Shown here in pieces: positions 1-60,307 of a DNA stretch of 60,307 bases. Below the pieces are notes generated by a model, which made no database searches, was not told the DNA's origin, and worked only from the letters and a program-made list of their open reading frames with translations. A program made the translations under genes and the position numbers. The stretch is taken from assembly GCA_007693965.1 (NCBI GenBank), contig RECQ01000027.1, positions 1 to 60,307 on the forward strand, in the 5' to 3' direction. Each line of letters opens with the position of its first letter. Position 1 is the stretch's first letter. The DNA comes from Phycisphaeraceae bacterium (lineage in GTDB: Bacteria > Planctomycetota > Phycisphaerae > Phycisphaerales > UBA1924).

Positions 1-41
1 ATCGAGCGGCCGAAGACGAACGGGCGTGGAAAGCGGAGGAG

Positions 42-1787
42 ATGCTGCGCGCTGTCATTGAACAGTCCCCCCCACCCGATGCCGAAGGAGTCTCGACTCG
101 AAGAAGAATCGAGCGGTATCTCGATGCGCTGGAGCGCGAGGAGAGCGCATCGAGCCCTTCTGAATCCCCGTCCGAGCCCGAGACGCTGCCAGATGATCCC
201 CGGGCAGCCGCCTCCACGCCGCAGACCCCCGACTCCGACGCTGTCCCGCCGATCCAGGTTCCCGGCCACGAGCTGCTCTGCCCTGTGCCCGATGGCAGAG
301 GCGGCTTCGGCCAGGTGTGGATCGCGAGGCATTCGCTGCTCAAGCACGATCGCGCCTGCAAGCTGATCGAACGCGGCAAGGCGATCGAGCTGGAGGGGCT
401 GCGTCTGCTCAAGCAGCGCATCTCCTCGCATCCGAATCTGTTCCCCATCGAGGAAGTCGGCGAGGTGGGCGCGTGGCTCTACTGCCTGATGCCGCTGGCG
501 GAGTCCGCCTCGACCTCGCCGGGGCTGCTCGACCCCTCGGGCTACCGGCCGCTTACGCTCGGCGCCTTTCTCAAGCGCGAGGGGAAACGCGCTCCGTGCG
601 AGGCCGCGGCCATCGGCGCCGAACTCGCCGAGGGATTGCGGCATCTTCACACCCAGGATGTCACCCACGGCGACATCAAGCCCGCCAACATCCTGCGGCT
701 TGGCGAACGCTGGGCGCTCGCCGATTACGGCCTGCTCCGCGATGGTTCTTCGCCCAGAGGCGAAGGACACACACCGGGCTACACGCCCCCGGAGGGCCCT
801 GGCTCGGAACAGGCCGATCAGTACGCGCTGGGCGTCGTGCTGATGGCGCTGCTGATGAAGTGGCCGCCGAAGAAGCTGTCTGAGTTCCGTGAGATCGCCA
901 CCGAGCAGCTCAAGCTTGATGAAGCGGGTGCGCAACTGCGCGAGATCATCCTCAGGGCCACCGCGAAGGATCCGAGAGATCGCTTCGATTCCGCCGCCGA
1001 ACTCGCCGAGGCGCTGCGGGCGCTCGCGCACGAACCTGCGCAAACCGCTGAGCCGCCGCTGAAACAACCTTGGAAGCGATGGGCGCCCGCCATCGCGGCG
1101 CTGGCCGTGCTTGCGCTTCTCTTCATGATTGTTCCGAATCTCTTCCCGAAGTCAGAACCGATCGCGGCGGACGCGCCGGACGCGGCGGCGGCGCCATCGC
1201 CGCTGCGCATCGAGAGCTTCGAGGTGCAGCACTACCGCTACGACCCGATCGCGGATCTGATCCACCGCGTCGGCCCCATCAGCGCCGACAATCCCGCCGC
1301 CCGCGCCGACGACGATGTCACCATCCACGCGCGATTCACCACGCCAGTGCACTTCTACCTTCTCTCGCTCGACGCCGATGGACGGGTCCGCCCGCGCGTT
1401 CCCGCCTCACCGACTGAAGCTCCGGCGCCCGCCGATTCACTCGACTACCCCTCCGACCCCGCCGCCGATCCCGAGGGCTACCTCTTCAACCTCAGCGCCG
1501 GCCCCGGCGCGCAGGGCTTCATGCTGCTGGTCTCGGATGATCCGCTCCCGCCATGGTCGGACTGGATCGCCACCCGCGGCGAGCCCACCTGGTCGCGCGA
1601 AACACTGCCCGCCTCCGGCGTCATCCTCTTCGACGGCGTCGAAACCCGCTACGCAAGCGCGATGCGCGACCCCATGCCCCGCCGCGGCGCCATCGTCCTC
1701 GACCCCATCGACTGGGCGAAATCGCAAAGTGAGCTGGTGGACATCCGCTTCATCGCATTTCCCGTGCTGCCCAATGAGAGGAACTGA
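42..1787 (+). CDS. Ser/Thr protein kinase, membrane-anchored, with extracytoplasmic C-terminal domain
   Basis: A Hanks-type kinase expected to phosphorylate Ser/Thr in partner proteins. Visible landmarks are a Gly-rich loop GRGGFG (about residues 85-90), an ACK lysine near 107, a catalytic loop HGDIKPAN (209-216, HGD instead of HRD), DYG in place of DFG (228-230) and TPGYTPPE in the activation segment (244-251). A Pro/Ser-rich N-terminal stretch precedes the kinase, a single transmembrane helix lies at about 348-366, and the C-terminal 200 residues contain a beta-rich segment reminiscent of DUF4384 ('VHFYLLSLDADG'). The frame is open to the left edge and the GGAG lies directly against this ATG, so the true start may be outside the window. 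The stop is 2 bp before the next gene, so the two are probably co-transcribed. HGD and DYG are tolerated in active kinases, so activity is likely but unproven. Confidence 0.85.
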   Translation: MLRAVIEQSPPPDAEGVSTRRRIERYLDALEREESASSPSESPSEPETLPDDPRAAASTPQTPDSDAVPPIQVPGHELLCPVPDGRGGFGQVWIARHSLLKHDRACKLIERGKAIELEGLRLLKQRISSHPNLFPIEEVGEVGAWLYCLMPLAESASTSPGLLDPSGYRPLTLGAFLKREGKRAPCEAAAIGAELAEGLRHLHTQDVTHGDIKPANILRLGERWALADYGLLRDGSSPRGEGHTPGYTPPEGPGSEQADQYALGVVLMALLMKWPPKKLSEFREIATEQLKLDEAGAQLREIILRATAKDPRDRFDSAAELAEALRALAHEPAQTAEPPLKQPWKRWAPAIAALAVLALLFMIVPNLFPKSEPIAADAPDAAAAPSPLRIESFEVQHYRYDPIADLIHRVGPISADNPAARADDDVTIHARFTTPVHFYLLSLDADGRVRPRVPASPTEAPAPADSLDYPSDPAADPEGYLFNLSAGPGAQGFMLLVSDDPLPPWSDWIATRGEPTWSRETLPASGVILFDGVETRYASAMRDPMPRRGAIVLDPIDWAKSQSELVDIRFIAFPVLPNERN

Positions 1788-1789
1788 GT

Positions 1790-4700
1790 ATGAACACCTT
1801 CATCCGAGTTGCGATCATCCTGTCGCTGGCAGCGCTGTACGCCGCGTCGACCGCCGCGCGGGCCCAGACCACCGATGCGCAGGCCTCCGATGCGGAGTCG
1901 GCGGAGGAGCAGGCGCCGTTTCGTCTGAACCTGCCGGAATGGAACCCCGACCCCGAGAGCCTGCCGCCGGAGCTGCGTCCGCTGGATGTCGTGCGGCCGG
2001 CGCTGCCGAAGGATGTGGCGGCGGAGATCGCCGAGCTGGAGGCACGGATCGCGGATCTGGAGCCGCTGGGTCTGTCCGCCGAGACGCGCGAGGCGCAGGA
2101 CGCGGCGTTGGACGAGGCGATCGCGCTGGCCGAGCGCGTGCTGGCGCTCCGCGTCGAACACCAGGGGAACACGGGTGGGGCCGTCCGCTGGCGCGACTCG
2201 GCGGGGGATTCGGCAGAGTGGTATGAGGTGATCGAGGCGCGGCAAGCCCTAGCCAACCTGCGCCTGCTGCGCGGGTTGGACGACACGGCCCGCGCCGAAC
2301 TCGCCTCACTGGCCGGAACAGATGCCCAAGTCGGACGCCTCTACGGTGCGGGCGACTATGCCGAGGCGCAGGCGATCACCGAGCGCCAGCTAGACATCCG
2401 CCGGCGCATTCTGGGGGAGGCGCACCCAAGTACGCTGATCTCCATCGGCAACATGGGCTCCATGCTCCGGGCGCAGGGCCAACTCGCCGAGGCTGAGCCG
2501 TACTACCGTGAGGCGCTGGAGGGCCGCCGCGTCCTGGGGGGTGAGCACCCGAGCACTCTCAACTCCATCAGCAACATGGGCGTCCTGCTCTGGTCGCAGG
2601 GCAAGCTGTCCGAGGCCGAGCCGTACTGGCGCGAGGCGCTTGAGGTCCGTCGCCGCGTGCAGGGCGATGAGCACCCGGATACGCTGATCTCCATCAACAA
2701 CATGGGCGCCCTGCTCCGGTCCCAGGGCCGTCTGGCCGAGGCCAACCCGTACTACCGCGAGGCGCTGGAGGGCCGCCGTCGCGTGCTGGGTGAGGCGCAC
2801 CTGAGAACGCTGGAGTCGATCAACAACATGGGCGTCCTGCTCGGGTCGCAGGGCCGTCTGTCCGAGGCCGAGCCGTACCGGCGCGAGGCACTGGAGGGCT
2901 TTCGCCGCGTCCTGGGCGATGAGCATGCGAGCACGCTGCACAGCATCAACAACATGGGCGTCCTGCTCCAGATGCAGGGCAAGCTTTCCGAGGCCGAGCC
3001 GTACCAACGCGAGGCGCTAGAGATCCGCCGCCGCGTCCTGGGCGATGCGCACCTAGACACGCTGGATAGCATCAACAACATGGGCTACCTGCTCCAGTCG
3101 CAGGGCATGTTGTTCGAGGCCGAGCCGTACTTCAGAGAAGCGCTGGAGGGGAGCCGTCGTGTCCTGGGCGAGGCCCACCCGAGCACGCTGCGCTCGATTA
3201 ACAACTTGGGCGCCCTGCTCGAGAAGCAGGGCAAATCCGCCGAGGCCGAGCCGTACTGGCGCGCCGCGCTGGAGGGCAATCGCCGGGTCCTGGGCGATGC
3301 GCACCCGAACACGCTGGCCAGCATCAACAACATGGGCGGCCTGCTCAAGAAGCAAGGCAAACTCGCCGAGGCCGAGCCGTACTACCGCGAGGCGCTGGAG
3401 GCCCGCCGTCGCGTGCTGGGCGGCGAGCATCCGGACACGCTGATTACGATCAACAACATGGGCGTCATGCTCAGTGATCAGGGCAAGCTGTCCGACGCCG
3501 AGCCGCTCTACCGCGAGGCGCTGGAGGCCCGCCGCCGCTTGCTGGGGGATGAGCACCCGCAGACGCTCATCTCTATCGGCAACATGGGCTTACTGCTCCG
3601 GGCGCAGGGCCGCCTCGCCGAGGCCGAGCCGTACTATCGCGAGGCGCTGGAGGGCAACCGGCGCGTGCTGGGCGGCGAGCATCCGGACACGCTGATTACG
3701 ATCAACAACATGGGCGTCATGCTCCAGGCGCAAGGCAGGCTCGCCGAGGCCGAGCCGTACTACCGCGAAGCGCTGTCGACGGCGGAGAAGCTGCGTCTGG
3801 ATGTGATCGGCGATGCGCAGGCGCGGGCGCAATTCGCGGGCAGGCTCAATCTCCCCGGCATCGCGTCGGCATACGCGCGGACATTGGTCGAGCTTGGCCG
3901 GGCCGCGGAGGCGCTGGGCGTGCTGGAGCGTGGGCGCGGACGGGCCGGGCTGGACATGTTCGCGGGCGGACGCGGCGCGGCGGAGGAGGCGCTGCGCCTG
4001 ACCGCCGATCCAGAGCGCCTGGCCCGCTACAACGCGGCGCTCGAGGCGGAGGAATCAGCGCAGCGCGCCCTCTTCGAAGCCGAGGCGCGCCTGAGCGCTG
4101 CGTCCGATGAAGACAAGGCAGAGTGGACCCGCCGCGTGCAGGAGGCCCGGCGGTCGCTCAATGAGCGGACCGCGGCTGTATTCAGCGAACTCCGCGGTCT
4201 GGTACCGACGCTCGACCCGCTCCCGGCCGAGCGGATACTCGCAACGTTGGCGCCCGGCGAGGCGCTGTTGACCTACGCCTTCACGGATGAAAGCGCAATC
4301 GCGCTGGTCGCCCGCGACGGTGAAGTGACCGGCGTGACGCTGGCGAAGGACAGGGACGAGGCCGCGGCCCTGCGCGCGGCGGTCGCCGATCTGCGCAGCG
4401 CGATCGCATCGAGACCGGTCGGCGGCGAGGCGATGGATGTGGGCGTGGCCGCCGCGGCGCGCAAGGCGGCGGCGCCGGAAGAACTCCGCGCCCTGCTCGA
4501 GGGCGCGGGCTCGGTCATCATCGTCGCCGACGGGCCGCTGGCCGGCCTGCCTATGGAGCTGCTGCTCGAGGATCTGCCGATCGCCTACGCCCCCAGCGCG
4601 ACGATCGCGCTGCGGCCGCGGCTGGATGGCGACGCCCGGTCGAGCGCCATCGCGTCTTCGGCCCCGCTGGGCGCCGGCGTCGTCCTGGGCGATCCGGTCT

Positions 4701-5881
4701 TTGCGGGCTTCGAGCGTGAAGAACCCGACTACCCCGAAGCCGGCGTGCTGCTAACCATGGTGACGCAGGGCTCGAACGCGGCCATCGCCGGCCTGACACG
4801 CGGCGATGTGCTGCTCAGTTACGGAGAGCACGAACTCGCATCTGCCGAAGACCTCGGCCCCGCGATGGACGCAACGACCGAGGCGCTCACCACGCGCGGC
4901 GTCACGGAAAACAACCGTCCCATCATCGCCCGAGCCTGGCGGCTGGGTGAGGACGGTCAGGGCGAAGAGATCGAGGTGGCGCTGGCCACCGGTTCCATGG
5001 GTGTGGTTCCTTCACAAGCCCCGCCCGCCGATGGCCTGCGTTCGATGGCGACCTTCGACCGCTCGGCGGACACGCTCGCCGCCAATGCCTCGGCGCTGGA
5101 GCAGATCCGCTTCTACGGCGGGGGTCTGAGCCCGCTGCCCAACACGCGACTCGAGGCCGCGGCCATCGCGGCGATGCTGGGCGAGGGCGCGACGCTGCTG
5201 CTGGGCGCCGATGCGACTGCGCCGCGCCTGCGCGAGGCGGTTGAATCGAATCCGCCGCGTGTCCTGCACCTGGCGACGCACGGACTGCTGGGCAGCGCAG
5301 ATCGCCCGCTGCTGGCGAGTCTGGCGCTGACTGCGCCGGATGAGCCCACGGGCGATGACAACGGCTTCGTCACACTCGGCGACATCCTGGCCACCTGGGG
5401 CGCGCAGCTCGGCGGCACGGAGCTGGTCGCGCTCAGCGCCTGCGACACCGCCCACGGCGTGCGTCAGGGCGACACCATGATGGCGTTGCCTCTGGGGCTG
5501 CTCATCGCCGGCGCTGACAGCGTGCTGGCGAGTCTGTGGAAGGTGGACGACCGCGCGACAGCGCTGCTCATGGCGCGCTTCTACGCCAACTGGCTGGGCA
5601 AGGCCGAGTCAGCCCGCGAGATCGACGGCGTTCGCTATAGCGCGGGCGAGGCGATGCCCAAGATGGCCGCGCTGCGCGAGGCGCAGGTGTGGCTGCGCTC
5701 GCTCACCGCCGAGGATCTCGACCGGCTTCAGGACGATACCGGCCAGACCATCGCCCAGAGCGTCTCGCGCGATCCCAGACCCCGACCCGCACCACTCGCC
5801 GCCACACCCAAGCAGACTTCACACCCCTACGACCACCCCTACTACTGGGCCGCGTTCGTGCTGTATGGGAGTCCGGATTGA
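1790..5881 (+). CDS. Secreted TPR - PDZ - CHAT (caspase-like) protein
   Basis: The 1363-residue product begins with a signal peptide (hydrophobic stretch at residues 7-24, then ARAQ). Eleven almost uniform 42-residue TPRs of the kinesin-light-chain type follow at about 214-663, then a coiled region and a CHAT domain from about 800 to the C-terminus. The CHAT catalytic dyad appears intact: His1164 in LATHG and Cys1218 in LSACDTA. Within the CHAT region, at about 975-1065, sits a PDZ-like insert (AGLTRGDVLLSYGEHEL). CHAT domains are caspase-like cysteine proteases and TPRs usually recruit a partner; the PDZ may bind peptide C-termini. The 2-bp gap to the kinase suggests a kinase/protease signalling pair, with the kinase sensor side and this protein on the same (outer) side of the membrane. 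Substrate and trigger cannot be read from the sequence. Confidence 0.88.
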   Translation: MNTFIRVAIILSLAALYAASTAARAQTTDAQASDAESAEEQAPFRLNLPEWNPDPESLPPELRPLDVVRPALPKDVAAEIAELEARIADLEPLGLSAETREAQDAALDEAIALAERVLALRVEHQGNTGGAVRWRDSAGDSAEWYEVIEARQALANLRLLRGLDDTARAELASLAGTDAQVGRLYGAGDYAEAQAITERQLDIRRRILGEAHPSTLISIGNMGSMLRAQGQLAEAEPYYREALEGRRVLGGEHPSTLNSISNMGVLLWSQGKLSEAEPYWREALEVRRRVQGDEHPDTLISINNMGALLRSQGRLAEANPYYREALEGRRRVLGEAHLRTLESINNMGVLLGSQGRLSEAEPYRREALEGFRRVLGDEHASTLHSINNMGVLLQMQGKLSEAEPYQREALEIRRRVLGDAHLDTLDSINNMGYLLQSQGMLFEAEPYFREALEGSRRVLGEAHPSTLRSINNLGALLEKQGKSAEAEPYWRAALEGNRRVLGDAHPNTLASINNMGGLLKKQGKLAEAEPYYREALEARRRVLGGEHPDTLITINNMGVMLSDQGKLSDAEPLYREALEARRRLLGDEHPQTLISIGNMGLLLRAQGRLAEAEPYYREALEGNRRVLGGEHPDTLITINNMGVMLQAQGRLAEAEPYYREALSTAEKLRLDVIGDAQARAQFAGRLNLPGIASAYARTLVELGRAAEALGVLERGRGRAGLDMFAGGRGAAEEALRLTADPERLARYNAALEAEESAQRALFEAEARLSAASDEDKAEWTRRVQEARRSLNERTAAVFSELRGLVPTLDPLPAERILATLAPGEALLTYAFTDESAIALVARDGEVTGVTLAKDRDEAAALRAAVADLRSAIASRPVGGEAMDVGVAAAARKAAAPEELRALLEGAGSVIIVADGPLAGLPMELLLEDLPIAYAPSATIALRPRLDGDARSSAIASSAPLGAGVVLGDPVFAGFEREEPDYPEAGVLLTMVTQGSNAAIAGLTRGDVLLSYGEHELASAEDLGPAMDATTEALTTRGVTENNRPIIARAWRLGEDGQGEEIEVALATGSMGVVPSQAPPADGLRSMATFDRSADTLAANASALEQIRFYGGGLSPLPNTRLEAAAIAAMLGEGATLLLGADATAPRLREAVESNPPRVLHLATHGLLGSADRPLLASLALTAPDEPTGDDNGFVTLGDILATWGAQLGGTELVALSACDTAHGVRQGDTMMALPLGLLIAGADSVLASLWKVDDRATALLMARFYANWLGKAESAREIDGVRYSAGEAMPKMAALREAQVWLRSLTAEDLDRLQDDTGQTIAQSVSRDPRPRPAPLAATPKQTSHPYDHPYYWAAFVLYGSPD
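2432..3777 (+). repeat. Eleven tandem 126-bp TPR-coding repeats
   Basis: Each unit encodes 42 residues of the pattern TL.SINNMG.LL..QGKL.EAEP with REALE and a closing LG.EHP. Some units are near-identical in DNA, for example those around 3430-3480 and 3682-3735, suggesting homogenisation by unequal recombination. These are protein-coding repeats, not a CRISPR array. Confidence 0.9.
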
Positions 5882-6064
5882 ATGATTGTCATCTGCTCAG
5901 CACTGACCCGCGCGGTGCACGTTGATGCGAGGTGCATAAGGGCGTCTTGGCCTCGGCGTACATTCCTGGGACGGGGCCGTCGATCGTCAGCGCCGCAGAG
6001 GCGGGAGGCAGCCGGTTCTGGATGAACACACGGAAGCCCTCGTCGCCCACGGTGGTTTCGCGAT
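5882..6064. other. Non-coding stretch, possible relic of a minus-strand coding region
   Basis: No complete gene is visible. The minus strand reads through about 45 residues of sensible composition (…RLPPASAALTIDGPVPGMYAE) without a start, a ribosome site or a recognisable domain, and ends where the IS630-type left end begins. It may be the tail of a gene cut by insertion. Confidence 0.3.
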
Positions 6065-6366
6065 AGAGCATCCTCAGCGTTCGCGTAGCGCTGTTCGGCG
6101 CATGATCAAGTTGCGCCTTGGCCGTGGCCTTCGTAGTCTGCCCTTCGGCGGGCCGGAAGAAGGCCATGGATGGGCGCTGCGTACTCTCAGGATCTGCGGG
6201 ACCGTGTGCTGGCGGCGTACGACCGAGGGATGAAGACCAGGGAGATCGCCGAGGTTTTTTGCGTCAGCAAGGCGTGGGCGCGTCGACCATCTACACGGCG
6301 CTCAAGGAGCTGAACCTGTCTTACATAAAAAGACGGTTTATGCCTCAGATACCTCGGAGATTCGAG
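6065..6366 (+). mobile_element. IS630-family insertion sequence, left-end remnant
   Basis: The end sequence AGAGCATCCTCAG (6065-6077) matches the ends of the remnants near 55.8 and 58.0-58.6 kb. A transposase start follows at 6170 (MGAAYSQDLRDRVLAAYDRG, residues 1-20, then KTREIAEVF), the typical N-terminal helix-turn-helix of IS630 transposases. The reading frame breaks near 6285 and a piece resembling the HTH-to-DDE linker (TIYTALKELNL) follows, so an internal segment is missing. No DDE residues remain. The leader 6066-6170 is clearly similar to the reverse complement of 58525-58625. Confidence 0.7.
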
Positions 6367-6393
6367 AAAGGACGATATAGCGGTTCTTCACTG

Positions 6394-6428
6394 AAAAAAC
6401 AGCCGATCCGGAGCGATCCGGGTTGGCT
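6394..6428 (-). terminator. Rho-independent terminator downstream of the HAD gene
   Basis: On the minus strand a hairpin with outer arms AGCC/GGCT and inner arms CCGGA/TCCGG (6401-6428) is followed by six T (A-run at 6394-6399). It lies about 40 bp past the stop of the minus-strand HAD gene. Confidence 0.6.
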
Positions 6429-6469
6429 CAGCTGGTCATGACCCATAGCGGAATTCATGATTTCCCTCT

Positions 6470-6841
6470 CTACATTTCCTCTCGTTTCGTTCTCTTCAAG
6501 TCGTGCCGCACATGATCGATGGCCATGAAGCAGGTCACCGCCGTATTGACATGGCTGAGCACATGCGGATCGTCCTCGAAAAAGACCTCCACGCCATGCT
6601 TTTCGCAGACGCTCGCCTTCCACTCGTCCACGCCGGAAGATAGAACGTCGTCAGTGGCGCCCAGTACGAGTTCGGAATAGGCGATGCCCCATTCCAGCAG
6701 GTCGGCCTCCGTCATCTCCCGGTCGACTCGGAAAGTGATAATCACTACTTTGTGGCCAGCCTTAATCAGTGCCTTGGAGAGGAAGGCGAAGAAGGCTGGA
6801 TGGCGCGTGATGGTGTCGTCGATGTCCAGTCCAATGACCAT
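6470..6841 (-). CDS. Small HAD-superfamily phosphatase
   Basis: A 123-residue protein with HAD motif I GLDIDDT (nucleophile and acid/base aspartates), a motif II-like IITFR, and motif IV EDDPHVL. This is a minimal, capless HAD fold as found in phage-type nucleotidases and small phosphatases; the substrate is unknown. I chose the second of two adjacent ATGs because an AAGGGAG Shine-Dalgarno lies 7 bp from it; the alternative start at 6847 adds MP. The gene stands alone on the minus strand with a good terminator downstream and mobile remnants around it, so it may be cargo. Longer upstream extension in the same frame lacks protein-like composition. Confidence 0.7.
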   Translation of the reverse strand: MVIGLDIDDTITRHPAFFAFLSKALIKAGHKVVIITFRVDREMTEADLLEWGIAYSELVLGATDDVLSSGVDEWKASVCEKHGVEVFFEDDPHVLSHVNTAVTCFMAIDHVRHDLKRTKREEM

Positions 6842-6847
6842 GGGCAT

Positions 6848-7754
6848 GCTCCCTTGGGATCTACATGGATATCGGCGTGACGGGGGCTTGTGCACGGAAC
6901 ATGCCGAGATAAATTCCTGTCGCTCAGGGCTCTCGGTGTTCAGCTGGGACGCTGAGAACGCTCGTTTTACGCTGGATGAGGAGGCGTCCGCGTGGACTTC
7001 AGAAGAGATCTCGGGCCTGGGCATCGACTGTGGTTGGGAATTGCGGGAAGTAAGGCCTGAGTGAAGCGCGATGGCCGCGGCGACCTGAATCGCTCGGATA
7101 CTTTCGCTCGGGTGTATCCGCGGCGGCGGCAATGTGGCTGCGCGAGAACGGACGACGCCGCGCGAATGGTGTCGTCATCGGGGTTCACGGCGTCAGAAAC
7201 GACTAGCCGCTAGCTCCATGTTCGCTTGCCGCAGCTTGTTCACGGCTTCCACAGTCGAATGTTGCATCCTCGGCATAGCCCAGATCCTCGATGATCCACC
7301 TCCGAGGCTATCGCCCGGTGTGGACCGGGTTCTGGGGGGAATGTCACGAGCGTCTTCACCCCAAGCCTGGCGCCGCTCGGCGCATGATCGGGTTGCGCTT
7401 TTTGGCAATTTGCCCTGACTTCTGTCCAGACCTCTGCAGGGGCAGGGAAGGAGCCATGGACATATTGAGGGGGACGTATTGAGTGTCGATGGGCGCGTTG
7501 TGCATGCGCACTCCGCCTCAGTGGGGTGCGTATGCGCCATTGTCTAGAAAGTGAGAGCATGTGATCTATGTTTGGCGGTGTTATTTTTCATGGTTGTCGG
7601 TGTACGGACTGACTCGACGAATGAACGCCTCGAACACCGTCGCATCCGCACTATTGCGCCGCCGTTTCCAAATGGAGCCGGCCCCACGGTTCACCCCCGG
7701 AAACGATGAACGCCGCCGAGAGACCTCGGGGGCATTATCCTTTTCAAGCGAAGT
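6848..7754. other. Intergenic decay zone with a weak IS-like fragment
   Basis: About 900 bp without a credible gene; the open frames have the biased composition of shadow frames. The stretch 7377-7425 followed by GGAAGGAGCCATGGA near 7446 loosely resembles the leader and start region of the IS630-type remnant at 6095-6172, so it may be an older copy. A CCCCCG/CGGGGG hairpin spans 7694-7732. Confidence 0.3.
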
Positions 7755-7832
7755 AGCCGCAAGGGTTTAGCGACGGGGCTCCCGGGGCGTTGTGTCTCTG
7801 GCTGCGCGCCGGTCAAATCCCGGCCGCGGCGA
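7755..7832 (+). other. Possible tRNA-derived relic (T-arm and acceptor remnants)
   Basis: GCCGG-TCAAATC-CCGGC (7808-7824) forms a T-arm-like hairpin lacking one T of the usual GGTTCAAATCC. The following GCGGC (7826-7830) can pair with GCCGC at 7756-7760. No convincing D or anticodon arm is seen in between, so this is only a suggestion. Confidence 0.2.
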
Positions 7833-7899
7833 TCGGGCGGCCACCCTACTTGTCTCGCACCTGCTCCACGGGTAAAGTTCTTATCTCTGATCCACCCGA

Positions 7900-7973
7900 G
7901 CGCGCGTAGAACAATTACGTAGTGCACCTGATTTATGCATCAGGAGGTTGGGGTCCGACTCCCTCCGCACGTA
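7900..7973 (+). tRNA. tRNA-like sequence, Arg/Ile-type scaffold, probably degenerate
   Basis: A 74-nt cloverleaf can be drawn by eye. The acceptor GCGCGCG pairs with CGCACGT in 6 of 7 positions with A73. The D-arm GAAC/GTGC has 3 of 4 pairs. The anticodon stem CCTGA/TCAGG has 5 of 5 pairs. The variable part is AGGTT, and the T-loop is TCCGACT with 3 Watson-Crick pairs plus a G-T wobble. Defects are an eight-base anticodon loop (TTTATGCA), so no anticodon can be assigned, and a T-stem one base short. No CCA is encoded. It is either a pseudogene or a divergent mobile-element tRNA. Confidence 0.4.
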
Positions 7974-8034
7974 CTTCATTCTGACAGACGCGACCCAATC
8001 ACGGAGCCGCTGAGGGAGAGGGGATGCCGGCGAT

Positions 8035-8072
8035 GGAAATCGGGATCCGGAGCGATCCCGCCTTCTATTTCC
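8035..8072 (+). other. Imperfect hairpin in the leader of the second kinase gene
   Basis: GGAAAT and CGGGATC pair with GATCCCG and ATTTCC around a CGGAGC loop, with a six-base bulge on the right arm. It lies about 60 bp before the kinase start. The core GATCCGGAGCGATCC also occurs exactly at 6405-6419 inside the terminator hairpin. It could be a terminator or a leader structure. Confidence 0.35.
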
Positions 8073-8134
8073 CGTTTTCCGCATCCCGCGCCACCTTTTT
8101 CTGAGCCTTTGCGGCTCTCTCACAGGAGCGCCGA

Positions 8135-10741
8135 ATGCAAGTGCCCGGCGAGAGCGATGAACTTCCCACTTCGCAGACGGCGCCGCCTGGAGCCCCGGGC
8201 GCCTCGGAAGCCCACGACGCGGCGCCCCCTCCGTCTCAAATCGGCAAGTATGTGATCGAGCGCGAAATCGGGCGTGGGGGAATGGGATCGGTCTATCTCG
8301 GGGTGCGCGACGAGGGCGGCTTCAAGCGGCTCGTGGCCATCAAGGTTGTGCGCCGCGGAATGGACACCGAGGACATCATCCGGCGCTTCGAGCTGGAGCG
8401 GCAGCTTCTGGCGGCGCTGAATCATCCAAACATCGCGCGCTTCTACGAGGGCGGCGTCACCGAGGACGGGCGCCCCTATTTCGTCATGGAGCACATCGAG
8501 GGCCGGCCCCTCGATCGCTACTGCGAATCGAACCGCCTCAGCGTCAACGAACGGCTGGAGTTGTTCCGCAATATCTGCCTCGCCGTCCATCACGCCCACC
8601 AGAATCTCGTCGTTCACCGCGACATCAAGCCGGGCAACATCCTGGTCACGAAGGAGGGCGTGCCCAAGCTCGTCGATTTCGGCATCGCCAAGCTGCTCAA
8701 CCCCGGCCTCTCCGCCCGCAATCCCCTGCCAACGATGCCGGACTTGCGCCTGCTGACGCCGGAATACGCCAGCCCGGAGCAGGTGCGCGGCGAGCCGATC
8801 ACGACGGCCAGCGACGTGTATTCACTCGGCGTCGTGCTCTACGAGACGCTCACGGGCCGTCGCCCGTACACACTGCGAGCGCGGTCACTGCACGAGATCG
8901 AGCGGACCGTCTGCGACATGGTCCCTGAGCGCCCGAGCCAGATGGCCACCCGCTGGCCCGCAAAGCAGCCGGACGCGCAGGTGGCTCAGCTGGAGAAGTC
9001 GTCATCGATCGTCGGCCGTGAAGGAGGGCCGCACCGTTTGCGCAAGCGTCTCGCCGGCGACATCGACAACATCATCATGATGGCGCTGCGCAAGGAGCCT
9101 CACAGGCGATACGCCTCGGCGGAGCAACTCGGCGAGGACATCCGGCGCCATCTGAACAACCTGCCGGTGTTGGCTCGCTCGGACTCGCGCTGGCATCACA
9201 TGTCGAAGTTCGTCAAGCGGAACAAGCTGGGAATCGGCGCGGCGGCGGCGATCGCACTGCTGCTCTTCGTCGGCTCCGGCGCCACGGCGTGGCAGGCGCA
9301 CAAAGCGGAGCTGGCGCGGCGCGATGCGGAGATGGAGCGAGAACGCGCGGAGCGGCGGTTCGAGCAGGTGCGCGAACTGGCCCACACTTTCATGTTCGAC
9401 TTTCACGACGCGATCCATCCCCTGGCGGGCTCGACGCAGGCGCGAGAGCTGCTCGCGAGCACGGCGCTGGTGTATCTTGACAGCCTGTCGCGCGATGCGG
9501 CGGGCGACGCGGACCTGCGCAGGGAGCTGGCGTCGGGCTACGAGCGCGTCGGCGACGTGCTTGGGCGCATGCGCACGGGCAACATCGGGGATCTGTCGCG
9601 GGCGAGAGAGAGTTATGAGCAGGCGCTGCGTCTGCGCACGGAGCTTGCAAGAGAGCGACCGGAAGATGTAGGAGTGCGGGCCGGGCTTTCGAATATCCAC
9701 ATGCGGATGGGGGATCTGCTGAGCCAACTGGGGGACTCGTTGGGATCGCTGGAGCATTTCCGGAAGGCTCTGCGCATCCGGGAGGAGCTTTCTGATCAGT
9801 CGCCGGGGAACTCGCCACTGCGGCGCGGCGTGGCGGTGACGCTTCAGTCCGTGGGGGACGCGCTGATGCGCACGGGGGACTACGATGGGGCGGAGATTCA
9901 CTATGAACGGTCGGTGTCGATCCGGCAGTCGCTTCTGGACGAGCGTCCCGCGGATCTGGACGTGAACCAACTGCGTCGGGATCTTTCGACAGCGCATCTG
10001 CGGCTGGGGCACTTCATGGAGCTCGCGCAGTGCGATGAGGAGCGCGCGCTGCCGCACTATCGGGCGGCGCTGCGGCTTGGACTTGAGCTGCTGGAGGCAT
10101 CGCCGCAGAGCGCCTGGGCACACCGGCGCGTGATGCGCGCGCATGATTATCTGGCGCGGACGCTTCTATCACTGGGGAGGCATGACGAGGCGGAGCGGCA
10201 CGTGGGGGAGATCATGCGCATCGCGGCGGCGCTGCATGAATCCGACCCTGCAAGCGTTCAGTCGATCCGGGATCTGCTGCTGGCGCGGGAGACGACGGGG
10301 CTGGCGGCGCTGGCTCTCGGGAATGCGGAGGAGGCACTGGAGGGCTTCCGTGAGCAACGCGGATTGGCGGAGCGGATGCTGGACCAGGATCCGCTGAGCG
10401 CTGAGGCGCGCCGGCGCCTGCGCCAAGCCGACATGCGCATCGGGGAAGCGCTGCTGGCGCTTGGCCGTTGGGAGGAGACGGCGGATGAACTGCGGGAGGC
10501 GCTTCGAGGGTTTGAACGGCTGGCGGAGTCGGATCCGGGCGACATCGAGGTGAAACGGGAGATCGCGGGCGCGCTCAGGCTGCTGGGGAACGCGCTGGCG
10601 TCCAGCGGTGACCGGGCGGGGGCGACAGCAATGTATGAGCGGTCGCTGGAGACGCTGCGGGATATGGAGATCACCGCGGACGACCCGTGCGCGGTGCGAA
10701 ATGCGATCGCGGAACTGGAGAGGCTGCTGGCGGAATCGTGA
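8135..10741 (+). CDS. PknB-type Ser/Thr kinase with transmembrane helix and TPR C-terminus
   Basis: The 868-residue protein is a canonical planctomycete kinase. The kinase domain spans about 37-345 with GRGGMGSV (46-53), catalytic K70, HRDIKPGN (161-168), DFG (181-183) and the TPEYASPEQ activation segment. A single transmembrane helix lies at about 365-385, followed by a charged coiled-coil-like stretch and several degenerate TPRs to the C-terminus (…YEQALRLRTEL, HFRKALRIREEL). All catalytic residues are present, so an active signalling kinase is expected. The ATG at 8135 is supported by CAGGAG six bases upstream. In planctomycetes such kinases often sit beside ECF sigma genes; no intact one is here, but a broken ECF gene lies at 57.3-57.9 kb. 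Partner and stimulus are unknown. Confidence 0.93.
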   Translation: MQVPGESDELPTSQTAPPGAPGASEAHDAAPPPSQIGKYVIEREIGRGGMGSVYLGVRDEGGFKRLVAIKVVRRGMDTEDIIRRFELERQLLAALNHPNIARFYEGGVTEDGRPYFVMEHIEGRPLDRYCESNRLSVNERLELFRNICLAVHHAHQNLVVHRDIKPGNILVTKEGVPKLVDFGIAKLLNPGLSARNPLPTMPDLRLLTPEYASPEQVRGEPITTASDVYSLGVVLYETLTGRRPYTLRARSLHEIERTVCDMVPERPSQMATRWPAKQPDAQVAQLEKSSSIVGREGGPHRLRKRLAGDIDNIIMMALRKEPHRRYASAEQLGEDIRRHLNNLPVLARSDSRWHHMSKFVKRNKLGIGAAAAIALLLFVGSGATAWQAHKAELARRDAEMERERAERRFEQVRELAHTFMFDFHDAIHPLAGSTQARELLASTALVYLDSLSRDAAGDADLRRELASGYERVGDVLGRMRTGNIGDLSRARESYEQALRLRTELARERPEDVGVRAGLSNIHMRMGDLLSQLGDSLGSLEHFRKALRIREELSDQSPGNSPLRRGVAVTLQSVGDALMRTGDYDGAEIHYERSVSIRQSLLDERPADLDVNQLRRDLSTAHLRLGHFMELAQCDEERALPHYRAALRLGLELLEASPQSAWAHRRVMRAHDYLARTLLSLGRHDEAERHVGEIMRIAAALHESDPASVQSIRDLLLARETTGLAALALGNAEEALEGFREQRGLAERMLDQDPLSAEARRRLRQADMRIGEALLALGRWEETADELREALRGFERLAESDPGDIEVKREIAGALRLLGNALASSGDRAGATAMYERSLETLRDMEITADDPCAVRNAIAELERLLAES

Positions 10742-11024
10742 GGTGGTGTTGTGCCCTGCGCCGGCCAGAGCCTTTCTTGGAAGTGGACGTGAGACACGTG
10801 AGGATTTACTTTTTCTTTCTTCGAACGAAATGAGTCTGATTTCGGGCGAATCTTGTGTAAAATAGCGGCTTTGTGCCGCTCCCGTTCAGCTTGCTTTGCG
10901 GATATATATCTCTCAATTTGCGAGCCGCACGATGGCTCGAGCGCTGATAGCGTTGGGCGTTGAGCATCGCCGGGAGTGAAGCGTATAGATAGAAGGCGGA
11001 CGAATTCAGAACAGGAGAATGGGG
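10742..11024. other. Intergenic region with hairpin at 10864-10880
   Basis: About 280 bp that is markedly richer in A/T than the flanking genes. AGCGGC/GCCGCT (10864-10880) makes a 6-bp hairpin next to a TAAAATA tract; it lacks a T-run on the plus strand. No small gene is apparent. A promoter for the downstream secreted protein probably lies here. Confidence 0.35.
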
Positions 11025-14000
11025 ATGACGAGGAACCGAGTCAGGACGCTGCTGGCGCTGAGTCTGGTGATGTCGTGGGCCGCGGGAGAGTCGGCGCAGG
11101 GTGGGGGCGGCGTTCGCGACGGCTTGACGCCGGGCGAATTCGAAAGCAATGTGTTTTCCGCTGAGGATATTTCAAACCCCGTGGTGGCGGCGCCGCTGCC
11201 GCCGGAAGATCGCGTCAATTCGTCGGCTGCAATTGCAGACTCTCTGACCGCGGTTCAGGCTGCGGGGCTTGACAGCGCGACGGTGCAATTCGACCAGCTT
11301 CCACTAAACGGGCGTCATCCTGGCGGCGGGTATGCGCATCTGCAGTGGGGTGAATCGACCGAGCTAGAGACGCCGGCGGGCAACGTGTACATACAGGGGA
11401 CCATCGTTTACAGCGAGAATTTTGAGGACTTCTCCCTTGGGCCGATCAGCGGGCAGTCCGGGTGGACCGGCTCCGGGATCATCGAGGAGACGAGTTTCAC
11501 CGGATTCGGCGAGAGAACCGCGGTCAGAGAGTTCTTTGGACCCGCCCCGAACACGCTCGGCATGCGCAGCCCGTTGTTTCCCGACGTCATCGGCAGCCTG
11601 TCGCTTGATGTCGTGATCGAGGGCGCCGGCGCCAGGCATGCAATTACGCCCATCGACTTCTCATTCCCCCTCGTCAACACGCGCCTTGTGTTCGAGCCGA
11701 ACGGGGAGATCGTCGCGCTCCAGCTGGATCCAGAGTCGGGATCCGGCGTCTTCGAACCGACGACAGGATCCTGGAAATCGGGAGAGGTCAACAGGTTCAC
11801 CTTCGAGATCGGACACCAGGGCTCGCTCACCATCCGACAGAACGGCCCTGTGATCTTCGAGGGCACGGATGTCGTTTCCGATAGTCTCGGCTACACGATC
11901 GGAATGAATCGTCTTAACATCGAACACTTCGACGTGACCGGATCGACGTCGGTCTACATCGACAACATCGAGGCTGTGCGATTGATCGACGCTCGCTTGT
12001 ATGTCGATCACCAGTCGCCGGCGCCTCCCGGCGAGCGCGACGGGCTCTCCTGGGACACGGCCTTCGTCTCGCTCGAAGACGCTCTGAGCGCGGCGGCCCT
12101 GCCGGGGGTCCAGACGCGACAGATCTGGATCGCAGCCGGCAGATACGTTCCCGAGAACCTGCTGGACGGGGGCGACCCGCGTTCGGCCACGTTTCTCGTG
12201 CCCCCCGGCGTTCAGCTCATCGGCGGATTCGCGGGAGGCGAAACCAACTATTCGCAGCGCGACCCGGCGTCGAACCCCGTGATCCTCAACGGCGATCTTC
12301 TCAGCGACGACGGACCCAACTTCGAGAACCGCGAGGACAACGCCTACAGCGTCGTGACGATTCTGGGCGATCCGAAGGTTGAGCACCCGGAGGCCCTGCT
12401 GGATTCGCTGGCAATCCGGGGCGGAAACGCAAACGGCGCAGCGCCCTGGAATACGGGCGGAGGTGTGCGGATGGAGCATGCCGACGCGCAGATGCGCGAT
12501 GTGCGGATTGTGGACTGCTCCGCGGCGTCGGGCGGAGGGATGTCTTTGATGAGCGACTCGGCCGCGCGGTTTTTGTCGGGTGAGATCAGCGGGTGCCGTG
12601 CGACCGGCGACGGCGGCGGCGTGCTGGCGGTGGATTCATGGATGCGGCTGTCGCGAAGCGTGGTCGCGCACAATCGCGCGGTCACGGGGTCGGGCGGGGG
12701 CGTCCACTTCAGCGGCGCTGCGCCTGATGGAACGAGATTGATTGACCGGACGCTGTTCCACAACAATCGCGCTGCGGGGCCCGGCGGCGGGGCGGCTGCG
12801 GGAGACACACGGATCGTGAACTGCACGTTCGCCGCGAACCGGGCGTCGAGGGGCGCGGGCGTTCACATTCTCGGAGGGGATCTGGCCCAACTGCACAACT
12901 CGATCGTGTATCACAACAGGGCGACAAACGTCTCGGGCAGGTCGGCGCAGGTTTCCTTCGGAACGCCGCTCATGGGTGGGAACAACGCGATCGACATCCG
13001 ATTCAACTGCATTCAGAATCTGGATTCGTTCACCGATGCCCCGACAACGCCGATCCTGGGGAACAACATCGCGGCGAATCCGATTCTGACGGACCATCTC
13101 GGGGAGGACTTCCAGCTCTTTCCCGGTTCACCGTGCATTGATGCGGGCTCGAATTCGCTCCAGGTGTCGGACGATATATCGCCAGTCTCGGATCAGTCGA
13201 CGCCGAACACGGGGGAGGGCTCGCCGCCGATCGTGGATATGGGGCATCATGAGTTCGATCCGTCGGCCGACGGCGCGCCGCGGATCTGGACCAGGCCGGA
13301 GGGAGGCTCGCTGCAAAACCCGGGCGGCGGTCTTCCAATCCCCGGGGTTGGCTGGTGGCCTGCCAACCCCGCGCCCGACGCGGAGGGGCACGGGGTTTTT
13401 CAGATCGATGGCGCGTACTCGGTCGGGCCGGAGACCGCCGACTTCACGACGGGGCGGCTGACCTTCGTTCGCGGTGACGTGACCATCGACACTTCCGATG
13501 TCTCTTCCATCGTGGGTCTTTTCGCGCCGCAGGAAAGCCTCGCGGTGGGCTACTGGGCCGGGGAGAGCGCAACGGTGCGGATCGAAGGTGAAAGCGTGAT
13601 CGTTGAGGAAGCGGTGATCGGGCGCGATCCGGGCTCGTTCGGGGAGTTGATCGTGTCGCCGGACGCCTTGTTGCAGGCAGAGATGACGCGCATCGTCTCG
13701 GGCCGGCACCATCTTGAGGATCCGACCACGCTTCTGATGGGTCAGGTCGTCGTGGAGCGCAATGGGACGCTGTCGGGGTCCGGCGAAATTTTCTTCGATT
13801 CGCCGAACGGCGTGGTGGAGAACAAGGGAATCGTGGCGCCGGGCGACGGCTCAGGGACTGGCTCGCTGACGCTGAGCAACCTGGATTACGTTCAAAAAAG
13901 CTCCGGCTCACTTTCGATCGACATCGCATCGCCGACCGAGAATTCGAGCCTGGTTCTTGATGGGCTGGACGCCGAACTCAGCGGTTCGCTGCTGCTGAAC

Positions 14001-15593
14001 TTCGTCGGGGGTTACGTGCCCACGGTCGGCGCGACATTCGAGCTCATCACGCTTCCGAACGTAAACTCTCTGGTGCAAGGGGTATTCAGTGCGATTCATG
14101 TGAGCGGCCTGCCTGCCGGGCTGGGCGTAGAGATCGAGTACCCAGTCCTGAGGGGAATGCAGGCGCAGGCCGTCACGGTCACGGTCATTCAGGTCGCTTC
14201 GCCCGCGGTCGATTTCGAGGAGTTTGAGTCGTTCGACGTTCCCGGCATGCCTGCGGCGGGCGCGCTCATCGATGTGAACGGCGACGGGAGGCTCGACCTG
14301 ATCGTCGTCGTCCCGGATCAGGACGATCCCGAGAATAGCCCCGGCGTCGCCGCCGTCTTGCTCAATCAGGGAACGACGAACGGAGACTGGGACGGCTTCG
14401 AGCTTGAAGCGATCTTCCCCGTCGGCGCCAATCCCGTCGCAATCGCCGTCGCCGACTTCGACAACGCCGACGGACCGGACATCGCCGTCGCGAACCGGGG
14501 GGATGACAGTCTCTCCGTCCTGCTCAACCAGGGCGTGGACGGGATGGGCGCGTGGCTCGGCTTCTCGGGCGCGATCGACATCCCGGTGTTGAATGCGCCG
14601 CGCGATGTGGCCGCGGCGGATTTCGACGGCGATGGGCTCGTCGACCTGGCCGTGAGCGGTCTTGACGACAACGGCGAGGGCGCTCTCATGATCCTGACCA
14701 ACTTGGGGCTGTCCCGCAGCGCCCGGGGGACCAGCTTCAGCCCGACCCAGACACTCGTCGTCGGGATCGGCTCGGGCACGATCAACCCCATGGACACGGA
14801 CGGGGACAAAGACCCCGACATCCCGACGGACATACTCGCGGCGGAGGAGGGCTCCAATGAGGTCGTGCAGTTCGCCAACGTGGACCTCACGGGCATGTTC
14901 GCCGAAGAAGCCAGGCTTGAGGTCGGCTCCGAGCCCAGCGACATCGTTGACGGCGATCTGAGTGGAAACGGATTTCCCGACGTCGTGGTGTCGAACTTCA
15001 ACGACGGCACATTGTCGGTGCTGGAGAACAACGGGGACGGGACCTTCGCCTCCGCGATCACGCTACCCGTCGGGCCGGAGCCCGTCTCTGTGGCGCTCGC
15101 CGATGTCGACGGCGAGGGTGCGCTGCCCGGGCATCATCCCAACCTCGACATACTCGCCATCGCAAACAACGATGAGGGGCGGCCCGTGCTCAAGCTGCTC
15201 CGCAATATTCGCGGCCAAGAGATCGGGCTCTTCTTTGCTCCGGTCGAAGAGCTTGACGCCGAAACCTGGCCCGTGCAGGTTCTGGTGGGCGATCTGACCG
15301 GAAACGACAAGTCCGATATCGTGACCATCAACGCCGATCCAGACCCGCCACCAAAGAAAAAGGCGCTGGAAGACGTCACGGTGTTTCTCAACCTCGGCGG
15401 CTTCACGCTGGGCGATCTGAACGGCGACGGAAGCGTCGGCTCCGCCGACCTCGCCATCCTCCTCGGCAGCTGGGGCGTGTGCCCTCCAGAGCCCAAGCCC
15501 TGCCCGGCGGACATCAGCGGCGACGGAAGCGTGGGATCTGCGGATCTGGCCACTTTGCTGGGCAACTGGGGGAATAGCAGCGAGTCGCGCTGA
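11025..15593 (+). CDS. Giant secreted beta-helix / FG-GAP repeat protein with dockerin-like C-terminus
   Basis: The 1522-residue exported protein has a signal peptide at residues 1-26. It continues with a jelly-roll-like segment (ENFEDFSLGPISGQSGWTG), then a right-handed parallel beta-helix region (about 330-740) opened by the motif GLSWDTAFVSLEDAL and IWIAAGRYVP typical of polymorphic-outer-membrane-like proteins. FG-GAP/VCBS-type repeats (DVNGDGRLDLIVV, DFDGDGLVDLAVSG, DLSGNGFPDVVVSN) cover about 1080-1460. The end carries two copies of GDGSVGSADLA.LLG.WG, the calcium-binding dockerin-like pair common on secreted Phycisphaerae proteins. A cell-surface or extracellular binding role is likely; no enzyme active site is recognised. 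The second of two close ATGs (11025) is chosen because AGGAG is 7 bp upstream of it. Confidence 0.9.
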   Translation: MTRNRVRTLLALSLVMSWAAGESAQGGGGVRDGLTPGEFESNVFSAEDISNPVVAAPLPPEDRVNSSAAIADSLTAVQAAGLDSATVQFDQLPLNGRHPGGGYAHLQWGESTELETPAGNVYIQGTIVYSENFEDFSLGPISGQSGWTGSGIIEETSFTGFGERTAVREFFGPAPNTLGMRSPLFPDVIGSLSLDVVIEGAGARHAITPIDFSFPLVNTRLVFEPNGEIVALQLDPESGSGVFEPTTGSWKSGEVNRFTFEIGHQGSLTIRQNGPVIFEGTDVVSDSLGYTIGMNRLNIEHFDVTGSTSVYIDNIEAVRLIDARLYVDHQSPAPPGERDGLSWDTAFVSLEDALSAAALPGVQTRQIWIAAGRYVPENLLDGGDPRSATFLVPPGVQLIGGFAGGETNYSQRDPASNPVILNGDLLSDDGPNFENREDNAYSVVTILGDPKVEHPEALLDSLAIRGGNANGAAPWNTGGGVRMEHADAQMRDVRIVDCSAASGGGMSLMSDSAARFLSGEISGCRATGDGGGVLAVDSWMRLSRSVVAHNRAVTGSGGGVHFSGAAPDGTRLIDRTLFHNNRAAGPGGGAAAGDTRIVNCTFAANRASRGAGVHILGGDLAQLHNSIVYHNRATNVSGRSAQVSFGTPLMGGNNAIDIRFNCIQNLDSFTDAPTTPILGNNIAANPILTDHLGEDFQLFPGSPCIDAGSNSLQVSDDISPVSDQSTPNTGEGSPPIVDMGHHEFDPSADGAPRIWTRPEGGSLQNPGGGLPIPGVGWWPANPAPDAEGHGVFQIDGAYSVGPETADFTTGRLTFVRGDVTIDTSDVSSIVGLFAPQESLAVGYWAGESATVRIEGESVIVEEAVIGRDPGSFGELIVSPDALLQAEMTRIVSGRHHLEDPTTLLMGQVVVERNGTLSGSGEIFFDSPNGVVENKGIVAPGDGSGTGSLTLSNLDYVQKSSGSLSIDIASPTENSSLVLDGLDAELSGSLLLNFVGGYVPTVGATFELITLPNVNSLVQGVFSAIHVSGLPAGLGVEIEYPVLRGMQAQAVTVTVIQVASPAVDFEEFESFDVPGMPAAGALIDVNGDGRLDLIVVVPDQDDPENSPGVAAVLLNQGTTNGDWDGFELEAIFPVGANPVAIAVADFDNADGPDIAVANRGDDSLSVLLNQGVDGMGAWLGFSGAIDIPVLNAPRDVAAADFDGDGLVDLAVSGLDDNGEGALMILTNLGLSRSARGTSFSPTQTLVVGIGSGTINPMDTDGDKDPDIPTDILAAEEGSNEVVQFANVDLTGMFAEEARLEVGSEPSDIVDGDLSGNGFPDVVVSNFNDGTLSVLENNGDGTFASAITLPVGPEPVSVALADVDGEGALPGHHPNLDILAIANNDEGRPVLKLLRNIRGQEIGLFFAPVEELDAETWPVQVLVGDLTGNDKSDIVTINADPDPPPKKKALEDVTVFLNLGGFTLGDLNGDGSVGSADLAILLGSWGVCPPEPKPCPADISGDGSVGSADLATLLGNWGNSSESR

Positions 15594-15851
15594 CCGGAGC
15601 GCGAATCTGATGTCCGAGGCCGCGGCGCCGTGATCGAGGGCTCTCTGTACCTCGGTGGTTCTGTGGATATGGTGGTGAACCCTGTCGCGATCGCTGCGCT
15701 CGCGTTTGAAAAACAGGCCAAATACTGCTCATGCCGGTGTCTGCAAGGCGGGCGTTAAGTGATCTGCCCGACGAGATGTGGACTCGCATTCGCATCGAGT
15801 TCTACAGCGATCCCACGAATGGTGTGTTCAAGAACTCGACGAGTAATCAAC

Positions 15852-16361
15852 ATGAGTTTCTATGCCCCGGCAGAGCCGCCGGCATGGACTGCCGAACAGC
15901 TCCTGCGGTCTGTTCCCGAGCGCTGGGCCGCCTTTGAACACGATGGCCTCACTTCCGTTGCGCAGCGCGCCCTATTGCTCCTGACCGCCTCCGGTCCTGT
16001 CGAGGGGCGTTTCGCCCTCCGCATCGAGATGGCCGGTCAGTCGGGCGCCATCGAAGCCGCCGCCGCCTCACCGTTCCGCGTTGCATGGGATGGGTCGGGC
16101 AAATGGCGATTCACCGAGCACGGCGTGATGGCTCGTGCGGATCTCAAGCCGGAGAGATTGCGGAAACTCAATCAGAAACAAATCAAGCTCCTCGCGCACT
16201 TCAATGAAGACACGCCGCTGCGGAAGATCTCCCACGAAGACGCTCCGCTCATCGTGCGAGAAGGAATGGGCGATGACCTTTCCGCAATTCGCCGTGAGCA
16301 GGTGGATCGGCCACAGCATCACGGTGAGCGATCGGCACTACACCAACGCCGTGCCCGATGA
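15852..16361 (+). CDS. Conserved planctomycete-type hypothetical protein, C-terminus replaced
   Basis: The first ~130 residues (SFYAPAEPPAWTAEQLL, then PERWAAFEHDGLTSVAQRALLLL and a WRFTEHGVMARADL strand) look like a genuine protein of the type found near integrases in planctomycete genomes, possibly winged-helix-like. From about 16240 the frame runs into an integrase fragment read in another frame, and the last ~40 residues (REQVDRPQHHGERSALHQ) have shadow-frame character. I read this as a gene truncated by recombination. No Shine-Dalgarno is evident before the ATG. Function unknown. Confidence 0.5.
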   Translation: MSFYAPAEPPAWTAEQLLRSVPERWAAFEHDGLTSVAQRALLLLTASGPVEGRFALRIEMAGQSGAIEAAAASPFRVAWDGSGKWRFTEHGVMARADLKPERLRKLNQKQIKLLAHFNEDTPLRKISHEDAPLIVREGMGDDLSAIRREQVDRPQHHGERSALHQRRAR

Positions 16362-16848
16362 ACTGCTCGACAAGGCCGCGAGCATGGCGGGCAGCGCGCA
16401 GCGAAATGCGCAGCGGAAGGCGCACGAAACGGGCGGAAATGGGGAGAATGACGAATGCGCCGCGAGCGCGGACGAGTCGCGCAATACGCGGAGTTTCCGC
16501 GAGTTGCGGGACATTTCCACAAGTCCCTGTAGTGGAAAGAAATGGAGCCGGGGGGATTCGAATCCCTGTGCGCGCTCGGTTTCTCCCGAGAACCACGCGA
16601 GTTCGCATAAGCGCGCAGCGCTAGGCGCAGCGCGCGGTGCACGGGGTGGGGAGTCGGGCGAAGATCCCGCCGGCGGAGCGGCCCACGACAGCACCAGTTC
16701 GCCCGTGTCCACGAGTGGCGCTTTCGGCGGGACCGAGGCGGGAGACCCCGACCTCGCCCGACTGGTGGCGGCGTGGGCGGGGCTTCCCGAGGCGGTCCGG
16801 CGGGGGATGGTGGCGATGGTGGAGGGACTAGGGAGTGAGGCGTACTGA
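16225..16848 (+). pseudogene. Tyrosine integrase, C-terminal remnant
   Basis: This frame begins without a start codon inside the preceding gene with LRSSCEKEWA, then FPQFAVSRWIGHS and HYTNAVPDELLDKAA. That is the last part of a tyrosine-recombinase catalytic domain: the H in WIGHS and the tyrosine of HYTN are conserved positions. The arm with the first catalytic arginine is missing, so it is inactive. The read-through tail includes KKWSRGDSNP and a C-terminal LARLVAAWAGLPEAVRRGMV typical of proteins in planctomycete integrative elements. It marks the left end of the mobile region that extends to about 25.4 kb. Confidence 0.7.
16543..16566 (-). other. tRNA 3'-end-like sequence, candidate attachment site
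   Basis: Read on the minus strand, GGGATTCGAATCCC followed by CCCGGCTCCA resembles the T-arm plus acceptor 3' end of a tRNA. No matching 5' acceptor (GGAGCCG) occurs within the next 90 bp, so there is no complete tRNA. Integrases of this type commonly use such sequences as att cores, and it lies inside the integrase remnant's tail. A second copy was not found in the window. Confidence 0.4.
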
Positions 16849-16855
16849 TCGGCAC

Positions 16856-17701
16856 TCACGCTGACGGTGGACCCAGCAGCCGCAATAACTCGCTGGCGAG
16901 CCAGTCGGCGTCCGCGTCCGGAGGACAGAGCGGATGCTCGCGCATCCTGATGCGTCCGAGCCCGTTCGCCGGCGCAAGGAGCTCTTCGATCACCCGAATC
17001 GCCACGAGGAGTCCGTCTTCGCCGGCGTGCCGGCGCGCGAGAGTATTCGCGACAGCGTCCTCGTCTTCGGTGAGCATCGCGACGATCCGGTAGAGGTCCA
17101 GGGCGTGATGCCGTCCCTCGTCCTTGTCCGCATCGTTGATTCGGTCGCGAAGGGCGCCGAGTTTCATCAGTGCATACGGGAACGCTTGCGGCACGAGCAC
17201 TTCGCTCGATCGGTCACCTGAAACGATCTTGATGCGACGCGGCTCATGCTCGACTCCGAGCGCGTCATCCGTCGCACGGGCGTGCAAACCCTTGGAGCCT
17301 GGCGGGCGCACACGCACCGCGTCGCGCTTCACCTTTGGTTCGAGCGGTCCAAGCGGCCCGACCATGATGTCCACGATCACATCGCGGCCATCGACGACCC
17401 GCTTGAACTTCATCCACTCGACGCCCGGGACGACTTCGAACCCGAGAGTGTCGAGCGCGCTGCGATGGCGGCTCATCGCCTCGGAGTCCAGAACGATTTC
17501 GGCCCGAAGCACAAGATCGATGTCTTGGGTCGTCCGAGCAGTCGGCCACCTTGACGACGGAAGGAGCGTGCGGGCGCCAGTGTCCTGCAGATGCCGCTGC
17601 TTAAGGTAGAGACCAAGCCCGCCGGCGAGCAGCAGATCGGCGCCGCCGCCAAGAGCCTCGTCGAGATCAATGACCGTCGTGATGAGTGGATCGACCGGCA
17701 T
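16856..17701 (-). CDS. AbiEii-like nucleotidyltransferase toxin of a type IV TA pair
   Basis: A 281-residue protein with the polymerase-beta-type nucleotidyltransferase signature: AGGLGLYLKQRH (GG at about 27-28), a following RTTQDIDL with the two metal-binding aspartates at 60 and 62, and downstream VIVDIMVGP providing a third acidic position. AbiEii-family proteins block growth by nucleotidyl transfer to RNA. It lies 12 bp downstream of, and in the same direction as, an AbiEi-like gene, which is the usual antitoxin-first order. Catalytic residues look intact. It could instead be a housekeeping MNT-like transferase, but the pairing favours a toxin. Confidence 0.75.
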   Translation of the reverse strand: MPVDPLITTVIDLDEALGGGADLLLAGGLGLYLKQRHLQDTGARTLLPSSRWPTARTTQDIDLVLRAEIVLDSEAMSRHRSALDTLGFEVVPGVEWMKFKRVVDGRDVIVDIMVGPLGPLEPKVKRDAVRVRPPGSKGLHARATDDALGVEHEPRRIKIVSGDRSSEVLVPQAFPYALMKLGALRDRINDADKDEGRHHALDLYRIVAMLTEDEDAVANTLARRHAGEDGLLVAIRVIEELLAPANGLGRIRMREHPLCPPDADADWLASELLRLLGPPSA

Positions 17702-17713
17702 GCTTCCGGGAGA

Positions 17714-18787
17714 TTAGTCGATCCCGTCGAGGATCGATCTGCGAATGCTTTCCGCCATTTCCCTGTCTCGTTTGTCGCCAGCGACGAGCTCGAGGTATGT
17801 CTGCACGGGCGAGGCGTACACCACCCCAGAGGGATCCCGCCGGGCGTCGAAGATGGGAGTTCTATCTCGCGTCTCGATGATCGTCAGGTCGGAGAAGCGT
17901 TCCGTCTCTTTCCATAAGTCTCCCGCGCGTTTGCGAATTACGCTGAGATCCTCGCAGTAGGCATCTGGTTGATCCGATCGGAGCCCGCTGGCGTAGCGGC
18001 CTTGTGATGAAACGCCCGAAAGGACGAGTCGAGGCCGAGACTCGGCGCCGTCAACGCGTCGGAAGAACTGGTCGAGACCACCCACTTTAAGCGTCGCGGT
18101 GCGTTTCAGGGACGGCTTCTCGAAGCTCTCGCGAAGCTTGTCGAGCAGTGCTTCTGGCTGGAGCAGTGTGATGCTCGCGTCGGTCCGGCGAATTAGTACA
18201 TCCTCGACCATCCGCGCGAGCGCCTTTGACACGGTCGACAGAGCGACCTTGCCGCCACGCGATTCAATCTCGTCCTTGATCGCCGTCACACTCCCGAACT
18301 CGCGCCGGCAGAGAAATACGCGCGGCACGATGGAGGTGGCGCCCCGATAGGCGTACTTGCTCGGCTGCGACTCCGGGTACCGGTTGGGCCGACCGGATCG
18401 ACGGAGGTAGAGCACGCCCGGGACCAACGCGAGCCCGTTGCCGCTCAGATCGATCCCCGAGACGCCGCGCTCATCGAGCCAGTCGAGCGCTCGCTCGCTG
18501 AGGTAGGGAACGATGACCATGGGCCAGAGACCGGTCATGTCGGCGGCTTTGTCAGCCCTGCTCGCGGCCTCCTCGAGCACTCGGGGCGTGCTCCGGGTCT
18601 TCGCCTCTGCGGCAAACTCGAACGCCCGATCCCCCCAGCGAACAGTGACCCGGAAATCGGGCTGGGCGCCTCCGACGTCCCGCGCCCACGGTTCGACAGC
18701 CAGTTCGGTCTCCGGCCCCCAAGGTGAGCCGAACCGCCCGAGAATCTCGGGGATGGCGTTCTCGGAGATGGACTTAGAGAGGGGCAT
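17714..18787 (-). CDS. AbiEi-like antitoxin/transcriptional regulator of a type IV TA pair
   Basis: A 357-residue protein. The N-terminal part has the pattern PDFRVTVRW…FEFAAEAKTR, which fits a PD-(D/E)XK-like fold (PD, then E-A-K). Next comes SGIDLSGNGLALVPGVLYLR, a signature I associate with AbiEi-related proteins, then a winged HTH around 165-205 (TAIKDEIESRGGKVALSTVS) and a mixed C-terminal domain. Antitoxins of this class bind inverted repeats at their own promoter. Such repeats flank the start codon here (18788-18841). The PD-ExK-like module is unusual for a simple antitoxin and might be a degenerate or active nuclease domain. Confidence 0.7.
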   Translation of the reverse strand: MPLSKSISENAIPEILGRFGSPWGPETELAVEPWARDVGGAQPDFRVTVRWGDRAFEFAAEAKTRSTPRVLEEAASRADKAADMTGLWPMVIVPYLSERALDWLDERGVSGIDLSGNGLALVPGVLYLRRSGRPNRYPESQPSKYAYRGATSIVPRVFLCRREFGSVTAIKDEIESRGGKVALSTVSKALARMVEDVLIRRTDASITLLQPEALLDKLRESFEKPSLKRTATLKVGGLDQFFRRVDGAESRPRLVLSGVSSQGRYASGLRSDQPDAYCEDLSVIRKRAGDLWKETERFSDLTIIETRDRTPIFDARRDPSGVVYASPVQTYLELVAGDKRDREMAESIRRSILDGID

Positions 18788-18841
18788 ATTTCCAGTATAT
18801 CGGTATTTTCCGGTATCGGAAACAATGGATAAACTGGAAAT
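18788..18841 (-). promoter_or_regulatory. Nested inverted repeats and -10-like box, candidate autoregulatory operator
   Basis: ATTTCCAGT (18788-18796) and ACTGGAAAT (18833-18841) form a perfect 9-bp inverted repeat enclosing a second one, TTTCCG/CGGAAA (18807-18812 and 18817-18822). On the minus strand TATACT ends six bases before the antitoxin ATG, so the transcript would have a very short or no leader. AbiEi proteins repress by binding such repeats, so autoregulation is the simplest reading. Confidence 0.55.
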
Positions 18842-19380
18842 TCAGGCTACGGCGTTGGACCTGTACACGCGTGCGGCGAGGGATCTCGGCGATGCAGAGG
18901 GGCGGCCCAAAGGGGCCCGGTCCGGTTTGAGGCGGCAGAGACCTTCAAATGATTTGAAGGTTTCTGCACTGCCAGTTGTGTCAAAACGCTGACTCTGGGC
19001 TTCAGGAGCCGACGGAACGACACGCGGCAGTCCGCCGCAGTGACGACCCGTCCGCCAAGCCGAGGCTCCGGCTCAGACAACTGACAGAACCGACGAAACC
19101 CGGCGCCGTGGCCTGGCAGGGTCGATCGGCGACCGGTTGTGTCAGGCCACGGGTCCTCCGTAGCGATCCGTTCAGCCGACGCCCGCGGGAACAGCCGCGG
19201 ATATCGACAGACTTTCTTGCCCTGTCCGGTCCGGTCCGGATCCCGCCCCACGGCCGCCCACGCGCCCGGAATTGGCCCGTGTGGCGCCAGGGCGCCCGGT
19301 GGCGGGCCACGGGGGGATCCGGCGCGACGGTCGCGGCACGTGGCGCCCTGCGCGCCCGTATGGCGAGGCGTCGGTCGGGG
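18842..19380. other. Intergenic region, GC-rich, with a short divergent ORF relic
   Basis: A short frame from ATG 18825 (MDKLEIQATALDLYTRAARD) reads away from the antitoxin operator for about 55 codons, then loses protein-like character; it may be a gene remnant. The remainder is very GC-rich and holds one copy of a 17-bp repeat (19272-19288). The downstream part encodes only the frameshifted read-through of the SRAP gene. Confidence 0.3.
19272..19288 (+). repeat. 17-bp direct repeat, copy 1
   Basis: TTGGCCCGTGTGGCGCC here is identical to 24391-24407. The shorter core GTGGCGCCC/A recurs at about 19341 and 24478. The two exact copies bracket the prophage-like genes. Confidence 0.6.
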
Positions 19381-19888
19381 TCACGCTTCCTCGACGGGCT
19401 CGATGAGGGACCGGTCGTCGTTGGCGGGGCTGTTTACGCGCGTGCCGACCGGGTGGGCGATCAGCGTGCCGTCGGCGGCGGGGCGGAGCAGCGCCTGCGC
19501 GGCATCGACGCTCGCCATCGGCGCGGTGGATGCGCCAGGGCCGCTTGCGCTTCGAGCCCTCGACCGCCTGCCACTCGTAGAACGAGTCGGCGGGGACGAT
19601 GCAGCGGCGTCGGCGCATGGCGGCGCGGAAGGCGGGCTTGGCCGCGGCGGTCTCGGCGCGGGCGTTGATCATCCGCGAGCCGATGGACGGGTCCTTGGCC
19701 CACGAGGGGATCAGTCCCCAGCGGGCGATCGCGCCCTCGCGGCCGCCGGCGGCGATCGGGCGCACGATGAGCGAGGGCTGCGTGGGGGCGACGTTGTAGC
19801 TGATGGGAAGCTCGACGCCCGGCGGGCGCGCATCCATCGCGCTGCACATGGTCTTGACATCACGTTCGCGGGTCATTCTGCCGCACAT
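19381..19888 (-). pseudogene. SRAP-domain (YedK/HMCES) gene with internal deletion and frameshift
   Basis: The N-terminal two thirds match SRAP proteins, which crosslink to abasic sites in single-stranded DNA. Catalytic Cys2 (MCGRM), YNVAPTQ, ARWGLIPSWAKD, MINARAET and CIVPADSFYEW are all present. After RPWRIHRADG (near 19525) the frame shifts, and the authentic C-terminus appears in another frame (LLRPAADGTLIAHP, then TRVNSPANDDRSLIEPV, stop 19381-19383). The segment between, which in the family carries the H.RMP active-site histidine, is missing. Read in its own frame the protein would instead end in about 115 Arg/Pro-rich residues. It is probably inactive. It is divergent from the ParB remnant. 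Confidence 0.75.
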
Positions 19889-19944
19889 ATCACCAGCGTA
19901 CCCGCCGCAGGATCGCGGCGGGGCGCGTCATGGAGGACATACCC

Positions 19945-20190
19945 ATGCTGAAGATCGAGCAGCGCGCTCCGAGCGCGATCACCCCCTACGAGAAGAACCC
20001 GCGCGACAACGACGCCGCCGTCGACGCGGTGGCTGAGAGCATCACGCGCCTCGGCTTCCGCCAGCCCATCGTGGTGGACGAGGCCGGCGTCATCGTCTGC
20101 GGCCACACGAGGTGGAAGGCTGCGAGAAACTCGGACTGAAGAGGCTATCGGCGTGTGTCGCTCGCGACCCTGGTCATCGTCGCACAGATG
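19945..20190 (+). pseudogene. ParB/Srx-type nuclease domain, frameshifted N-terminal fragment
   Basis: From ATG 19945 (GGAGG eight bases upstream) the sequence encodes IEQRAPSAITPYEKNPRDND, then AVDAVAESITRLGFRQPIVV and VIVCGHTRWKA, the hallmark N-terminus of phage-type ParB domains (GHTRWKA is the nucleotide-binding motif). A one-base loss at about 20120 moves the continuation (EKLGLKRLSACVARD) to another frame and the original frame stops at 20139. In phages such proteins usually sit next to a DNA methylase or terminase; neither is intact here. Confidence 0.7.
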
Positions 20191-20211
20191 CAACCTCTCC
20201 CCTTTCGCTGC

Positions 20212-20907
20212 TCAGGGCACTTGTCCAAGCATGAACTCTCGCACCCGCCCCAGTCCATCGGCTTGCACGCAATGGCGGGACAAGACGTCCAGGCATGTCA
20301 GCCAGCCGCCTTCTTTGGCGTTGGTGTCGATGCAGATCGTCCACCCGAAGTCCCGAGGCAGGCAACTCTTCTGCGCGGTGTGCCCGCATATCACCATTTT
20401 GCCGCTGATGTGCGGCCGCGGAGCTGCGTAGATCTTCAGCCAGAGCAAGATGTGTGGCTCCTGTTGACGCATCAGAGCCACGGGGTCGACGCCTGCGTGG
20501 ACGAAGATGGCCTCCGGCTCCTCTTGCCAGAGCCGCGTCGAGCGAAGGAACTCGCCGTGTCGACGCTCGATCTCGACGTGATCAGCGGTGTTCTCATCCA
20601 GTCCATAGGAGCGAACCGTCTCTCGGCCGCGCTTTGTGGCCCACGCGCCGAAGTGCTGCGGCATCTGCAGCACATTGATCAGCTCGTCGTCGTGGTTGCC
20701 CCTCAGAGCGACGGTCCGCGGGCGGCTGGTCATCGCCTGCACGAGGTCAAGTGTCTCCGCCGAGTCTGGTCCGCCGTCGACATAGTCGCCGAGGAAGATC
20801 AGCCGGTCTTGATCTTTGACCTGAATGGCGTCGAGTAGCGCACGGAGGCTCCGCACTTGCCCGTGGATGTCGCCGATCGCAAGAAGCCGCGCAGATGTCA
20901 TCGGCAT
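20212..20907 (-). CDS. PPP-family metallophosphatase
   Basis: A 231-residue protein with all motifs of the calcineurin-like/PPP superfamily: GDIHG (metal ligands), GDYVDGG, LRGNHDDE, FVHAG and GHT. PPP enzymes dephosphorylate phospho-Ser/Thr proteins or cleave diadenosine tetraphosphate; the short length and overall pattern resemble bacterial and phage PrpA/PrpB-like phosphatases. An internal ATG at 20901 has the better-spaced AAGGGC, so the first two residues may be absent. It stands alone on the minus strand in the mobile region. All metal ligands are present, so it should be active. Confidence 0.85.
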   Translation of the reverse strand: MPMTSARLLAIGDIHGQVRSLRALLDAIQVKDQDRLIFLGDYVDGGPDSAETLDLVQAMTSRPRTVALRGNHDDELINVLQMPQHFGAWATKRGRETVRSYGLDENTADHVEIERRHGEFLRSTRLWQEEPEAIFVHAGVDPVALMRQQEPHILLWLKIYAAPRPHISGKMVICGHTAQKSCLPRDFGWTICIDTNAKEGGWLTCLDVLSRHCVQADGLGRVREFMLGQVP

Positions 20908-21071
20908 GCCCTTGATCCGTCACCTATACCGCCAGGTCTTAGTGCTCATCAAGCGTGTCCGGTCGCCGTCGGGGTCGTCAGAACCTGGACTGGATGGGAT
21001 TCATGCGCCGGCATGAGTGAGAGCAACCACGTATACATCTCCAGCGGGCAGACAGGGTCCTGAGCGACCGA

Positions 21072-21584
21072 TCATCCAGTGACTGCCGCGGGTTTGTCGC
21101 TGTTCTTGAGGTGATCGCGCACTCTCATGAGGGCGATGCCCAGCCAGTTGGTTCCCCTCCACTTCTCGGGAATCAGCGCGTCAGGGTGCTCGGCGGGCAA
21201 GCCAATTCCCCAGACTTCGTCCTCGGGGCTTGCCTCAGCGATGAGCCGATCGCCCGTCGCGAGCAGCAGCTCTCGAAGCTCATCGTTCTGCTCGAACTTC
21301 GCGAGGTTGCCTCGGAACACGACCTGCTGACACTCGGCTGCCCAGAGATCGGCGTCGAACGGCTTAACGCTGCGGCCGAACGCTTTCTGCTTCCGAGGGT
21401 TTCGAGTAGCCATGATCCGATTCAGGGCGTCCAAGTCACCGAACATGCGGGCCTTCTCAGACATCATGAACTGTTCACAGCAATTGTAGGAGATTGCGTC
21501 CAGTACAAAGGGGGATGGATGCCATTGGGATGGCCAGCCATCCCAAAACAGCACCAGTCGCTCTGTCGTGATGACATCATGCAT
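21072..21584 (-). CDS. NADAR-family (YbiA-like) N-glycosidase
   Basis: A 170-residue protein carrying the NADAR fold: FWDGWPSQWHPSPF near the N-terminus, the invariant CCEQFMMSEKARMFGD, RNPRKQKAFGR, a W/VFRGNLAKFEQND segment and WGIGL near residue 135. NADAR proteins remove ADP-ribose from modified guanine or cleave riboflavin-pathway intermediates, and many are found in phages and defence islands as counters to DNA ADP-ribosylation. The key glutamate (CCEQ) is present. It lies between a phosphatase and an IS3 remnant and is transcribed alone. An anti-defence or DNA-repair role fits the mobile context, but a metabolic one cannot be excluded. Confidence 0.85.
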   Translation of the reverse strand: MHDVITTERLVLFWDGWPSQWHPSPFVLDAISYNCCEQFMMSEKARMFGDLDALNRIMATRNPRKQKAFGRSVKPFDADLWAAECQQVVFRGNLAKFEQNDELRELLLATGDRLIAEASPEDEVWGIGLPAEHPDALIPEKWRGTNWLGIALMRVRDHLKNSDKPAAVTG

Positions 21585-21628
21585 GTCATATCATACCAAC
21601 TCGGGCAACTTCACCTGACCTATTCCCC

Positions 21629-21850
21629 ATGAACACAGTCCAGGCGGAGTATTGCACTCCGGGCCGGATCAGGTGGATCAAGGCCACGGGTAGGAAGCGT
21701 CATTCGGCGGAGGTGATCATGAATAAGCTTTGCCAGGTGGACGTAGATCTCTGGAGGTAACGCAGCCATGGGGGGTGTGCAAGCTGCTTGACGTGACCGA
21801 GGCCATCTGTCCGCTGTCCGCCGCTACAACTCTCAACTTGGTCCGGACTT
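21629..21850 (+). mobile_element. IS3-family OrfA remnant
   Basis: A frame starting around 21629 reads GRKRHSAEVIMNKLCQVDVDL and stops at 21763; this matches the start of IS3-group OrfA (KRHSAEEI..KLR.A). In a shifted frame VCKLLDVTEAIC (about 21775-21815) matches the next OrfA helix. Nothing of OrfB is present. It is a decayed fragment. Confidence 0.55.
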
Positions 21851-21926
21851 ATTCGGCGCTGATCGCGTGTTGCATGAAATCAAAGTTCAGAGTGAGACAC
21901 CCTCACATCCGATACGGTTCGCGAAC

Positions 21927-22229
21927 TTATCCCAGTCCGAGATCATCGAGCTTCCGTCGGAAGCCGGATTCGTCACACAGGGTGTGGACAAAGCCTCCGT
22001 CCGGCTTTTCGTACGAGATCACACCTCCTCCAGAAAGCTCGATGACGATCACCGGATCTCGAGCGTTCGCAGACCGCCGCGCAGGTATATCGATGGCCTT
22101 GCCCAGAAGGGCTTTGAGGGTCATTCCAGTGCACTCCCCGGCGAGCAACCAGCGTCCAGGGCATCCCGGAATCTCCTTCCACGTGAACCGGGACCGAAGC
22201 TGTTCCAGTGTTGGGAGTGGTGGTGTCAT
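21927..22229 (-). CDS. Conserved hypothetical protein, about 100 residues
   Basis: The 100-residue product reads WKEIPGCPGRWLLAG, a middle ARDPVIVIELSGGGVISYEK and a closing FVHTLCDESGFRRKLDDLGL. This pattern is familiar to me from short bacterial proteins of unknown function often found near toxin-antitoxin or mobile genes. It has no signal peptide, membrane segment or catalytic motif. It is alone on the minus strand between an IS3 scar and a gene-free stretch. Function is not assigned. Confidence 0.55.
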   Translation of the reverse strand: MTPPLPTLEQLRSRFTWKEIPGCPGRWLLAGECTGMTLKALLGKAIDIPARRSANARDPVIVIELSGGGVISYEKPDGGFVHTLCDESGFRRKLDDLGLG

Positions 22230-22799
22230 CTGAACAATTCTCGTCTATCCGGTCGGTCTACAGGCATTGGCGATGAGTCTTCCGTTGTAGATGGCGAGTT
22301 TGTCGTCGACCTATCGACGACTCTGAGGATGCCGCGAACCCAGGCTGGCAGCGGGCCGAGACCGTCATCGAAGTCAAAACCCTGTGTTCTGTGGGCATGA
22401 GCACTGGCAGACCCGAATACACCAAGTCGGTCGAACAACGGTTTTGAATGTTAATCAAGCCGTGTGCATCCTACAAGCCTCGGTGCCGTGGCAGCGGGTT
22501 TGACAAGGCGGCTGAACAGACCTCTCGCCAAGAGACAGCCTGGCCGGATGATGCAGATCCCTAACCCTGCAGCTGGTGCAGGAACAGGGACAAGCGCGCC
22601 GCCCGCGGTAGTGACGCGAAAGCGGCCGGATTCGCGGGGCATGGCTGGTCAAAACTCCTTTCCCAGCGACGGACGCTGGTAACGAGTCACTCCTTCATCG
22701 TGTAGTAGTTACTTTACCGGCGGCGGCGGGCCGATCCGGGCACGGCTTAGAAACATCCCCGGCCGCGGCGGAAGCTGGAAGGGCGGCGTGATGTCCAGA
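22230..22799. other. Gene-free stretch of about 570 bp
   Basis: No coding frame with protein-like composition, no ribosome sites and no clear repeats. Composition is mixed. It lies past the stop of the HARE-HTH gene; no terminator hairpin with a T-run was recognised. Confidence 0.4.
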
Positions 22800-23603
22800 T
22801 CACGCGGCGGTGAACTGGCCGCGGTCCACCTTGGCGAAGCGGGAGTCCTTCCCCTTGGCGGCGATCTCGCGCGTCATGGCGGCGTAGAGGGTGGCGTGGG
22901 GCGTCTTGCCCACGCCGGGGGTCCACAGGCCGCGTTCGATCACGCGATCGACAATCTGCTTCGCCTGCAGTGGCGCCTTGGCGTCCTTGAGGACGGTCGC
23001 CGCGGCGTCGAGGAGGCTGATGCGCTTCGGCGTGTCGGCCTTCGGCGCCTTGGCGCGTTTCTTCGGCGTGGTCGCCTTGCTCTTCTTCGACTGGGCGAAC
23101 GCCTCGTTGTGGGCGTCGTTGGCGAGCTCCTTGGCGCTCGGCGATTCGTGGTCCTGCTTCGACTTTCGCTGCTTCGCGGGCTTCTTCTTGTTCGCGCCGG
23201 GCATGGGCGGATCGGGCTCGTGGACGAGTTCGGCGCCGGGGTTGGCCTTCATCGCGGCGCGTTCGGCCTGCTCCCGGGCCATGTAGCGCTTGGCGCTGAC
23301 ACTGTCGCCGCGTTGCCAGCGGTAGGCCATGCCGGGACCGTCGCGGAAGACGACGACTTGCTCCGCCGCCTCGGACAGCCCGCTCCGCTTTTCGTTCGGC
23401 GGCACGGTCACGGTGACGGCCTTGCCGTCGCCGCGGATCACCGTGCCGGTGTGAGCGGCCTCGCCGCTCTTCTTCGCGACGCGGTCGCAATTCTGCCTGG
23501 CAGCGCCCTCAACGCGGGCGGCACTGGCGCTCATCCGCGGCGCCTTCTTCTTCGTGGTGGCCTTCTTCGTGCTGGTCTTCTTCGTGCTGGTCTTCTTCGC
23601 CAT
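22800..23603 (-). CDS. HARE-HTH domain protein with Lys/Ala-rich histone-like N-terminus
   Basis: The 267-residue protein starts with repeated KKTSTKK/KKATTKKK, a lysine-rich tail like bacterial histone H1-type proteins. A middle part (about 50-110) reads TVIRGDGKAVTVTVPPNEKR, then more Lys-rich linker. The last 70 residues are a HARE-HTH domain (ISLLDAAATVLKDAKAPLQA, …GVGKTPHATLYAAMTREI…KVDRGQF), a winged helix that links chromatin or modified-DNA recognition to effectors. AAGGAG lies before the ATG. The first gene upstream ends in a strong terminator, so this gene may be transcribed separately or by read-through. DNA binding is likely; targets are unknown. Confidence 0.8.
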   Translation of the reverse strand: MAKKTSTKKTSTKKATTKKKAPRMSASAARVEGAARQNCDRVAKKSGEAAHTGTVIRGDGKAVTVTVPPNEKRSGLSEAAEQVVVFRDGPGMAYRWQRGDSVSAKRYMAREQAERAAMKANPGAELVHEPDPPMPGANKKKPAKQRKSKQDHESPSAKELANDAHNEAFAQSKKSKATTPKKRAKAPKADTPKRISLLDAAATVLKDAKAPLQAKQIVDRVIERGLWTPGVGKTPHATLYAAMTREIAAKGKDSRFAKVDRGQFTAA

Positions 23604-23629
23604 GTCGTGGCTCCTTCTGGTTGGCGTGG

Positions 23630-23657
23630 AAATAAAAACGCCCGCAACAAGCGGGCG
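23630..23657 (-). terminator. Strong rho-independent terminator
   Basis: On the minus strand CGCCCGC-TTGTT-GCGGGCG (perfect 7-bp stem) is followed by TTTTTATTT. It abuts the stop codon of the 23658-23924 gene and precedes the HARE-HTH gene. Confidence 0.85.
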
Positions 23658-23924
23658 TCAGATGGCTCGGATCTCGATGTCCCGGCTGCATGCGGGGCAG
23701 GTCAGCCGCGTGGGCGGCGGCGTCTTCTCCCGCTCGCTGTCGAGCACATCACGCTCGATGGTCGCCCGCTCGTAGCCGCGGCTGTAGGCGAGGTCGAGGA
23801 CGCGCATCGCCGTCTCCAGCAGGTCCTCGGGGTCGGCGTCCATGATCGTGTCGGTCCAGCGGACGATCTCCGCGGACCGCTTGAGCTCGTGCTGCTTCAG
23901 GATCTGTTCGATTCGCTCGCTCAT
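23658..23924 (-). CDS. Small phage-like hypothetical protein with C-terminal CxxC
   Basis: An 88-residue acidic helical protein (SERIEQILKQHELKRSAEIV) ending in RLTCPACSRDIEIRAI. The single CPAC could be half of a zinc site in a dimer. AAAGGAGAT lies eight bases before the ATG, an excellent Shine-Dalgarno. It is immediately downstream of a similar-sized small gene (12-bp gap) and ends in a strong terminator, so the two form a small operon. Function unknown. Confidence 0.65.
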   Translation of the reverse strand: MSERIEQILKQHELKRSAEIVRWTDTIMDADPEDLLETAMRVLDLAYSRGYERATIERDVLDSEREKTPPPTRLTCPACSRDIEIRAI

Positions 23925-23936
23925 GGCGATCTCCTT

Positions 23937-24206
23937 TCAGTCGTTCTCGCTGGCGTCGTCGAGGAAGCGCTGGACCTCGTCCAGCTCCATTCCGCTGATG
24001 AAGGCGACGGTGTTGAGCAGGTTGCTGCGAACCTCCTTGAGGTCGCCGACGTAGCCCCAGTTCCGCTCGACCAGTCCGGCGGCGCGTTCGTGGTGCTTGT
24101 CGAGCTCCATCTGCAGGACGTCGATCAGGCGGGCGATGTCGCTGCGGGCGCTGGCGTACTGCGCCGTGTTGGCCTTGCGTTCGCGATTTCTTCTGGTCCT
24201 CTTCAT
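23937..24206 (-). CDS. Small helical hypothetical protein
   Basis: An 89-residue protein beginning with a basic stretch (KRTRRNRERKANTAQYASAR), then amphipathic helices (IARLIDVLQMELDKHHERAA) and an acidic tail (EVQRFLDDASEND). The start at 24206 is chosen because AAAGGA is correctly spaced; a longer frame upstream has only Arg/Pro-rich shadow composition. Downstream partner is the 23658-23924 gene. No family is recognised; phage-type accessory gene is likely from context. Confidence 0.6.
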   Translation of the reverse strand: MKRTRRNRERKANTAQYASARSDIARLIDVLQMELDKHHERAAGLVERNWGYVGDLKEVRSNLLNTVAFISGMELDEVQRFLDDASEND

Positions 24207-24528
24207 GGCCTTGTCCTTTCGTGTTCTGCGGCGGCCGGCATGGCCTTCGCACATGCACATGAAGGGGCATCCGGCGGAGAACATCCAGTCGAAAACGCTG
24301 CAATTCCAGAGGATTCCGCACTTCGCGCCAGATCTGGGCCCGCATGTGAAACAGGGGCGACTGCGCCGATCCGCGCGAGGTTCGCGCAGGTTGGCCCGTG
24401 TGGCGCCCGGCGCGCGCGGGCGGCGCAGCGCGCACATCCCCGCCCCTTCGCCACACGGGCGAACGTGGGCCGCCGTGTGGCGCCCGGGCGACGCGGGGGT
24501 TGGACCTTCAACGCGGAGGCAGCGTGAC
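24207..24528. promoter_or_regulatory. Divergent promoter region with 17-bp repeat and perfect inverted repeat
   Basis: This region separates leftward and rightward phage-like genes. It contains copy 2 of the 17-bp repeat (24391-24407) and a perfect 10-bp inverted repeat CGCCACACGG/CCGTGTGGCG (24449-24458 and 24473-24482, spacer 14 bp) built from the same GTGTGGCG core. The position and symmetry fit an operator for a dimeric regulator; no -10/-35 pair is clear. Confidence 0.45.
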
Positions 24529-24771
24529 ATGTCCGAGCAGGCGTCCAGTCAATCAGCGCTGAATCCCGCCGCCTTGCCCGTGGAGGCCGCGGCGGCGCTG
24601 CTGTCGCGCGCTGGCGGCGCTTCCGGGGGCGGGGGGATCACGGCGGACATGCTCCGCGCCGACATCGAGGCCGGCGCGCCGACGAACGCGGACGGGACCA
24701 TCAACCTCGTGCACTACACCGCATGGGTGGTGCGCGAGATCGCGCAGGGAGGCGCATCCGGTGCCGGTTGA
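24529..24771 (+). CDS. Small hypothetical protein upstream of terminase
   Basis: An 80-residue protein with an Ala/Gly-rich start (SEQASSQSALNPAALPVEAA) and a C-terminal half TADMLRADIEAGAPTNADG followed by LVHYTAWVVREI. GGAGG lies before the ATG. It overlaps the terminase gene by 11 bp; the end of its sequence (…VHYTAWVVREI) resembles a repeated piece within the next protein (LLRYAAWLVRERHA), so both may share a small helical module. Possibly a small-terminase-like or head-packaging accessory gene. Confidence 0.6.
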   Translation: MSEQASSQSALNPAALPVEAAAALLSRAGGASGGGGITADMLRADIEAGAPTNADGTINLVHYTAWVVREIAQGGASGAG

Positions 24772-25393
24772 CTCCCGGAAGATTGATCCCCGCCGCCTGC
24801 GCCCGGGCGAGCTGTGCCGCCTGCTGAACTCCACGCCGCTGGGCGAGGTGATCGGCGAGCGGCAACTGCTGCGCCATCGCACGCGGGCCGGGATGCGCAT
24901 CTGCGCCGATGGCGACACGCAGCGCGTTGATCTGCTGCGCTACGCGGCGTGGCTGGTGAGGGAGCGGCATGCGCGCCTGGCCGAGCCCGAGATCTCGGAG
25001 GCTGAGGAGTACGAGCGCCATCGCGAGCGGACGCGGGCGCGGAGCGTGTCCCTCAGCCGCGCGGGGCGCGACATCGGTCCGCTGCCCGAGGTCGTGAATC
25101 CGCAGCGCAAACAGGAATGCGAGCGCGACTTCCGGGGGTTCTGCGAGCGGTACTTCCCGGCGACCTTCCACCTGGCGTGGTCGGAGGATCATCTGAAGGT
25201 GATCGCGCGAATCGAGCGGGCGGTGCTGGAGGGCGGGCTGTGCGCGATGGCGATGCCGCGGGGAAGCGGCAAGACATCGCTCTGCGAGACGGCGTGCCTG
25301 AGGGCGCTAGTGTACGGCCATCGCGAGTTCGTGGCATTGATCGGGGCAGATGAGGCTCACCGTGGTGTGGCCGGACGACCTAGCCGGCGGTAG
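24761..25393 (+). pseudogene. Phage terminase large subunit, N-terminal fragment
   Basis: GTG start overlapping the preceding gene. After an N-terminal helical module, residues ~110-200 read NPQRKQECERDFRGFCERYF, HLAWSEDHLKVIARIERAV, MAMPRGSGKTSLCE (Walker A) and FVALIGADEAH, the start of a terminase ATPase. The rest (Walker B, nuclease domain) is absent: at about 25360 the sequence turns into unrelated DNA and stops at 25393. It marks the right boundary of the phage-like remnant, probably by deletion or insertion of the T6SS side. Confidence 0.75.
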
Positions 25394-25561
25394 TGTGGCC
25401 TTGATGGGCTTCAAGTACGGCTGTCGAGTGGTGTAGTTGGGGCTTTGGCTATAGGAGCGTCGCGAAAGGTCCTTTGGCATCCGACCTCCGCGGGTGTTCT
25501 GACTCTGAAAAAAGAAAGGAATTACGAGATACACAATCTGGATTTTGGGTAAACTTCGCCC

Positions 25562-26053
25562 ATGAGCGGTGAGGAACCTCGTGGAAAAGACCAGGGACCG
25601 TCCACCAGTGAGTTGTTGGAACGGCTCGTGCAAGATGCTCCGGCAGGATCGGGACGAGCCTTGTGCGCCGCATTGGGCGCGCACTTGGATGAGTTGCACC
25701 TCAAAACGATCGGTACAAAACCCTTGCCCAGCCCGGCAGATTTGCTTATCCAGCTCCGTAACCTGCCCGCGCGTGAAGCCCAGTGGCGATTGGAAGACTA
25801 CCTCAAAGAACTACGTAGCCGCATGCATGCTGGCGATATCGTGCGCTACAGCCGGGCAGTTGAGCAATGGGCCACCGTCAAGCGGGCCGAGTTGGATCCC
25901 AAGCTGTTGCTGGCCTCCAAGAGGGGCTTCATGGAGGTAGTTCGTAAGGCGAAAGCCTTCGACGAATATACGCGTGTGTTTGCGGATTTCCATCCGCGAA
26001 TCATCGACGACGAGATTAATGCCATCTTCGAGCAGATATCCGCTTCGGAGTAA
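25562..26053 (+). CDS. Hypothetical protein upstream of the T6SS locus
   Basis: A 163-residue soluble, helical protein (STSELLERLVQDAPAGSGRA; PADLLIQLRNLPAREAQWRL; FHPRIIDDEINAIFEQISAS). I do not recognise its family. There is no signal peptide, membrane segment or catalytic motif. It sits 139 bp before tssJ on the same strand and just right of the broken terminase. It could be an element passenger or a T6SS-associated gene; the regular all-helical pattern would suit an adaptor. A TATACT/GTATAC-rich stretch separates it from tssJ. Confidence 0.6.
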   Translation: MSGEEPRGKDQGPSTSELLERLVQDAPAGSGRALCAALGAHLDELHLKTIGTKPLPSPADLLIQLRNLPAREAQWRLEDYLKELRSRMHAGDIVRYSRAVEQWATVKRAELDPKLLLASKRGFMEVVRKAKAFDEYTRVFADFHPRIIDDEINAIFEQISASE

Positions 26054-26192
26054 GCAGCGGCGGCGCCGGGGCGTTCAACCCATAAATGAATGCGCGACAT
26101 GGGGACTGAGGCCCCCAGAACGTCAGGTATACTCTGTAGATTCCCCTTACAATGTATACAAGGCGGTCGATCGGGTGTAGGGAGACAAATTC

Positions 26193-26753
26193 ATGGATAG
26201 ACACATGAAAGAACACTGGGCTTGGTTGGTCCTACTCTTGGCGGGGATCCCGTTGTTCGCGGGCTGCCAGACCGTGGTTCGAGTTGTGGTCGAGCCGGAT
26301 CGAGGCCTTCGGGAGTATGACATAAACGAGGGCAGGGCTGTGTTGGTCGACGTGCTCTATTCCAGAAAGTCCCTCGAACAGTTGCGACAGCATGACCGTG
26401 ACAGAGGCCTACCGGCCGCCGAAGAATGGTTTGGGAGAGCACGAGATTCCGGGAGTTGGACTCGAAATCAAGATGTCTTGATCGGCGAACTCAGGTTTAA
26501 TCCACACAACATGAGCACAGATTCTTGGGACGTTCGTACCGGCGACGGCCGCGACTACTCCACCACCGAGCATAATCTCTTTTCAGAGGGGATGTCTCTG
26601 GAGCGGTTTGTGAGCCGCTACGGATACGTAATCGCCTTCGTAAAGTATCTCCCAGATGGGAGAGCCGATTTCAAGTCGGTTCAACACACCCGTGAATCCA
26701 AGGACGGGACCTTCCGAGTACGGCTCGGAAGAAGTTCCCCTTCGTTTCCATGA
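26193..26753 (+). CDS. tssJ: T6SS outer-membrane lipoprotein, TssJ-like
   Basis: A 186-residue protein with a lipoprotein signal ending in LFAGC (Cys about 25), so it is lipidated and probably outer-membrane bound. The mature part follows TssJ topology: an early strand VVRVVVEPDRGLREYD, a loop with VDVLYSRKSLEQL (TssJ has a 'v.iyqL' element there), and late strands YGYVIAFVKYLPDG and TFRVRLGR. TssJ tethers TssM to the outer membrane. Sequence similarity to proteobacterial TssJ is weak; the call leans on the lipobox, size and position directly before tssK. GGGAG lies nine bases upstream of the ATG, and this is the first gene of the operon. Confidence 0.6.
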   Translation: MDRHMKEHWAWLVLLLAGIPLFAGCQTVVRVVVEPDRGLREYDINEGRAVLVDVLYSRKSLEQLRQHDRDRGLPAAEEWFGRARDSGSWTRNQDVLIGELRFNPHNMSTDSWDVRTGDGRDYSTTEHNLFSEGMSLERFVSRYGYVIAFVKYLPDGRADFKSVQHTRESKDGTFRVRLGRSSPSFP

Positions 26754-26777
26754 CGCCCATTCGGCACATGACACCCC

Positions 26778-28121
26778 ATGGCCCGACCACTTCCAAATCT
26801 CGCAGCTTTGGCATGGCACTCGGGCATGCTGCTCGATCCAGTGCATTTCCAATGGGTAGAGCGGCGCCAGGAGCGACTCCTTGCTCACGCGCGAGCTGCA
26901 GGGCTGGTGGCGCCTTGGGGTTTCGAGCATGTCCAACCCTGGTGGGACGGCGCCAGCTTGGGGCTGGAGTCCTGCCGGGCAGTGTTCCCCAGCGGCGTCG
27001 CCATCGCGGCGCCTGAGACCGACGAAGTCGAACCGCTCACGATCGGCCCTGTGACAGATCCCGGCGTCAGCCATACCACCATCTACCTCACTGCGCCCCG
27101 CCAAGATCAACTCGGTCGGTGGAGCGACCGTGACGCGCTCTTGCGGGTCCAAGTCGAGGCGGCCGATTTCCTTGACGACCAGAGTCATCCACAAGAAATC
27201 TCAGTGATACGACGCAGGCTGCGTTTAGCGCGAGATGGCGAGACGCTCGCGGGTTGGGATACACTGCCCGTCGTGCGTCTTCGTCGCAAGTCGAACCTCG
27301 ACGATGAGTTCGAAATCGACCCTACCTTCATTCCGCCTCTGTTGCGCGTGGGCGCCAGTGAGGTCGTCGTAGTGAAACTCGATCGGCTGGCCATACGCAT
27401 CCGAGACGTGGCCGCCTCGGTCGCAGGCGATCTGGCGGGCAAGCGCATCGGCGGTGCGGGCATGGATTCAGTCACGACATTCATGGTGCAGAAACTCCAA
27501 GCCCTCAACCGCGTGCTCGGCCTGCTCTCTCCGCTTGAGAAACAGAACGACCTGCATCCTTTTAACCTCTACGTCACTCTGTCCTCGTGCTTGGGTGAGT
27601 TGGCCTTTTTTGGTGAGAGCCGCGTGATGCCCGATATCGAGCCATATCGACATGACGTGTTCGGACAGCAATTCGAAGAGCTGCGCGCCCGGTTCGACGA
27701 CCTCCTGTCCGCTGGTTTCGAACCACTCTTCGAGCCGATGCCCATCGCATTGGTCGACGGCCGGATCTGGGAGGCGGACCTGAACGGCTGGCATCCCGAC
27801 ACGCAAGGCTTGATGCTCGCAATGCCCCTGGGCGAGCTCGATCGTGAGGCCGCAATGCGGACCTTGCGTGATGCAAAGGTATTTGGCAACAAGGATGTGG
27901 ATGTCGAGCGTTATGCCCTCGCAGGTCTGACGCTCCGACCGAGGGAGCACCGGCTAACGGGGTTGCCCGAGCGCTTCGTATACGCAGACGTCGATCTTCG
28001 CGCCTCGGCGTCCGAGCGAGTTGAAGCCTTGCGCGCGTCTCCCAAGCTGTGCGTCCTGCTGGAATCGCCCAACAGAGCGCCTGAGCAGATGGCCCTGTTC
28101 TGCGAAAGGGGTGACACATGA
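26778..28121 (+). CDS. tssK: T6SS baseplate protein TssK
   Basis: A 447-residue TssK (ImpJ/VasE) protein. The N-terminus LAWHSGMLLDPVHFQWVERR corresponds to the family's 'W.EGmfL.PQHFQ' signature, and the middle and C-terminal regions keep TssK features (FIPPLLRVG; LHPFNLYVTLSSCLGELAF; PYRHDVFGQQFEEL). TssK is a trimeric adaptor that connects the baseplate wedges to the TssJLM membrane complex. It follows tssJ by 24 bp and overlaps tssL by 4 bp (ATGA). The Shine-Dalgarno is weak, consistent with translational coupling. Confidence 0.9.
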   Translation: MARPLPNLAALAWHSGMLLDPVHFQWVERRQERLLAHARAAGLVAPWGFEHVQPWWDGASLGLESCRAVFPSGVAIAAPETDEVEPLTIGPVTDPGVSHTTIYLTAPRQDQLGRWSDRDALLRVQVEAADFLDDQSHPQEISVIRRRLRLARDGETLAGWDTLPVVRLRRKSNLDDEFEIDPTFIPPLLRVGASEVVVVKLDRLAIRIRDVAASVAGDLAGKRIGGAGMDSVTTFMVQKLQALNRVLGLLSPLEKQNDLHPFNLYVTLSSCLGELAFFGESRVMPDIEPYRHDVFGQQFEELRARFDDLLSAGFEPLFEPMPIALVDGRIWEADLNGWHPDTQGLMLAMPLGELDREAAMRTLRDAKVFGNKDVDVERYALAGLTLRPREHRLTGLPERFVYADVDLRASASERVEALRASPKLCVLLESPNRAPEQMALFCERGDT

Positions 28122-28801
28122 CGACAACCGAGCCTGCGAGCGACCTGATCGACCTGTGCTCGCCGCTTTTTCTCCTGCTGGCGTCTCTACGAGCCGCGCC
28201 CGGACAGTCTCTTGACGATTTGAAGCGCGACCGCGAACACTTCAAGCGGCTCCTCGCGGAAGCAGAGGCTTCGGCCAAGAGTGATCCGCAGCTCGAGCAC
28301 CTCTTCCGACAAGCGCGCCCGATTCTGGTCTGTGGCGCTGACGGCATCGCCAGTGACAGCAATTTCTTCGATTCCAACAGTTGGCCCCGGCTCGAGCAGG
28401 AATTGCTCGGCAGCGATCTTGGCGGCGACCTGTTCTTCGATCTGCTCGAGTCCGATCCACACTACGCTGAGCAGCAACTTTATGAGGTATTCTTTGTCAT
28501 CATCACCTTGGGGTTTAAGGGTCGGTACGCCAACAAGCCGGAGCGTCTTATAGAGCACAGGCAGCAACTGGCTCGAAAACTGGGTGTCGAGAAGGGTGAA
28601 CGCGATCATCGGATTTGTCCAGAAGTATATGATCGGATTTACAAGACAGCGCCATCGGAAGTCGACGCCGTGCGCGTCGCGCGTTTGGTTGTGCTGGCGG
28701 CGGGCATCCTGGGTCTACTCATCATCGGCAGGTACGTGGTCTATTCTCACGCCGTCGGGAAATTGAGCAACGAAGCCAAGCAAGGCCTGATCCAGCAATG
28801 A
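28118..28801 (+). CDS. tssL: T6SS inner-membrane protein TssL (DotU-like)
   Basis: A 227-residue protein with a cytoplasmic helical DotU domain (SPLFLLLASLRAA at the start; HYAEQQLYEVFFVIITLGFKGRYA in the middle, the well-conserved 'E.yyl.l.lGF.GrY' element) and a single C-terminal transmembrane helix (about 190-212, LVVLAAGILGLLIIG). There is no OmpA-like peptidoglycan-binding extension, so the wall anchor must come from elsewhere. It couples by a 4-bp overlap to tssK and precedes tssM, its direct partner. Confidence 0.9.
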   Translation: MTTTEPASDLIDLCSPLFLLLASLRAAPGQSLDDLKRDREHFKRLLAEAEASAKSDPQLEHLFRQARPILVCGADGIASDSNFFDSNSWPRLEQELLGSDLGGDLFFDLLESDPHYAEQQLYEVFFVIITLGFKGRYANKPERLIEHRQQLARKLGVEKGERDHRICPEVYDRIYKTAPSEVDAVRVARLVVLAAGILGLLIIGRYVVYSHAVGKLSNEAKQGLIQQ

Positions 28802-28838
28802 GCAGGAATTCCGCCCGAGTCGAGAGGGGGAAATCGGC

Positions 28839-31800
28839 ATGTTCCAGCAGTTTGTCATACGGGCCAAGCGACTCACAAACACGCTCAAGAAGGCGAGTAG
28901 ATTTGTCGGCCCCATTGCAAAGCTCAAGCCCGTTCACTGGGCGCTTATCGCCGTACTCGCCACGATCGCCTTGTCCATCGGCGTGTACCTCATCTCATCG
29001 AGTGTCATCCTTGCTGTGGGCACGATCTTTGTCGTCGCCACCTGCGGGCTGGCATTGTGGGTCATTACGTTCCTCTCACGCCGTGCAGGTCGCGCCAAGG
29101 CCGACCGTTGGGACAGGGAAGAAGAAGATCGTCAAGCAGCCCTCGATGAAGCACGGAGAGAATGGCTCCAGGCCGTCCGCCAGTGGGAGCAGCACGGAGT
29201 CAGCCGATATGAAACCCCTTTCTACATGCTCATCGGCGAGTCGAAGGCCGGAAAGACCAAGTCGCTCCAGCGGTCTGGCCTGAACTTTCCGATCGGCGAC
29301 GCCGCGATCAAGGGCTCTGCCGGCACGCGCAAATGTGATTGGTTCTTTGCCAATGAGGCAATCATCCTCGATACGGCTGGTCGCTATGTCATGCCCAAGC
29401 ACCACGCCGTGGAGGGGCAGAGCAACGATGATGAAAAGAATGCAACGACCGATCGTGAGGAGTGGCTTCAATTCCTCGATTCGCTGAATAAGCTGCGTCC
29501 CCGCGCGCCGATCAACGGTGTCGTCGTCGTCATCCCCGCAGACGCATTAATCAACGACAACCCCGACCTGCGCATGGCGAAAGCCACGCGCTTACGCGAC
29601 GCGCTGAATGACCTTCGTAAAGGCCTTCAGCTGCAATTTCCCGTGACCGTGATGATCACCAAGTCGGATATCATCGGCGGATTTCGCGAGTTCTTCGAGA
29701 GCATGCGTGGCGCCGAAGCCACACAGCTCCTTGGCTGGTCACCCCCAGTCGATCAGTGGCGGGCCTTGTTCGACCTCGAGCAGTTCCGCGCCGGCTTCAA
29801 CGCGATGGTGCGAAAGTTTCGCGGCCGCCGACTCGAGATCATTCATGCGCGATCTGATAAGATCCGTGCGGACGAATTGGGCCGGATCTTCTCCTTCCCC
29901 GAAGAATTCTCCCGTCTTCGTGAGCCGCTGGCCGAGTATCTCAATGAGATGCTGGCGGAGAATCGCTACCTGGGACAGGTATTCTTTCGTGGCGTGTTCT
30001 TCAGCTCTTCGCTCGTAGAGGGGTCGCCGGCTTTTCGAGCCTGTGAGGAGCTTTTGGGCCGCTCGATCGAGGGCTTCGGCTTCAAGACCGAGAAGGATCG
30101 CACACTCTTTGTCCGCGACTTCTACTCCGAAAAGGTCTTCTCCGAAGCTGGTCTGCTGCGACCGACGAGCCGCCGCGAGCGCGTGTCGCGCAAGATCAAT
30201 CAAACTGGCTTCTCGGTAGCGGTGGGCTTGATGGTGCTGGGCCTGGCGACGCTGATGTATCGGGGCTGGGTGCATTACAGCGATGCCAACAAAGAGATCC
30301 AACACGTCAAGAGTGCAGCCGAACTTTCCAGTGGTTCAGACCCTGTGGATGCGCTTGATCGCCTCGAGGCGCTGGCGGATCTCATTGATCGACTCGATGG
30401 CAGGCAGCAACGATTGGATGGCACGCCGTTGGGGACAACGGTGCTGCAGCCCGGCTCATTCGATCTACTCAGCCAGACGGCGCGACAGGGACTCCAAAAG
30501 AACCTGAGATCGCTTTTCGAGCGACAATATGCCCATCACATACTTGAGCCTATTAAGCTCGAAAGAGTGATTCTCGATGAAGCCCAGGAATCGATGAAGA
30601 CCTCCGAATCTCGCCGCCAGTGGAAGGCTGCGCTCACCACAGTCTTTCAAGGGTCGACAGGCAAGCCGATGGATTCAGAGGGGCTGCGGCACGCTCTCAA
30701 GCTTTCTGTGCCGAATGACCAACATCTACGTGAGCGTAAGCTCAAGCTATACGACCGGTACAAAGCTTGGCGGGGCGGCGAATCCGAGAGTGTGTCCCAG
30801 GTCTGGCAGAACCTGCCCGATATCATTGTTAGGAGCCTGCGACACGACAACCATTTCTATTGGTATCCACGCGATGCAGTACCGGGTGGATGGTTCATCG
30901 AGCCGCCGCACTCCGCTATGGACGCATCGTTGCGTCAGCCATCCGCCGACATGGGGGGAGTGGATGCCCAAGCCCACTCTGTGCTCCCCAGGTTGACGCC
31001 CGTCACACGTACGGTGGAGATCGCTCGGCAGATCCAAAAGGTCGATGATGCATGGGGATCGCTGTCGGTATTCAATCGCGAATTCCCAACACGAGGGACT
31101 CAAGCCCGACTTACGTTGGGGCAGAGCGGTGTCGCGGATCTCTTCGCGTCCAGTGCGTACCTCAGACTCCTCGCCTCTTCCGACATGACCATTGATACTG
31201 ATGCCCGTGACAGGCTGAATGATGAACGCAATGCATTTCTAGGCAAGCTGGAGGCGTCAGTCGGCAGAACCACTCTCTGGCATGATCTCGAGCAACTGAC
31301 TGAGGGACATTTCACCGGAAACGTTCCACCGATTCCACAGCGTCTTACGCAAGACGGCTGGATGGAATCGGTGGATGCCGATCCAAATCAGTTCCGACTC
31401 ACCCAGACGGCTCTCGCTCGATTCGACGCGGCAGGGCATCTCTACTCTGCTCTCCGCGAATTGAAAGCCCTCCGCCCAGGAGAGGCGTGGGAAGAGCGTG
31501 TTGGCGATGCCGAAGTCCCTGGGGTCTCTCCTGACGCGATCGAGACATACTTGCCAGCGGCAGTCTGGGCGAACGTGCTCTCAGTTGAAAATGACTCACA
31601 CGCCTTTCATGAAGAGTTTTTAGTCGATGTCGCGGACCGTATGGAGTCGGTGTCGAAGCGCCTTGACGAACTGAAGAACGCGACGAATGATTCCCATGCC
31701 GGTCTCTCAACGCTCGGCGATCACCTGCACGATCAACTCCTTCTCGCTGGCCTCGACGCGATGCGGGACGTGCTCAGGCGAGAATTGCGAAGAATGCCTC

Positions 31801-33530
31801 CCGATGGCGGCTTTGCGGCCTACATCGTGCACCTGCGCACTCCATCGAAACCAGACTTCGATGAGGATTACGTGAATTATATGGACGGCGCCCTCCCTGC
31901 GCTCGTCGACAAATTCATCGTGCCGTTGGCCAGTCACGTTGACCGACTCCACCCGAAGATGACTCCGGAACATGAGCTGGCCACGAGAATCGTGCGAAGT
32001 AAGCAGGACGTCATCCATGAACTCAACCAAGGATTGCTTGCGTACCTTGATCAGTTTGAAGAGTACTGGCGTGACTGTCTGAAACCACGGGCACACTCAG
32101 ATAGTGCATCATCAGGTAGTGCACCAGGCGAACATTCCCTCAGCCCCCTCGATATGTTTCCCAAATCGAAAAACTTGAATCTGGACCGATTCCGGCGGTC
32201 TTCGATGCGGGCCTACTATGTATCCTTTATCACAGAACGGCTCCACGGCTACGGTCGCGCCTGGAAATTGGGCAGCGACTCGTGGTCAGGCCCCTCGCGT
32301 GAACAGATGACGAAGGTTGAAGGTCTTCAGCTGGCATGGCATACTCTCGAACAGCTTATGCTCAATCGAGCATCGATTGATCCGCCGGAAGATGAAGATC
32401 AGACTGCGGAACACATCGGTTTGGTAATCGACTGTGCGCTCGATATTCTCGATCTTCAAGATCAGCGTGTCGCACTCGATCGCGAGGCGCTGCTGAAGAA
32501 TTGGAACGACAGGAAGGACGCATTTAGAGCTTTAGTACCGCGCGGCGACGAGCCACCGACTTTGACGCAGCCGCACTCCCTTGTCGAAAACTACGTTCGG
32601 TTGTTCGCTGAACGCGTCGAACGGTCTTTGCGCGAGGAGATGGGAAAACTGGCGAAGAGAGAACTGCGTCAAATGGTCGATGCTCTTGGCGACAATGGGA
32701 ACAAATTCCCATTTAAGGACGCGAGAGGAGACGTAGGCAACGTTGACGCCGATGAGCTGCAACGGTTCATTCGTGCGTTGGTGCGTTTCGAGTCAGACTA
32801 TACCAACCTCTGCCCACGAAGAGTCGAGCTTGAGAATCGACGCCGTAGTCGCGAGCCTCTTGCACTCATGTCCGAAGATGTCGAGATGTTCCTTGAGCAT
32901 TCGCGCCAACTGGCGTACTTTCTCTACGGTGCGGAATGGCGTCAGATTAATGTCCCCGCCCGCTCTCTCAATCGTCGCAACCCGCCTGTCAAAATCACCA
33001 CCAATGCCAATGCCTTTGAGAACATTCGATCCGTTCTTGGAGGATCGTCTGCAAACGAGGACCTCGTCCGCATCTGTGTATTCAATCGCCTCTCAGATAC
33101 AACCGAGGACTTCCTGTCGCCAGCCAATCCCAGAGCGACGATCCGTCCAAGGAACGAACGTGATAGTGTGCTGAATTGGCGCAAGGCCGGCGTTGCGATC
33201 TTCGAGTCGGGTGTCGCCAATGTTCTTGATAGTAAGCTTATCGATGACAAGCTCGAGCTGGAGAATCCGCCTGGAAGCACGAAGAGCAAGAGTGCGATCT
33301 GGTTCGTGGGTGATCTTGCCTTTCTCCGTCTGATTGAGTCGCTGCGCAGCCGGTCGCCGGCGAACCATGAGTCTATAGAGCTTGAGCTGGCAGTTTCCCA
33401 GGATGGGAGTCGCGCCCAGCGGCCCATCACTATCAAATTGAGATTTGATCCGGATGACCACAGCCAGCCACGCTACCCAGACGCAATGCCGATCATACCA
33501 GCGGCCCTCAGATCCACTCAGTCAGACTAG
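28839..33530 (+). CDS. tssM: T6SS inner-membrane protein TssM (IcmF-like)
   Basis: The 1563-residue protein, larger than the usual ~1200, has two N-terminal transmembrane helices (about 32-53 and 56-80), a cytoplasmic NTPase domain with Walker A GESKAGKT (133-140) and DTAGR (178-182), a third transmembrane helix near 450-475, and a large periplasmic part. TssM spans the envelope and, with TssJ and TssL, forms the channel docking the baseplate. The intact Walker motifs suggest nucleotide binding. Extra length is in the periplasmic region, which may reflect planctomycete envelope geometry (inference). GAGAGGGGG precedes the ATG. Confidence 0.93.
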   Translation: MFQQFVIRAKRLTNTLKKASRFVGPIAKLKPVHWALIAVLATIALSIGVYLISSSVILAVGTIFVVATCGLALWVITFLSRRAGRAKADRWDREEEDRQAALDEARREWLQAVRQWEQHGVSRYETPFYMLIGESKAGKTKSLQRSGLNFPIGDAAIKGSAGTRKCDWFFANEAIILDTAGRYVMPKHHAVEGQSNDDEKNATTDREEWLQFLDSLNKLRPRAPINGVVVVIPADALINDNPDLRMAKATRLRDALNDLRKGLQLQFPVTVMITKSDIIGGFREFFESMRGAEATQLLGWSPPVDQWRALFDLEQFRAGFNAMVRKFRGRRLEIIHARSDKIRADELGRIFSFPEEFSRLREPLAEYLNEMLAENRYLGQVFFRGVFFSSSLVEGSPAFRACEELLGRSIEGFGFKTEKDRTLFVRDFYSEKVFSEAGLLRPTSRRERVSRKINQTGFSVAVGLMVLGLATLMYRGWVHYSDANKEIQHVKSAAELSSGSDPVDALDRLEALADLIDRLDGRQQRLDGTPLGTTVLQPGSFDLLSQTARQGLQKNLRSLFERQYAHHILEPIKLERVILDEAQESMKTSESRRQWKAALTTVFQGSTGKPMDSEGLRHALKLSVPNDQHLRERKLKLYDRYKAWRGGESESVSQVWQNLPDIIVRSLRHDNHFYWYPRDAVPGGWFIEPPHSAMDASLRQPSADMGGVDAQAHSVLPRLTPVTRTVEIARQIQKVDDAWGSLSVFNREFPTRGTQARLTLGQSGVADLFASSAYLRLLASSDMTIDTDARDRLNDERNAFLGKLEASVGRTTLWHDLEQLTEGHFTGNVPPIPQRLTQDGWMESVDADPNQFRLTQTALARFDAAGHLYSALRELKALRPGEAWEERVGDAEVPGVSPDAIETYLPAAVWANVLSVENDSHAFHEEFLVDVADRMESVSKRLDELKNATNDSHAGLSTLGDHLHDQLLLAGLDAMRDVLRRELRRMPPDGGFAAYIVHLRTPSKPDFDEDYVNYMDGALPALVDKFIVPLASHVDRLHPKMTPEHELATRIVRSKQDVIHELNQGLLAYLDQFEEYWRDCLKPRAHSDSASSGSAPGEHSLSPLDMFPKSKNLNLDRFRRSSMRAYYVSFITERLHGYGRAWKLGSDSWSGPSREQMTKVEGLQLAWHTLEQLMLNRASIDPPEDEDQTAEHIGLVIDCALDILDLQDQRVALDREALLKNWNDRKDAFRALVPRGDEPPTLTQPHSLVENYVRLFAERVERSLREEMGKLAKRELRQMVDALGDNGNKFPFKDARGDVGNVDADELQRFIRALVRFESDYTNLCPRRVELENRRRSREPLALMSEDVEMFLEHSRQLAYFLYGAEWRQINVPARSLNRRNPPVKITTNANAFENIRSVLGGSSANEDLVRICVFNRLSDTTEDFLSPANPRATIRPRNERDSVLNWRKAGVAIFESGVANVLDSKLIDDKLELENPPGSTKSKSAIWFVGDLAFLRLIESLRSRSPANHESIELELAVSQDGSRAQRPITIKLRFDPDDHSQPRYPDAMPIIPAALRSTQSD

Positions 33531-33545
33531 GAGGCCAGTATTTCA

Positions 33546-34487
33546 GTGGTTTCGTGGTTCAGAAGAAACAAGACAGACACCATTCCGGCGTTCGTGGCGC
33601 CGGTGGGCTTGTATGGCAAGCTGCCGGTTGCAGGCGAGTATTTCCGCCGCCGATGCTTTCGTGGCGCAAGCGCGGCATACCGTGAGTGGATTGACAGCGC
33701 TCAGGCTGCCGGACGTGGGCTCGCCGGCGGATGGCGGCTGCTCTTTTTTGCGGATGGGTATCAGGAACTGATCGTCGCGCACATCCGGCCGAGCGAGGAC
33801 GCCAGTAAGAGTCGCCAGTTCCCGATCTCGGTATTCGTCCCACTCGCCAAAGAGAACGCCGGTGCGAGCATGCACGAGTATTTCGCCCGAGCCGCACAAC
33901 TCTGGCCCCAACTGGAGCGCATCGACACCAACTTGTGCACGGCGCCCGACAGCAACATCGACCACTTCCTCGACGAATCGCCCGCATCATTGGGCGAATC
34001 AGAGGTGTATGATGCGGCGAATGGTCTCACGCTGCCCGATGTGGCGGCATCCCTCGGAAAGGATGGCGCGCATGCGCTGGCCCGCGCTATGTGGATCGCC
34101 CATCAACGATGGATCGCCATTCGCGCCGGAGTCTATCCGGGTTCTGAGATCCCCGCATTCGATCTGCCGGTGGCCATCGATCATGACCCGGTGAGCCAAT
34201 CCATGGTCTGGCTGCGATGGTTCGACCGACTCGGCATATTTGAGGGCCGAAATAAACCGATCAGTATTGCGTTGCCATCGCAGGTCAGCGGCGTGCCTGT
34301 AACACCCGCGTTGAGGGTCCTGCTTCGCCCCCCGCTCTCACGAGATTTTGAACGCTGGCTGGCGGCCGAGGCAGATGGTTCGTTGGGTACGCACAACTTT
34401 GATGGATTCGGCGCATTCAGCGACCGCTTGTCCCAATTGGTCAACAGCGAGGCGAACTTCTCAGCGCTTGTGGAACTCATGCCATGA
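33546..34487 (+). CDS. tagF: T6SS accessory protein TagF (ImpM/DUF2094)
   Basis: A 313-residue protein that starts at a GTG ten bases after AGGAGG. The N-terminal part has the TagF signature GLYGKLPVAGEYFRRR (family: yGKlP..GDF..R) and later WRLLFFADGYQELIVAHIRPS. TagF proteins repress T6SS assembly post-translationally, a brake relieved by threonine phosphorylation in systems with PpkA/PppA. There is no fused phosphatase domain here and no Ppk kinase in the locus, so if that regulation exists a kinase elsewhere must serve. It overlaps tssA by 4 bp. Confidence 0.85.
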   Translation: MVSWFRRNKTDTIPAFVAPVGLYGKLPVAGEYFRRRCFRGASAAYREWIDSAQAAGRGLAGGWRLLFFADGYQELIVAHIRPSEDASKSRQFPISVFVPLAKENAGASMHEYFARAAQLWPQLERIDTNLCTAPDSNIDHFLDESPASLGESEVYDAANGLTLPDVAASLGKDGAHALARAMWIAHQRWIAIRAGVYPGSEIPAFDLPVAIDHDPVSQSMVWLRWFDRLGIFEGRNKPISIALPSQVSGVPVTPALRVLLRPPLSRDFERWLAAEADGSLGTHNFDGFGAFSDRLSQLVNSEANFSALVELMP

Positions 34488-35977
34488 CTGATAGTCCACT
34501 GATCCAGAGCGAGGCCGCCAGCGAGTTCATTCGACTCGGCGCTCAGCCCGTTCGTCCGGATCGACCCGGGGGGGACCCGCCCGACCAGGATGATGGATTC
34601 GAGCTGTTGCGTGACCAGATACGCGGAGACGTCGCCGGAGGTCAGCGACCGCCCGACTGGGACTTCATCAGGCAGCAGGCCACTCGCCTCCTACGTGACG
34701 TGGGCAAGGATACGCGCGTGGCGATCTATCTTGCTATCGCCTTGGGCAAGCAACGCGGATGGAATGGCTTTACCGAGGGCTTGGGGATGCTCTCATCCAT
34801 GTATGAGCAACATTGGCCCTCGATATGGCCCGATCCCCAGCGACGAGGCCGTGCACACTGGGAGGCGCTTCAGTACCTGGTTGATTCAATGAAAGCCCTT
34901 GAAGCGCCAAAAGGCCCCGAAGCAATTCTGCTCGCCGAGGCCATGAGCCGGTTGGCCGACACCATCGAGCAACGGCTCGATCCGCTCGATCCCGAGCAGC
35001 GGCAACGGTCCGTGGCGGGCCTGCGTCGTCTGGCGGGCGAGGCTCGTCGCGGGGCCGTGGCCGCGGCCCCGCCGCAGAATACCGAAGCCGCATCTACGCC
35101 GAGCGCTTCGAGACACGTCGCTTCAGCGACTTCGGCTCAAGGCGTTAAGCGCGCGGTGGATAATCCCAGCGAGGCGCGCCGCAGCCTGCCCGCTCTGCGA
35201 CGCGACATGCTGCAGGTAGCGCGTCTGCTGAATGAGGCCGACCCGCTTCAATCAGAGCCTTATGCCCTGCTCCGCGGCAACGCCTGGGCGAACGCCGAGG
35301 CGATCGAAATATCTCCGGACGGTTCCCTCGCCATGCCCGGGCCTGATCCGGCCGAGGCCACACTCGCCACATCCCTCGAATCTCCGAGTGATCGTGACAT
35401 CGCCGCTGCGGAACGCAGGGTCGCAATTCAGCCGTACTGGCTCGATCTTTCCGTGCATGTCGCTGATCTTCTGGCGTCGCGCGGTTCCCCCGCCGCCAAC
35501 GCTCATCGGGTCGTGATCGCTTCAATTCAAGCACTCCTGCAAAGGCGGCCCGAACTCCGGGATGCCCGCTTCGCCAGGGGCGTGCCGCTGCTCACACGGC
35601 CGCTGGCCACGGCGGCGGACCAGGGCGCCTCGAGCGGGGGGACCGCACCATCGTCTTGCCCATCTACACAATCAGAAAAAAGACAAATTGACGATGACCT
35701 GGGCTCCGTGGCTCAGGTTCGCGCCGGCCGGGATCGCTTTCTCAGAATACTCAAATCTTTGTCCAACATGGATTTACGCCACTCTGGCTCACTCCCGCTC
35801 TACCAGTCGCTCTTTGAAATGGCAAAAGAAGTAAATCTGGAAAGCTGGGAACCTGAACTGGCCGCCCAGTTGTACGAACCGCTCCTCAAAGTTAGACTGG
35901 ATGGAGGTTGGGGCGAACTGCGACTGAGCGCTCGGGCTGGCCTCGCGCGTGTAGCCCCAGATCGGCTGGTCGACTAG
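34484..35977 (+). CDS. tssA: T6SS protein TssA
   Basis: A 497-residue protein with an ImpA_N domain: GGDPPDQDDGFELLRDQI, PPDWDFIRQQATRLL, KDTRVAIYLAIALGKQRGW and GLGMLSSMYEQHWPSIWPDP. The C-terminal extension ends in WEPELAAQLYEPLLKVRLDG, as in long TssA proteins. TssA caps the growing sheath/tube and coordinates with the baseplate. ATG overlaps the tagF stop by 4 bp. A low-complexity linker is present near residues 385-405. Confidence 0.85.
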   Translation: MTDSPLIQSEAASEFIRLGAQPVRPDRPGGDPPDQDDGFELLRDQIRGDVAGGQRPPDWDFIRQQATRLLRDVGKDTRVAIYLAIALGKQRGWNGFTEGLGMLSSMYEQHWPSIWPDPQRRGRAHWEALQYLVDSMKALEAPKGPEAILLAEAMSRLADTIEQRLDPLDPEQRQRSVAGLRRLAGEARRGAVAAAPPQNTEAASTPSASRHVASATSAQGVKRAVDNPSEARRSLPALRRDMLQVARLLNEADPLQSEPYALLRGNAWANAEAIEISPDGSLAMPGPDPAEATLATSLESPSDRDIAAAERRVAIQPYWLDLSVHVADLLASRGSPAANAHRVVIASIQALLQRRPELRDARFARGVPLLTRPLATAADQGASSGGTAPSSCPSTQSEKRQIDDDLGSVAQVRAGRDRFLRILKSLSNMDLRHSGSLPLYQSLFEMAKEVNLESWEPELAAQLYEPLLKVRLDGGWGELRLSARAGLARVAPDRLVD

Positions 35978-36033
35978 AACGGATTCCATTCAATAAGAAC
36001 GAATGGCATTCTCTCGGTGGGAGGTTCAGGCAA

Positions 36034-36546
36034 ATGGCGAGCAAAGACGTGTCGGTTGCGCCAAAAGAGCGCGTCAACATCACCTACAAGTCCGCGGTCT
36101 CTGGAGAGCCTGAGAAGGAGTTGCCTCTCAAGTTTCTCGTACTGGGCGATTTTACAGGGCGCCGAGATGATCGCTCACTTGCCGATCGCGATGTCATGGG
36201 CATCAACAAGAACAACTTTGATCAGGTCATGGCCGGATTAGCGCCCTCTGTGACCGTCACTGTTCCCGACAAGCTGAGCAATGATCCCCAGGCGTTGCGA
36301 AGCGTCACAGTTCGTGCTTCAAGCATGAAGGATTTCTCCCCAGCTGCAATTGCCGAATCCGACGATGCCCTTCGCAGAGTGCTCGAAGTGCGCAAGGCGC
36401 TGGTCTTCCTCAAAGGACCGCTGGGGAATGCGCCCGCCTTCCGCAAGCGCCTGGAGGCGATTCTCAACGACAGCGAACTCGTGAATCAGCTCATGAACGA
36501 ACTCAAGCTCGATCACGAGCTGAATTCTGAGCAAGATCCCTCCTGA
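36034..36546 (+). CDS. tssB: T6SS contractile sheath small subunit TssB (VipA)
   Basis: A 170-residue protein with the TssB core: RVNITYKSAVSGEPEKELPL then KFLVLGDFTGR, an N-F-D-Q motif and FRKRLEAILNDSE near the end. TssB pairs with TssC to form the contractile sheath. I chose the ATG at 36034, which has GGGAGG nine bases before it; the open frame extends upstream into tssA but that part has no family match. tssC follows 53 bp later. Confidence 0.93.
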   Translation: MASKDVSVAPKERVNITYKSAVSGEPEKELPLKFLVLGDFTGRRDDRSLADRDVMGINKNNFDQVMAGLAPSVTVTVPDKLSNDPQALRSVTVRASSMKDFSPAAIAESDDALRRVLEVRKALVFLKGPLGNAPAFRKRLEAILNDSELVNQLMNELKLDHELNSEQDPS

Positions 36547-36599
36547 GTAACTCTCGGCCAGCGCCATCAAGGCGATTCGAAATACAATGGAGTGCCGTC

Positions 36600-38099
36600 A
36601 TGAACGAGACGGGTGGTAAACAGGATTCGACCGCGGCCTCGACACCGCAACCCGGGAGTCTTATCGCAGACATTACCGAGGCCACCGGCGCCAAGCGTCA
36701 AGACGAGGATTTCGCTCCCAAAGAAAAGAGGTTGGGAACTGCAATCGCGGCGATACTCGAGGTGTGGCCCTCCGCGAACGCCGCAGATCGCAAACTGGAC
36801 CGTAAGCTTGTCGACCGCCTGATCGCTGAGTGCGACCAGCGGCTTGGCGCTCAGATCGACGCCATCCTGCACAACTCGCAGGTGCAAGCGCTCGAATCGA
36901 CTTGGCGTGGTCTGAAGCTGCTGTGCGATCGTACGGATTTTCGCGAGAACATCCGCATCGATATCCTCAGCTGCACCAAGGACGAGTTAGCCGAAGACTT
37001 CGCAGACGCCCCCGAGGTCATGCGCACGGGCCTCTACGGCAAAGTCTACAAGGCCGAGCTCGGACAGTTTGGCGGCGATCCATACGGCGCGATCGTTACA
37101 GACTATTACTTCGGGCCTTCGAGCCGGGACATTGCTCTTCTTCGTGACATTGCGGCTGTCGGCGCCATGTCGCACGCTCCCGTCCTCGCAGGAGCCGGTC
37201 CTCAGTTCTTCGGCAAGGAATCCTTCGAGGACATGGATGGCATCGGCGATCTGAGCGATGTCATCACCCCGGAAAATCCGACCTACTCCAAGTGGTTCGG
37301 CTTCCGAGAAACTCAGGATGCCCGCTATGTGGGCCTGGCAATGCCCCGCATCCTGCTGCGAAAGCCATACAATCCCGAAGACAATCCGAACCTGGGTTTT
37401 AACTACGACGAGAATGTCAGCGAAGCCCACAACGACTACCTCTGGGGCAACGCATCGTTCGCATTCGCCACACGGCTTTCCGAGAGCTTTGCGAAGTATC
37501 GTTGGTGCGCCAACATCATCGGCCCTCAGAGTGGCGGCGCCGTCGACAATCTGCCCGTGCACACCTTCGAGTCCGGAGGCCGTGTCACAGCCAAAGTCCC
37601 CACCGAAATTTATCTGCCCGATGCCCGCGATATGGAATTGTCCGAGCAGGGTTTCATTCCACTGCTGATGCGCAAGCACAGCGACAATGCCGCTTTCTTC
37701 GGTGCGCCATCAACACGCATGCCGCTGCGATACCCCAGCGACAAGGATTCAGAGACCAACGAGAAACTGGGCTGTCAGCTTCCCTATATGTTCATCATCA
37801 GCCGCCTTGCCCACTACATCAAAGTGATTCAGCGTGAGAATATTGGCAGAGGCTATTCGCGCGAGCAATTCCACAGCGATCTGGAGAAGTGGCTCCGCAA
37901 GTATGTGGCCGCGAACGTCACGAATGATCCGAAGGTCATGGCCACCAAACCTCTTAAAGCGGCGCAGATTGAGGTGACCGATATTCCTGGTGAACCGGGC
38001 TGGTATCGCGTTCACCTGCGTGTGAGTCCGCATTTCAAGTATCAGGGCGCGTACTTTGAGTTGTCCCTGGTTGGCAGACTGGAGACCGACGAGAAATAA
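36600..38099 (+). CDS. tssC: T6SS contractile sheath large subunit TssC (VipB)
   Basis: A 499-residue protein with strong TssC features: ILHNSQVQALESTWRGLKLL, GLYGKVYKAELGQFGGDPYG, YYFGPSSRDIALL, WFGFRETQDARYVGLAMPR and the C-terminal HLRVSPHFKYQGAYFELSLV. With TssB it builds the sheath whose contraction drives the Hcp tube; ClpV later extracts TssC for recycling. It is full length and lies between tssB and hcp with 53-bp gaps on both sides, each with a plausible ribosome site. Confidence 0.95.
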   Translation: MNETGGKQDSTAASTPQPGSLIADITEATGAKRQDEDFAPKEKRLGTAIAAILEVWPSANAADRKLDRKLVDRLIAECDQRLGAQIDAILHNSQVQALESTWRGLKLLCDRTDFRENIRIDILSCTKDELAEDFADAPEVMRTGLYGKVYKAELGQFGGDPYGAIVTDYYFGPSSRDIALLRDIAAVGAMSHAPVLAGAGPQFFGKESFEDMDGIGDLSDVITPENPTYSKWFGFRETQDARYVGLAMPRILLRKPYNPEDNPNLGFNYDENVSEAHNDYLWGNASFAFATRLSESFAKYRWCANIIGPQSGGAVDNLPVHTFESGGRVTAKVPTEIYLPDARDMELSEQGFIPLLMRKHSDNAAFFGAPSTRMPLRYPSDKDSETNEKLGCQLPYMFIISRLAHYIKVIQRENIGRGYSREQFHSDLEKWLRKYVAANVTNDPKVMATKPLKAAQIEVTDIPGEPGWYRVHLRVSPHFKYQGAYFELSLVGRLETDEK

Positions 38100-38152
38100 C
38101 TGGTTCGATTTGGGGCGGTTCGCACAAACCCCCCAGAAGGGAGCAATGAACA

Positions 38153-38635
38153 GTGAGCGCGTTTTACGTCACCATCACCAACAGTCGAGGGCAGCAGATT
38201 AAAGGCGATGTCGAGCAGGAAGGCCGCGAGGAGACCATCCGCGGCTACGCCTTCTCCAACAGAACAACCATTCCGCGCCACAAGGACACTGGCCAGCCCA
38301 CTGGCAACCGCACCCACCACCCAATCGTCTTCTCCAAGCACGTCGACTTGTCATCGCCTCTTTTGTGGGAGGCGATGACCCGCGGTGAGACGCTCCAGAA
38401 GGTCCAGTTCGATTTCTACATGATCAATAAGAACGGCGAGAACGAAAGAATTTACAGCATCACGCTCGAAGACGCCATCATCGTCGAGATGCAGTCCGAA
38501 AAGGCGGACACCGCTCAGGCCACGGGCACTCAGGCCGAGGACATGCGTGAGCAACTACACTTTACCTATCGAACAATTACTTGGGAGCATCACGGGTCGA
38601 CACACACGACTTCCGACTCCTGGGACAAGTCCTGA
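38153..38635 (+). CDS. hcp: T6SS tube protein Hcp (TssD)
   Basis: A 160-residue Hcp. The sequence AFYVTITNSRGQQIKGDVEQ, PTGNRTHHPIVFSKHVDLSS and LLWEAMTRGETLQKVQFDFY matches the family's beta-barrel that stacks as hexameric rings into the inner tube, and it can also chaperone small effectors. GTG start with AAGGGAG nine bases upstream. A single Hcp gene is present and there is no C-terminal effector extension. Confidence 0.95.
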   Translation: MSAFYVTITNSRGQQIKGDVEQEGREETIRGYAFSNRTTIPRHKDTGQPTGNRTHHPIVFSKHVDLSSPLLWEAMTRGETLQKVQFDFYMINKNGENERIYSITLEDAIIVEMQSEKADTAQATGTQAEDMREQLHFTYRTITWEHHGSTHTTSDSWDKS

Positions 38636-38673
38636 CAATGTCGAAGCCGGACGCCATCATCGGACGGTGATTG

Positions 38674-39183
38674 ATGGACAACATACGCGCTGCCTTTCTC
38701 GATCGCATCTCCACTGCTTGTGGGCATGATGTGGATGTGGGTATTTCAGATTCTCTTGCGCGAAAGATTCTGGCCGTTGTTCATTCGCTGCGCCATGAAT
38801 TCGCACCGTCACTCAGTTCAGTCGACACCGCAAGTGCGATCGCGCCGACTCGGTTGGGAGGCTTTGACCCCGATCGAGCTCAGTCGGACGCTGGCGGCAG
38901 TGTTCGGTTGACGTGGTCCCAGCGATCCAGAAAAGCCGTTGCGGCAAATGTCCTCGAGTCGGCGCCTGAGTTTCAGGCGTTCGCAGATCGATTGGAGCAG
39001 CGCCTTCGCAGTGAAGATTCGCGACTCGTCGATGTCCGCTGTTTCTGCCGCCATGGCCATCGAGCGGGCTCGGTGGAGGGTCGAGTTAAACTCACGCTGA
39101 CGGACAACACCATCTGGCGATTCCATTTGTTTATTTCCTATGAAGGGCGGCCGCGCGTCAGTGCCGCTGGCAACGATGATTGA
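38674..39183 (+). CDS. tssE: Probable T6SS baseplate protein TssE (gp25-like), divergent
   Basis: A 169-residue protein between hcp and tssF, exactly where tssE normally lies. It begins with a helix NIRAAFLDRI (TssE: 'slfdRl'), and its second half FADRLEQRLRSEDSRLVDVR plus LTLTDNTIWRFHLFISYEG parallels the gp25 'I..fEPRL..v.v' and closing strands, although the canonical EPRL is not preserved. TssE caps the sheath base. The call rests on gene order more than on similarity. The stop overlaps the tssF start by 8 bp. Confidence 0.55.
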   Translation: MDNIRAAFLDRISTACGHDVDVGISDSLARKILAVVHSLRHEFAPSLSSVDTASAIAPTRLGGFDPDRAQSDAGGSVRLTWSQRSRKAVAANVLESAPEFQAFADRLEQRLRSEDSRLVDVRCFCRHGHRAGSVEGRVKLTLTDNTIWRFHLFISYEGRPRVSAAGNDD

Positions 39184-41002
39184 CGCCCTGATCCGAGACG
39201 AACTGGATTTGCTTATGCGCCTCGGCGATGAACTCGCCGAACGGCGTCCAGACTTGGCCCGCTTCGTTCGCCTCGACAGCGGAGACCCAGATGTAAGGCA
39301 GTTGATAGGGTCAATGGCCGCTGTTGGAGCGCTGTTTCAGCAGCGGGTTCGCGAGGAAGTTCCCCACGCATGCCAGAGCCTGCTCCGCGTGCTCTATCCC
39401 CAGGAACTCCGGCCGACTCCGAGCTTTGTCGTGATGGAGTTGAAGCCGAAACCAGGGGTTTTTCGGCAAGCCCAGACAATACCTGCCGGAACGCCATTCT
39501 CCAGCGCTCCCATCGAGCCCACAAGCGGACATCATGATGAAGGCGCCATCTCCAAGGGCGAACGGACATTGGTCGAATGTGGCTTCCGAACAACTGCGTC
39601 TGTACATGTCACTCCAATGGTGCTTAACCAGCAGCAGCGCCAAGAGCATGACGGCCGATCCAGACTGTCGCTCGCATTCAAATGTCTTTTACCCGGACCT
39701 CTGCAAGATCGCGTGCCGAAACGCCTGAGACTCTTCGTTCTCGCTGAAAACGAGGAAACTCGACTTGCCGTTCGAGCGGCCTTGCTCGATCCTACGGTTG
39801 TTATCTCGGCTCAAGTGACGGGCGAAGATGGAGCCATGGCAACTGCTCGCGAGCACTCAACATGCGTTGTGCTCCCAGTGGGCTTCCACACCGCGAACCA
39901 GCTCCCCGAAGGTGAGCCAGCAGGCCTCTTACCCTGGCCTAACCGGGCAGATGAGGCGCTTCGCATTCTGTTCGAACTCGGTGTATTCCCTGCCCGGTTC
40001 GCGTTCGTTGATGTCGATCTGGAAGCTCTCGGCCTGTTCCGAGCCAATGCCCCCGAATCGATTGTTGCGCTCCAAATCGACTTCAAAAATCTGCGGTGGC
40101 CGTCCGGCGCAGACTCAGTCTCGCTGCGTCCATTCTGCACTCCAGCCGTCAATCTCTTTGAATGTGACGCCAGACCCATGGCCACAAATGGTCAACGCCT
40201 GGATCATCTGATCGTGCCCGACCTACAGGTCCCGCACGAGGTAGATATCTTCGAAGTCCGTCACGCGTGGATGCATGGCGGCGCCGCCGGGCGGATCCCT
40301 GCTATTGAAGAGACTTTTCGCTCCCACGACAGATCAGGAAAGCCCCATACCGATGACTTGGCCTACCACATTGTGCGAACAAGGTCCCGTAGCGCCGCGC
40401 AAAGGCAGACATTGTTACGGCTCGTCGGCGATGCGAGCATTCGGTCTGGGGGGATCATCGGAGCGTCGCTGGTATGCACCAACGGCAAGTTGGCCGCTCG
40501 ACTCGACCCGGAGCAGATCGGACGGCACTGCCCTGGATCACCTTCAACGGTTGACGCCATCGGCGTCTCGGCTGTATCCTCCACGCTCGCCGCACGTGCT
40601 GAGGACGATGCCCTTTGGCGCGTACTGGGGCTGATATCAAGCGGTCGATCCACCCGCTTATCTCTGCCCAACCTCCGTGATGAGCTGGATTATTCCTGTC
40701 CAGCAAAGACACGACGGGCGTCCATCCTCCGCTCGGCCCTGACTGGTGTGCACTGCGTCACGAGAGATGGCCTAGCCAATGGCGTCTGGAACCGAATCAA
40801 CGAGGTAACCTTCAGCCTTGACGTCTCCATGCTCTCGGGTCCCGGAGACTTCGCCCTCTTCGCCGACGCTCTCGCGGCTTGGACGCGCATGGCAGCACCC
40901 ATCAATACAATTAATCGCGTCGTCGTCGTGGACACTGGCAGCGATGCGCAGCGCTCATACACGTCCCTGGGTGACATCGATATCGGAATCCCTTGGGCAT
41001 GA
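39176..41002 (+). CDS. tssF: T6SS baseplate protein TssF
   Basis: A 608-residue TssF (ImpG/VasA). The N-terminus IDALIRDELDLLMRLGDELA, then SGDPDVRQLIGSMAAVGALF and SLLRVLYPQELRPTPSFVV, follows the family's opening closely ('DP.VerLl.gfAfl.aR… LyPh.lrP.PS'). With TssG and TssE it forms the baseplate wedge around VgrG. I start it at 39176 because family alignment begins there and it couples to the tssE stop; an in-frame ATG at 39140 is possible. It overlaps tssG by 4 bp. Confidence 0.92.
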   Translation: MIDALIRDELDLLMRLGDELAERRPDLARFVRLDSGDPDVRQLIGSMAAVGALFQQRVREEVPHACQSLLRVLYPQELRPTPSFVVMELKPKPGVFRQAQTIPAGTPFSSAPIEPTSGHHDEGAISKGERTLVECGFRTTASVHVTPMVLNQQQRQEHDGRSRLSLAFKCLLPGPLQDRVPKRLRLFVLAENEETRLAVRAALLDPTVVISAQVTGEDGAMATAREHSTCVVLPVGFHTANQLPEGEPAGLLPWPNRADEALRILFELGVFPARFAFVDVDLEALGLFRANAPESIVALQIDFKNLRWPSGADSVSLRPFCTPAVNLFECDARPMATNGQRLDHLIVPDLQVPHEVDIFEVRHAWMHGGAAGRIPAIEETFRSHDRSGKPHTDDLAYHIVRTRSRSAAQRQTLLRLVGDASIRSGGIIGASLVCTNGKLAARLDPEQIGRHCPGSPSTVDAIGVSAVSSTLAARAEDDALWRVLGLISSGRSTRLSLPNLRDELDYSCPAKTRRASILRSALTGVHCVTRDGLANGVWNRINEVTFSLDVSMLSGPGDFALFADALAAWTRMAAPINTINRVVVVDTGSDAQRSYTSLGDIDIGIPWA

Positions 41003-41994
41003 GTACACAAACGCACATTGATGCCCACCACGCCGCTGCAAGCGTACGTCCCGGCATGGCGTTGTTCGAAGCCCTCGACCGCCTCGAACAAGCACTTGGC
41101 CATGATTGCTTCGATCCCGGTGCGCGCGTGCCAGTGCGCATGCGGCTATCGCGAAGCCTCGTTTCGCCCACTGGAGAGATCGTCGCAATTGAAGTGCCCG
41201 ATGAAGGGGCGCCAAAGCTTGTTCTTACCACCGCCATGCCCGGGCTTGCGGGCTCCATGTCGCTCACATCTGATAGCATGACTTTGGCCTTCGCCGAAGG
41301 GCATCCCGGCGCCGAGGTGCTCGATCTATTTCATCATCGCAGCCTCGTGCTCCTGTATCGAGCATGGAAGGATGCCACCGGCCGGGCTAGATCGCTCCTG
41401 CAACCGCTAGACATCTGGTCGCGCGGGATGTTTGCAGCTCCAGAATTCTACTGGACGCTGGGCACGCTTGTTCGGGGCCCAGTCACAGTGGTCTCGATCC
41501 GAGGGCTACTGGCCGATCGCTACCAGCCGCTGCAGGTCAGGGTCCGAGATGGGATGCTCCGTCGCACTAGCGCGCCGGAGGGATGCCAAGCTGCGTTGGG
41601 CACTTCCAACGCCACACTTGCCAACGGGTGTATGGTCGGCGCCGTCATCTCCGATCGCACGTGCTTAATTGATGTGGAGTTTGGGCCAGCGCCCCTCGAG
41701 GAGCTGGCTGACTTCCTACCCGGGGGGGGGCACCGCATCCAACTCGAACGATGGCTGAACGCGATGCTTCCAAATGACGCACTGTGCCGGATTGTGCTCT
41801 TGGTACAACGCCCCGACATGCCAAGCGGGCTGGGCGGGTGGAGTGATGGTCAACAACTTGGAAGCATGCCAAGCCGCCTTGGACGAAATGCGTGGCTCAG
41901 CGGCGGTCGCCAGCGCCACGCCAGAATAAGGACAGCTTGCAGCCGACATATCAACGGCAAGCGCGATGATGATCGCCTTGGGGGCCAGCCATGA
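40999..41994 (+). CDS. tssG: T6SS baseplate protein TssG
   Basis: A 331-residue TssG (ImpH/VasB). Features are ALFEALDRLEQALG near the N-terminus, VPVRMRLSRSLVSPTGEI, a central LDLFHHRSLVLLYRAWK (the family's 'FnHRllsLfYrAW') and PDFLPGGGHRIQLERWLNAM-type closing helices. ATG overlaps the tssF stop and its own stop overlaps the clpV ATG, so tssF-G-H are translationally coupled. It works with TssF, TssE and TssK in the baseplate. Confidence 0.92.
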   Translation: MSTQTHIDAHHAAASVRPGMALFEALDRLEQALGHDCFDPGARVPVRMRLSRSLVSPTGEIVAIEVPDEGAPKLVLTTAMPGLAGSMSLTSDSMTLAFAEGHPGAEVLDLFHHRSLVLLYRAWKDATGRARSLLQPLDIWSRGMFAAPEFYWTLGTLVRGPVTVVSIRGLLADRYQPLQVRVRDGMLRRTSAPEGCQAALGTSNATLANGCMVGAVISDRTCLIDVEFGPAPLEELADFLPGGGHRIQLERWLNAMLPNDALCRIVLLVQRPDMPSGLGGWSDGQQLGSMPSRLGRNAWLSGGRQRHARIRTACSRHINGKRDDDRLGGQP

Positions 41995-44627
41995 CTGTGG
42001 TAGACACTAGGGCACTCATCCGCCAACTCTCGCCGATGACGCTCACCTACCTCGAAGAAGCGGCTGGACGCTGCATCGCATCAAGCCGCGCCGAGGTCTT
42101 GCCCGAGCACCTTCTCCTGGCCGCACTGCACCACGGTGAAAGCGACATCGGTCGAATCATCGCCTCGGACAAGGTTTCGGCCGAATCGCTAGAGCAGGCT
42201 CTTGAGGCTAGCATCGCCCGCGTCCGACCCTCCTCAAGCGACAATGCCCGCCCAATCTGGTCTACACGTCTGCTCCAAGCCTTCAGCGAAGCCTTGGCCA
42301 TCGGCGTTGCCGAACTGGGAATCGTTGGCCTTCGCTCCGGTACAGTGCTTGCTGCAGTTCTTCGGCGACCCGAACAACTCGACCAGCCCGTGTTGGACGC
42401 GCTCGGAAAGCTCGACGATAGAACGCTGCTTGAGCGATTCGACCATTTGACCGCCGGAAGTTTGGAGGACACGCGCCGTCCCCCTCCCCAAGCCACACCC
42501 GAGGGCGCTGCCTCCACATCGTGCGACACCCGCCTAGGCCCATACACCCAAGATCTCCGCGAGGCAGTGCGGAACGGCCAAATCGACCCAATCTTCGGAA
42601 GAGAGGCAGAACTCGAACAACTCATCATGATCCTTTCTCGCCGGCGCAAGAACAATCCTGTGCTTGTCGGTGAGCCTGGCGTGGGCAAGACGGCGGTCGT
42701 TGAAGGTCTTGCTCTAGCCATGGAATGCGGCGAGACCCCTCCCGAGTTGCGCGCGAAGCAATTGCTATCTCTCGACTTGGGAGCCCTTCGCGCTGGAGCA
42801 TCGGTTCGTGGGGAACTGGAGCGCCGCCTCAAGGGTGTAATCGAAGCCGTCAAAGCCTCTCAGCCACCCATCATATTGTTCATCGACGAGGCTCACACCA
42901 TCTTAGGCGCCAAGGGCGGACAGGGAGGCGACGAAACCGCCGACTTGCTTAAGCCGGCCCTGGCGCGTGGGTACATGCCCGTCATCGCGGCCACAACCTG
43001 GCGCGAATACAAGCGCGACTTCGAAAAGGACGCCGCTCTTGCGAGACGTTTCGAGCCCGTTCACATCGAAGAGCCCGATGACCAACAATCTCGTATGATC
43101 CTGCGAGGACTGCGGCAAATCTACGAGAAGAAGCACAAGGTGCCGATCCTTGACGAGGCTATTGATGCCGCTGTCACCTTGGGCAATCGCTATATCGCCG
43201 GTCGCTCACAACCCGACAAGGCTATCGACCTCATCGATACCGCCGCATCATTTGTTCGCCTTGGCCGAGTGGCGCCTCCACTCGTACTCGTCAGACTACA
43301 AGCGCGTAGGGAGGCAACCGCCCGTGAGCTCGAAGCCCTCCGCCGAGAGCATGACAGATGCCACGGCGACCATACCGATCGAATCGAATCCCTGGATCAT
43401 CAGCACACTGAGTTGGCCGGCCAACTCGAAGTCCAGCAGGAACAGTGGGAATGTGTTCGAGATTTGGTCACCCGCCTCGACGCCGCCTTGGCGGAAGGAG
43501 ACGATCCAGCCACCATTGCCGACCTGCGAAATCAACTGGAGAAAGCAAATCGATGGGATTCCATGCACGAAGTCGTCGATGCACTCGCAGTCGCCGACTC
43601 CGTGGCTCGACGGACCGGTATCCCCGTGGGCAACGTGCTCAATGATCGCGCCGCACTCGCCGATATGTTGAGCGATAAGCTCCGCGACAACATCATTGGA
43701 CAGGACCACGCGGTCGAGGCTACAGCACACGGCATCAAAGCCGCACTTGCAGGCGTCAATGATCCAAACGCTCCCACCGCGGTCTTCCTGTGCGTGGGGC
43801 CCAGCGGCGTTGGTAAAACCCAACTCGCCCGGGCCTTGGCTGAAGCTGCCTTTGGTGGCGAACGCTTCCTCACCACTGTCAACATGGGTGAGTTCCAGGA
43901 ACGTCACACAGTCTCGAGGCTCATCGGCTCTCCTCCCGGTTACGTCGGCTATGGAGAGGGTGGCCAACTCACCGAGCCAGTCCGCCAACGGCCTTATTCG
44001 CTAGTCCTCCTCGACGAGGTTGAAAAGGCGCACCGCGACGTACTCGGCCTGTTCTACGATGTATTTGACCGCGGCAGGCTCAGTGATGGTGAGGGCCGCA
44101 TCGTCGATTTCCGTAACACCGTGCTCTTCCTGACCTCGAATCTGTGCACCGACACCATCATGGCGGCATGCTCCAACGGCAGTCGCCCAGATCCACAGAC
44201 GCTTGAAGACCTCATCCGCCCGGAGCTAGAGGCCTTCTTCAGGCCCGCGCTGCTAGGCCGCATCACGATCGTGCCTTTCTACCCGCTGGCCACTAAATCG
44301 ATCGAGCGGATCGCTGCGATGCGGCTGGAGCAACTGGCCCGCCGACTCGATTCCGCCCATGGCATCCAGCTTGCCGCTGACCATCAGGTGCTCCGATGGC
44401 TTGCCGATCGTGCCACCGCGTCAGCGGGCGTAAGAGCCATCGAGACGATGATCCGCCGTCATGTCCATCCACAGTTGGCCCATGCCGTGCTCACCGCCAT
44501 GTCCGGGGGGACGCCAGTCAAATCCGCACTTCTGACGCTTGAAGAAGATCGAATGGTGGTCCAGATCAACACACAGGCGCCGCGAAAAACCCATCCGTTC
44601 ACGGACAATGCCGCCATCGATGGGTGA
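41991..44627 (+). CDS. clpV: T6SS sheath-recycling ATPase ClpV (TssH)
   Basis: An 878-residue Clp/Hsp100 ATPase with an N-terminal Clp-N domain (EEAAGRCIASSRAEVLPEHL), nucleotide-binding domain 1 with Walker A GEPGVGKT near residue 228 and LFIDEAHTI, a coiled middle domain, and domain 2 with GPSGVGKT near 603 and LLDEVEKAH. Placement inside a T6SS operon, the divergent N-domain and the spacing identify ClpV rather than ClpB. It disassembles contracted TssBC sheath using ATP. Both Walker sites are intact. Confidence 0.95.
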   Translation: MTVVDTRALIRQLSPMTLTYLEEAAGRCIASSRAEVLPEHLLLAALHHGESDIGRIIASDKVSAESLEQALEASIARVRPSSSDNARPIWSTRLLQAFSEALAIGVAELGIVGLRSGTVLAAVLRRPEQLDQPVLDALGKLDDRTLLERFDHLTAGSLEDTRRPPPQATPEGAASTSCDTRLGPYTQDLREAVRNGQIDPIFGREAELEQLIMILSRRRKNNPVLVGEPGVGKTAVVEGLALAMECGETPPELRAKQLLSLDLGALRAGASVRGELERRLKGVIEAVKASQPPIILFIDEAHTILGAKGGQGGDETADLLKPALARGYMPVIAATTWREYKRDFEKDAALARRFEPVHIEEPDDQQSRMILRGLRQIYEKKHKVPILDEAIDAAVTLGNRYIAGRSQPDKAIDLIDTAASFVRLGRVAPPLVLVRLQARREATARELEALRREHDRCHGDHTDRIESLDHQHTELAGQLEVQQEQWECVRDLVTRLDAALAEGDDPATIADLRNQLEKANRWDSMHEVVDALAVADSVARRTGIPVGNVLNDRAALADMLSDKLRDNIIGQDHAVEATAHGIKAALAGVNDPNAPTAVFLCVGPSGVGKTQLARALAEAAFGGERFLTTVNMGEFQERHTVSRLIGSPPGYVGYGEGGQLTEPVRQRPYSLVLLDEVEKAHRDVLGLFYDVFDRGRLSDGEGRIVDFRNTVLFLTSNLCTDTIMAACSNGSRPDPQTLEDLIRPELEAFFRPALLGRITIVPFYPLATKSIERIAAMRLEQLARRLDSAHGIQLAADHQVLRWLADRATASAGVRAIETMIRRHVHPQLAHAVLTAMSGGTPVKSALLTLEEDRMVVQINTQAPRKTHPFTDNAAIDG

Positions 44628-44639
44628 GGAGCGTTCACG

Positions 44640-46787
44640 ATGACGACCAACACAAGCGGTACAGATCAAGCCAACATCGCCTCATTCAGGCTGGCCATTG
44701 ACGGGCTGTCCAAAGCAAATGTCGATGTCGTGTCGTTCGAGCTCACCGAATCGTTGCTCGAACCCACCACTGCCAAAGTCCGATTCGCCGTCCGAGACAC
44801 TACGCCCGAGCCGAGCGATCTCATTGGACGCCAAGCCACGCTCACTGTCACCAATGGCAGTACGCCGCGAAATGTGCTCAATATTGTAACCGAAGCCAGC
44901 CGGGCCGAGACCGTTCGCGGCCGCGTCTACTTCTCCGCCACGCTCCGGCATCCCATGGCGTTGCTTGCGATGAACCAGACGTGCCGCGTCTTCGCCCATG
45001 CGTGCCTGCCCGATGTCATCCGTCGTGTAATGACCGAGGCCGGACTCATCGAAGGAAGACATTTCGACATTGAACTCCAAGAGAGGCACCTTCCACGTGA
45101 GTGTATTATCCAGTACCACGAGAGCGATCTCGACTTTATTACCCGCATGCTTGAGGAAGAGGGCGCGCTTTACGCAATCGACGCCTCCTCGGAAGATCAA
45201 CCCGTTGTCTTCTTCGATGCCCAGAGCGGACTACCAAGGCTCGACATCGGCACGCTTCCATACAACGCGCCCGACGGCTTCGTCACCGAGAACGAGAGCA
45301 TCTCAAATGTTGAAATCGCCTACCGCGTTGGCTCCGCGTCGGCCAAGCTTCAGGATTATCATTTCGAAGAGCCCCACGCCGAGCGATTGAGCGCCTGTGA
45401 AGAGACAGAGGGCATAGAGTCCGCTTTCGGTGAGATATTTCAGTTCATTGATCAGCACCGCCCTGATCCGGCCCTGAAGGACCTGGTCGCGAGAAAGCTC
45501 GATGAACGCACCGCCGACCGCATACTCGCCAAAGGCCGCAGCACCTGCCCACGCCTCAGCCCGGGTCTGGTGTTCGGCCTCGACGATGTATCCGGTCGCC
45601 TAGGCACATCGGGCGAGTTTCAGGTCATCGAGATCGCCCACACTGGGGTCGAGAGCCAATCCACGGGCGCCGAGGGCGCCGAAGCGGGAGGACGATACAA
45701 CAACGAATTCATAGCAATCCCAGTGAGCCGCCGCTACCGACGGACTCCCCGCATCCCCAAGCCACGCATCCACGGCATGCAGGCTGCCATTGTCGTCGGG
45801 CCCACCGACGGTCAGCCACACGTCGACGAGCACGGTCGTATCCAAGTCCGCTTCCGCTGGCAGACTGACTATAAACTCGAAACCGCTCCCTGGGTCCGCG
45901 TCGCCCAGGCCTGGGCCGGATCAGGATGGGGCGTCTTGGCGCTGCCCAGGGTTGGTCAAGAAGTGCTGCTCACATTCGTCGATGGCGACCCCGATCGCCC
46001 CTTTGTCGTTGGCAGCCTCTTCAACGGCGAGGCCACGCCGCCGCAGTCACTGCCCGGTGACGCCTGCAACATGACGATCCGGTCCTGGTCGCTCAATGAC
46101 TCGGGCGGTCACAACGAGATCACGCTCGATGATACCGGTGGAAACGAGCGGGTATTCGTCAAGGCCCAGCACAACATGATTGAAGAGGTTGGCAACGACC
46201 GCACCAGATCGGTCGCCAACAACGAGAGCGTGAGCGTGTCGGCCAACCAGTCCATCACCGTGGGCGCCAACCGCACCGACTCCGTGAGCGCCAACGAAGA
46301 TCGCAACGTGGGCGGCAACCGGTCCCACACGATCACGGGCAACGAGAACCTCACAGTCAGCGGCAGCGAAACCGAAACCATCACCCTCGCCCGCACCTCT
46401 TCCATCGGCGGCAACGAAAGCCTGACGGTGGGTGGGATGATGACGACCAACGTCGCTCTGGCCTTGATTGAGAACGTGGGCGGCGCGAAGACCGAGACCG
46501 TTGGGGGCGCCATTGCAATGACCGCGGGCGGCGTCATCAATATCGCCGCGGGCGGCGCCGTGACCGAACAGGCCGGCGGCTATCGCCTGATGGCTGTCGC
46601 CGGCGACATGAAGATCCGTGTGGGCGGCGACACCGAGCAGAATACCTCGGGCAAACACGTCCTGAAAGCCTCGGAAGTGACCATCGACGTGGGCCGCAAG
46701 CTCATCCTGCAGTGCGGCGGCAGCCAGATTATCCTCGATCCGGCCACGATCACCATCAACGCCCCGATGGTCAAGATCAACTCGTAA
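44640..46787 (+). CDS. vgrG: T6SS spike protein VgrG (TssI)
   Basis: A 715-residue VgrG. Residues ~1-370 are gp27-like (ARAETVRGRVYFSATLRHPM; ECIIQYHESDLDFITRMLEE; VFFDAQSGLPRL), ~375-450 form the gp5 OB-fold (VVGPTDGQPHVDEHGRIQVR then FRWQ) and WVRVAQAWAGSGWGVLALPR. The C-terminal third is a beta-helix of short 'GN.S.TVG.N.T' repeats that tapers to the tip. There is no extra effector domain, so cargo must be attached through PAAR/DUF4123. It begins 12 bp after clpV with GAGGAG before the ATG. Confidence 0.96.
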   Translation: MTTNTSGTDQANIASFRLAIDGLSKANVDVVSFELTESLLEPTTAKVRFAVRDTTPEPSDLIGRQATLTVTNGSTPRNVLNIVTEASRAETVRGRVYFSATLRHPMALLAMNQTCRVFAHACLPDVIRRVMTEAGLIEGRHFDIELQERHLPRECIIQYHESDLDFITRMLEEEGALYAIDASSEDQPVVFFDAQSGLPRLDIGTLPYNAPDGFVTENESISNVEIAYRVGSASAKLQDYHFEEPHAERLSACEETEGIESAFGEIFQFIDQHRPDPALKDLVARKLDERTADRILAKGRSTCPRLSPGLVFGLDDVSGRLGTSGEFQVIEIAHTGVESQSTGAEGAEAGGRYNNEFIAIPVSRRYRRTPRIPKPRIHGMQAAIVVGPTDGQPHVDEHGRIQVRFRWQTDYKLETAPWVRVAQAWAGSGWGVLALPRVGQEVLLTFVDGDPDRPFVVGSLFNGEATPPQSLPGDACNMTIRSWSLNDSGGHNEITLDDTGGNERVFVKAQHNMIEEVGNDRTRSVANNESVSVSANQSITVGANRTDSVSANEDRNVGGNRSHTITGNENLTVSGSETETITLARTSSIGGNESLTVGGMMTTNVALALIENVGGAKTETVGGAIAMTAGGVINIAAGGAVTEQAGGYRLMAVAGDMKIRVGGDTEQNTSGKHVLKASEVTIDVGRKLILQCGGSQIILDPATITINAPMVKINS

Positions 46788-46801
46788 AAAGGAGCCTGCC
46801 C

Positions 46802-47161
46802 GTGGGACAACCAGCCGCCCGCATCGGCGACATGCACACCTGCCCGATGGTCGATCCGGGCCCCAAGCCGCACGTGGGTGGGCCCGTCGTGGGGCCGGGC
46901 TGTCCGACAGTCCTGGTCGGGGGCGTGCCGGCTGCACGTGTGGGGGATAAGGCCACCTGCGTCGGCCCGCCTGACACCATCGCCAACGGCAACCCCACCG
47001 TGCACATCGGCGGCAAGCCCGCCGCGAGGATGGGCGATGCCACCGCCCATGGCGGGGTCATTGTGGCCGGGCTGCCCACGGTGCTGATCGGCCCGACGCA
47101 ACTGCCGTGCATGGTGAGCGCGGCCCAGAATGGCGCAGCCTTTATCGAAACTGCAGTCTGA
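46802..47161 (+). CDS. T6SS PAAR-repeat spike-tip protein
   Basis: A 119-residue stand-alone PAAR protein: GQPAARIGDMHTCPMVDPGP, NPTVHIGGKPAARMGDATAH and GLPTVLIG with His/Cys residues arranged for the zinc at the tip. It sharpens VgrG and recruits effectors. GTG start with AAAAAGGAG upstream, 14 bp after vgrG. In-frame sequence upstream belongs to vgrG. Confidence 0.93.
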   Translation: MGQPAARIGDMHTCPMVDPGPKPHVGGPVVGPGCPTVLVGGVPAARVGDKATCVGPPDTIANGNPTVHIGGKPAARMGDATAHGGVIVAGLPTVLIGPTQLPCMVSAAQNGAAFIETAV

Positions 47162-47168
47162 GACGAGC

Positions 47169-47867
47169 ATGATGAGCACGACGGGCAATCATCCACCACC
47201 ACCAACGCCGCAGGCGAACGAAGCCCAGCGATCGGATTCGCCGCCGCGCGGTCCGTGGAAGGATGAGGCGCCGCCCGATCCACTCGGGCCGATCAAGGCC
47301 GACGTGCTCGAGCACCTGCAAGGCGTCGAGGGCACGCTCTATGGGCTGTTCGATGCCGCCCGAGACCCGCGCATCCTCGAACTCATCCATGAGCACGCCG
47401 CGATCGCCGACCTTCCCGAAGACCGCCGAGTGCCGCCCCCGCCCGACCGAACCCACGAGTGTGAGTGCATCAGCCTCTACATCGGCCGCATCCGCGAGCA
47501 GATGGCCCACGTCGGCCCATGGCTGGTGCGCCTGCCCAAGGGCTGCCCGCTGCTGCCCGCCCTGGTGAACGAGGGCTGGGGCAAAGCCTGGGGCTACTAC
47601 CTCACCAGCGATCGCACCCTCTACGAGTTGCGCAAGCACTTCCGGCGATTCCTGCTGGTGACAATCCCCGATGGGAGGATCGTGTGGTTTCGGTTCGCGG
47701 ATCCGAGTGTCGCAGCGATCGCCTTCGACTGTTTCGAGGATCGTCAGCGACGCGAACTGCTCGAGCCAGTGCGATGCGCCTTTGTCGAATCAAGGGAGCC
47801 GGGCTGCATCACGTGCGTATCTTCTGACGGATCTGATCTGATCGAACTTGATGGTGAATTTTCATGA
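47169..47867 (+). CDS. DUF4123 effector-loading adaptor (Tap/TEC chaperone)
   Basis: A 232-residue cytoplasmic protein. Matches to DUF4123 are LYGLFDAARDPRILELIHEH ('yaLiDaA.dp.l'), GPWLVRLPKGCPLLPALVNE ('PyLv.l'), WGYYLTSDRTLYELRKHFRR and RIVWFRFADPSVAAIAF ('wfRfyDP.vl'). These adaptors bind a specific effector and mount it on VgrG/PAAR. Its position between PAAR and the candidate effector strongly suggests it serves the protein at 48234. The N-terminal ~45 residues are Pro-rich and disordered. Start 47169 or 47172. Confidence 0.88.
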   Translation: MMSTTGNHPPPPTPQANEAQRSDSPPRGPWKDEAPPDPLGPIKADVLEHLQGVEGTLYGLFDAARDPRILELIHEHAAIADLPEDRRVPPPPDRTHECECISLYIGRIREQMAHVGPWLVRLPKGCPLLPALVNEGWGKAWGYYLTSDRTLYELRKHFRRFLLVTIPDGRIVWFRFADPSVAAIAFDCFEDRQRRELLEPVRCAFVESREPGCITCVSSDGSDLIELDGEFS

Positions 47868-47883
47868 ACTACCGAGGCGGGGT

Positions 47884-48234
47884 ATGCTGCGTCTGACTGC
47901 CGAGCAATACGAACGTTTCGTGGCCCTGCGTCGCGGTGCCTATGAGGGCAAGGTCTGCGAGATCTTGACGCGTAAGTACCCAAAGCACACCGAAGCGATG
48001 TCAAGTGATCAACTCTTGCAGTTCGTGTCGGTCGGTATCGGTAGGGCCCGCCGGTACGGGATTGCGAATCAGCGGTCTGTGTTCAAGTTCATCGTGCTGA
48101 TGCTGATTGCTGGATCGCGCTTCGATGAGGACCCGGCGGTTCAATACATCCTTGAGGATCAGACACTTGATCCCGACGATCGGCCTGAGGTTCTCTTCCA
48201 TGCTACCGTGAATACCGCAAAGAGAAGTATGTAA
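47884..48234 (+). CDS. Small conserved T6SS cargo-linked protein
   Basis: A 116-residue helical protein: LRLTAEQYERFVALRRGAYE, VCEILTRKYPKHTEAMSSDQ, FVSVGIGRARRYGIANQRSV and LIAGSRFDEDP. I recognise this pattern from proteins of unknown role that commonly sit directly after DUF4123 genes in T6SS vgrG islands. The ATG at 47884 (after GAGGCGGGG) fits family starts; an ATG at 47851 is possible. Its stop overlaps the next ATG by 1 bp. Likely a second adaptor or chaperone for the effector (inference). Confidence 0.75.
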   Translation: MLRLTAEQYERFVALRRGAYEGKVCEILTRKYPKHTEAMSSDQLLQFVSVGIGRARRYGIANQRSVFKFIVLMLIAGSRFDEDPAVQYILEDQTLDPDDRPEVLFHATVNTAKRSM

Positions 48235-48791
48235 TGGCTGGTCCAGCAGCACCTGTTGCTTACTGCGGAATGAATCCGCCGGCCTGTGCTGCGGCGGGCA
48301 AGGCAGTTGTCGGTGCTACGATCTTCATTGGACGTGCGATACTAGCCGGCAGTGCGGGGATACTCGCTGGCACGGGTATTATTGAGATGGCAAACGACGC
48401 TGACGAAGGGGCAAAAGAACTTCCTAACGAAAAAGTAGATACAGCGTGCGCATCGTGTGGTGACAATGGTGATGGTGAAGACCCGTGCCAAAAGGCTGCC
48501 AATGCCATTAATGACACGCTCAATGGAAGAACTAATTATAAGTCAATTAAGCAGCGTTACGCCGAATTGTTAGATAATAAGCACAGTCAGCCGTGGTTCT
48601 GGTCTGATGCAAATTCGGGGGTGCTGCGGCCATCTGGTTCGGACCGTTGGGGTCACGTAGAGCAGCTTCTCAATCAGCAAAATCGATTGGCCAAGGCTCA
48701 GCAGAGCTACTATCAGAATAACTGTCGGACTTTGTCGCCCAAAGTCCTAAAGGAGGCGGCTGAGTGGACTATGAAAGACTTGCTGCCGTGA
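48234..48791 (+). CDS. Candidate T6SS effector
   Basis: A 185-residue protein with an N-terminal hydrophobic, Gly/Ala-rich segment (about 20-50, VVGATIFIGRAILAGSAGIL), a Cys-rich joint (TACASCGDNGDGEDPC) and a C-terminal domain ending in GHVEQLLNQQNRLAKAQQSY, then NCRTLSPKVLKEAAEWTMKD. This ending is reminiscent of the last part of many Rhs/T6SS toxin domains ('GH..Q…NRL…GC……A..W'). No classic nuclease or lipase motif is identified. Position behind vgrG-PAAR-DUF4123 and coupling to the upstream gene make an effector the best guess. Toxic activity is unknown. Confidence 0.6.
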   Translation: MAGPAAPVAYCGMNPPACAAAGKAVVGATIFIGRAILAGSAGILAGTGIIEMANDADEGAKELPNEKVDTACASCGDNGDGEDPCQKAANAINDTLNGRTNYKSIKQRYAELLDNKHSQPWFWSDANSGVLRPSGSDRWGHVEQLLNQQNRLAKAQQSYYQNNCRTLSPKVLKEAAEWTMKDLLP

Positions 48792-48810
48792 CACCGCTAG
48801 GAGCTAACAC

Positions 48811-49017
48811 ATGACAAAAGGCATTCCATCTGATAGAACCACTATGGTGCGTGAAATGGAAGAGGTGGCATCACTCCGTGACATTATGCACAAGATCGTC
48901 CTTGTTGCACAAGAATACAACTTGGAGTACCCGCCCATCGCAGCTATAAAGCAACCGGTTCAGGATCGGATAGACGTCTTGGCGAAGAGGATCGAAATGA
49001 TACAAAAGGAACAATGA
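48811..49017 (+). CDS. Candidate immunity protein
   Basis: A 68-residue, highly charged helical protein (TMVREMEEVASLRDIMHKIV … DVLAKRIEMIQKEQ) following the candidate effector by 19 bp with AGGAG seven bases before the ATG. No signal peptide, so it would act in the cytoplasm. Size and position fit an immunity protein. An IS3-type fragment begins immediately at its stop, so the original 3' end could be altered. Confidence 0.5.
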   Translation: MTKGIPSDRTTMVREMEEVASLRDIMHKIVLVAQEYNLEYPPIAAIKQPVQDRIDVLAKRIEMIQKEQ

Positions 49018-49254
49018 GTGTGGAGTGGCCCACAATTGGCAGACTCCGCGGATCGCCGGGATGATGCCCGGCGGAAAGGAGTCCAGACGATGGGCAAGGT
49101 TCGATACACCGAGCAGTTCAAGCGAGACGCCGTGCGGCTGGTGGTTGAGGAGGGGTATTCGGCCAAGCGGACGGCCGAGGCGGTGGGCGTAACCGCCAAG
49201 AGCGTGCGCGACTGGGTCGCGCGAGCGCCTGGCCGCGATTGGCCTAGATACTGA
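49018..49254 (+). mobile_element. IS3-family remnant (OrfA N-terminus)
   Basis: Directly after the preceding stop begins TGTGGAGTGGCCC, an IS3-like end, then from ATG 49090 a frame KVRYTEQFKRDAVRLVVEEG, AKRTAEAVGVTAKSVRDWV, the helix-turn-helix of IS3 OrfA. It is broken after residue 55 (APGRDWPRY, stop). No OrfB is present. The insertion separated the T6SS cargo module from what follows. Confidence 0.75.
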
Positions 49255-49297
49255 CGCATCCCAGTTGAGGAGCGAATGAAGGCAGTATGGGTCACAG

Positions 49298-49470
49298 TTA
49301 GCGAGTTTCCGCCAGCCTCCTAGCCAACTCCCGATACCCCTGGCTACTCTCCCGAAAGAAAGCTCGCCGACAGCCCACCCGCGAAGCCCGTCATCGTCGC
49401 CAGAAGGAGCACGCCCGGCGCCCCGCCCACCATACCCACCACGCTGCCAATAAGGGTGCACGAGGGAGAA
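49298..49470 (-). pseudogene. Truncated, frameshifted copy of the glycine-zipper gene at 49910-50224
   Basis: The minus strand reads GSVVGMVGGAPGVLLLATMT, then GFAGGLSASFLSGE before a one-base frameshift, after which SSQGYRELARRLAETR appears. This parallels the intact protein (GVAGGVPGVLMLATLTGFAG, SQGYRELARRL) almost residue for residue. The N-terminal half is missing. It is a decayed duplicate. Confidence 0.7.
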
Positions 49471-49521
49471 AGTGCATGAATGCTTGAGGTCCCTTGGCAG
49501 GTGTTTGAAAGGAGAAGCTCG

Positions 49522-49857
49522 ATGCTGTACTCATCGGTCACAATCGAAATAAATGAAGAAGATGAAAAGGCACTTGCTGAAATTCGCCGTGTTTTCAGAC
49601 TGGCGAAGAAAGGCCAGAAGATAAGTCTAGCACTCCCGCTCATTCAGATTCTTACATCGAGTTCGGTCGTCGGGCAGACCTACACGATCGTCTCGACTGA
49701 CTGGAAGAATTGGGCGGAAGTCTTAAAAAGCGACGTCTTCTCCAAACTGGCCTGCAGGACGGCGCACGATATCGCAGTGATGCGAATTCTAGATAATGTA
49801 AGCGGAGACAGGCTCCGATTCTGGCAGCAACTCGCAGATAGTTTCGGTAAGTGTTAG
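49522..49857 (+). CDS. Hypothetical protein between the two glycine-zipper copies
   Basis: A 111-residue protein (LYSSVTIEINEEDEKALAEI, SLALPLIQILTSSSVVGQTY, ILDNVSGDRLRFWQQLADSF). AAAGGAG eight bases before the ATG at 49522 marks a real start. It is AT-richer than the T6SS genes. No family recognised; no membrane segment. It might be an immunity-type or orphan cargo gene, given its location just beyond the T6SS cargo module. Confidence 0.55.
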   Translation: MLYSSVTIEINEEDEKALAEIRRVFRLAKKGQKISLALPLIQILTSSSVVGQTYTIVSTDWKNWAEVLKSDVFSKLACRTAHDIAVMRILDNVSGDRLRFWQQLADSFGKC

Positions 49858-49909
49858 CGGCCGGAAGCGACATCCCCGATAATCGTGGGTCGTGTCCGCC
49901 CCATCTCGC

Positions 49910-50224
49910 TCATCGAAATTCGCGCAGTACGCCACGTAATCTGCGCGCAAGCTCCCGATACCCCTGACAACTCTCCGACAACAAACTCGCCGTCATCCCA
50001 CCCGCGAACCCCGTCAGCGTCGCCAGCATGAGCACGCCCGGCACGCCGCCCGCAACACCCGCCGCGCCGCCGATGAGGGCGCCGACGCCGGCGACAGCTG
50101 TGGAGTCCTCATGGCACTTGCGTTCCAGAAACGCCGCGGCGGCCATGGCGTCATCCATCGGCACACCCTTCAGCCGCAGAAACTCACGAATGTCGTCTCG
50201 ATTGACTTGCTGGCTCATTGCCAT
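49910..50224 (-). CDS. Small glycine-zipper membrane protein
   Basis: A 104-residue protein with a soluble N-terminus (VNRDDIREFLRLKGVPMDDA), a glycine-zipper hydrophobic segment at about 46-82 (GALIGGAAGVAGGVPGVLML, ATLTGFAGGMTASLL) and a basic tail (GYRELARRLRGVLREFR). Glycine zippers pack helices in membranes and occur in T6SS effectors' N-termini and bacteriocin-like proteins. A broken copy lies 500 bp away in the same orientation. Role unknown; it could be a membrane toxin, an immunity protein or a structural lipoprotein-like factor. Confidence 0.6.
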   Translation of the reverse strand: MAMSQQVNRDDIREFLRLKGVPMDDAMAAAAFLERKCHEDSTAVAGVGALIGGAAGVAGGVPGVLMLATLTGFAGGMTASLLSESCQGYRELARRLRGVLREFR

Positions 50225-50830
50225 GACAGTTCAGCCTCACGCAGAAGTTCCCGATAAACGGCCGCATTTTATCTAAGTTGGATGGTCTCAGCAAGCTGAA
50301 GCCGGAAGCCCCAGGTCGCGCTCGACCTGGATCAGGATTTCAAGGGCAGGTCACCTGGTTGCTCCTTGCCGACCGATCGGCGAAGTTGGGCCTCATGGCG
50401 GCCACGGCTCGGCCTCGGGTGGGGATGCTGGACGCCGCCTCCCCGCCATGCCCAGATCCACCTTCAGCGATTCGCCCTGACAATCATCGGGGGCGGATCA
50501 GTTCTTGTGGAGGGGGACAGGCCAAGGGAAGGTTTATTCAGATTCTCCTTCCAGCCCAAGCCGTTGCCTTGTAAGTATTTAGTGCATATTTCGCTGCAGG
50601 CGACCCTGGCATATTCACTGTCACACTCGAAGGAATCGTGGCAAGATTGAACCGCATACACCTTCGGCGCCATAGTGATGGTCTGCTCGCAGTCCATTTG
50701 TAGGGCCAATACCGGATTTTGCCATTGCAGTCCCTTGACGAGTCACTAGAATTAGCAGAGGATTCTGGGGGTAATTTGGCAGATTAATGGGGGTAGTGCG
50801 ACAATGTATTGTCCATCGATGGAGAACACC
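50225..50830. other. Intergenic region of about 600 bp
   Basis: No gene with good support. A minus-strand frame at 50464-50709 encodes a Cys-rich stretch (MDCEQTITMAPKVYAVQSCH, …FECDSEYARVACSEICTKY) that might be a small protein or a relic; it has no clear ribosome site. The right part, near 50740-50820, is AT-rich and probably carries the promoter of the downstream envelope cluster. Confidence 0.35.
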
Positions 50831-52093
50831 ATGCACCAGATCAGGACAGTTGTGGCATTGTTGACAATTGTGGTCGCGATGCCTGCAATGGCTTTGGGGC
50901 AGTCTCGGACTGATCTGAGTGAGAGATCGGAATCCATTCGCCATCATCACGGCGCCATTCAGGAAATACATCGTGAAAGGGGAGAGCCACTGTTGGCCGC
51001 GATCTTCATCAAGAATCGCGCCAGAACCGTGGATGACCAGAAGACGCGCGTCTTTGAGGACATGCTAATTGGAGAGATCACTGATGTGGGCATGCGAGTC
51101 GTGAGTCATGAAGACTCGGTGACAGCCCTGCGTCGCTTCCTCCAGGCTGAAGAAGAACGAGAACGTCGCACTGTGGATGATCGTTCAAGGGTTCATGATG
51201 AAAATCGCTTGATGAGCCAGGCGGTCGACCGTGTATTCGAAGACAGCGCTTCCGCGTTGCGGCTCGCACAGAGTATGCAAGTCGATTATCTGGTGATCGG
51301 GTCGATCACGAGCTACGGAACTTCGAGCCAGAGGGTGAATCGTGACGATCTGTCACTGGATCGCACTGTGGTCACCCATCGGCTTCGCACGATGTTCAAG
51401 GTGCTGGACATCGCCAAAGGCGGCAGCGAGACAGCTGGAAATACGGTTTCAGAACGTCGCATACAGCAGAGCAATGATGCGATTGGCGAACTTAAGATAG
51501 AGACAATGCTGGACGATTTGCTTGCAGACGCCAGCATGCAGATCGGGGCACAGCTTGGTCGTCGTATCGCCGCGGGGCGCATCCGAGAGCGCGCCCCTGA
51601 CGCCGACATGGTTGAGTTTGTGATCACATGCGGCATGCAGGACATGATCGTGCCTGAAATCATACGCGATGACGACGGCAAATACGTGATGATCGGCAAT
51701 ACATATCAGCTTCAGGCGATGGCCGTCACTGTGGAGCTCAATGGCGTTGTGGTTGGCAGTGCTCCCGGGTCCTTTGAAGCGCACCCCGGACTTCATCGAC
51801 TTCGCCTCACCCGCGAAGGTTTTTCGCCATGGGAGAGGATGATCAATCTTGTCCCACGCGCGAACAACGAGCCTTTTTCACTGGACGTCGCTCTTCAGTT
51901 GGATGCAGCCGGATATCAACGATGGCGCGAGATGATGACGGCGATCGACGACCTGAAGAAGAACCAGGCGCTGACTGACGCACAGGTGAAGTTGGCTGAG
52001 GGCGTGGCCGAGATGTTTCGTAATTCTCAGATCAGAATCGATCCGAGCACGATGAATATCGACAACCGCCAGCGATCCGTCTGGCCATATTAA
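50831..52093 (+). CDS. Exported protein with CsgG-like N-domain and PEGA domain
   Basis: A 420-residue protein with a signal peptide (HQIRTVVALLTIVVAMPAMA). The first domain (about 40-250) reads like a CsgG/TolB-N-type fold: GEITDVGMRVVSHEDSV and MQVDYLVIGSITSYGTSS. A PEGA domain follows (about 300-340): AVTVELNGVVVGSAPGSFEA, HRLRLTREGFSPWER. The tail is helical. PEGA domains are surface or cell-wall associated. GGAG six bases before ATG 50831 fixes the start. First gene of a five-gene cluster in one orientation. Role inferred to be at the outer envelope. Confidence 0.7.
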   Translation: MHQIRTVVALLTIVVAMPAMALGQSRTDLSERSESIRHHHGAIQEIHRERGEPLLAAIFIKNRARTVDDQKTRVFEDMLIGEITDVGMRVVSHEDSVTALRRFLQAEEERERRTVDDRSRVHDENRLMSQAVDRVFEDSASALRLAQSMQVDYLVIGSITSYGTSSQRVNRDDLSLDRTVVTHRLRTMFKVLDIAKGGSETAGNTVSERRIQQSNDAIGELKIETMLDDLLADASMQIGAQLGRRIAAGRIRERAPDADMVEFVITCGMQDMIVPEIIRDDDGKYVMIGNTYQLQAMAVTVELNGVVVGSAPGSFEAHPGLHRLRLTREGFSPWERMINLVPRANNEPFSLDVALQLDAAGYQRWREMMTAIDDLKKNQALTDAQVKLAEGVAEMFRNSQIRIDPSTMNIDNRQRSVWPY

Positions 52094-52161
52094 AAACTCC
52101 TACAACGCAGAGCGGCAACAGGCTTTACGGCAACTGCCAATCCAGGCATCGGGAGATTGCA

Positions 52162-53082
52162 ATGCAGGCACGAAATATCGTTCGGATCTGTCTACTCTTC
52201 TGTCTTGGCTACTTGCCATTCGCATCGCAACCTTCACATGCTCAGGATGCGCGCCCGAATCCCCGGCCGACTCTAGGCATTCTGGAAATCCAGCCCACTC
52301 CGGCTGTTGTAAAGGTTGCTGAGCAGCGCGGCAGCACTGCGCTTTCGTTGCAGCGAGTGACGCAGTCGATGGATGGGCAACTGCTGGATCGACTATTTCA
52401 GATCCGCAGATTCGATCTCGTAGCCCGCAGAGATATGGAAGCACTACTGAAGGACGTTGATCTTCAGCAGGCGTTCGCAAGGAATCCAGTGGCGGCGTTC
52501 AAAATGGCTGGATGTGATTATGGGCTCATCGTGACGCTCGATGACTTTGATGATACGATCGAAACCCGTCAAGGAGAGGGTGGACAAATTGTCATGAGGC
52601 GTCGCACTGTTCGACTTTCAGCTGTAGCACGGATATACGATATTGAGCGCGGTGTGCTCATTGCTAGTGCGAATATCCAAGTTGGGCCCGAGACATCGTC
52701 TGCAAGGGTAACTCCGGGAGTTCCTGGGAATCCAGGAGATCAGTTCGGGGAATTGCTTGTCCAGGTTTCGCGCGAGTTCGCATCCCAGGCAGCAATGGCA
52801 GTGCTGGATTCAACCTTGCCGGCGCGAATCGTGTCTGTTCGAGACCAGCAGGTCGCGATCAATCGAGGCGTGGGCACTGGAGTAGAGAGTGGACAGGAAT
52901 GGGTCATCTATGCCATCGGGGAAGTCATCGTTGACCCGGACACTGGCGAGGTGCTTGGCTCAGAGGAGATTGAGATTGGGCGCATTAAGATTGATCGAGT
53001 AGAAGAGCGATTGAGCTGGGGACGAGCCATTGAAGATCGTGGCATCAGCGTTAATTCAATAGCCCGCCGTACGCACCCCTGA
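52162..53082 (+). CDS. CsgG-family exported protein
   Basis: A 306-residue protein with a signal peptide (residues 1-28, …SHAQD). It shows CsgG-type features: LLDRLFQIRRFDLVARRDME, AGCDYGLIVTLDDFDD, AVARIYDIERGVLIASANIQ and a C-terminal segment GVESGQEWVIYAIGEVIVDP then DTGEVLGSEEIEIGRIKI. CsgG proteins form outer-membrane pores or act as periplasmic assembly factors; there are no curli genes nearby, and no lipobox cysteine is evident, so the curli role does not apply. GGGAGA precedes the ATG. It lies inside the LpoB/YcfL-like cluster. Confidence 0.75.
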   Translation: MQARNIVRICLLFCLGYLPFASQPSHAQDARPNPRPTLGILEIQPTPAVVKVAEQRGSTALSLQRVTQSMDGQLLDRLFQIRRFDLVARRDMEALLKDVDLQQAFARNPVAAFKMAGCDYGLIVTLDDFDDTIETRQGEGGQIVMRRRTVRLSAVARIYDIERGVLIASANIQVGPETSSARVTPGVPGNPGDQFGELLVQVSREFASQAAMAVLDSTLPARIVSVRDQQVAINRGVGTGVESGQEWVIYAIGEVIVDPDTGEVLGSEEIEIGRIKIDRVEERLSWGRAIEDRGISVNSIARRTHP

Positions 53083-53218
53083 CTTTGGTGCATCAGCAGT
53101 GTTCCAGAGATTGACACGGCCGCGAATCATCTCGGATGCGGCGGCATCGCTCTTCATTGTCACTGAGCAGGTCACATCTTTTCGACCTTCCCGTGGTCGC
53201 ACATTGAATGGGGACACC

Positions 53219-54643
53219 ATGACACAGAGTTGCTTTAAGTTTGGATATATTGTGCTCGCATCGGCATTGGCACTTGTGTTGGCAGGCGGCTGCGCAAGCA
53301 AGTTGACACCTATCCAACAAGCGTTTCGCGACGGGGACCTGGAGTCAGCAATTGAGAATATTGAAAAATACTCCGATCGACACTCGGGGAATTCTCCTCA
53401 CGCAGTGATCGCATGGATTGAGCGTGGTTCGATGCTCCGTGCCGCCGAGCGATTCGAAGAGAGCGATGAAGCATTCGCACTCGTCGAAGAGTGGTTCGAA
53501 GTCCTCGACAGTCAGTCCGAGTGGGATGCTGGGGAGGAGTTGCAGTCCTTGCTCAGCACTCCCGATCGCATCACGTATTCTGGCTTCAATTATGATCGGA
53601 ATTTCGTTGCTGTTTACCGTGCGCTCAATGCGATGGCCATGGGGGATACCGAATCGCCAAGGCAACACTTTGTTCGCGCCGCTCAATGGCAGGAATTGGC
53701 TATCGAACGCAACGCGATTCGTATTCAACGCGAAGAGGAGCGGCTGGAGGCTGCACGTGAACGCGTTCCGACATTCGATCAGATTATGGAGGACTCACGG
53801 CTTGAAGAGGCAACTCGTGAGCGATTCGGCGATCTATCAAGTTTTACAGCTTATGATGGCTATGCCAATCCATACGCGGATCTACTTCATGCAGTGTATC
53901 TCATGGGCGTATCCCAATCCGCAGCAGATTATGACATCGCGCGAAATGTTCTTCGACGAGTCCGAGGAATGGTTCCCGAGAACCCGTTTGTCGCTGCAGA
54001 CCTTGACCTGGCGGATCGTTTGTCGAATGGCTTGACTGATCGCCCAAATCTGACATATGTCTTTTTTGAAACCGGGGTTGCGCCGCACCGTGAGCAGGTG
54101 CGTATTCCGGTTCCAGTATTTCTTGTGTCACAACGTGTTCAGATTGTGCCCGTCGCAGTCCCCTATCTCGCATTTAATGCTGAATATGTGCCCACTTTGC
54201 AAGTGTACTCATCAGCTGGAGTTATTGAAACCCAACCCATGGCCGACATAGATCGGATTGTGGCGGCAGAATTCAGGACACAACTACCTACTCTGATCAC
54301 ACGCATGGTCGCTGCAGCTGCGGTCAAGGTGGGTGTGCAGTATGCGGCCAACAAGGCAGTTGAAGACCAGCATCCTCTTATCCGTTTAGGTGTCATGATC
54401 ACAGGTGCAATCTGGTCTGCCGCCACGAATGTGGCAGATCTGCGCACCTGGGCGAGTTTGCCAAAGCAGGTGCAATATACGCGATTTGACACCCCACCCT
54501 CCGGCACTGTAGATTTACAAATTGGCATGGATCGGTACGGCATCGAGCTTGATCCGGGTGTATTCAATGTGATTGTTGTACGCTCTATTCGACCAGACGT
54601 TGAACCTGTCATCTCGTACTTTGCTCTCAACACAAATCGATAA
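53219..54643 (+). CDS. COG3014-like lipoprotein
   Basis: A 474-residue protein with a lipoprotein signal peptide (SALALVLAGGCAS, Cys about 23). After it come helical, TPR-like repeats (IQQAFRDGDLESAIENIEKY, VFFVAVYRALNAMAMGD-like element FVAVYRALNAMAMGDTESPR) and a beta-rich C-terminus (PSGTVDLQIGMDRYG). This matches what I know of COG3014 lipoproteins, which are found next to ycfL- and lpoB-like genes. Function is unknown; the neighbourhood suggests the outer envelope or cell-wall synthesis. GGGGA precedes the ATG. It is 11 bp from the next gene. Confidence 0.75.
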   Translation: MTQSCFKFGYIVLASALALVLAGGCASKLTPIQQAFRDGDLESAIENIEKYSDRHSGNSPHAVIAWIERGSMLRAAERFEESDEAFALVEEWFEVLDSQSEWDAGEELQSLLSTPDRITYSGFNYDRNFVAVYRALNAMAMGDTESPRQHFVRAAQWQELAIERNAIRIQREEERLEAARERVPTFDQIMEDSRLEEATRERFGDLSSFTAYDGYANPYADLLHAVYLMGVSQSAADYDIARNVLRRVRGMVPENPFVAADLDLADRLSNGLTDRPNLTYVFFETGVAPHREQVRIPVPVFLVSQRVQIVPVAVPYLAFNAEYVPTLQVYSSAGVIETQPMADIDRIVAAEFRTQLPTLITRMVAAAAVKVGVQYAANKAVEDQHPLIRLGVMITGAIWSAATNVADLRTWASLPKQVQYTRFDTPPSGTVDLQIGMDRYGIELDPGVFNVIVVRSIRPDVEPVISYFALNTNR

Positions 54644-54654
54644 AGGTATTAAGA

Positions 54655-55104
54655 ATGCGTCTGCTGCATATGATTCGTTCTGGACGGCGTCTTTTGATCG
54701 TATGCGCTCTACCTTTCGCTTTCTGTCTCGCAGGTTGTGAGTCGCAGCCGCGGGTCAATATTGCGGAGGCCGCCGAACCTACAGCTCGCCCAACCGCTAT
54801 TGACGATCGCCGTGTCATTCGTGATGCAAGACTTTCCAGGTATGTTGAGCTTGTCAATCTGTTCGAGAGCGCTTCACCGGCCGGCCTCAAGATCGTAGAA
54901 GCTGAACTTTATAATGCCAGCGCCAACAGGCGGGCAATCCGCTATCGTTTTCAGTGGTTCGGTCCAGAAGGGCTTGCGATTGACTCTGGGGCTTCGGTCT
55001 GGCGCGATCGAGCATTGCTCAGCGGCGAGCGGGCTCGCATAAGTGGCATCGCCCCGAATGACAGGGCCAATGATTTTCAACTCGATATCATCGCGGCTCG
55101 ATGA
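54655..55104 (+). CDS. YcfL-like (DUF1425) lipoprotein
   Basis: A 149-residue lipoprotein: signal LPFAFCLAGCES with lipidated Cys near 24-27, then a single immunoglobulin-like domain with VEAELYNASANRRAIRYRFQ, WFGPEGLAIDSGASVW and GIAPNDRANDFQLDI. The order 'yrf.W.d..G……W……iaP…a..f.l' is that of YcfL/DUF1425. AAAGG lies eight bases before the ATG. In E. coli ycfL is next to lpoB; the same pairing occurs here. Confidence 0.8.
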   Translation: MRLLHMIRSGRRLLIVCALPFAFCLAGCESQPRVNIAEAAEPTARPTAIDDRRVIRDARLSRYVELVNLFESASPAGLKIVEAELYNASANRRAIRYRFQWFGPEGLAIDSGASVWRDRALLSGERARISGIAPNDRANDFQLDIIAAR

Positions 55105-55190
55105 GATTTCCTTGAGTCACTTGTGACGATGCCCTTTATAATTGACTTTACGCTGTGAAATTCTTCCTGCCATCTAGAAAGGAAGTGGCA

Positions 55191-55742
55191 ATGATTCTTG
55201 CTCTGAGAGCTGTTCGACACGCCTGCTGCATCGCGGTGCTCAGTGGCTTGCTGATCATGCCTGCGGCATGCAGCAGGCTGCCTCGGGAGCAGGCGCCTGG
55301 CTCTGAAAGGACCACGCATGCACTCAATGTTCAGGATGTAGAACGTGTTGCGGTCGACCTCTCTGAAAGTCTCCTGCAGTCAGGGCACTTTGTGTCAACA
55401 GGCGACCCTGCCGCTGTGTCTGTTGATCGGTTTGTAAACAATACCACCCAGACAAATATTGATCGTGCCCGCGTGACGAATCGGATCTTCATGACGCTGG
55501 TGAACAGCGGTCGAGCCGAGGCGTTCACTCCTGATGAACTCAAGAATGAGGAATTTTCCGGTCGTCTTGGTAATCGGAGGGTCTATACCCTTAATACCAG
55601 AATCTACGAAGACAGAGTTCGTCAGGGTCGTCATACACAAGTCTCTTATATCTTCCAGATGCAGCTAGTGTCTCACAGGGGAGATTCTCGCCCTCAGGTC
55701 TGGATTGAGGAGCGTCGCATCACGACTGAGAGCCGGCGCTGA
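55191..55742 (+). CDS. lpoB: LpoB-like penicillin-binding-protein activator lipoprotein
   Basis: A 183-residue lipoprotein (lipobox …IMPAACSR). The rest matches the LpoB family: VQDVERVAVDLSESLLQSG, VDRFVNNTTQTNIDRARVTN, FMTLVNSGRAEAFTPDEL and a final VSYIFQMQLVSHRG, IEERRIT. LpoB activates class A penicillin-binding proteins from the outer membrane. Its presence in a planctomycete-type genome is interesting because PBP/peptidoglycan content varies in that phylum. The start at 55191 has AAGGAAG six bases upstream; a longer frame begins at 55155. Last gene of the cluster. Confidence 0.8.
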   Translation: MILALRAVRHACCIAVLSGLLIMPAACSRLPREQAPGSERTTHALNVQDVERVAVDLSESLLQSGHFVSTGDPAAVSVDRFVNNTTQTNIDRARVTNRIFMTLVNSGRAEAFTPDELKNEEFSGRLGNRRVYTLNTRIYEDRVRQGRHTQVSYIFQMQLVSHRGDSRPQVWIEERRITTESRR

Positions 55743-55778
55743 ACCTGAACTGCCCAAGCGGACTTGCCTGGATTTACT

Positions 55779-56236
55779 AGAGCATCCTCACTCAACATGG
55801 AGCGTGTGCCCGCGCAGTGCCTGTAGCAGTTGGCGGCGTCGGTGGTGGTCACCTGATCGAGGACCGACTGCATGGTGTCCCCGAGGGCGTCTCTGGTGCG
55901 GCAGCCAAGCGACCTGAGCAATTGCTTCACCTTCACGAAGATCAACTCGATCGGATTCATATCCGGGCTGCAGAGCGGGATGAAGACCGCGTTGCGCTTG
56001 CTGCCACGATCAGCTCACACGTACGGACACACTATCTTGTGGCGGGAGAGGTTGTCCATCGCCACCACGTCGCCCGATCGCAGCGAGGGCGCCAGCGCCT
56101 GCTCAACGAACGCCTCGAAGACCTCCCGGTTCACTGGCCGATCCACCACCGCCGAGCACCGCACGCCCTCGATCCCCAGCGCGGCGATGAGGGTGGTTGT
56201 CTTCCAATGGTCGAGGTCTTCTTTCCCTGGCACGAG
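55779..56236 (-). mobile_element. IS630-family remnant, 3' part (copy A)
   Basis: Right end AGAGCATCCTCA at 55779. The minus strand carries the DDE core: HWKTTTLIAALGIEGVRCSA, VVDRP, VFEAFVEQALAPSLRSGDVV, AMDNL, a stop at CPYV (56015), then in another frame CSPDMNPIELIFVKVKQLLR. The D, D and E residues can be seen but in different frames. The 5' part with the helix-turn-helix is gone and a symporter fragment follows. Confidence 0.8.
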
Positions 56237-56250
56237 TGACTCCCCGACGC

Positions 56251-56665
56251 CCTCCACAACCTCGCCGCAGATACCATCGAGTTCCTCCGCCGCGCTGTCT
56301 CCTCCGGCGCCACCGGACTCGACCTCCACACCGCCGCGGCCCACAAATTCATCAGAATCCTCGCCATACTCGCCTTCGTCGCCCTCTACTCCATGACCGG
56401 CGGCGTGCGCAGCGTCGACCGCACCGATTTCCTGCAGTTCCCCCTCGCCTTCGTCGGCTCCATCATCTACGCCTGGATAGTCGTCGGCGAGGCCGGCGGC
56501 CCCGGCGCCCTCACACAACACCTCACCGATCTCTTCCCCGTCTTCCTCGTCATCATCTCCCTCCAGTGGCTCTTCCTGTTGGACAGCGAAGGCGCCGGCT
56601 ACCCCTCGCTAGCGCAGCATGACCCGCCGCACCGACAAAGACGTCGGCCTCTCCAATCTCCCTGA
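56251..56665 (+). pseudogene. Sodium:solute symporter (SSF) fragment
   Basis: An open frame without start encodes FIRILAILAFVALYSMTGGV, DFLQFPLAFVGSIIYAWIVV and LFPVFLVIISLQWLFLLDSE. 'YS.tGGvrsV..TDflQf' is the typical end of an SSF transmembrane region. Both ends are missing, and the sequence ends near 56620 in a shifted frame. It is a relic enclosed by mobile remnants. Confidence 0.65.
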
Positions 56666-56686
56666 ACACAACTCCTCAAGGTGAAG

Positions 56687-57230
56687 CTACTCCACTATCA
56701 CCTTCACCCAGTCCATTTTCCGCCCAAACCAATACGCCAAGGGCCCGAGCGCGCATACCCCGGCAACGACCGCGACGAACAGCACAAGGAACAGAAGGCC
56801 ACGCAACGCCTGCCTCGCCTGCTGGCCCATCCCTTGCTGCCCCATCATCACGCCCTCCATCACGGTGAGGATCCACACCATGAGCGCGAACCCCCCAACT
56901 ACACCAGCGATTCCACCAATGACTAGAGACGCCGAGCCGTACCAACCCGCTTTCCCACAGATCACCCGCCAACACCACTCGAATATCCCCGGAACGCGCG
57001 TCGGCGGGCTCTCTTGCAACACCTCGTCAGGGTGATGCAAGCACGCCCGCAGTTCCGCCTCGGGCAATGCACGGATCCAGTACAGCCACTCCAAGGATGA
57101 GCGCGGGTCGGCCTTCTCCAACTCGCGCCTGATCATCGGGGCCAGCTGATGCGTCGTGAAGACCTGCCGGCGTAGCGCGTTAATCTCATCGTCCGTCAGC
57201 CCCTTCAGTGCTGTTTGTGAAAGCCACATG
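56687..57230 (-). CDS. Membrane protein with two transmembrane helices
   Basis: A 180-residue protein. The N-terminal half is soluble and helical (GLTDDEINALRRQVFTTHQL; LEWLYWIRALPEAELRACLH). Two hydrophobic segments follow at about 96-125 (ASLVIGGIAGVVGGFALMVW) and 145-172 (GLLFLVLFVAVVAGVCALG). GGGAGG lies upstream of ATG 57230. It is downstream of, and collinear with, the broken ECF sigma gene, and could have been its anti-sigma-like partner, though no anti-sigma motif is recognised. Function unknown. Confidence 0.6.
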
Positions 57231-57284
57231 GCGCCACCTCCCATATCCGTTCTGCTTACTGGCTGTCCTCAGGCCGAATCGTCC

Positions 57285-57940
57285 TCATGCCGTCTCGCCA
57301 TCCCGCTCCCCCTCCGCCTCTCTCCTCAAACACGCCTTCGCCAAGCCCCAGTCCCTCTTCACGCTCGTCACTCCCACGTCCATCAGTGCGGCGGTCTGCT
57401 CTTTGCTACGCCTCGCGAACCACTTGTGCATAACAACTTCGAACCAGCGCGTTGCAATGCTCCAGCCGGTTCATCGTGCCGACATTCGCCAGGATATCCG
57501 CCGTGCCAAAGTCCTGCTCCGGCGCCTCGGCGGAGTCGTGCTCGCCTAGCGCGATCGCACCGCCGTCGGTTCGGCCGCGCTTCTCCGCGGTCGACTTCCG
57601 CCAGTAGTCGCGCAGGATCGTTGCGCGTAGCCAGCACCACCGCGCGGAAGGACGTCGCCCGGCGGCCGGGTTTGTCCTCAGGAGGGGGCGGGATTCTGTG
57701 CACGAACTGGAGGTGCACCTCGTTCGTGAGCACGGTCGGCTGCATCGTCTCGCCGTCGTGGCCCGCCAGCGGCGGGCGGTACGCGATGGCGCGCAGCTCC
57801 TCATAGACTAGTTCGAACAGCTCATCCTCCGTGTGTTGATCGCCCGAGGCCCGAGCAAGCGGCGACGACGGCGTGGTGACGTGCTCGGCTTGAATGGGGT
57901 GCATTTGCCGCCATATTAACACCATAACAGGAAGCATCAA
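57285..57940 (-). pseudogene. ECF sigma factor (planctomycete type), frameshifted
   Basis: Minus-strand pieces in three frames add up to an ECF sigma factor: ELFELVYEELRAIAYRPPLA with TMQPTVLTNEVHLQFV (region 2), FRAVVLATR then ILRDYWRKSTAEKRGRTDGG (57520-57620, linker), NVGTMNRLEHCNAL, and SKEQTAALMDVGVTSVKRDW (about 57350-57410, region 4 helix-turn-helix), then GLAKACLRREAEGE and a stop at 57285-57287. At least two frameshifts separate them. Such genes normally accompany Ser/Thr kinase genes in this phylum. Confidence 0.75.
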
Positions 57941-58016
57941 AGGAGAAAATCGACCCTGCGCCGCAGATTACACATAGCGCTGACCTGTCCTGGCGGGCGC
58001 GATTATGCCGCGCCCC

Positions 58017-58629
58017 AGAGCAACCTCACTTAATATGCAGCGTGTACCCGCAGTGCCTGAAGCAGTTGGCGGCGTCGGTGGTGGTGGTCACCTGATCGAG
58101 GACCGACTGCATGATGGCCCAAAGAGTGTCTCTGGTGCGGCAACCAAGCGTCCTGAGCTTGGCGAAGATAAGCTCGATCGAATACAGATCCGGGCGGCAG
58201 GGCGGAGGAAGACCGCGTTGGCGCCTGCCGCCTCGATCAGCTCACACGTACGGACACACTATCTTGTGGCTGGAGAGGTTGTCCATCGCCACCACGTCAA
58301 CCGGCCGCAGCGTTGGCGCCAGCGCCAGCTCAACGAACGCCTCGAAGACCTCTTGGTTCCCCGGCCCATCCACCACCGCCGAGCACCGCACGCCCTCGAT
58401 CCCCATTGCGGCGACCATTTCCACCAGGCGTCCGCGATCGATCTTAACGACCCCCGGTCGCACACCGCCAGCACACGGTCCCGCAGATCAAGAGGGTACG
58501 CAGCGTCCATCCATGGCCTCCTTCCGGCCCGCTCCTCAGGCCTCAGGGCAGATTATGAAACCACGGCCAGGGCGCAACCCCATACCCGACTATGCACTGA
58601 ACAGCACGACACGAACGCTGAGGATGCCC
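58017..58629 (-). mobile_element. IS630-family remnant with both ends (copy B)
   Basis: Ends AGAGCAACCTCA (58017) and CTGAGGATGCCC (58618-58629) are inverted versions of each other. On the minus strand the leader and ATG (near 58512) match the 6095-6180 fragment; the product reads DAAYPLDLRDRVLAVCDRGS, then jumps by deletion to VEMVAAMGIEGVRCSAVVD and AMDNLSSHKIVCPYV with the same stop as copy A. The DDE third residue region (YSIELIFAKL) is altered from NPIE. Non-autonomous, about 613 bp. Confidence 0.8.
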
Positions 58630-58815
58630 GAACGCCCGAAAAAACCTTGCATTTCCTGCCCCAATTTCCTAGGTTCAGATTGGCCACAGAAGGACGCCGT
58701 TCTCAAGAAACCGCTCCCGCTGCGCAGGTCCGAGTTCGCTCGCCCGACTGCCGGACCGCCCTCCGGAAGTCCCCGATGGGCCATCACACTGAATCGATGG
58801 GCGAGGGGATGAACA

Positions 58816-60307
58816 ATGCATCGAATCCTGACCGCGCTGCTCATGGCCGCCGCGTCCTTCGCCGCCCACGCCGCAGGCCCGCAGGAAGCATCGCCGCCGC
58901 TCTCCCACGCGGCCTCTTCAGATCAACACGCTGAAACAATCGAGATCCGCGCCGTCGTCGTCGACGCCGCCGGCGCGCCTGTTGAAGGGGCGGTCGTCGT
59001 CACCTCCGCCGGCGGCCAGGGCGTGACCGACCACACCGGCGCCGCCCGCTTCAACGTCTCGCTTGATCCATCAACCGACTCACTCCACATCACCGCCGCC
59101 GCGGTCATCCGCGGCGCCAACCATGTGGGCAACGTGCGCCTCGACACTCTGAATTCAACAACATCAATCGACGCAGGCGTCATCACACTCGCAGCCGGCG
59201 CCGACTGCGAACCCGCCTGGATCCCCACCTTCGGCGGCCGGGCGGGGGTGATCGGTAACATCTTCGCCCTGGCGATCTTCGACGACGGGTCGGGCCCCGC
59301 CCTCTACGCCGGGGGCTACTTCACCACCGCCGGCGGCGTGGAGGCCAGCCGCATCGCGAAGTGGGACGGCGTCTCGTGGTCGCAACTGGGAAGCGGGATA
59401 AATAGCAGTGTCCTCGCCCTGACGGTCTTCGACGACGGTTCTGGCCCCGCTCTCTACGCCGGGGGCAGCTTCACCACCGCCGGGGGCGTGACAGTCAACC
59501 ACATCGCGAAATGGGACGGCGCTGTATGGTCGCCGCTGGGAAGCGGGATGAGCGGCGGCTTCGGTCACTCATCAGAGGTCCACGCCCTGACAGTCTTCGA
59601 CGACGGTACCGGAGGCGGCCCCGCCCTCTACGCCGGGGGCAACTTCACCACCGCCGGCGGCGTGTCGGCCAGCCGCATCGCGAAATGGAACGGCGCGGTC
59701 TGGTCGTCCCTCGGTGACGGGGTAGGTGGATCCTCAATCGGGTGGGTCCGCGCCCTGACGGTCTTCGACGACGGTTCCGGGGGCGGCCCCGCACTCTACG
59801 CCGGGGGCAGCTTCACCACCGCCGGGGGCGTGTCGGCCAGCCGCATCGCGAAATGGGACGGCGCGACCTGGTCACCGCTGGGAAGCGGAATGAACGGCTC
59901 GGTCAGAGCCCTCACGGTCTTCGACGACGGCTCGGGCGCAGGCCAGGCACTCTACGCCGGGGGCCTGTTCTCCACCGCCAGCGGCGTGTCGGCCAACCGA
60001 ATCGCCAAATGGGACGGCGCGACCTGGTCACCGCTGGGAAGCGGAATGAACGGCTCGATCAGAGCCCTCACGGTCTTCGACGACGGCTCGGGCGCAGGCC
60101 AAGCACTCTACGCCGGGGGCGGGTTCTCCACCGCCGGGGGCGTGTCGGCCAACCGAATCGCCAAATGGGACGGCGCCTCGTGGTCGCCGCAACTGGGAAG
60201 CGGGATAAATAGCAGTGTCCTCGCCCTGACGGTCTTCGACGACGGTTCTGGCCCCGCTCTCTACGCCGGGGGCCAGTTCACCACCGCCGGGGGCGTGGAG
60301 GCCAACC
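58816..60307 (+). CDS. Secreted repeat protein with 'LYAGG..TTAGGV / IAKWDG' repeats (partial)
   Basis: The frame from ATG 58816 is open to the window end (497 codons visible), so the gene is incomplete. Residues 1-20 are a signal peptide (HRILTALLMAAASFAAHA). A carboxypeptidase-regulatory-like beta domain follows (IEIRAVVVDAAGAPVEGAVV). Then at least seven repeats of about 50-58 residues occur: VLALTVFDDGSGPALYAGG, F.TAGGV.A.RIAKWDG and W..LGSGM. The repeats look like beta-propeller blades (kelch-like). Such proteins are typical exported proteins of Phycisphaerae-type planctomycetes. No enzyme motif. GAGG lies about 10 bases before the ATG. Confidence 0.85.
   Translation, partial: MHRILTALLMAAASFAAHAAGPQEASPPLSHAASSDQHAETIEIRAVVVDAAGAPVEGAVVVTSAGGQGVTDHTGAARFNVSLDPSTDSLHITAAAVIRGANHVGNVRLDTLNSTTSIDAGVITLAAGADCEPAWIPTFGGRAGVIGNIFALAIFDDGSGPALYAGGYFTTAGGVEASRIAKWDGVSWSQLGSGINSSVLALTVFDDGSGPALYAGGSFTTAGGVTVNHIAKWDGAVWSPLGSGMSGGFGHSSEVHALTVFDDGTGGGPALYAGGNFTTAGGVSASRIAKWNGAVWSSLGDGVGGSSIGWVRALTVFDDGSGGGPALYAGGSFTTAGGVSASRIAKWDGATWSPLGSGMNGSVRALTVFDDGSGAGQALYAGGLFSTASGVSANRIAKWDGATWSPLGSGMNGSIRALTVFDDGSGAGQALYAGGGFSTAGGVSANRIAKWDGASWSPQLGSGINSSVLALTVFDDGSGPALYAGGQFTTAGGVEAN

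Follow-up and report, generated by a model that had tools for sequence, protein, structure and literature searches.

DdvA of Myxococcus xanthus (PDB 8rot) is a membrane protein that combines an anti-sigma domain and an outer TPR-CHAT part in one chain. Its partner, the ECF sigma factor DdvS, is activated once DdvA is inactivated, according to the available text of PMC4374960. A second coupling of this kind is Craspase (Csx29-Csx30-CASP-sigma, type III-E CRISPR), in which the TPR-CHAT protease Csx29 cuts Csx30, a protein that inhibits an ECF sigma factor, as described in the accessible part of PMC10028731. Craspase acts in an RNA-guided Cas7-11 complex and without a kinase.

In planctomycetes, gene pairs of an ECF sigma factor and a kinase are frequent, and to our knowledge their inputs are mostly unknown. 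Some ECF sigma factors are activated by kinases (available portion of PMC8103513). The EcfP/PknT, EcfK/PknS and planctomycete ECF-kinase pairs resemble the cassette described here, many members of which have a kinase gene next to one for an ECF sigma factor. There is also a likeness to Nostocales cyanobacteria, where an exported TPR-CHAT protein is encoded beside a membrane kinase whose sensor domain lies outside.

Here we analyse a window of 60,307 nucleotides (the whole stretch of DNA under study) that begins with genes for a membrane kinase and a separate TPR-CHAT protein, predicted to be exported. The pair shares with DdvA the CHAT fold and sequence, a link to the membrane and a putative ECF sigma partner; unlike the one-chain DdvA, it divides these parts between a kinase and a distinct TPR-CHAT protein, often with a PDZ domain. 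It is not of the DdvA type, because the Pfam domains of the window's CHAT protein are TPR, CHAT and PDZ only, and because the membrane protein is here the kinase, the TPR-CHAT protein having a signal-peptide-like start. The TPR-CHAT gene is what the locus adds to pairs such as EcfP/PknT and EcfK/PknS, and the Nostocales loci differ from it in having CHASE2 for DUF4384, convergent genes and no PDZ by a profile built here. No description of this kinase and TPR-CHAT pair was found among the open-access papers searched, and the available text of PMC10907252 adds none.

Architecture of the two proteins

The kinase gene (3..1787; all features lie on the + strand) contains an ORF from the ATG at 42, and its frame is open to base 3. 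Base 1 of the window is also base 1 of contig C41, and the 5′ end of the gene is missing at this edge. The residues around and before Met42 (RAWKAEEMLRA) align with PWKAEDVLRV of an orthologue, which together with the open frame indicates that the true start probably lies beyond the contig. The catalytic domain (267..1049) has the G-loop, HGDIKPAN and DYG motifs and matches Pkinase (E 2.9e-17, 63.4 bits against a cut-off of 31.7); the protein thus has both the domain and the catalytic motifs of a Ser/Thr protein kinase, and the domain is preserved in the orthologue from the Phycisphaerales genome G044. A single transmembrane helix follows (1089..1145 by hydropathy, residues ~350-368 of the ORF at 42), and then a C-terminal part of 200 residues (1185..1784), which the homologous domains of paired kinases (alignments A6 and A9) identify as a putative extracytoplasmic DUF4384-like domain. 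Its own DUF4384 score (PF14326) is 14 bits against a cut-off of 27, compared with 27.3, 32.5, 22.2 and 21.9 bits for the paired kinases of G805, G573, G548 and G580, and its structure prediction, with a two-row alignment as input, has a pLDDT of 52.

The second gene (1790..5881) encodes a TPR-CHAT(PDZ) protein of 1363 aa, and the two ORFs, 42-1787 and 1790-5881, are separated by 2 bp on the same strand. Inspection by eye of the hydropathy and of an AxA site predicts a signal peptide at 1790..1864; the hydrophobic segment ends at AARA-QTT. A paralogue on contig C36 of the same genome has a different signal-peptide-like start, followed by the conserved mature N-terminus. The first-pass annotation had considered an exported CHAT protein unusual, a view that finds no support here: an N-terminal hydrophobic segment is found in 45 of 76 complete CHAT ORFs from one set of loci, against 117 of 399 among control ORFs examined in the same crude way, and DdvA is a transmembrane precedent.

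Eleven TPRs of 41-42 residues each occupy 2411..3796 (TPR_12, E 1.3e-150). The repeats had been called near-identical; their number stands, and they are merely similar, with a mean identity of 69% in amino acids (range 52-83%) and 76% in DNA. Copy number varies, there being 11 in the window versus 9 in G044. The protein also scores 374 bits against a threshold of 300 for the FxSxx-COOH system TPR protein (NF040586). Because the best stretch is confined to the TPRs (304-594), this was treated as a cross-match of repeats and the assignment was rejected.

The CHAT domain (4478..5872) rests on both sequence and fold. PF12770 matches with an E value of 2.7e-49 (168.6 bits against a cut-off of 24), and the best PDB sequence match of the CHAT profile is DdvA (E 2.3e-11). 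The modelled region folds like Csx29, separase and DdvA, with Z scores of 26.6, 24.9 and 20.6, respectively, and with ~300-375 residues aligned across the span of the model; Csx29 of Craspase is thus the best fold match. The model bears in part on one refuting condition set in the first-pass annotation, a predicted structure in which His and Cys stand too far apart to form a protease site. The catalytic residues are His1164 in HLATHG (5279..5281) and Cys1218 in SACDT (5441..5443), and the dyad is intact in 26/26 aligned CHATs, the window included, a count that leaves out a broken copy (L261), a sequence cut before the dyad (L269) and four cut inside the TPRs (L207, L270, L272 and L274). The window's protein is a candidate endopeptidase.

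Within the CHAT domain lies an HtrA-type PDZ (approximate limits 4727..4987). Pfam PDZ_6 scores 18.1 bits here, under the cut-off of 27; phmmer matches HtrA2 (2.5e-5), Foldseek matches PDZ structures of HtrA2, DegQ and an A. aeolicus RseP homologue (E ~0.01-0.03), and homologue L167 has a PDZ at the same place that exceeds the Pfam cut-off, at 28.3 bits. The architecture first proposed from the letters of the sequence is therefore borne out in its main parts: the closely spaced genes, the kinase with its outer C-terminal domain, the signal peptide and dyad of the CHAT protein (export being predicted) and the internal PDZ.

Conservation of the gene pair and its sigma neighbours

The orthologous pair in G044 (JAFIFZ010000072.1) overlaps by 4 bp and has a divergent ECF sigma gene beside it; further afield in the phylum, kinase/TPR-CHAT pairs are found in G548, G805, G580 and G573. 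The first-pass annotation had proposed a functional link and had stated beforehand that it would be refuted if relatives did not keep the pair as neighbours. For this, an unselected set was formed of all 33 further ectodomain matches in two groups, the order to which G805 belongs and the family of G548. A TPR(-CHAT) gene lies directly 3′ of the kinase gene in 23/33, is near it in 3 and absent in 5, with 2 loci undecidable; the pair is thus conserved, which supports the link at the level of gene organization. In the CHAT tree, complete pairs fall into three or more separate parts, and in locus L275 the order is reversed, with the CHAT gene 5′ of the kinase gene.

Most planctomycete CHATs are not part of such a cassette. 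Among 20 CHAT loci of the same order, an ORF matching the window's kinase was found by phmmer only in L032 (G044), and among 20 picked from the phylum, where some contigs stop near the gene, the pair is present in 2 (G548 and G805) and a divergent CHASE2 kinase in a third. Across 392 phylum genomes, ectodomain matches occur in at least 18, the source genome included, and CHATs in at least 123; these are lower bounds, as only part of the first-look candidates was scored. Examination of 16 of the 18 ectodomain genomes (all except G473 and G564) found pairs in 5 (G000, G548, G805, G580 and G573), and the others have partial matches where kinase and CHAT genes are not immediate neighbours or, in G645, a contig edge. 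A long ORF upstream of an Isosphaeraceae PDZ-CHAT gene (L058:35-5260) was rejected as a candidate partner, having just one Pfam match, below cut-off.

An ECF sigma gene lies within 1.5 kb in 14 of the 33 further loci, by a profile built here. The kinase gene is beside the sigma gene in G044 and in G805, where the two overlap; the window is cut by the contig edge at the corresponding place. In the source genome, ECF and kinase genes are also directly paired at three places; at a fourth, 1.6 kb separates them. Contigs C36 and C41 showed no sequence overlap, and joining them is only an idea. At the position of the DAED motif, which was placed by hand, cassette sigmas have RSGE (G044), QRDD (C36) and DPSD (G805), and four other source-genome sigmas beside or near kinases have SATA, QPTA, SATA and QTTA. 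Unlike in EcfP/PknT, an uncharged replacement with Ser/Thr is not clear in the cassette sigmas; because acidic residues are kept, these sequences argue against a phospho-switch of the EcfP/PknT type.

Possible functions of the pair

The pair seems to be a variant of TPR-CHAT/ECF-sigma switching that works through a kinase. Our leading interpretation, held tentatively and with a little less than even confidence, is that its two proteins make up the outer half of a cassette that signals across the membrane. In this view, the kinase would sit in the inner membrane, with its catalytic domain inside and the DUF4384-like domain outside, and the exported TPR-CHAT protein would be placed next to that domain. 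The TPR array, with the PDZ where present, might recognise an envelope or foreign protein, upon which the caspase-like site would be activated or the conformation changed. The CHAT protein would then engage or cleave the outer domain of the kinase or some protein attached to that domain. The kinase would in turn relay the signal into the cell, where in many members it would reach the neighbouring ECF sigma factor. A more specific form, which we consider rather doubtful, is a bacterial protease-activated receptor kinase, in which the exported, caspase-like TPR-CHAT protein would switch on ECF-sigma transcription by cutting the outer domain of the kinase it is paired with, in many members with targeting by the PDZ inside its catalytic domain.

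Several observations run against the signalling-cassette reading. Kinases with the same ectodomain occur without a CHAT gene (the 5 of 33 above), just 7 of the 23 direct pairs have a sigma gene nearby, and several pairs have no PDZ, e.g., that of G805. In the source genome, the closest sigma gene adjoins a second TPR gene, and no kinase gene separates the two.

There are other scenarios. It is possible, though not probable, that the CHAT protein is instead the output: kinase and sigma factor would sense the envelope and switch the operon on, and the exported protein would process surface proteins or kill competitors or the cell itself. The tight coupling of the CHAT gene 3′ of the kinase gene and the invariably intact dyad are consistent with such a role, as is the autoregulation common among ECF sigmas (accessible part of PMC10028731); however, the solved ECF-sigma-linked relatives, DdvA and Csx29, act upstream of sigma in the descriptions available, and in L275 it is the CHAT gene that comes first. 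Alternatively, the CHAT domain could be a receptor or scaffold, the TPR-CHAT protein binding the kinase ectodomain and a ligand with catalysis unused. Its fold and sequence relationship to the regulator DdvA and the variable repeat number would suit this role, which we think unlikely, because His and Cys are kept in all aligned CHATs despite large divergence, beyond what binding alone requires.

A role in defence or self-recognition, with the repeat array recognising a foreign surface protein and triggering an alarm regulon or death, appears very improbable. An antiphage island is under DdvS control (PMC12288465, in its available text), Csx29 belongs to a CRISPR system (in the descriptions available), and the kinase domain hits the PADLOC models PD-T4-6 (9.4e-25) and mad6 (4.5e-23); yet the PADLOC matches are limited to that domain and the TPRs (5.9e-24) and look generic, and NCBIfam MADS6 reaches 62 bits, short of its cut-off of 460. 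That the genes are chance neighbours with no functional link, as the rarity of the ectodomain and the commonness of CHATs could suggest, is strongly disfavoured by the direct pair in 23 of 31 decidable unselected loci, and we give it almost no credence.

Finally, we return to the signalling-cassette reading and to what it would mean. Should a conserved subset of planctomycete ECF sigma/kinase pairs take its input from an exported caspase-like protein, a sensor would be named for that subset. ECF sigma control would in that case involve TPR-CHAT proteins in three architectures, a pattern that would suggest that caspase-fold proteins and transcriptional alarms of bacteria have long been linked. 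The protease-activated receptor kinase, if true, would be a third coupling of TPR-CHAT proteins to ECF sigma factors beside DdvA and Craspase.

The kinase gene and the gene of a predicted exported TPR-CHAT protein

At the left end of the window are two codirectional ORFs with a gap of 2 bp, as the first-pass annotation had stated: a Ser/Thr kinase ORF (42-1787; Pkinase, 2.9e-17) and, on the same strand, a TPR-CHAT ORF of 1363 residues (1790-5881; CHAT, 2.7e-49). The kinase has intact motifs and a single hydrophobic helix followed by a 200-residue C-terminal part. Base 1 of the window is also base 1 of contig C41 (the genome comprises 3.48 Mb in 74 contigs). Because no stop interrupts the kinase frame back to base 3 and an orthologue shares the residues around Met42, the gene is probably cut by the contig edge, with its 5′ part missing. 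DUF4384 scores 14 bits in the window ectodomain, short of the 27 bits required; among the paired kinases of other planctomycetes it reaches the cut-off in G805 (27.3) and G573 (32.5) and stays under it in G548 (22.2) and G580 (21.9). In alignments, the window ectodomain groups with the domains of these four kinases.

The TPR-CHAT protein has a signal-peptide-like N-terminus by prediction, and both residues of the proposed dyad, His1164 and Cys1218, are present in its CHAT domain. Its TPRs do number eleven, but they are not near-identical as had been claimed, the mean pairwise identity being 69% for protein and 76% for DNA. Downstream of the CHAT gene, positions 6170-6330 resemble the start of an IS630-type transposase, which we take to be a remnant, and there is an Rfam tRNA match at 7900-7973 (34.5 bits; no ARAGORN call). 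Positions 8135-10741 encode another kinase, with TPRs on its C-terminal side and, judging from the translation, a hydrophobic stretch between; this is perhaps a one-piece form of a kinase with outer TPRs.

The PDZ insert and the CHAT fold

The PDZ domain proposed to lie within the CHAT region was confirmed by phmmer (HtrA2, 2.5e-5) and by Foldseek, which gave structures of HtrA2, DegQ and an A. aeolicus RseP homologue; its Pfam score, 18.1 bits, is under the cut-off. A profile built from six such inserts was run on 163 CHAT-profile ORFs, the window not among them, and detected the insert, 65-80 residues into the matched CHAT stretch, at 14 other loci (L057, L058, L167, L168, L169, L176, L261-L266, L268 and L278). 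These include five of the six profile members, the sixth being the window, and L057 is the same gene as L032; a weak match in L269, whose ORF ends with its contig just inside the insert, was left out of the count. Ten insert-bearing genes directly adjoin a gene with this ectodomain (window, G044, G548, L262-L266, L268 and L278).

In an AlphaFold2 model of residues 689-1363, made from 26 sequences (pLDDT 79.5, pTM 0.75), the insert sits in the loop that joins the GDP strand to the next core helix; from general caspase topology, this loop would presumably be at the active-site edge of the sheet. Among the Foldseek PDB matches of the CHAT model, DdvA is first (1.9e-8), with Craspase TPR-CHAT and separase next; VIA-align Z scores are 26.6 for Csx29 (371 residues), 24.9 for separase, 20.6 for DdvA and 18.9 for gingipain. 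A sequence profile of 17 CHAT domains matched DdvA best in the PDB (E 2.3e-11; Craspase proteins about 2e-8). The aligned DdvA reads LATHG and AACEGG, and so appears to retain the His and Cys.

Conservation of the pair

The CHAT part was matched in at least 28 of the 150 genomes of the relatives' sample, the sole close match (74%) being in G044, Phycisphaerales coassembly_bin.61. There the kinase gene (53% identity) shares 4 bp with the CHAT gene (69%), and a divergent ECF sigma gene (Sigma70_ECF, 2e-29) is found upstream. An FHA-SpoIIE phosphatase gene (L032:11030-12721) lies downstream in G044, convergent with the CHAT gene and 10 bp away. The kinase C-terminal part occurs in at least 5 of 397 class genomes, with close matches in the window's own genome and G044 only. 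Across the phylum sample, at least 123 of 392 genomes match CHAT at 1e-10 and at least 18 match the ectodomain at 0.01. Further pairs are found in G548, G805, G580 and G573, the partner in the last ending with its contig inside the TPRs. The five complete earlier pairs fall at no fewer than three separated places in a tree of 32 CHATs, whose deepest forks are weak; the pairing may therefore be old and often lost, or else have been assembled more than once.

Adjacency in relatives had been set beforehand as the refuting test. An ectodomain profile of six rows matched at least 10 of 45 genomes in the order of G805 and at least 20 of 170 in the family of G548, and every listed match was taken except those of G805 and G548 themselves (n = 33). 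In 23 of the 33, a TPR(-CHAT) gene comes directly next downstream on the same strand, either overlapping or at most 360 bp away. The CHAT profile matches the following ORF itself in 18 of these (its first part only in L269) and the next ORF in two (L262, L276), and in three (L270, L272, L274) the contig stops inside the TPR part. Elsewhere, a CHAT gene is near in three loci (as a broken copy in L261, immediately upstream in L275 and at a distance of 1.8 kb in L292), a contig edge ends two (L267, L273), and a direct or near CHAT is missing in five (L277, L282, L287, L288, L293), L288 having one about 3 kb off, behind the kinase. The ectodomain ORFs of L278 and L269 gave no kinase match, and L291 is truncated where its contig stops. 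All 26 aligned CHATs have an intact dyad (21 from the survey, 5 from the earlier pairs). Judged by sequence, the pair is real and conserved, and a functional link between kinase and TPR-CHAT protein is likely.

The first-pass annotation considered an exported CHAT protein tied to a kinase unusual. Signs of export are common among CHAT proteins: by the same crude test, 45 of 76 CHAT ORFs (complete, non-identical, at least 450 residues, from loci of 80 of 105 relatives) have an N-terminal hydrophobic segment, versus 117 of 399 other ORFs. The same-order proteins of L034, L040 and L045 have none by this test. In these three loci and in L048 and L049 of the same order, an upstream ORF of about 200-230 aa overlaps the CHAT ORF by 4 bp; those scanned against Pfam (L034, L040, L049) gave no match. 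In L049 and in L041 (L041:5187-9560), also of this order, the gene after the CHAT gene encodes an S8 subtilase. Six cyanobacterial loci (L070, L076, L083, L085, L088, L092) have a predicted exported TPR-CHAT gene convergent with a 708-712-residue kinase; five of these kinases are at least 65% identical to the first, and both that were scanned have CHASE2. In a planctomycete (L172:4665-11696), an exported TPR-CHAT gene is divergent from a CHASE2 membrane kinase gene, with a 332-aa ORF between. Another CHAT-DUF4384 neighbourhood (L215:1-7209) has a DUF4384 protein (37.3 bits), not a kinase, beside two CHAT genes.

Sigma factors and known systems

An ECF sigma gene, detected with our own sigma profile, is within 1.5 kb in 14 of the 33 survey loci. 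Of the 23 direct pairs, 7 have such a neighbour, which in L290 is 1.4 kb away on the other strand. The window's genome has five matches to the G044 sigma, the best (48%, 1.4e-40) being close to where contig C36 ends. Divergent from it, with no kinase between, is a second TPR gene whose product is predicted to be exported (C36:18853-20836; L224:8854-10837). It has 83.6% DNA identity to window 1899-2801 over 906 bp, and the contig end cuts its repeats; since the whole assembly shows only one CHAT domain, the gene apparently lacks its C-terminal half. The remaining four sigma genes are directly beside a kinase gene in three cases and 1.6 kb from one in the fourth (C26). Kinase-activated ECFs are described as having uncharged residues in place of the DAED motif (PMC8103513). 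At that position, as we placed it, these four have SATA, QPTA, SATA and QTTA, and the cassette sigmas have RSGE (G044), QRDD (C36) and DPSD (G805); the latter three tend to speak against the cassette working as a simple switch of the EcfP/PknT type.

Csx29 cuts Csx30, which inhibits an ECF sigma (PMC10028731); DdvS has DdvA as its anti-sigma factor (PMC4374960), and an antiphage island is under DdvS control (PMC12288465). Both systems link TPR-CHAT proteins to ECF sigma control. Whereas DdvA has an anti-sigma part, the cassette has a kinase in its place and the TPR-CHAT as a separate protein, predicted to be exported. We infer that the exported protein may be the sensor, or the sensor's protease. 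We file the cassette as a variant of ECF-kinase signalling and TPR-CHAT/sigma switching and place it outside the DdvA and Craspase families.
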